Below are positions 1 to 19,664 of a stretch of DNA of 19,664 nt, in pieces. Positions within the stretch are counted from its first letter, which is position 1. Each line of letters begins with the position of its first letter. This DNA comes from Patescibacteria group bacterium (GTDB lineage Bacteria; Patescibacteriota; Minisyncoccia; Minisyncoccales; JAGOPM01), in NCBI GenBank assembly GCA_022710815.1, contig JAKLGF010000001.1, positions 1 to 19,664 of the forward strand, given 5' to 3'. The notes below the pieces were generated by a model. The model was not told where the DNA came from and made no database searches. It saw only the letters and a list, made by a program, of their open reading frames with translations. Made by a program: the position numbers and the translations under genes.

Positions 1-562
1 TGGAAATAATAATCTTCTCTCCAATCTTGGCTACATATTCGTTAATGTACTGATCAATAGTAATGTCTGGATTCTTGATGAATTTCTGAGTATACAAACT
101 ATTTTCTTCTTTGAACTTGTTGAGTTTGTTTTCAACAATCTTTTCAATCATATCAGCTGGCTTTCCTGTTTGCTTGGCTTCTTCAATGTAGATTTCTTTT
201 TCCTTGTCTAAAACCTCTGCTGGAACATCTTCTGGCTTTAAGTATTTAGGATTGCTGGCAGCAATGTGCATAGCAATATCATGAGCCAATGTTGTAAAGT
301 CTGGGGATTTGGCAACAAAGTCTGTTTCGCATCTTAAATCAACCAAAACTCCTATTTTCTTGGTTAAATGAATATAGCTGTCAATTATTCCTTGGCTGGT
401 TTCTCGTCCACATCTCTTGTCAGCAACAGCCTGGCCCCATTTTCTCAAAAGGTCTTTGGCCTGGTCCATATCGCCATTAGTTTCTTCTAGGGCTTGTTTG
501 CACTTGGAAATAGAAACGCCTGTGGCCTCCCTAAGTTCTTTAACAAGGTCTAATGATATCAT
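1..562 (-). CDS. tsf: Elongation factor Ts (C-terminal part outside window)
   Basis: EF-Ts is the guanine nucleotide exchange factor that recycles EF-Tu from GDP to GTP form in the cytoplasm. The visible 187 residues begin MISLDLVKELREATG, an N-terminal UBA-like helical region typical of EF-Ts (residues 1-40), followed by the conserved core segment with CETDFVAKSPDF (about residues 77-88), the TDFV signature that contacts EF-Tu. No stop codon is reached before the left edge, so the gene is cut by the window. It lies 31 bases downstream of rpsB on the same strand, the classic rpsB-tsf operon. The ATG at 560-562 is chosen because it aligns with family N-termini; no Shine-Dalgarno sequence precedes it. 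The identification is secure. Confidence 0.95.
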   Translation of the reverse strand, partial: MISLDLVKELREATGVSISKCKQALEETNGDMDQAKDLLRKWGQAVADKRCGRETSQGIIDSYIHLTKKIGVLVDLRCETDFVAKSPDFTTLAHDIAMHIAASNPKYLKPEDVPAEVLDKEKEIYIEEAKQTGKPADMIEKIVENKLNKFKEENSLYTQKFIKNPDITIDQYINEYVAKIGEKIIIS

Positions 563-593
563 AGATATTTTTAAAATTACTTAAAAACAAAGA

Positions 594-1313
594 TTATTTT
601 TTATCAGGCACAGCTTTAACTGCAGGTTTGAGTCCTGATAATTCTTTTTGAATTGAGTCTAAAATATATTTAACAGAAGAAACTGCATCATCGCTGGCAG
701 GAATCATGTAGTCAACAATGTTAGGATCAACATTAGTGTCTGTGATAGCAACAATTTTAAGACCATAGTCTTTTCCTTCTTTAACTGCTAAAGCGTCTTT
801 TTCAATATCTAAGACGAATAAAACATCTGGTTGTCTATCAATATCTTTAATGCCTCCGATTTTCTTTTCCAATCTCTGCATTTCCTTAGTCATTTCAGAT
901 TGTTCTTTCTTGGTGTATTTATCCCAAGTTCCCAATTCTTTTCCTTTTTTAAGATCCTTGAATTGGTACATTCTTTTCTTAATGACATCGAAATTAGAAA
1001 TTGTGCCTCCCAACCATCTTTCCACAACATAGGGCCAATTCATGGCAGCGGCAAATTCCTTAACTATTTCCTTGGTTTGAGTCTTGGTTCCGACAATAAC
1101 AATTGTTTTGCCGTCCATAATGGATTGCTTTAAGAAAGCAATAGCTAAATTAAGCTTTTCCATTGTCTTATTCCCATCAATGATGTCGATAAAACCCTTA
1201 ACTCTGGAAATGTAAGGTTTCATTTTAGGATGTCTCCTAGAAACGCTATGGCCGAAAACCACTCCTGCTTCCACGAGATCTTTTTGGATATCTTGTTTGA
1301 TTTCTTCTGACAT
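594..1313 (-). CDS. rpsB: 30S ribosomal protein S2
   Basis: S2 is a late-assembling protein of the small ribosomal subunit, on the solvent side near S1 and the mRNA exit. The 239-aa product is family length. It shows the expected landmarks: GVVFGHSVSRRHPKM (about 18-32), IIDGNKTMEKL, the WLGGTISN motif (about 100-107; usually WLGGTLTN), a central coiled segment, PDVLFVLD, and the near-C-terminal DTNVDP and IPASDDA motifs. The ATG start matches family N-termini, but the bases before it are A-rich without an SD. A promoter lies close upstream, so the leader is only about 10 nt. It is the first gene of the rpsB-tsf operon. Confidence 0.97.
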   Translation of the reverse strand: MSEEIKQDIQKDLVEAGVVFGHSVSRRHPKMKPYISRVKGFIDIIDGNKTMEKLNLAIAFLKQSIMDGKTIVIVGTKTQTKEIVKEFAAAMNWPYVVERWLGGTISNFDVIKKRMYQFKDLKKGKELGTWDKYTKKEQSEMTKEMQRLEKKIGGIKDIDRQPDVLFVLDIEKDALAVKEGKDYGLKIVAITDTNVDPNIVDYMIPASDDAVSSVKYILDSIQKELSGLKPAVKAVPDKK

Positions 1314-1330
1314 ATTTTTTTACGTAGATA

Positions 1331-1358
1331 ATAATAGCATAATTTTTGGTTCTGACAA
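1331..1358 (-). promoter_or_regulatory. Candidate sigma-70-type promoter for rpsB-tsf
   Basis: On the minus strand TTGTCA (1358-1353) is followed after 16 nt by TATTAT (1336-1331). The ATG at 1313 is 17 nt past the -10, giving a predicted leader of about 10 nt without an SD. Prediction from sequence only. Confidence 0.55.
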
Positions 1359-1374
1359 GCCCCCTAGCCAAATT

Positions 1375-1406
1375 AAAACCCGCCTTTGACTGCAAAGCGG
1401 GTTTTT
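1375..1406 (-). terminator. Rho-independent terminator after the 1416-1955 gene
   Basis: The arm AAAACCCGC-(C)-TTTG pairs with CAAAGCGGGTTTT around a 3-5 nt loop, with one bulged C. Read on the minus strand it follows the TGA at 1416 directly and ends in a T-run. It separates this operon from the rpsB promoter. Confidence 0.85.
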
Positions 1407-1415
1407 GAGGTTTGG

Positions 1416-1955
1416 TCAGTTCAGAACTTGTCTGTGGGGAATGATGTTTGGTTTTTGGTTTTGGAGATAATAATCCATTGCCTGGCCAATGCGCAGAGCT
1501 GTATCATGATCCAAGAATCCCAATCTGTCTCCAACCCCAATGGCAAACAAAGAAAACTTGAGCCATTCTTGAGCATCCTGGAAAACGATCCCGGACACCA
1601 TTTCCATTGGTTCAGATGTTTCCAGTTCTAAATTGGCAACATCTGTTTGGATTTCATAAACTCGGAATCCGTATTTGTGTCCACAATTGGTGCATTCCAA
1701 GTTAAGATCAATTGCATCTCCTCTGAACGTATCAATGCTGCCACAATGGGTACATTTGAAAACTTTCTGGTTTCCCAAAGCAACAGTCTCGGGCATCATG
1801 GCTTTAGCAACAGACACTATCGCTGTTTTCGAATCAATGTAGGAGATAAGAACTCCTTTATTGTATGGACCAGGAACATTATTCACAGACACAGATGATC
1901 CAATTTCAAGCGGATAGTCATTTTTGAATTCTGATACAGGGATCTTTTTCTCCAT
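1416..1955 (-). CDS. Zinc-ribbon protein of unknown function
   Basis: I do not recognise this 179-aa protein. A central zinc ribbon is visible: CTHC at residues 68-71 and CTNC at 88-91, each followed by glycine, spaced as in a four-cysteine knuckle. Before it (20-60) is a segment with alternating hydrophobic residues that could be a beta barrel (GVLISYIDSKTAIVSVA). After it come a beta segment (98-125) and a helical C-terminus. No signal peptide or membrane segment. AGGAGG lies just 3 nt before the ATG and directly abuts the upstream gene's TAA, so the two genes are probably translationally coupled. The gene ends in TGA and is followed by a terminator. Nucleic-acid or ribosome binding is possible but unproven. 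Confidence 0.75.
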   Translation of the reverse strand: MEKKIPVSEFKNDYPLEIGSSVSVNNVPGPYNKGVLISYIDSKTAIVSVAKAMMPETVALGNQKVFKCTHCGSIDTFRGDAIDLNLECTNCGHKYGFRVYEIQTDVANLELETSEPMEMVSGIVFQDAQEWLKFSLFAIGVGDRLGFLDHDTALRIGQAMDYYLQNQKPNIIPHRQVLN

Positions 1956-1964
1956 TAGCCTCCT

Positions 1965-2174
1965 TTATGAATAATCCGATTCGCCATCGCGATGGTTGAG
2001 CTCACAAGTGATTGTCTCAATTTCATATCCGATCTTATCCAGCTCGGCTCGATCAATGGCTCCTATACGCGCGCCAAATCTGAGTAGCTTGATAATGGTT
2101 GAAACGATGCAATTCCTTGTTTCTCTGAGCTCTTTTCTCTTCTGCTTGTCTTCTGGCTTAAGCTTTTTGGCCAT
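1965..2174 (-). CDS. Small basic protein of unknown function
   Basis: A 69-aa unrecognised protein, first gene of the operon with the zinc-ribbon gene. The N-terminus is very basic (MAKKLKPEDKQKRKELRETR), the centre (25-45) can form an amphipathic helix, and the C-terminus is acidic. It has no membrane segment and only two cysteines (22 and 57). It is supported as real by a GAGGGG SD close to the ATG, a good promoter upstream, and tight spacing to the next gene (9 nt, containing AGGAGG). CpG is unusually dense (about 11 in 210 bp), far above neighbouring core genes, suggesting different ancestry or selection. Confidence 0.65.
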   Translation of the reverse strand: MAKKLKPEDKQKRKELRETRNCIVSTIIKLLRFGARIGAIDRAELDKIGYEIETITCELNHRDGESDYS

Positions 2175-2240
2175 TTTCCCCTCTCTTTCTTTTGAACTGA
2201 CAAATATGTTTTAAACAACCTTTTGGGTTTTGCTTTCCCT

Positions 2241-2269
2241 ATTAAATCATATCTTTTAGCCGCTGTCAA
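2241..2269 (-). promoter_or_regulatory. Strong candidate promoter for the 2174-1416 operon
   Basis: TTGACA (2269-2264), 17 nt spacer, TTTAAT (2246-2241) on the minus strand: a perfect -35 and 5/6 -10. The predicted leader is about 60 nt and carries an SD. It diverges from the rpmE promoter. Confidence 0.7.
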
Positions 2270-2298
2270 AGCCTGGGGTCTTGCTTTTTTCAAGTTTT

Positions 2299-2327
2299 TT
2301 GTTACAATAGCAATGCAATAATATACT
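2299..2327 (+). promoter_or_regulatory. Candidate promoter for rpmE-prfA
   Basis: TTGTTA (2299-2304), 17 nt, TATACT (2322-2327); an overlapping alternative -10 is TAATAT (2319-2324), which ends 6 nt before the ATG at 2331. Either choice leaves no room for an SD, so the mRNA is predicted to be leaderless or nearly so. Confidence 0.55.
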
Positions 2328-2330
2328 CGT

Positions 2331-2597
2331 ATGAAAAAAGAGATACATCCAAAATATTTTGAAACAGCCACTGTCCGCTGCGCTTGCGGAAATACTTTTA
2401 CTGTTGGATCAACCAAAGAGTATTTAGAAGTGGAAGTCTGCCCTAAATGCCATCCTTTTTACACTGGAAAGGAAAAGATCATGGATACCATGGGACAAAT
2501 CCAGAAGTTTAACAAGAAGATGGAAGGCAGAAAACAAGATTTGGTTTCTAAAAAAGCCAAAAAGGCTGCTAAAAAAGAAAGCAAGAAGAAAAGTTAA
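2331..2597 (+). CDS. rpmE: 50S ribosomal protein L31 (zinc-binding type)
   Basis: L31 forms an inter-subunit bridge on the large ribosomal subunit. The 88-aa product begins [20 protein letters not shown], the family signature, and keeps the four zinc cysteines (C17, C19, C37, C40), so it is the C+ type that can store zinc. CHPFYTGK (40-47) is the usual conserved end of the core. It then carries a long lysine-rich tail (about 60-88), longer than the roughly 70-aa E. coli protein. The ATG has no SD and sits immediately after a -10 hexamer. prfA follows after 6 nt in the same reading frame. rpmE-prfA adjacency is common in bacteria. Confidence 0.95.
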
Positions 2598-2603
2598 TCT
2601 TGT

Positions 2604-3362
2604 ATGGAAGAAAATACCTTCCAACAACCAACCAAAGATTCTATTATCGTTGAAATACGAGCAGGAGTGGGCGGCGATGAAGCCGCTCTTTTTGCTGCTG
2701 ATCTTTTCAATGCTTACAGCAAATATGCCAATTCCCAAGGCTTTAATGTTTCTGTAATGGATGAAAGCTTTAATGAATTAAAAGGCTACAAGGAAGTAAT
2801 TTTCAAAATTACTGGCCCAGGAGTCTATGATAAATTCCAATATGAAGGAGGAGTTCATAGAGTCCAAAGAATTCCCAAAACAGAAAAAAGCGGGAGAATC
2901 CATACTTCCACAATTTCTGTAGCTATCATGCCTATTCCTTCTCAAACTGAAATCCAAATTCAGCCTCATGAAATTAGATTTGAAGCTTGCAAGTCAGGAG
3001 GAGCTGGAGGACAGAATGTTAACAAAAGAGAAACTGCTGTCAGAATTGTCCATATTCCAACCAATATTGCTGTTGAGTCCCAGAATTCCAGAAACCAACA
3101 ACAGAATAGAGAAAATGCCATGGCCATGTTAAGAGCTAAATTGTTTGAAATGAAAAATGCTCAGCAAAACCAAGAAATGCAGAATCAGAGAAATGCTCAG
3201 ATTGGCTCAGCAGATAGAAGTGAAAAGATTAGAACCTACAATTTCCCCCAAGATAGAATTACTGACCATAGAATAAACGAATCCTGGCATAATATTGAAA
3301 AGATAATGGAAGGAAAAATGGATAAAATGTTTAACCAATTAAAACAAGGATTTGAAAAGTAA
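2604..3362 (+). CDS. prfA: Peptide chain release factor 1, short form lacking domain 1
   Basis: RF1 recognises UAA and UAG in the ribosomal A site and triggers peptide release. The 252-aa product starts at what is about residue 100 of canonical RF1 (about 360 aa): VEIRAGVGGDEAALFA (16-31) opens domain 2. The codon-reading loop carries PKT at 91-93 (the RF1 PxT motif, not the RF2 SPF), within HRVQRIPKT. The catalytic GGQ is at 135-137 in SGGAGGQNVNK. DRSEKIRTYNFPQDRITDHRI near 208-228 is the normal C-terminal block. Domain 1, which contacts the L11/GTPase-centre region, is missing. A UAA (the rpmE stop) lies in the same frame 6 nt upstream, so no longer start exists. No SD; probably coupled to rpmE. 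Confidence 0.93.
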   Translation: MEENTFQQPTKDSIIVEIRAGVGGDEAALFAADLFNAYSKYANSQGFNVSVMDESFNELKGYKEVIFKITGPGVYDKFQYEGGVHRVQRIPKTEKSGRIHTSTISVAIMPIPSQTEIQIQPHEIRFEACKSGGAGGQNVNKRETAVRIVHIPTNIAVESQNSRNQQQNRENAMAMLRAKLFEMKNAQQNQEMQNQRNAQIGSADRSEKIRTYNFPQDRITDHRINESWHNIEKIMEGKMDKMFNQLKQGFEK

Positions 3363-3387
3363 AAACTCCGCATCTAGCGGAGTTTTT
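3361..3387. terminator. Bidirectional terminator between prfA and the transglycosylase gene
   Basis: An 11-bp perfect stem, AAAAACTCCGC (3361-3371) with GCGGAGTTTTT (3377-3387), and loop ATCTA. It overlaps the prfA stop codon, and A/T runs on both sides let it serve both convergent genes. Confidence 0.9.
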
Positions 3388-3390
3388 GAA

Positions 3391-4776
3391 TTAGAATAGT
3401 TTGGCCTGACAAGAGGCGGACATTGTTCCAGTATCAATAAAGGTCTGGATGCAGGTTGCTTTGGCTGCCACTCCTGATGGATAACCATAATCTCCCCCAA
3501 AGTATCTTTTAGCGGCTGTTCTTTCTCCATAGGCATTAGCATTGGCTCCAGCATCTTTGAGGAATAAGGAAGCAGCATACATGGCATCAGTAAAGTTCCA
3601 AGGATTGGGAGCATGGCCAACATAGGCAGAGATTTGATCTTTGAATAGATTCCAAGTGGTAGGCATGAATTGAGCTGGGCCCATTGCTCCTCCATAAGTG
3701 CATCCAATTTGAGGAGCCGGACAAGAAACAGGAGTTTTGGTAAAATCCAATCCAGCTGCTTTGCAGATTTCAATAAAGGGAGCAGCTTGATTAGGCCTCA
3801 TTACTTTTTTCCCAGCAGCGCTCAAACCATTAGCTCCAGCAATGTAGCACTTACCCACATTCTTTCCAATTCTAGTTTCCTGGGCAAAAATGGCTAAAAC
3901 AAAAGCTGGTCTAACTCCAATCTGAGTAGCTACTTTCTGAGCAATGGCCAAAGCTTCTCCAAAACTGGGAGCTTTGGTGCTATCTGAAACTCCGGCTAAT
4001 TCAAAGATTCTGGAACGAATCTTAGCTGCTTCTACTTCAGCCTGAGTTTTGTATTTAAGAAATTCAGCTTCTTGTTGTTTGGTAGTTTTTAAAACAACAT
4101 CTTTTTGCTTTTTAAGAGCTTGATTTTGTTCTTTCAAATCTTCTTTGACTTCAATAACATCTTCTAATTTATCTTTCTGATCGCTTAATTTAACTTTTTG
4201 GTTTTGAAGGTAGTCTTTTAAATCAACAGCGCTTTCTAAAAAGTCTTTGTTCTGAGAAGAAAAAGATTCCAGAGCCATCAATTCGTCCGCTATATCATTA
4301 ATATCATTCTGAGACAAAAATACTTCCAAAGCGCTTTGATTATCGCTTTGTTGTATCTCTCTTAAAAGAACAGAGAGTCTTTGTCTTAAATCTTCAATTT
4401 TGAAACTGGCTTCGCTAATTGAAGCCGATGTTTTGTTAACCTGCAAAGAAAGATCTTTGACTAAAATATTGTTCTTAGAAATTTCATTATCTAACTTGCT
4501 GATCTTGGATTGCAAAGATCCAATCTCGTTCTTAAGAGTTTTGGCTTGGCCTTGGGCTTGCTTGGCGCCTTGGTCAAAAATCTTAGCCTTGGCCTCAAAA
4601 AAAGCCAGACATTGCTTCATGTATGAGTCGCATTGGGTTTGTTCTACTGTTTTGCAAATAGCATCAATATTGGCATCCTTGCAATTAGTATCATCAGCCA
4701 CAAAAGCCGCCCAAGCAGTAGAAGCAATTAGAAGCAAAGCACATGAAAAAAGAAATGTGGTTTTGAGCATTTTCAT
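3391..4776 (-). CDS. Secreted coiled-coil lytic transglycosylase
   Basis: This is probably a murein-cleaving enzyme exported to the cell surface. The 461-aa product has an N-terminal signal peptide (MKMLKTTFLFSCALLLIAST, cleavage likely after AWA near 23), a long coiled coil (about 62-255) resembling EnvC/PcsB-type regulators, and a C-terminal SLT/MltB-like lytic transglycosylase domain (about 272-445). The likely catalytic Glu is E300 in AQETRIG, and the fold-typical GGAMGPAQFMPTTW lies at 362-375. Ten cysteines fall in the exported part (32, 41, 49, 56, 310, 338, 352, 359, 442, 456), suggesting disulfides. The frame stays open upstream to 4998, but that would overlap rplY and its terminator. 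The ATG at 4776 gives the signal peptide and lies 6 nt after TATAAT. No SD. Confidence 0.88.
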   Translation of the reverse strand: MKMLKTTFLFSCALLLIASTAWAAFVADDTNCKDANIDAICKTVEQTQCDSYMKQCLAFFEAKAKIFDQGAKQAQGQAKTLKNEIGSLQSKISKLDNEISKNNILVKDLSLQVNKTSASISEASFKIEDLRQRLSVLLREIQQSDNQSALEVFLSQNDINDIADELMALESFSSQNKDFLESAVDLKDYLQNQKVKLSDQKDKLEDVIEVKEDLKEQNQALKKQKDVVLKTTKQQEAEFLKYKTQAEVEAAKIRSRIFELAGVSDSTKAPSFGEALAIAQKVATQIGVRPAFVLAIFAQETRIGKNVGKCYIAGANGLSAAGKKVMRPNQAAPFIEICKAAGLDFTKTPVSCPAPQIGCTYGGAMGPAQFMPTTWNLFKDQISAYVGHAPNPWNFTDAMYAASLFLKDAGANANAYGERTAAKRYFGGDYGYPSGVAAKATCIQTFIDTGTMSASCQAKLF

Positions 4777-4782
4777 GCTTTG

Positions 4783-4791
4783 ATTATACCA
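4783..4791 (-). promoter_or_regulatory. Extended -10 promoter for the transglycosylase gene (leaderless)
   Basis: TGG-TATAAT on the minus strand, a perfect extended -10 with no clear -35. The ATG begins 6 nt after the hexamer, so transcription should start at or beside the A of the start codon. Confidence 0.6.
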
Positions 4792-4818
4792 AATAGTTTG
4801 ATTAGGAAAAGTGAAAAC

Positions 4819-4843
4819 AAAAAAGCCCCCTTGCGGGGGCTTT
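4819..4843 (-). terminator. Rho-independent terminator of rplY
   Basis: A 9-bp perfect stem AAAGCCCCC/GGGGGCTTT with a 4-nt loop, followed on the minus strand by a T-run. It begins 13 nt past the rplY stop. Confidence 0.92.
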
Positions 4844-4855
4844 GTAATAATCAAA

Positions 4856-5512
4856 TTATTCTTTGGTTTCTTCTCCTTCAACAACTTCTTCCTTCTTTTC
4901 CTTTTCAATCTTTTCAACTGCTTCCACATTTTCTTCAATAGCTTGAGACAATTCAGCGTCAATGTCTTGAGGAGCAGCAACCAAAGCCACAATTTCATCT
5001 TCTTTCTTTAATGCATGGACCTTGGATGACAATTTGATGTCTTTAACTAGAATTCTGGATTCAAAATCAACCAAAGCTGCAATGTCAACCTGGATTTCAT
5101 GAGGAATATCCTGAGGCAAACATTTAACATGCAATTCTGAGAAATTCTTAACCAAGGTACCCTTCAAGTCCTTAGCTGCTGGGGCTTCTCCAACAAAGAT
5201 CAAAGGAACAGCAACTTCTGTTTCTTCTGTCATGCTTGGAGCATAGAAATCAACATGGGTGATTTCTCCTGATAAAGGATCCATTTGATAATCATGAATC
5301 AAAACAGAAACCTTGTCTCCCTCAACTTGTAAGGTGATCAAAGAGGTTTCTCCGGCTTTTTTGAAAAGCTGATTGAATTGTTTTAAATCGAGTTCAATAG
5401 GAAGATTTTTATGGTTTGGACCATACAAAACAGCAGGCAAAAGTCCTTTTTCCCTAAGCTGCTCTACTTTCATTCCTGTGATTTCGCGTTTTTTAGCTGA
5501 AATTGTTTCCAT
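4856..5512 (-). CDS. rplY: 50S ribosomal protein L25 (long CTC form)
   Basis: L25 binds 5S rRNA in the large subunit. The 218-aa product is the two-domain CTC form: the N-terminal 5S-binding barrel (about 1-90, with the typical start ISAKKREITG, LLPAVLYGP and DPLSGEITHVDFY) and the C-terminal TL5-like beta domain (about 95-180, with VPLIFVGEAPAAKDLKGTLV and IPHEIQVDIA). An acidic, Lys/Glu-rich tail of about 35 residues follows. The ATG fits family N-termini; the short leader lacks an SD. It is transcribed alone between a promoter at 5539-5566 and a good terminator. Confidence 0.94.
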   Translation of the reverse strand: METISAKKREITGMKVEQLREKGLLPAVLYGPNHKNLPIELDLKQFNQLFKKAGETSLITLQVEGDKVSVLIHDYQMDPLSGEITHVDFYAPSMTEETEVAVPLIFVGEAPAAKDLKGTLVKNFSELHVKCLPQDIPHEIQVDIAALVDFESRILVKDIKLSSKVHALKKEDEIVALVAAPQDIDAELSQAIEENVEAVEKIEKEKKEEVVEGEETKE

Positions 5513-5538
5513 AGTAGTTTGTATTTTTTAACAGTTTC

Positions 5539-5566
5539 ATATTACATAAATCCCTGGATTAGTCAA
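5539..5566 (-). promoter_or_regulatory. Candidate promoter for rplY
   Basis: TTGACT (5566-5561), 16 nt, TAATAT (5544-5539) on the minus strand. Predicted leader about 20 nt, A-rich and without an SD. The promoter starts only a few bases past the murC stop, and I see no hairpin terminator between the two genes. Confidence 0.5.
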
Positions 5567-5569
5567 CCA

Positions 5570-6820
5570 TTAGAGGGTGTAGAAGTCGCCCGCGCTCATT
5601 ATGAGCAGAACTTGGCCATCTTGGAGATTGTCTTTGAGGTATTCTCTGATTTCTGCTTGAGGAACATATTTTACTCCCGCTTCCTCTGCTAGAATCCTTG
5701 AATTGATCTGGCTTTTAGCAATTTGGTCTTCTCTTCCTGCTACATCATAGATGTCAGTTAGAATGAACTCATTGGACAGTTCCTTGCAAAGAGAAAGGTT
5801 TTTCTTGAATTCTTCATGAAAAAACAAGGTTCTTTTGTATTGATGGGGCTGAAAAACACAAGTCAGGAATTTGTCTGGATATTTCTGCCTAATTCCTTTT
5901 ACAGTTTCAATTAATTGAGTTGGATGGTGGCCATAGTCAGAAATATGGATAATTATTTTCCCTTCAATATTCATTTCTTTTTCTTCTAGCCTTCTCCAAG
6001 CTCCTTGGTAATTCTCTAAAGATTTAATTGCTAACTCTTTTGAGATATCCAGAATTTCAGCTAATTTCAAAACTGCATTAGCATTTTCTTGGTTGTAGTC
6101 TCCTGGAACTTTCAAATCCAATTTGATTTGATTGCTGTAATTAATACAATTCTTTACTCCAAAATCATTTTCAATAGATTGATTCAAAATTAAATAACCA
6201 TCTTCTGGTAAATGGGAGATAAAATCATGATAAGCAGAGTTTAAATCAGCCAAGTCTTTGAAATAGTCTAAGTGGTCTATTTCAATATTGGTCAAAATGA
6301 CAATCTGGGGCCAATGATTTAAAAATGATCTTTTATATTCATCAGCTTCAATGATTAAGTATTTTGATTTCCCAGCTCTGAAATTAGTATTTCCAAATTC
6401 TTTTAATTTGGTTCCAATAATCACAGTGGGATCTAAGTCTGAATTCTCAAGCATTAAAGCAGCCATGGCAGCTGTAGTGCTTTTGCCATGGGAACCGCAA
6501 ACAGCAATAGTAAAATACTCTTTTGTTATTTCCCCCAATAATTCTGGGGAAGTCTTGCACACAATTCCTAATTCTTGAGCTTGGATATATTCTGGATTAT
6601 CAGGATTAACTGCTGGGCTAAAAGCAACGATGTCTGGCTTTACTTGATCAATGTTTTCTTTGTTCTGATTAAGAAAAACAGAAATTCCCTTTTCTTTTAA
6701 CAATTGAGTTATTTCACTCTCAACCAAATCTGAGCCATAAACATCATGGCCTTGTGATTTGAAATATTGGGCAACAGCAGAAATTCCAATGCCCCCAATT
6801 CCGATGAAATAGTATTTCAT
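5570..6820 (-). CDS. murC: UDP-N-acetylmuramate-L-alanine ligase
   Basis: MurC adds the first amino acid, L-alanine, to UDP-MurNAc in the cytoplasm, so the organism makes its own peptidoglycan precursor. All Mur-ligase landmarks are visible: N-terminal Rossmann GIGGIGISAVA (7-17), ATP-binding CGSHGKSTT (108-116; GTHGKTTT in most MurC), EADEY (158-162), LTNIEIDHLDY (176-186), the C-terminal DYGHHPT motif, and FQPHQYKRT. At 416 aa it is shorter than typical MurC (about 450-490). The related tripeptide ligase Mpl shares these motifs and cannot be fully excluded, though length and context favour MurC. The ATG overlaps the thpR stop as ATGA, so translation is coupled. Confidence 0.9.
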   Translation of the reverse strand: MKYYFIGIGGIGISAVAQYFKSQGHDVYGSDLVESEITQLLKEKGISVFLNQNKENIDQVKPDIVAFSPAVNPDNPEYIQAQELGIVCKTSPELLGEITKEYFTIAVCGSHGKSTTAAMAALMLENSDLDPTVIIGTKLKEFGNTNFRAGKSKYLIIEADEYKRSFLNHWPQIVILTNIEIDHLDYFKDLADLNSAYHDFISHLPEDGYLILNQSIENDFGVKNCINYSNQIKLDLKVPGDYNQENANAVLKLAEILDISKELAIKSLENYQGAWRRLEEKEMNIEGKIIIHISDYGHHPTQLIETVKGIRQKYPDKFLTCVFQPHQYKRTLFFHEEFKKNLSLCKELSNEFILTDIYDVAGREDQIAKSQINSRILAEEAGVKYVPQAEIREYLKDNLQDGQVLLIMSAGDFYTL

Positions 6821-7392
6821 AATTGTTTCAATGGATAACTTTGAATAACTTCGTATTCGGCTCCAGATCTTTTCAATTCGCTCCTCATTACTTCAACAGA
6901 CTGGACAATAAAGTCAAGTTCAGCACAAACATCAACATCAGGCTTGGTTTCTGGATCAATGTTTCTAAATTCCATGGTATTTATTCTGCCCAAAGTCAAA
7001 TGGGGGATAAATTCCCTATCTTCTAACTTAAAACCATTTTTAGTTAAAGCTGATTGCAATTGTTTTTGCATTTCCATCAAAGAATCAGATTCAGCTTTAA
7101 TCCAAACCAGCCTGGGTGGGAAATGTTTGGGCGGGCCATATTCAGTCTGAGTCAAATGCAAATCAAATTGCTCAAAATCAGGAATTATCTGGCTGCAGAT
7201 TTCTAAAACCTTGGGCAAATCTTTTTCCAAGATTCCTCCCATAAAGGCCAAGGTCAAATGCATATTCTCTCGATTAACCCATTTAACAATATTTTCCTGA
7301 AATTGAATATCTAAACCATTTTGAAGACGCTCTAAATGGTCTTTGGCCTCATCGGGCAGATTAATAGCAATGAATATTCTTTGAATCATCAT
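6817..7392 (-). CDS. thpR: RNA 2',3'-cyclic phosphodiesterase (LigT/2H family)
   Basis: 2H phosphoesterases of this family hydrolyse 2',3'-cyclic phosphate RNA ends to 2'-phosphates. The 191-aa product is full family length, begins QRIFIAINLPDEAKDHL, and carries both HxTx signatures, HLTL at 45-48 and HLTL at 131-134, at family spacing. GPPKHFPPRLVWI (about 86-98) is also typical. Two ATGs stand in tandem (7392 and 7389). The first lies 7 nt after a perfect TATAAT, implying a leaderless mRNA, and neither has an SD. It is the first gene of an operon with murC (4-nt overlap), an unusual pairing of RNA processing and cell-wall synthesis. Substrate in vivo unknown. Confidence 0.9.
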   Translation of the reverse strand: MMIQRIFIAINLPDEAKDHLERLQNGLDIQFQENIVKWVNRENMHLTLAFMGGILEKDLPKVLEICSQIIPDFEQFDLHLTQTEYGPPKHFPPRLVWIKAESDSLMEMQKQLQSALTKNGFKLEDREFIPHLTLGRINTMEFRNIDPETKPDVDVCAELDFIVQSVEVMRSELKRSGAEYEVIQSYPLKQL

Positions 7393-7399
7393 TGTTCTT

Positions 7400-7427
7400 A
7401 TTATATTTATATTTCCCCAAAATTCAA
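7400..7427 (-). promoter_or_regulatory. Promoter of the thpR-murC operon
   Basis: TTGAAT (7427-7422), 16 nt, TATAAT (7405-7400) on the minus strand. The thpR ATG is 7 nt after the -10, so a leaderless transcript is predicted. Confidence 0.6.
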
Positions 7428-7432
7428 ATTTA

Positions 7433-7441
7433 TGGTATGAT
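7433..7441 (+). promoter_or_regulatory. Extended -10 promoter of the PHP gene
   Basis: TGG-TATGAT with the ATG 6 nt downstream, predicting a leaderless mRNA. The corresponding -35 area falls within the spacer of the divergent thpR promoter, so the two polymerase sites overlap. Confidence 0.55.
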
Positions 7442-7447
7442 TGCTAT

Positions 7448-8116
7448 ATGAAAATAGACATGCATTGCCATTCCTGGTATTCCAATGATGGAAATGCTTC
7501 CCCGGAAGCCTTGATTTTAGCTGCCAAACGCAAGGGTTTAGATGGCATAGCAATAACAGACCACAATACTACAAAAGCCTGGCCAGAGGCCATTTCTGCC
7601 TCAAAAAAGCATGGTTTTAACCTGATTTTAGGCCAAGAGCTTAAAATAAAGGAAAATGGCAAAACAATTGGGGAAATCTTGGGCTATTTCACTCAACAAG
7701 AGATTAATCCCAAGGGCAAAACAGCCAAGCAGGTTGTTGATGAAATCCATAGCCAAGGAGGCATTGCCATACTAGCCCATCCTTTTAATTGGAAAAAACC
7801 ATTTCACAATCCCCAATCAATGAAAGGATTAGTTGATGGTTCTGAAGCTTTTAATGCCCGCTCTCAAACCAAAGATGGCAACAAAAAAGCAGAGCAGTTT
7901 GCTCAAGATAATAATTTCATTTTCACTGCTGGATCTGATTGCCATTCTACTTTTGAAATAGGAAATGCTTATCTAGAATCCCCTGCTACTAACTTACAAG
8001 ATTTCAAAAGAGATTTATTAAACAAGAGAGTTAAGGTTGTTGGCAAGCAATCAGGCTGGATTGTTCAAATATTTGCCTTCACTGGAAAAGTGAGAAATTT
8101 GTTTTGGAAACCATAA
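7448..8116 (+). CDS. PHP-domain metal-dependent phosphoesterase
   Basis: The PHP family contains polymerase/histidinol-phosphatase-like metal-dependent phosphoesterases, including nucleoside 3',5'-bisphosphate phosphatases and histidinol phosphatases. The 222-aa product starts at once with motif I, HCHS (H6, H8). Motif II is ITDHN (D38, H39), E64 follows in GQELK, then AHPF (H111) and GSDCHS (D164, H166). All expected metal ligands are therefore present. It is shorter than the roughly 280-aa RnmV/TrpH type and lacks their insert. I cannot assign the substrate. It is a single-gene unit between a leaderless promoter and a bidirectional terminator. Confidence 0.88.
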   Translation: MKIDMHCHSWYSNDGNASPEALILAAKRKGLDGIAITDHNTTKAWPEAISASKKHGFNLILGQELKIKENGKTIGEILGYFTQQEINPKGKTAKQVVDEIHSQGGIAILAHPFNWKKPFHNPQSMKGLVDGSEAFNARSQTKDGNKKAEQFAQDNNFIFTAGSDCHSTFEIGNAYLESPATNLQDFKRDLLNKRVKVVGKQSGWIVQIFAFTGKVRNLFWKP

Positions 8117-8128
8117 TACAGACATATT

Positions 8129-8164
8129 AAAAGCCCGGAACTCTTATGAGTCCGGGCTTTTTTG
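8129..8164. terminator. Bidirectional terminator between the PHP gene and the zinc-module gene
   Basis: A stem of about 14 bp, AAAAGCCCGG-(A)-ACTC against GAGTCCGGGCTTTT, with one bulged A, a TTAT loop and T-runs in both directions. It serves convergent genes ending at 8116 and 8182. Confidence 0.9.
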
Positions 8165-8181
8165 TTTCTACGAAGTTCTTG

Positions 8182-10407
8182 CTATTTAACGATCATGGGT
8201 CCTTTCAAGAAAGGAAAGAGCTGCTTTCTTTTTTCTGGGTCAGATTCATTTTGGCAAGCTCTGGTTTGTCTTTCAAAGCATTCCAAACAAATCCATTCTC
8301 CAGTCACAGGGCTAGCATAATCAAGATAGCTGAATGTATGGCAACCTCCAGGACACTTTTCCATTCTTTTGGTTCTATGGACTCCCTCTGGATCTCCATG
8401 CATCAAACTCTTTTTCTGCATCTTCTCTCTGATTTGTTCAGGTGTGTAAACAACTTGGGAAGTGTCGTCTTCTGGGGAGTCAGATTTGGAAACTCTTTTT
8501 TTCTTGGCTTTGATTACAATACCAGTTTCTCCATCAACAATTCCCTCAGGAGAAGCATCTGGCTTGGCTCCATTGCCAAGCGCTCGCTCTACAAACTCAG
8601 CTCGAGACAGCTCCTTTGTTTTTGGAACCTCTTGGGCTTTCTGGACAATCTTTTGGACTGACTTGTTTTCGGACTTGATTACTCTCTCAGAGATCTCTTT
8701 GGAAGTCTTGTCTTTATTCTTTTCCTTTTCTTTATCAGCACACTTTTGGCAAATGCCTGATTTGTTCCTGTGCCCGAGTTTGGCTCCGCAAGCGCAATAC
8801 CTCTCTGGAATTGGATTAATGGACAATCTTTGCTTAAGCTTGTTAGAGCAAACTCCGCAAACAGGATCTCCGTTTTCAAGGCGAGTACTGACTGTCCTTA
8901 TTTCCTTGCAGAAAGAGCATCTTTCTTTTCTTGATTCTTTCTCGCATTTATGGCAAAGAAGAGTCATGTTAATTCCGCGGCGCTTTCTTTTGGGAAGTGG
9001 GGTTCCGCATTTTTCGCAGACTGCGGGTTTTCTCTTTTTTTCAAGATAGCCCTTTTTGAGTTCTGCCTTCCTTATTTTTTTGCATTCATCACAAAGAATT
9101 TCTTGACCTGGGAAAATCTTCTTACGGATAACTTCTTTTCCGCAAGAGCATTTAACAATAATGCCCCCGCGTTTTTTGATTCTCTCAGGATCTTTTTGAT
9201 CTCGCTTCCATTCAATGTAATGCTTGCGGCAAAGGAATGGGACTCCCTTTATCTTTCTTTTGTATTTTCTTGGAAGAATCTCTCCGCACACTTCGCATCG
9301 TATTACTATTTCTGCATTGACTTCTTCCCGCTCTTTCTTTGCAGCTTGGCTTTTTTCTTTTCGTCTGGCCATGCGATCTTTTCGGCAACACTCTGTGCAT
9401 TTGCCTGTCTTGTTGTTCTTGGGTATTTTTGCTCCACACTGACAATACTCGGCTTGCCATTGATCAGAGCTAGAATCTTGGCTTTTGTTTACTTTCACAT
9501 CTTTTGCGCACTTTGCGCAAAGTCCGCTTTTGTTAGCATTGCCAAGTTTGGCTCCACATTTACAAAACTTTGCTTTCTTGGCAATAGCTTCTTGTTCGCA
9601 TTTTTGACAAAGTCCGCTTTTGTTAGCATTGCCAAGTTTGGCTCCGCATTTGCAGATCTTGGAATGTTTTTTGAGCTTAACTTCTTTTTTTTCTTCTGCT
9701 TTTGGCAATGTTTTTTCTTTGCTGCCATGGCGGAGAATCTTTTTTCGACACTTTTCGCAAAACAACTTGGTTCCAACAGGAACAGGATCATCTCTGAAAA
9801 CCGGACGGCCGCACTTGGAGCAACGAAGCTTATTCGGATCGCAGAATTCTATTGAAGGATCCAGTGTTCCAATAACCTTTTGCATTGTCCCAAACGGAAG
9901 TTCTTGGATTTGATTAGGATGGTTTTTATTCCATTCCTTATCCTTTTCTGTTTTGACTTGCTTGTTATAGCAAGCTCGACAGATTTTTGTTTTGTTATCT
10001 TTCAAGCTTATGCATTCAAGCAAATCAAACTCTTTGCATTCTGGGCATCTTTGGGCCAAGCTCTTTTCCTTACAATTCTCTTCTTCTCTGCTTTCTTTTT
10101 GTTCTTCTGGTTGGCTATAGTATTTCTTCTCATCTTTTAAGACAGAAATACAATTAGGACAAAGCAATTTTTTGCCGGGGCGAGCTTTTCTTTTACGATC
10201 AAGCAATTCAGCTCCGCATTCTTGGCAAAAGAATTTTTTGGGCTTTGCTTGGCTTGCCTCAATTCTTGCCTTTTCTTGTTCTTTTCCGCTTTTCTCTGTT
10301 TTTTGCGCGCACTTTGCGCAAAGGCCACTTTTATTGTGATTGCCAATAATTGTTCCGCAGCCATTGGCACATAAGCGCCAAGCTCCTGGTTTCCGATTGT
10401 AGGTCAT
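8182..10407 (-). CDS. Giant zinc-module array protein, unknown function
   Basis: An unrecognised 741-aa, Lys- and Cys-rich protein with 13 candidate four-ligand zinc modules: residues 13-33, 61-86, 121-146, 196-220, 252-270, 282-300, 322-340, 371-396 (last ligand His), 420-442, 464-488, 497-520, 538-556 and 685-710. Five (1st, 5th, 6th, 7th, 12th) share the compact form CxCGAKLGNxNKSGLCxKC; most others have CxxC, about 20 basic residues, then LCxxC. Modules 5 and 6 are near-identical. Linkers are charged; 557-684 is long, probably disordered and module-free. No signal peptide, membrane segment or obvious catalytic domain. Nucleic-acid binding is inferred from the basic ribbons. A strong GGGAGG SD sits 7 nt before the ATG. 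CpG is about 2.7 per 100 bp against about 1 in core genes. Confidence 0.85.
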   Translation of the reverse strand: MTYNRKPGAWRLCANGCGTIIGNHNKSGLCAKCAQKTEKSGKEQEKARIEASQAKPKKFFCQECGAELLDRKRKARPGKKLLCPNCISVLKDEKKYYSQPEEQKESREEENCKEKSLAQRCPECKEFDLLECISLKDNKTKICRACYNKQVKTEKDKEWNKNHPNQIQELPFGTMQKVIGTLDPSIEFCDPNKLRCSKCGRPVFRDDPVPVGTKLFCEKCRKKILRHGSKEKTLPKAEEKKEVKLKKHSKICKCGAKLGNANKSGLCQKCEQEAIAKKAKFCKCGAKLGNANKSGLCAKCAKDVKVNKSQDSSSDQWQAEYCQCGAKIPKNNKTGKCTECCRKDRMARRKEKSQAAKKEREEVNAEIVIRCEVCGEILPRKYKRKIKGVPFLCRKHYIEWKRDQKDPERIKKRGGIIVKCSCGKEVIRKKIFPGQEILCDECKKIRKAELKKGYLEKKRKPAVCEKCGTPLPKRKRRGINMTLLCHKCEKESRKERCSFCKEIRTVSTRLENGDPVCGVCSNKLKQRLSINPIPERYCACGAKLGHRNKSGICQKCADKEKEKNKDKTSKEISERVIKSENKSVQKIVQKAQEVPKTKELSRAEFVERALGNGAKPDASPEGIVDGETGIVIKAKKKRVSKSDSPEDDTSQVVYTPEQIREKMQKKSLMHGDPEGVHRTKRMEKCPGGCHTFSYLDYASPVTGEWICLECFERQTRACQNESDPEKRKQLFPFLKGPMIVK
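9518..9645. repeat. 38-bp direct repeat, 90-bp period, inside the zinc-module gene
   Basis: Identical 38-bp copies at 9518-9555 and 9608-9645. The offset is exactly 90 bp, 30 codons, matching the spacing of modules 5 and 6. This is a recent in-frame internal duplication, not a CRISPR. Confidence 0.9.
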
Positions 10408-10461
10408 TCTTTCCTCCCTTCGTAGTAATTAAATTGGTAAAAATCTATCAGATTTTTCAGT

Positions 10462-10489
10462 GCTATACCATAACATACGAGCTAACTAA
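10462..10489 (-). promoter_or_regulatory. Candidate promoter for the zinc-module gene
   Basis: TTAGTT (10489-10484), 16 nt, TATAGC (10467-10462) on the minus strand, with a TGG extension directly before the -10. Predicted leader about 50 nt, ending in the strong SD. Confidence 0.45.
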
Positions 10490-10492
10490 TGT

Positions 10493-10508
10493 AAATGTCT
10501 ATACATTT
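10493..10508. repeat. Inverted repeat between two divergent promoters
   Basis: AAATGT-ctat-ACATTT. It lies between the zinc-module promoter and the membrane-protein promoter and overlaps the first bases of the latter's -35 (10507). It could be an operator for either gene; short enough to be chance. Confidence 0.35.
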
Positions 10509-10534
10509 GACACAAACTAAAGATATGGTATGCT
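10507..10534 (+). promoter_or_regulatory. Candidate promoter for the two-TM protein gene
   Basis: TTGACA (10507-10512), 16 nt, TATGCT (10529-10534). The -10 contains the first possible ATG (10530), arguing that this codon is not translated and that translation starts at 10626, after a leader of about 85 nt. A GCTGT-tta-ACAGC hairpin (10598-10610) stands 5 nt before the SD. Confidence 0.6.
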
Positions 10535-10625
10535 CAAATTGCTTCGGGAATACTTTATCCCCCAAGATATCAAAGGGTGTGAAAGCGACAAGAAGCAGCT
10601 GTTTAACAGCATAATAGGAGTAGTA

Positions 10626-11525
10626 ATGAAAAACAAAGAGAATGTTGCGTTTGAAAAAGTAAGGCTTAACTTTGTTCGAAGAAGAATCTTCGGAAAAAAG
10701 AAAGTTGGCCTCTGTGGAGCCATTGCTGATGTTTTAGGAGTTATTTTGGCCCTAATCGAAATTGTCAGCTTCATAGCATCAGCTAAGGGAGCAGGCTTAA
10801 TCGATTTTTGGTTAAAGCCTTTAATCCCCCACTGGGTCGCTCTAGTCATTCTACCCTTCTGGATTTCCTGCATTGTTGTTTGCTATTGGATGCACTATAG
10901 CGACAACAAAAAGAAATTCGAGGGATTCAGCCGAATTCTCGACAATAGCCATAATTATCCGGTTGTTGCCGATGGTGAAATCTCAGACAGCAGAACTCTT
11001 CTTATTGGCAAAGAAACACCAACCATTAGTCTTGGAATTTTCGCCTTTGTCGCAGTATATCGTCCCTGTAATGGATCTGAAGAAGAATGCTGGAGAATTG
11101 AAAGAAGGTTTGCTATCAAACGTCCAGGGAAAATAAATCACTCAAGCATGAGATTCCCTTATTTCCCTGACCCGAGAAATCCTGCATTTCTTGATCCCAA
11201 TCTCTCAACAAAAGAAGAAACGTCAGGCGAAAAACCCAAAAGTTCGGCCAAAGTCGAATGGGGCATTGATGTCGGAAGCAATTCCAACTTGCCAATTTGT
11301 GACAATGAACGAAAAGTCACTGCAAGGATTTCCCTCAAAGACGACCCTCAAATCTATCAAAAAGCCTCGGAAGGACAAGCAAAAATCTTTTTTGTTTTTG
11401 TCTTACGCGGACCCAGAAACTGTCTTGGCACTCTGATCTGCGATGACGACATCTTGAATTCTTTGGTCTCTAACAATCCAGAGAAATTCAAGGAAGCGAG
11501 CCCCACTTACTACTGGCCCGAATAA
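10626..11525 (+). CDS. Two-TM membrane protein of unknown function
   Basis: An unrecognised 299-aa protein. The N-terminus is basic (KVRLNFVRRRIFGKKK). Two hydrophobic helices follow at about 31-52 and 68-90, and then a soluble domain of about 209 residues. The positive-inside rule puts both termini in the cytoplasm, so the large domain would be cytoplasmic. It has no visible catalytic motif. The frame is open back to 10530, but that ATG lies in a -10 box; AGGAG 5 nt before the ATG at 10626 decides the start. CpG is about 3.4 per 100 bp, the codon choice differs from core genes, and the leader and SD resemble the divergent zinc-module gene, suggesting the pair belongs together. A terminator follows. 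Confidence 0.8.
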   Translation: MKNKENVAFEKVRLNFVRRRIFGKKKVGLCGAIADVLGVILALIEIVSFIASAKGAGLIDFWLKPLIPHWVALVILPFWISCIVVCYWMHYSDNKKKFEGFSRILDNSHNYPVVADGEISDSRTLLIGKETPTISLGIFAFVAVYRPCNGSEEECWRIERRFAIKRPGKINHSSMRFPYFPDPRNPAFLDPNLSTKEETSGEKPKSSAKVEWGIDVGSNSNLPICDNERKVTARISLKDDPQIYQKASEGQAKIFFVFVLRGPRNCLGTLICDDDILNSLVSNNPEKFKEASPTYYWPE

Positions 11526-11533
11526 CAAAACAA

Positions 11534-11562
11534 AAAAGGCAGAGAATCAATCTCTGCCTTTT
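11534..11562. terminator. Bidirectional terminator after the two-TM gene
   Basis: A 12-bp perfect stem AAAAGGCAGAGA/TCTCTGCCTTTT with loop ATCAA and flanking A and T runs. It serves convergent genes ending at 11525 and 11574. Confidence 0.92.
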
Positions 11563-11573
11563 AATGTGCTTAA

Positions 11574-12167
11574 TTATTTCATTTCCGACAAAATCTTGTA
11601 GTTTTTGTAGAATCTTTGCCAAGCAGTAATAGTGGAACCAATGGCAATAATCCACAAACACCAGAACAAAATATCTGGCTTGCCATTGGAGGCAGATAAT
11701 AATCCGATAATTATTAAAATCAATCTTTCTTTTCTTTCCATTAATCCCCCGCCTGATTTTCCTCCATCAGCCTTGGCATGCTTGGAGATATAGCTGGCAA
11801 CCATAAAGGCAGAACAAGCTAAAAAGGAAGGAATAATTAAATTAACTGTTGAAGGAACTAAAATGAAAGCCAAGTACCAGGAGATTTCTGTTACTTTATC
11901 AGTAGTGGAATCTAGCAAAGCTCCAAATTTTGTTTCTTTTTGATTAGCTTTAGCCACTGCTCCATCAATTCCATCGCAAATTCCTGAAATCAAAATCATT
12001 AAAATGGCTAAACCATATTCTCCTATGGAGATATAGTAGGCAGCCCAAAAACCAAAAACCAAAACTAAAAAGGTGACAAAATTGGCATGAATGCCAATTC
12101 CTCCCAGTGTTTTACCAATAGAAGTTGTTAGTCCTGATAATAATTTTCTCAATTGGTCTGTGAGCAT
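11574..12167 (-). CDS. CDP-alcohol phosphatidyltransferase (PIP/AIP-synthase-like)
   Basis: An integral membrane enzyme that moves a phosphatidyl group from a CDP-lipid to an alcohol head group. The 197-aa product carries the family motif at residues 65-90: D65, D68-G69, A72-K73 (usually Ala-Arg), G82, D86 and D90, with correct spacing. Around it are about six hydrophobic helices. LLDSTTDKVTE and GLMERKERL (141-149) resemble inositol-phosphate-using members (phosphatidyl- or archaetidyl-inositol-phosphate synthases) more than PgsA; this is from memory of the families. A TTG at 12200 would add 11 residues inside the upstream gene; the ATG at 12167, 1 nt past that gene's TAA, is preferred. Last gene of a three-gene operon. 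Confidence 0.85.
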   Translation of the reverse strand: MLTDQLRKLLSGLTTSIGKTLGGIGIHANFVTFLVLVFGFWAAYYISIGEYGLAILMILISGICDGIDGAVAKANQKETKFGALLDSTTDKVTEISWYLAFILVPSTVNLIIPSFLACSAFMVASYISKHAKADGGKSGGGLMERKERLILIIIGLLSASNGKPDILFWCLWIIAIGSTITAWQRFYKNYKILSEMK

Positions 12168-12168
12168 G

Positions 12169-12963
12169 TTATTTCTTGAAATTATTGTATTCTTGTTCAA
12201 TCAATTTAGCAATCTTTGCTGCTGCTTCTTCTTGAGTAAAGCCTTCCAGGCTTCCCATGCTGGGCCAATCATTGGCATCAACACAATATGGGACTCCGGT
12301 TTCTGAGATTATGAAGTCTCCGCCAAAGATTTTTAATCCAGTAGCAGTTTTAGTTAACATGACTTGCCTATTAATTTCTGAAACTTGAGCTTGGAATTTT
12401 TCTCTAGCAGCTGGGGCTAAAATTACTTCCCCATCAATGGCATAATATTTAATTGATTCTCCAATAATGAATTCTTGAACCAAGATTTCATCAATGCCTT
12501 GAGTTTTGTATTCAGCCATGGCTTTATCAAATTCTTCCTGAGTGGTTACTTTAAACCAGAATTCATGGCGGTTGGCTGGTTTCAAAATCTTGGGTCCATT
12601 AAAAGAAGCAAAATCCACCTCCTCTATTTTCTTAAACTCAGTCTGAGGGATATTAGCTCCCAATTCCATCATTTTTAAATAGGTGGTTTTTCTATCAAAA
12701 GAAAATCTAATGGCTTTAGGGGCATTGATAACAAACCAACCTTGATTTTGTTTATCAAACAAGGCATCATTGATTTCTTTTCCCCTAGCCATTGTAAAGA
12801 CCAAATCTACTGGCTGGCTGAAATCAAATTGTTCTGAGAAGACATTACTAGTTTCAAACCCTAATTTAGTTAACTCTTGAGCAGTCAAATCCAGAATTCT
12901 TTGATCAGATCCTGGTTTGCCAGCTAATTTTAATTCGCGGTAAATACCGATTGCTTTGGGCAT
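12169..12963 (-). CDS. ATP-grasp family ligase or kinase
   Basis: The 264-aa product looks like a small ATP-grasp enzyme, which joins or phosphorylates substrates through acyl-phosphate or phosphoryl transfer. An N-terminal pre-ATP region ends in INAPKAIRFSFDRKTTYLKM (79-98, the usual start of the ATP-binding domain). PKILKPA (124-130) carries a candidate ATP-binding lysine, VQEFIIG (162-168) the hinge, and GGDFII plus VDANDWPS (D216, D229, N231) the metal-binding end. It is most like RimK/D-Ala-D-Ala-ligase-type or ITPK-type folds; the substrate is unknown. It starts 4 nt past the HAD gene's stop and ends 1 nt before the phosphatidyltransferase, so the three are co-translated. TATTAT lies 6 nt before the ATG, a possible internal promoter. 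Confidence 0.82.
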   Translation of the reverse strand: MPKAIGIYRELKLAGKPGSDQRILDLTAQELTKLGFETSNVFSEQFDFSQPVDLVFTMARGKEINDALFDKQNQGWFVINAPKAIRFSFDRKTTYLKMMELGANIPQTEFKKIEEVDFASFNGPKILKPANRHEFWFKVTTQEEFDKAMAEYKTQGIDEILVQEFIIGESIKYYAIDGEVILAPAAREKFQAQVSEINRQVMLTKTATGLKIFGGDFIISETGVPYCVDANDWPSMGSLEGFTQEEAAAKIAKLIEQEYNNFKK

Positions 12964-12967
12964 ATTG

Positions 12968-13645
12968 TTATAATATTTCTCCTGCTTTTTTGAGGAATTC
13001 AGGAAAACCTCCTTTAATAATTAAATCTGTATTTTCTTCTAATTCTTTGACCTGAGAATATTGGCTAGGCATGCCAATGACAAATAACCCAGCTGCTTTA
13101 GCAGACTTGGCTCCAGAAACCATGTCTTCAAAAGACAAACAATCCTGGGGCTCTAATTCTAATTGCTGGCAAGCATACAAATACATGGCTGGATCTGGCT
13201 TGCCTAATCCCCCAGCTTCTTTTTGAGAAGACAATTTTTCTTTTTCAAAATATTGTTCTAATCCAGCAGCCTTTAATTTCAAAACTAATTCAGGAATATC
13301 TTTGGCTGAGCAAACAGTCATTTTAATTCCCTTTTCTTTGAAAAACCTAATTGCTTCTAAAACTCCTGGCATTAATTCTATTTCCTCATTAGTAAATAGT
13401 TCTTCTAAAATATCTGCGGCTGCTTGGGCTAATTCTCCCACAGAATAGGTTATTAAAGGATATTTTCTTTTCAAAAGCATTGGGATTTCATCAGCTGATG
13501 ATTTCCCGCAATAATCTTGGGCATATTCTTCTGCAGATACTGTGATTCCAAAAGGAGCCAAAACAATATCCCACTTCTTCTTTTGCAAGACTTCGCTATC
13601 AGCTAGAGTTCCGTCAAAATCAAAAACAACTCCTTTGTATTTCAT
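12968..13645 (-). CDS. HAD-superfamily hydrolase (beta-phosphoglucomutase-like)
   Basis: A soluble phosphatase or phosphomutase of HAD subfamily IA. The 225-aa product has motif I FDFDGTLAD (D9 nucleophile, D11 acid/base), a helical cap (about 16-90), motif II VCSAKD (about 116-121), motif III lysine in LGKPDPAMY, and motif IV FEDMVSGAKSAKAAG (Glu-Asp). The substrate cannot be told from sequence. It heads the operon with the ATP-grasp and phosphatidyltransferase genes, so a sugar- or polyol-phosphate substrate is an attractive guess. The ATG at 13645 lies 6 nt after a TACACT -10; there is no SD, predicting a leaderless mRNA. Confidence 0.88.
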   Translation of the reverse strand: MKYKGVVFDFDGTLADSEVLQKKKWDIVLAPFGITVSAEEYAQDYCGKSSADEIPMLLKRKYPLITYSVGELAQAAADILEELFTNEEIELMPGVLEAIRFFKEKGIKMTVCSAKDIPELVLKLKAAGLEQYFEKEKLSSQKEAGGLGKPDPAMYLYACQQLELEPQDCLSFEDMVSGAKSAKAAGLFVIGMPSQYSQVKELEENTDLIIKGGFPEFLKKAGEIL

Positions 13646-13651
13646 GATTTA

Positions 13652-13680
13652 AGTGTAAATAAAAAGCGGCTGCTATACAA
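13652..13680 (-). promoter_or_regulatory. Leaderless promoter of the HAD/ATP-grasp/lipid operon
   Basis: TTGTAT (13680-13675), 17 nt, TACACT (13657-13652), with the ATG 6 nt further. The -35 lies in the loop of the upstream gene's terminator and the spacer holds its descending arm and T-run, so the two signals share the same DNA. Confidence 0.5.
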
Positions 13681-13691
13681 GCCAGCCGCTT
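13657..13691 (-). terminator. Terminator of the secreted-protein gene
   Basis: A 9-bp perfect stem AAGCGGCTG/CAGCCGCTT with a 10-nt loop, followed on the minus strand by TTTTTATTT. It lies about 65 bases past the stop at 13756 and overlaps the next operon's promoter. Confidence 0.85.
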
Positions 13692-13755
13692 AGGTTTTAC
13701 CTTTTTACTTGCCCAAACAAGCAAAGTTATTACAATTGATTTTTAAAGATCTGGT

Positions 13756-14493
13756 TCAGGGAAGCGTTCTGACTTCCCTTATCTGCCCGGTATCGGACCC
13801 ACTTCCATTCTGCGCAATGACTCGGTAGTAGAAAATAGTATCCTTGGACAGACCTTCAGCCTGAATCGGATACTCGCCAGAGGTAGCGGTTCCATCATAC
13901 TGAAAGATCGTGATTTCACGATAATTATCGCTCTCCAAGATTTCCTTGCTTGGGGCGACTTCCATGAGAAGATAAACAGTGTCATTTGTTCCTGTGGAAT
14001 TGACTATTCCGCAAGCTTCAAACGAGCCAGAACCGGTTTGTACACACTCTCCGGTTTCAACATCGACAACAGGTGTAGGCGGAGTGACAAAATCAATGTC
14101 AGCATCGTCTACTTTGGATCCAAGTACTGGGTCATAGTGTCTGACTGTAAAACCATACTTGGTTTCAGGATCCAAGGATGTGCTTGGTTCAAGGACTACT
14201 TCTTGTTCTTGGGAATCCTTTTGCAATCTGATTGCCTTGGATTTAATGATCGTAGTTACGCCTTTTTTACTAGGACCTGTTCCAACAAGAGAAAACGTGG
14301 CGCTGTTGTTGCCATTCCAATTCTGAACTTTGACTTTGACAACCAAGTTGTCGTAAGTAACCGTAGCGGTTACTGCAAGGTCAATTGAGCTAGAATGTCT
14401 GGTGATTTCAATCTGAGTTGCAGCTTTTGTATTCCCTGCAAACATGGACAATGCCATTATGGCAACCAATACAGCTAGAATCTTCTTTTTCAC
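13756..14493 (-). CDS. Secreted beta-rich protein, fibronectin-III-like C-terminus
   Basis: An unrecognised 245-aa exported protein. The signal peptide is clear: MKKKILAVLVAIMALSMFAG then NTKA, with cleavage probably after residue 24. The mature part is rich in Thr, Ser and Val with alternating hydrophobics, suggesting beta-sandwich domains. About 25-137 includes LDPETKYGFTVRHYD and about 145-245 includes LSKDTIFYYRVIAQN, both typical of the F-strand region of fibronectin-III-like domains. Two cysteines (about 149 and 160) could form a disulfide. No LPXTG or second membrane segment, so it is free or bound by partners. The start is GTG, decided by GAGGAGG 5 nt upstream. CpG is about 3.5 per 100 bp. 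Single-gene unit. Confidence 0.82.
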   Translation of the reverse strand: MKKKILAVLVAIMALSMFAGNTKAATQIEITRHSSSIDLAVTATVTYDNLVVKVKVQNWNGNNSATFSLVGTGPSKKGVTTIIKSKAIRLQKDSQEQEVVLEPSTSLDPETKYGFTVRHYDPVLGSKVDDADIDFVTPPTPVVDVETGECVQTGSGSFEACGIVNSTGTNDTVYLLMEVAPSKEILESDNYREITIFQYDGTATSGEYPIQAEGLSKDTIFYYRVIAQNGSGSDTGQIREVRTLP

Positions 14494-14562
14494 AAAATCC
14501 TCCTCTATAGGATATAGAATTATCGCCCTTTTTGTTTTGGGCCAATTAAGGTGCGACTACTA

Positions 14563-14568
14563 ATTATA
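14563..14568 (-). promoter_or_regulatory. Candidate -10 for the secreted-protein gene
   Basis: TATAAT on the minus strand, giving a predicted leader of about 60 nt that ends in the strong SD. No convincing -35. Confidence 0.4.
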
Positions 14569-14574
14569 ACGTTT

Positions 14575-14645
14575 AAAACCCGGTTTTGTTACAAAATAGG
14601 GCAAAAATCCTTAATTTTTAAGGGTTTGGGCCCTAGTTATCCACA
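14575..14645. other. Palindrome-rich intergenic stretch with one perfect DnaA-box 9-mer
   Basis: The 215-bp gap between the secreted-protein gene and the PadR-like gene holds, in order, AAAACC-c-GGTTTT (14575-14587), TTTTG-tta-CAAAA (14584-14596), a 10-bp hairpin with one mismatch (14605-14627), GGGCCC (14628-14633) and TTATCCACA (14637-14645). The last equals the E. coli DnaA box consensus. Function unknown. Confidence 0.4.
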
Positions 14646-14682
14646 AAAAAGCCCCTTTTAGAAATAGGCCTAAAAAGGGGCT
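14645..14682 (-). terminator. Terminator of the minus-strand PadR-like gene
   Basis: AGCCCCTTTTAG pairs with CTAAAAAGGGGCT (one bulge) around an 8-nt loop, followed on the minus strand by a T-run. It lies about 25 bases past the stop at 14709. Confidence 0.85.
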
Positions 14683-14708
14683 AAAAATGACTGTCAATTG
14701 TGAATAAT

Positions 14709-15011
14709 TTACATTTTTTGAAGCAATTCCTGGACAAATTTCTTGGCTTTCTCTAATTCAGATACTCCTTTGGGAGTAGTAGTAAATGATTCCCTGCCTG
14801 AAAACTTTCCTTTGTGGATATATCCCTGAGAAGACAATTTGTTTAAAACAAAAGTCAGGGTCATGTTGCTATTAGGCAAGAAATTGAATTTTTCAAATAC
14901 ATCTCGCTTTAAATCTTCAACAATTACTTCTTTGTTAACCCCTAGGCTCAAAGCATAAACCCAAAGGTTTTCTTCTGTAGCCATTCTTTTGAATCTTTGA
15001 AATGGTTCCAT
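14709..15011 (-). CDS. PadR-like winged-helix regulator, copy 1
   Basis: A 100-aa protein of winged-helix size. Helices cover about 1-70, with a recognition-helix candidate near NMTLTFVLNKLSSQG (49-63), then a wing (YIHKGKFSGRESFTTTPKG) and a final helix SELEKAKKFVQELLQK suited to dimerisation. These match PadR/MarR-type regulators of about 100 aa. It is a paralogue of the divergent gene at 15100: both start M-x-P-x-QR-x-K and carry (E/D)NLW(V/I)Y near residue 15. No SD; a TATACA lies 5 nt before the ATG, but a better promoter sits further upstream, beyond the start of the opposite transcript. Probably a DNA-binding autoregulator; ligand unknown. Confidence 0.75.
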   Translation of the reverse strand: MEPFQRFKRMATEENLWVYALSLGVNKEVIVEDLKRDVFEKFNFLPNSNMTLTFVLNKLSSQGYIHKGKFSGRESFTTTPKGVSELEKAKKFVQELLQKM

Positions 15012-15024
15012 ATGTTTGTATAAT
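14997..15024 (+). promoter_or_regulatory. Promoter of the plus-strand PadR-like gene, inside its paralogue's 5' end
   Basis: TTGAAA (14997-15002), 16 nt, TATAAT (15019-15024): 5/6 and 6/6 matches. It spans the start codon of the minus-strand paralogue (15009-15011), so polymerase here would block that gene. Confidence 0.6.
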
Positions 15025-15059
15025 TTTCTGGGCTGGCTTGCTAGCCTTCCCTTTTTATC

Positions 15060-15088
15060 ATATTATTACTTAATAACTGTCCTGTAAA
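15060..15088 (-). promoter_or_regulatory. Candidate promoter of the minus-strand PadR-like gene
   Basis: TTTACA (15088-15083), 17 nt, TAATAT (15065-15060) on the minus strand. It lies within the leader of the plus-strand gene, so the two promoters face each other and their 5' RNAs would overlap by about 20 nt. Confidence 0.45.
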
Positions 15089-15092
15089 GGAC
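15079..15092. repeat. Inverted repeat over SD and -35, possible operator
   Basis: GTCCT-gtaa-AGGAC covers the -35 of the minus promoter and contains the AAAGGA SD of the gene at 15100. As DNA it could be an operator; as RNA it could mask the SD. Confidence 0.4.
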
Positions 15093-15099
15093 TACTCAT

Positions 15100-15417
15100 A
15101 TGCTACCAATCCAGCGCCTAAAAAAATCAAACACAATAGATAATTTGTGGATTTATGTTCTCACCTTGATCAAAGAGGCTCCTAAAAACGAGCCCATTTA
15201 TGCTTGGCAAATTAGAAGCGCTGTCAAAAAGAAATTTGGATTTCTTCCTGGAGAAATTACTGCTTACCGAGTACTCTACAGACTAGAAAAAGATGGATTT
15301 GTTAAAAGTCAGCAAGCTGAAATCAAAAGATTTTACAAAATAACAGATAAGGGAATAAAGGAATTGGATAATGCTGTTAAATTCTACAAAGAAACTCTTG
15401 ATCTAATTAAAGGTTAA
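15100..15417 (+). CDS. PadR-like winged-helix regulator, copy 2
   Basis: A 105-aa protein with the layout of a single-domain PadR-type repressor: helices from about 12, YAWQIRSAVKKKFGF (34-48), a recognition helix at ITAYRVLYRLEKDG (53-66, compare the PadR pattern of tyrosine and leucine after the turn), a wing (VKSQQAEIKRFYKITDKG, 68-85) and a C-terminal helix for dimerisation. It shares N-terminal sequence with the divergent gene at 14709. AAAGGA lies 8 nt before the ATG. The downstream gene begins 1 nt after its TAA, so they are translationally coupled, as is common for PadR regulators and their targets. Effector unknown. Confidence 0.82.
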   Translation: MLPIQRLKKSNTIDNLWIYVLTLIKEAPKNEPIYAWQIRSAVKKKFGFLPGEITAYRVLYRLEKDGFVKSQQAEIKRFYKITDKGIKELDNAVKFYKETLDLIKG

Positions 15418-15418
15418 T

Positions 15419-15871
15419 ATGGTTGCTAAACCAAAACAAAGTACAGAAGAAAAAGAATCTGATATCCAAGCAGTAGTCAATTATTTCTTTGCCACTAAAG
15501 GATTTACTTTAGAACAGATCAAAGAAGATGCTAAAAAGAAAAAGATAATCTATTCCCGCTTTACCAGACCAGCTAAACAATTAATAGACTTGTCTGGATC
15601 AGTTGTAAAAGCCAAAGAAGCAATAGATAAGGTTGCTAAGTGGGCTAATTCTAGGAACTTGGACTATTCCATTGAAACAGTTTTTAAAAAATGGCTGGAA
15701 TTAGATAAATTAAAACCCAAGGAAATTGTTAAAAAGCCATATTATCAAGGAGACCCAATGATCTGGTCTGAAACCAAAAAAAAATGGTATGTGGTTACAC
15801 AAGAAGGAGAATGGCTGGAATATTGCGGAAAAGAATCAGACATTGTTTGGAAAGAAGTCAAAAAAGGATAG
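15419..15871 (+). CDS. Unknown 150-aa protein coupled to the PadR-like gene
   Basis: Unrecognised. The N-terminus (1-90) is helical and basic; residues about 45-92 (YSRFTRPAKQLIDL, then KVAKWANSR and SIETVFKKW) recall a helical pattern I associate with phage-type replication-accessory proteins, a weak similarity from memory. The C-terminal part (about 105-150) has several tryptophans and tyrosines (MIWSETKKKWYVVTQEGEWLEY), like a small beta sheet. No membrane segment or signal peptide. The ATG follows the regulator's stop after 1 nt, so the two are made together. Its stop codon lies within the terminator hairpin. CpG use is low, like core genes, so not an obvious recent arrival. Confidence 0.75.
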   Translation: MVAKPKQSTEEKESDIQAVVNYFFATKGFTLEQIKEDAKKKKIIYSRFTRPAKQLIDLSGSVVKAKEAIDKVAKWANSRNLDYSIETVFKKWLELDKLKPKEIVKKPYYQGDPMIWSETKKKWYVVTQEGEWLEYCGKESDIVWKEVKKG

Positions 15872-15887
15872 ACAATATCCTTTTTTT
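15860..15887 (+). terminator. Terminator of the PadR-like operon
   Basis: An 11-bp perfect stem AAAAAAGGATA/TATCCTTTTTT with loop GACAA and a run of seven T. The ascending arm encodes the last residues and part of the stop codon of the preceding gene. Confidence 0.88.
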
Positions 15888-15927
15888 GTTTTCTAATTCT
15901 CCACAACTATCAATTTTCTTTTTTTAA

Positions 15928-15933
15928 TATAAT
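15928..15933 (+). promoter_or_regulatory. Candidate -10 for the HNH-like gene
   Basis: A perfect TATAAT, no clear -35. The leader would be about 60 nt and ends in AAGGAGG, 5 nt before the ATG at 15999. Confidence 0.45.
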
Positions 15934-15998
15934 AGAGTAAGAAAACATTCTTTTCCAAATTATACTGATCAGAGAATCTAGAAAATAAGGAGGACCCT

Positions 15999-16634
15999 AT
16001 GGAGAATTTCACCTTGGATTACAACAAAAAAGAGAGTCATTTGATGGCAGGAACCTATTGGATTTTTCATGGTAACGAATTAAAACTCGGACCACGAGAA
16101 AGCCGCCACCACATTCCCCCTTCCCACATCTGCCAACAAATCAAAGAGGATTCTGGAATCACAATCATTCCCATGATTGTGGCTCGCGATGTTATGCTTC
16201 ACAAAGCCTATCACGATGTTTTGAACCACAGATCAATCCCAGAGATAGTCTATTGCCTATTTGATCATTTCCAATATGGCAAGAAAAGTTATCTCAGTCT
16301 TCTTTCTTGTAAAAATACTAACAAGAAAGAAAACCTCTCTGCCATTCTCCAGAATTTCATTTCTTCTGCCCGCCAAGCCACTGGAGGATTTTCCGATCGC
16401 AAAGGCTTACTGCATTTGCGAGCCGGAGAATCAATTAACCTCCAAAAGCATTTCGGACACATGACTCCCAGCCAGTTCTTTGCTTTCGCTATTGAAGATA
16501 TGTGGAATGGACCATATTTCCTCAGAGAAACTCATCAATGGCAAAGCTATCTTGATTTCAAAGAAGTCATCCAAGAAATGGACAGGACCAATCCCAATTT
16601 CCAACCAGAAAGCTACAGTCTCTTTGCTGCTTGA
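15999..16634 (+). CDS. HNH-like protein of unknown role
   Basis: A 211-aa soluble protein. ESRHHIPPSH (34-43) followed by VMLHKAYHDVLNHRSIPEI (65-83) resembles the HNH-type pattern of small patescibacterial proteins, a His-His pair and later an H-x3-H before an Asn-containing turn: H37, H38, H43, H68, H72, N76, H77. If so it could be a metal-dependent nuclease or a derived metal site, but the usual Arg/Gly-rich linker is replaced, so activity is uncertain. The rest (about 95-211) is helical with no known motif. A strong AAGGAGG SD and own terminator mark a single-gene unit; CpG is about 2.2 per 100 bp, above core genes. It ends in TGA. Confidence 0.75.
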   Translation: MENFTLDYNKKESHLMAGTYWIFHGNELKLGPRESRHHIPPSHICQQIKEDSGITIIPMIVARDVMLHKAYHDVLNHRSIPEIVYCLFDHFQYGKKSYLSLLSCKNTNKKENLSAILQNFISSARQATGGFSDRKGLLHLRAGESINLQKHFGHMTPSQFFAFAIEDMWNGPYFLRETHQWQSYLDFKEVIQEMDRTNPNFQPESYSLFAA

Positions 16635-16649
16635 TTGCCAAACAAAACA

Positions 16650-16680
16650 AAAACCAGCCCCTTGCGGAGCTGGTTTTTAA
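16650..16680. terminator. Bidirectional terminator after the HNH-like gene
   Basis: A 9-bp stem AAAACCAGC/GCTGGTTTT, extended by CC/GG past one mismatch, loop TTGC, with A and T runs on the two sides. It serves convergent genes ending at 16634 and 16684. Confidence 0.88.
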
Positions 16681-16683
16681 TTT

Positions 16684-17220
16684 TTATTCTAAGCAACAAT
16701 CAATTGCTTTCTTAACTAAATCCCCTAACTTTCCCATAAATCCAGCTGGCTTTTTATCTTCAACATTCATAGCATTATCCTCAATCTTCTTAATATTCTC
16801 TGTGCCAATTAATTTCATATTCAATCCCCAGAACAAGGAATAGAGGTTGTAGGCTTTTTTGAATAAGTCATAGGCCTCTTCTTTGTTTCCTTGGCCCAAG
16901 GCCTTGGTTCCTACTTCCATTAAGCGCATTGAAGCAGCTAACAAATGCTTGGAAATGCACCAAACTTCTCCTTCGTATTCCTTAATGATTTTCTTAAGCA
17001 AAACCTTTCTCATTTCTCTGACTTCATTAATCAAGTCAAAGTATTCTGGCTTATCTAATTTAGCTCCAGTGAAAAAGAAATGCTCCTCAATGGAAACCAG
17101 GTTCATTATGGCAATGGAAAGGTCCTGATCTGAGGACAAGTCCATTTTTTCCTGCTTTTTCATATGGTCCACTTTCTGAACCAATTGGTCAATTTTTTGA
17201 ATTAAGTTTTGATCTTCCAT
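16684..17220 (-). CDS. Conserved patescibacterial orphan family, unknown function
   Basis: A 178-aa all-helical protein that I recall as a family found mainly in Parcubacteria-type genomes without an assigned function; that recollection needs a database search. An N-terminal coiled segment (1-30) leads into LSIAIMNLVSIEEHFFFTGAK (about 34-54), then EGEVWCISKHLLAASMRLMEVGTK (83-106, the most distinctive block) and a TPR-like helix pair (GNKEEAYDLFKKAYNLYSLFW, 110-130). The tail ends in an amphipathic helix with Cys-Cys near the end. No signal peptide. No SD precedes the ATG; GATAAT lies 3 nt upstream and CATAAT 17 nt upstream. It is the last gene of a run with the HAD and SdpI-like genes, 26 nt after the former. 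Confidence 0.75.
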   Translation of the reverse strand: MEDQNLIQKIDQLVQKVDHMKKQEKMDLSSDQDLSIAIMNLVSIEEHFFFTGAKLDKPEYFDLINEVREMRKVLLKKIIKEYEGEVWCISKHLLAASMRLMEVGTKALGQGNKEEAYDLFKKAYNLYSLFWGLNMKLIGTENIKKIEDNAMNVEDKKPAGFMGKLGDLVKKAIDCCLE

Positions 17221-17246
17221 AGTATTATCAATGCCCTATTATGCCA

Positions 17247-17915
17247 CTATTGCTCTAAAAAAGCAACTATCAATTTGTCTTGAATTTCTTTGATATTTCC
17301 ATATATCTGGCAGCCCAAATCAGCAAAAGCTTGCTTTCTCCTGGGATTATTATCATGGACATAGGCGTAGAAATAGTCTGCTTTTTCCTTAGCATCAGCA
17401 ATGCCATCAGAAACAAAATGAATCTTGGCTTCTGGATAATCCTGCCTTATCTTTTGTATATGCCCTACCTTCTTCCCATCTTCTTTTCCAAAGAGATCAG
17501 TAAAATATTGTCTTAAATTATTTCTTTCTAAGAATCCTTGGATAAATGGCTTGTGAGCCAGAGAAGAAATATATATCTTTATTCCTTTTTGATTGCAGGT
17601 TTCTATTAACTCTTTCATTCCTTGGACCATTTCTGTCTTTTCATACATTCCAGCCAAGTCTTGGCCTCTGAATAGCTTTTCAGCATCAATTATTTCCTGA
17701 TCAGTTGTTTGGGGAATCCTGTTTTTAATACTAGCTGCATTGTCTCCCGTGTTGAAGTAGTACAAATCTTGGGACAAGTCATCAAAAACTGTTGAATCTA
17801 TTTGATAGTGGCCATAAATTTCCTCAAGACACTTCCTTATTATCCCAATAGCCATATCATTGTTATCAGCAATAACGCCGTCAAAATCCAAGAGCAAAAT
17901 GTTTTTATCTTCCAT
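17247..17915 (-). CDS. HAD-superfamily hydrolase
   Basis: A 222-aa soluble HAD-type phosphatase. Motif I is LLDFDGVIAD (D10, D12), with a helical cap at about 20-95; motif II is YISSLAHK (Ser), motif III the lysine in GKKVGHI, and motif IV FVSDGIADAKE, where the usual GD(x)3D is replaced by SD(x)3D, still giving two acidic residues. The set is compatible with activity; the substrate is unknown. It starts 3 nt after the stop of the SdpI-like gene and has no SD, so translation is coupled. It is only distantly related to the other HAD protein of the window (12968-13645). Confidence 0.82.
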   Translation of the reverse strand: MEDKNILLLDFDGVIADNNDMAIGIIRKCLEEIYGHYQIDSTVFDDLSQDLYYFNTGDNAASIKNRIPQTTDQEIIDAEKLFRGQDLAGMYEKTEMVQGMKELIETCNQKGIKIYISSLAHKPFIQGFLERNNLRQYFTDLFGKEDGKKVGHIQKIRQDYPEAKIHFVSDGIADAKEKADYFYAYVHDNNPRRKQAFADLGCQIYGNIKEIQDKLIVAFLEQ

Positions 17916-17918
17916 ATC

Positions 17919-18575
17919 TTATTTCTGCAATTTCTTCCATTCTAAATATGGATAAATGAAACAAAAGACAACAATGGCAATAATTAGGGCCATCATTACG
18001 ACAAACACATATTGTGGCAGACCCAAGCCCACGCCAATCAGCAAAATTCCAAAAGCTTTGAACAATTTTGATGCTATTTTGTGTGTTTTATCCCAAACAA
18101 CTTCATTTTGAATAGTCCAAGGCACTCTAACTCCAAAAAACCAATTCTGTTTGATCTTTTCCATTTGCTTTCCCAAAACAAAGAACAAAAATCCCATTCC
18201 TGGAATCAAGAATTGGGTCATATTAAAGGAATAGCCCATGCTAGTAGCAATGGTCAAAGCATACAGATACACAAAGAAAAGAATTAAAACTAAGACTACT
18301 TTCTGATAATAGGGCTTGTTAAAAGCTACATTTTCCTGTTTAGGATCAGCTTTGGGAAGCCAAATAAAGAGCAAAAGCATTAAAAAGGCAATTATGGGCA
18401 TGGCAAAAAGAGTTGTTGCTTTAGGAGAATAAGCATCAATTTGGCCAGCAGTATTCCAGTGGCTAGGCATCATATTAGGCATTTGGGGATAGAGCCAAAG
18501 GCCTACTAGGGCTGAGATTATAATTAAAATAAGGGAAACAATATAATATTTGTCCATATATTTGTATATCGCCAT
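17919..18575 (-). CDS. SdpI-like membrane protein with DUF1648 region
   Basis: SdpI is known from Bacillus as the immunity protein against the SdpC toxin and as a signal-transducing membrane protein; most homologues are uncharacterised. The 218-aa product has about six hydrophobic helices. After the first comes PSHWNTAGQIDAYSPK (about 38-53), the DUF1648 signature; later NWFFGVRVPWTIQNEVVW (about 144-161) followed by KTHKIASKLF is the SdpI signature. A TTG at 18608 would add 11 residues, but AGGAG lies 7 nt before the ATG at 18575, which also fits the start of the first membrane helix. It heads the operon with the HAD and orphan genes and diverges from metG. Toxin immunity is possible, but no toxin gene is visible here. 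Confidence 0.85.
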   Translation of the reverse strand: MAIYKYMDKYYIVSLILIIISALVGLWLYPQMPNMMPSHWNTAGQIDAYSPKATTLFAMPIIAFLMLLLFIWLPKADPKQENVAFNKPYYQKVVLVLILFFVYLYALTIATSMGYSFNMTQFLIPGMGFLFFVLGKQMEKIKQNWFFGVRVPWTIQNEVVWDKTHKIASKLFKAFGILLIGVGLGLPQYVFVVMMALIIAIVVFCFIYPYLEWKKLQK

Positions 18576-18621
18576 TATATCACTCCTATTTGGCCTGTCT
18601 ATTGTCAAACCGCCATTGTTC

Positions 18622-18635
18622 TATAATAATATATT
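18622..18635 (+). promoter_or_regulatory. Overlapping -10 candidates for metG
   Basis: TATAAT (18622-18627) and TATATT (18630-18635) stand in an AT-rich divergent gap; the second ends 6 nt before the metG ATG. TTGTCA (18602-18607) is 14 nt before the first, shorter than usual. Leaderless or very short leader predicted. Confidence 0.45.
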
Positions 18636-18641
18636 AATAAC

Positions 18642-19664
18642 ATGAACAAATTTTACGTAACCACCCCCATATATTACCCCAATGCAGTTCCCCATATCGG
18701 CCATGCCTACACTACTCTGGCAGCTGATATCCTAGCCCGCTATTACAAACTTCTGGGCTATGATGTTTTTTTCTTGACTGGAACCGATGAACATGGAAAA
18801 AAATTAGAAGAAACAGCTTTAGCAGCTGGCAAAAGCCCCAGGGAATTCATTGATGCCCTAATCCCAGAATACAAAAAAGCCTGGGCTGATTTTAATATCC
18901 AATACGATAGATTCATCAGAACCTCTGATCCAGACCACCAAAAAGTAGTCCAAACCATTCTTCAAAAGGTTTATGATCAAGGAGATATCTATTTAGGAAA
19001 ATATGAAGGATGGTATTGCACTGCTTGCGAAGCCTATTACCAACAAAAGGATTTAGAAGATAAGTGCTGTCCAATTCACAAAAAAGAAGTAACTTGGTTA
19101 GAAGAAGAAACATACTTCTTCAAATTAAGCAAATACCAAGATCAAATCCAAAAAATCTGCGAAACTGATGTTATTGTCCCTTCTTTTAGAAAAGAAGAAA
19201 TATTGAACAGAATCAAAGAAGGATTAAAAGACTTAAGCATTTCCAGAAAAAATCTCAAATGGGGAATTCCTCTTCCATTTGATCCAACTCATACTTGCTA
19301 TGTTTGGTTTGATGCTTTAACCAACTATTTATCTGGAATTGGATATCTAGAAGATCAAGAACAATTCAAGAAATATTGGCCAGCTGATGCTCACATAATG
19401 GCCAAAGATATTTTGTGGTTCCATACCGTCATCTGGTTTGGAATTCTTTTAGCAGCTGGAATAGAAATTCCAAAAAAAGTTGTGGCTCATGGATTCTGGA
19501 CTTTAGAAGGAGACAAGATTTCTAAAAGTTCTGGCAACTATATCACCCCTCATGAAATGATTAATTTAGCCGGAGTTGATTCTGCCCGCTATTATCTTTT
19601 TTCAAGCATGGCTTTTGGACAAGATGGAGACATCAACAAAGCAATGGTAATTGAGAAACATAAT
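18642..19664 (+). CDS. metG: Methionyl-tRNA synthetase (C-terminal part outside window)
   Basis: MetRS charges tRNA-Met with methionine. The visible 341 residues hold most of the class I catalytic domain: TTPIYYPNAVPHIGH with the HIGH motif at 18-21, the TGTDEHG block (46-52), a zinc knuckle (C126, C129, C143 and probably H146), the CYVWFDALTNY region, and KISKS at 292-296 (KMSKS variant), followed by SARYYLF. No stop is reached before the right edge, so the anticodon-binding domain is outside. The ATG fits family starts; it has no SD and sits 6 nt after a -10-like hexamer. Identification is secure. Confidence 0.96.
   Translation, partial: MNKFYVTTPIYYPNAVPHIGHAYTTLAADILARYYKLLGYDVFFLTGTDEHGKKLEETALAAGKSPREFIDALIPEYKKAWADFNIQYDRFIRTSDPDHQKVVQTILQKVYDQGDIYLGKYEGWYCTACEAYYQQKDLEDKCCPIHKKEVTWLEEETYFFKLSKYQDQIQKICETDVIVPSFRKEEILNRIKEGLKDLSISRKNLKWGIPLPFDPTHTCYVWFDALTNYLSGIGYLEDQEQFKKYWPADAHIMAKDILWFHTVIWFGILLAAGIEIPKKVVAHGFWTLEGDKISKSSGNYITPHEMINLAGVDSARYYLFSSMAFGQDGDINKAMVIEKHN

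Follow-up and report, generated by a model that had tools for sequence, protein, structure and literature searches.

In bacterial proteins, zinc fingers usually occur singly or in small numbers, and the known DksA/TraR proteins have a single finger per chain. The eukaryotic C2H2 and LIM-array proteins are long chains whose small fingers duplicate and diverge, and GATA fingers have the spacing CX2C-X17/18-CX2C. LIM is described as a tandem pair of treble clefs (PMC4999995) and the I-TevI zinc finger as helping to set the distance to the cleavage site (PMC2988022). These systems, together with the ClpX zinc-binding domain and zinc-bearing ribosomal proteins, are the closest to P0001, a protein of predicted zinc modules encoded in a 19,664-nucleotide stretch of DNA from a Patescibacteria group bacterium (hereafter the window).

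Architecture of the array protein

The 741-aa array protein P0001 is encoded on the minus strand, with its ATG at 10407 and its stop ending at 8182. We took the gene as real because it has two diverged homologues, a Shine-Dalgarno sequence, a weak promoter-like site, and terminator-like hairpins at both convergent ends. The promoter-like site was counted as weak since 7 such sites were found in the region, compared to 4.1 expected. The gene and the signals around it are as follows.

8182..10407, minus strand, coding sequence of P0001 (open reading frame, module count, and homologues P0003, 649 aa, and P0004, 533 aa)
10413..10418, minus strand, Shine-Dalgarno sequence GGGAGG, 5 nt before the ATG (read directly)
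10495-10467, minus strand, promoter-like boxes (motif search)
8130..8160, unstranded, terminator-like hairpin where the PHP and array genes converge (read by eye)
11535..11561, unstranded, terminator-like hairpin separating the 331-aa gene from the CDP-alcohol phosphatidyltransferase gene (read by eye)
10439..10457, unstranded, perfect 8-bp inverted repeat with a 3-nt spacer in the shared upstream region and array-gene leader (candidate operator or RNA hairpin)

The inverted repeat had a P value of 0.015 against 2000 shuffles and was a single site in its own genome when up to 2 mismatches were allowed. A WGATAR motif inside the palindrome was given no weight as a signal, as 30 such sites occur on the plus strand of the window alone.

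A regular-expression count identified 13 four-ligand modules of the form C-x1-3-C-x10-20-C-x2-[CH] in P0001, compared to a mean of 0.55 and a maximum of 4 in 1000 shuffles of the residues of the same protein. The open reading frame and this count agree with the coordinates (8182..10407), the length of 741 aa and the module number given in an initial annotation of the sequence. The 52 ligand positions are occupied by 51 of the 56 Cys and by one His, the fourth ligand of M8 (which ends CRKH); the non-ligand Cys are residues 112, 132, 189, 341 and 718. The parts of the protein, all on the minus strand, are listed below.

10309..10371, minus, M1, compact variant (CxxxC...CxxC), aa 13-33 (module count, alignment; model helix from residue 31)
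10150..10227, minus, M2, long basic, aa 61-86 (missing from P0003; its segment shows 70% identity to P0004)
9970..10047, minus, M3, same class as M13, aa 121-146 (module count, class alignment)
9748..9822, minus, M4, long, aa 196-220 (segment 81% identical to P0003)
9598..9654, minus, M5, compact, aa 252-270 (module count, class alignment)
9508..9564, minus, M6, compact, aa 282-300 (near-identical tandem copy of M5)
9388..9444, minus, M7, compact, aa 322-340 (module count, class alignment)
9220..9297, minus, M8, long basic with His as fourth ligand, aa 371-396 (module count, class alignment)
9082..9150, minus, M9, long with CxC, aa 420-442 (module count, class alignment)
8944..9018, minus, M10, long basic, sub-threshold TraR/DksA-like, aa 464-488 (module count, profile searches)
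8848..8919, minus, M11, sub-threshold GATA-like, aa 497-520 (module count, profile and structure searches)
8740..8796, minus, M12, compact, followed by a long helix, aa 538-556 (module count, model)
8356..8739, minus, module-free linker, aa 557-684 (mostly low model confidence)
8278..8355, minus, M13, C-terminal module, aa 685-710 (80% identity to P0004 and 44% to P0003 over the segment 681-741)

Sequence alignment placed the modules in four classes, and not in the two types first described: compact, long basic, M3/M13 and M11. Inter-ligand residues are conserved class by class. The compact class does have five members (M1, M5, M6, M7 and M12; about CxCGAKLxxxNKSGxCxKC, with CxxxC in M1), as had been stated; the consensus quoted with that number is exact only in M5 and M6, as M7 and M12 deviate from it and M1 has CxxxC. 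M2, M4, M8, M9 and M10 form the long basic class, CxxCG...RK...LLCxxC. The C-terminal module had been regarded as distinct, but M13 aligns with M3, and C, P, C, L, S, I, C and C are invariant over six sequences. The 128-residue stretch without modules (557-684) was correctly recognized, and within it residues 566-676 have a pLDDT under 50 in the AlphaFold model. P0001 is strongly basic, with a net charge of about +78, and a positive charge is common to P0001, P0003 and P0004.

Predicted fold of the modules

Secondary structure and confidence, rather than coordinates, were read from an AlphaFold model, in which each of the 13 modules has a helix beginning one residue after its third ligand; a separate model of M8-M12 gave the same helix start for all five. 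The initial annotation had named cysteines that do not cluster into zinc sites as evidence against its reading, and this shared helix register is an indirect check of the point. In this prediction the second ligand pair thus lies at a helix N-terminus, as in a treble clef, and the strands before the helix are single bridge residues in several modules. The predicted module fold therefore looks treble-clef-like rather than like a beta-ribbon. An array of zinc beta-ribbons was rejected as the main description because of the model helix behind every second ligand pair. Foldseek returned no match at E 0.001 or better with either model. Among the matches listed, the highest probability (0.80) was for a GATA finger, and LIM, RING, PHD and ClpX-like rows were numerous among the weak module relatives.

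Comparison with described families

No Pfam or NCBIfam family reached its curated cut-off with P0001 or its module fragments. Single-module fragments gave E values of 0.0003-0.001 with the generic DZR, Zn_Ribbon_1, DZR_2 and zf_Tbcl_Rhp7 families, below the cut-offs, and the best PHROGs match (no cut-off applied) was the DksA-like phrog_54 at E 0.011. A nuclease or other catalytic domain was found in none of the Pfam, NCBIfam and PHROGs scans, in accord with the earlier view that no nuclease domain is present. At E up to 1, P0001, P0003, P0004 and the 331-aa neighbour matched none of the anti-phage defence families in PADLOC.

As for the DksA/TraR C4 zinc finger (PF01258, TIGR02419), M2 and M10 are similar CxxCG-x17/18-CxxC-like modules with sub-threshold matches. 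The M2 fragment scored 16.6 bits against PF01258 (cut-off 24.9) and P0004 scored 17.3 bits against TIGR02419 (cut-off 59.7), both outside the families, and P0001 has 13 modules where known members have one finger. M11 matched GATA by PDB profile at E 0.54, but it has 16 residues between its ligand pairs and is the only GATA-like module of the 13; neither the whole protein nor the M11 fragment gave a Pfam GATA match at E up to 10, so P0001 was not assigned to this family. The compact modules share their small size with the I-TevI linker zinc finger (PF22635). The initial annotation had likened them to short ribbons beside HNH-type nucleases, and a weak echo of such a likeness was found in the M5-M6 fragment (15.8 bits against I-TevI_ZnF, cut-off 27), whereas the ribbon part of the claim does not fit the treble-clef-like appearance of the predicted fold. 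No GIY-YIG or other nuclease domain was found in P0001, which falls outside the I-TevI-type and HNH-associated proteins. In being a long chain of small modules P0001 resembles the eukaryotic poly-zinc-finger (C2H2) and LIM-array proteins; it differs in being bacterial and in having C4 modules of four classes, and no significant homology to them was found. C2H2 fingers also have a different fold from the C4 treble-clef-like type.

It had been proposed that no described protein has this architecture, a claim to be tested by a search for a full-length match to a characterised family, and the searches returned none. Likewise, no description of such a bacterial protein was found among the matches listed from titles and abstract openings in the open-licence PMC literature.

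Relatives and distribution

A search of about 5.8 billion protein sequences with P0001 returned its own cluster, P0002 (which differs by three substitutions in the linkers, at 153, 160 and 165), and only two further proteins: P0003, with 51% identity and 86% of P0001 covered, and P0004, with 43% identity and 38% covered. Repeat searches with the family alignment and with P0004, in which scoring was limited to the roughly 8000 candidates with the most shared words, gave no further member; the alignment search did not list P0004. P0003 has 11 modules, and P0004 has 7 complete modules and one without the last Cys (CSCGKRLAHHNRSGLCQEG). Ligand residues were the same at 44 of 45 aligned positions in P0003, the miss lying in M6, which P0003 lacks, and at 29 of 32 in P0004, to which several modules align poorly.

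P0001 was rejected as a common protein of the order, as alignment A1 was found in 1 of 247 order genomes and in 1 of 379 sampled from the phylum, in each case its own. A search of 100 genomes with P0001 matched its own genome and two others (G077 and G026) at 18.9 and 17.6 bits, and neither of these loci had a frame with two or more modules. Compact modules were detected in 9 of 290 genomes (E up to 0.01), with one match of under 19 bits in each of the eight other than its own; within its own genome, no other open reading frame matched at E up to 10. Long modules were detected in 28 of 196 genomes including its own, the others having one or two matches of 25.4 bits or less. Among the frames read for these, six start with PELPEV, which we take to be Fpg-like, and five are presumably UvrA-like; frames were read on the plus strand only, at a fixed place in the locus, and minus-strand matches and, among L037-L065, loci close to the start of a contig were misread. 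Modules of the M3/M13 class were confined to its own genome (1 of 196). No relatives of P0001 were found in the genome contigs, in viral contigs (four scans), or in 50,697 phage and 72,556 plasmid records.

Module duplication and mosaicism

M5 and M6 agree at 18 of 19 residues, and the 71 nt around them are 86% identical at a 90-nt step; P0003 carries one copy where P0001 has both. M2 is present in P0001 and P0004 (70%) and absent from P0003. An M11-like module of P0004 stands before both of its compact modules, whose assignments are close (scores 76 vs 74 and 72 vs 70).

Identity to the two homologues was compared along the chain. Modules 8-12 of P0001 were identical at 138 of 197 positions to P0003 and at 74 of 178 to P0004, whereas residues 611-741 were identical at 33 of 73 and 88 of 118 positions, respectively (Fisher P 2.2e-4 and 1.8e-8, from three sequences with sites treated as independent). 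P0004 has no counterparts of M8-M10, so its matches there are to other modules; a comparison of only M11-12 with 681-741 avoids this problem and gave the same reversal (Fisher P 1.8e-3 and 2.1e-4). Judged from these alignments, the three proteins look mosaic, with modules 8-12 resembling P0003 and the C-terminus resembling P0004, and cassette exchange between family members is the simplest account of the reversal.

Genomic context

Comparison with the junctions of relatives showed that the array gene lies in an insert of 3.46 kb that also holds an orphan gene.

8117..11573, unstranded, insert flanked by the PHP and CDP-alcohol phosphatidyltransferase genes (comparison with relatives' junctions)
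10530..11525, plus strand, orphan gene of 331 aa whose product has two hydrophobic stretches (transcribed divergently from the array gene, within the same insert)

Searches of Pfam, NCBIfam and PADLOC found nothing for the 331-aa gene, and at E 1e-5 it was matched in 1 of 60 genomes, its own, and in none of the 59 relatives. A PHP match was present in 36 of 60 genomes, and eight regions chosen from the better matches were inspected. The junction was closed in five of these eight, with the PHP and CDP-alcohol transferase matches 26-179 bp apart. The clean case is G032 (L032), which has PHP, CDP-alcohol phosphatidyltransferase, the 264-aa ORF homologue, HAD and winged helix, with 26 bp between the first two matches; its gene order matches the window except for one 245-aa gene and the window's insert. 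In the other four, the CDP-alcohol transferase match was only 28-31% identical and may therefore be a paralogue. A different 216-aa ORF stands between the two genes in G038 (L034 2091-2741), so the junction may be a recurrent place of insertion. In G001 (same family) and G007 the two genes were not adjacent or the second was not seen.

Codon bias was 0.127 bits per codon for the array gene and 0.034 for the 331-aa gene, compared to the stronger values of 0.22-0.39 in 11 of the 16 other window genes; zr179, fn245 and orf211 were as low as the array gene or lower. The weak bias of the insert genes is consistent with acquisition and is no proof of it. The insert contained no recognised integrase or transposase, and no terminal inverted repeats were recognised among the matches listed (25 of 42 pairs). 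We infer that the array gene was acquired rather than lost in the relatives.

Several other genes of the window were also recorded. A divergent pair of winged-helix-like genes at 14709-15417, of which one has a PadR match, finds the same places in relatives; such matches were also seen near the PHP gene in L029, L030, L031, L032, L033 and L035. Two genes at 13756-14493 and 15999-16634 have weak codon bias and no clear family, one of them with a sub-threshold Pur_ac_phosph_N match. At 2604-3362 (plus strand), a 252-aa ORF with GGQ directly follows another ORF; we assume these to be peptide-chain release-factor-like and L31-like, respectively. Usual peptide-chain release factors have about 360 aa, and the N-terminal domain is seemingly missing here.

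Discussion

We lean towards P0001 being an acquired, modular, multivalent binder of nucleic acid, either DNA or RNA. Of the roles offered in the initial annotation (nucleic-acid binder, scaffold or metal store), the first seems to us to fit best. Nucleic-acid binding is favoured by the positive charge of all three proteins, the conserved inter-ligand residues, and part of the weak module relatives. P0001 would be a cytoplasmic protein of 13 small treble-clef zinc fingers, each folding around one zinc, with two ligands on a knuckle or hairpin and two at the start of a helix; zinc probably occupies the modules. DNA or structured RNA would be gripped jointly by basic residues of several modules. 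The linker, flexible and 128 residues long, would presumably form an exchangeable tail together with the C-terminal module, and this tail may contact a partner. Evolution of the array would proceed by duplication, loss and exchange of modules, and its gene would have been acquired into a chromosomal junction along with the small membrane-protein gene. A bolder form of this proposal, which we think quite unlikely, is that P0001 is a bacterial counterpart of the eukaryotic poly-zinc-finger factors, in which a C4 treble-clef array of several classes reads DNA or RNA combinatorially, gains specificities by module duplication, loss and cassette exchange, and is possibly autoregulated through the inverted repeat in its leader (10439-10457).

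The same modules could instead serve as a protein-protein scaffold, each treble clef holding a partner and the array gathering multiple copies or different partners, possibly at the membrane alongside the 331-aa gene product, as LIM, ClpX zinc-binding or RING-type domains hold protein partners. The many LIM, RING, PHD and ClpX-like rows leave room for such a role, which we nevertheless consider doubtful, as the net charge speaks against it and the best-scoring of the listed Foldseek matches was the GATA finger. A store of metal, its 13 sites buffering zinc for a cell with a reduced genome, would make sense of the 51 Cys and one His in four-ligand sites and of their retention in P0003. It would explain the cysteines of P0001 but not the remaining features: inter-ligand residues are conserved class by class, needlessly for a store; one P0004 module lacks its last ligand; and no metal transporter was found among the five of ten neighbouring proteins that had a Pfam row, the other five having none. 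C4 treble clefs also usually hold zinc tightly, and we regard storage as very improbable.

The insert itself raises the question of whether P0001 is an accessory of a mobile element or phage, that is, targeting, regulatory or anti-host cargo whose mosaic structure arose by recombination between elements. Its place at a junction where the flanking matches are adjacent in five of eight relatives and a different gene lies in a sixth, the mosaicism of the three proteins, codon bias below that of 11 of 16 other window genes, and the DksA-like PHROG all fit this origin. Against it, no relative was found in the viral, phage and plasmid collections, the insert has no recognised integrase or transposase and no terminal repeat among the matches listed, the array gene has its own Shine-Dalgarno sequence and terminator-like hairpins, and three other window genes are equal or lower in codon bias. 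We judge this origin unlikely, and return to the multivalent nucleic-acid binder as the preferred reading.

The novelty of P0001 is in its architecture and evolution, not in the fold of a single module. If it binds nucleic acid specifically, it would provide a new scaffold of C4 fingers; a role in metal storage or in scaffolding proteins, if it has one, would be uncommon for an array of this kind. With three family members and clear module correspondences, direct comparison is possible. Poly-finger arrays are known mainly from eukaryotes, and P0001 occurs in a reduced genome where space is costly. That a chain of 13 modules has been kept, duplicated and apparently recombined there suggests that evolvable poly-finger arrays can arise in bacteria.
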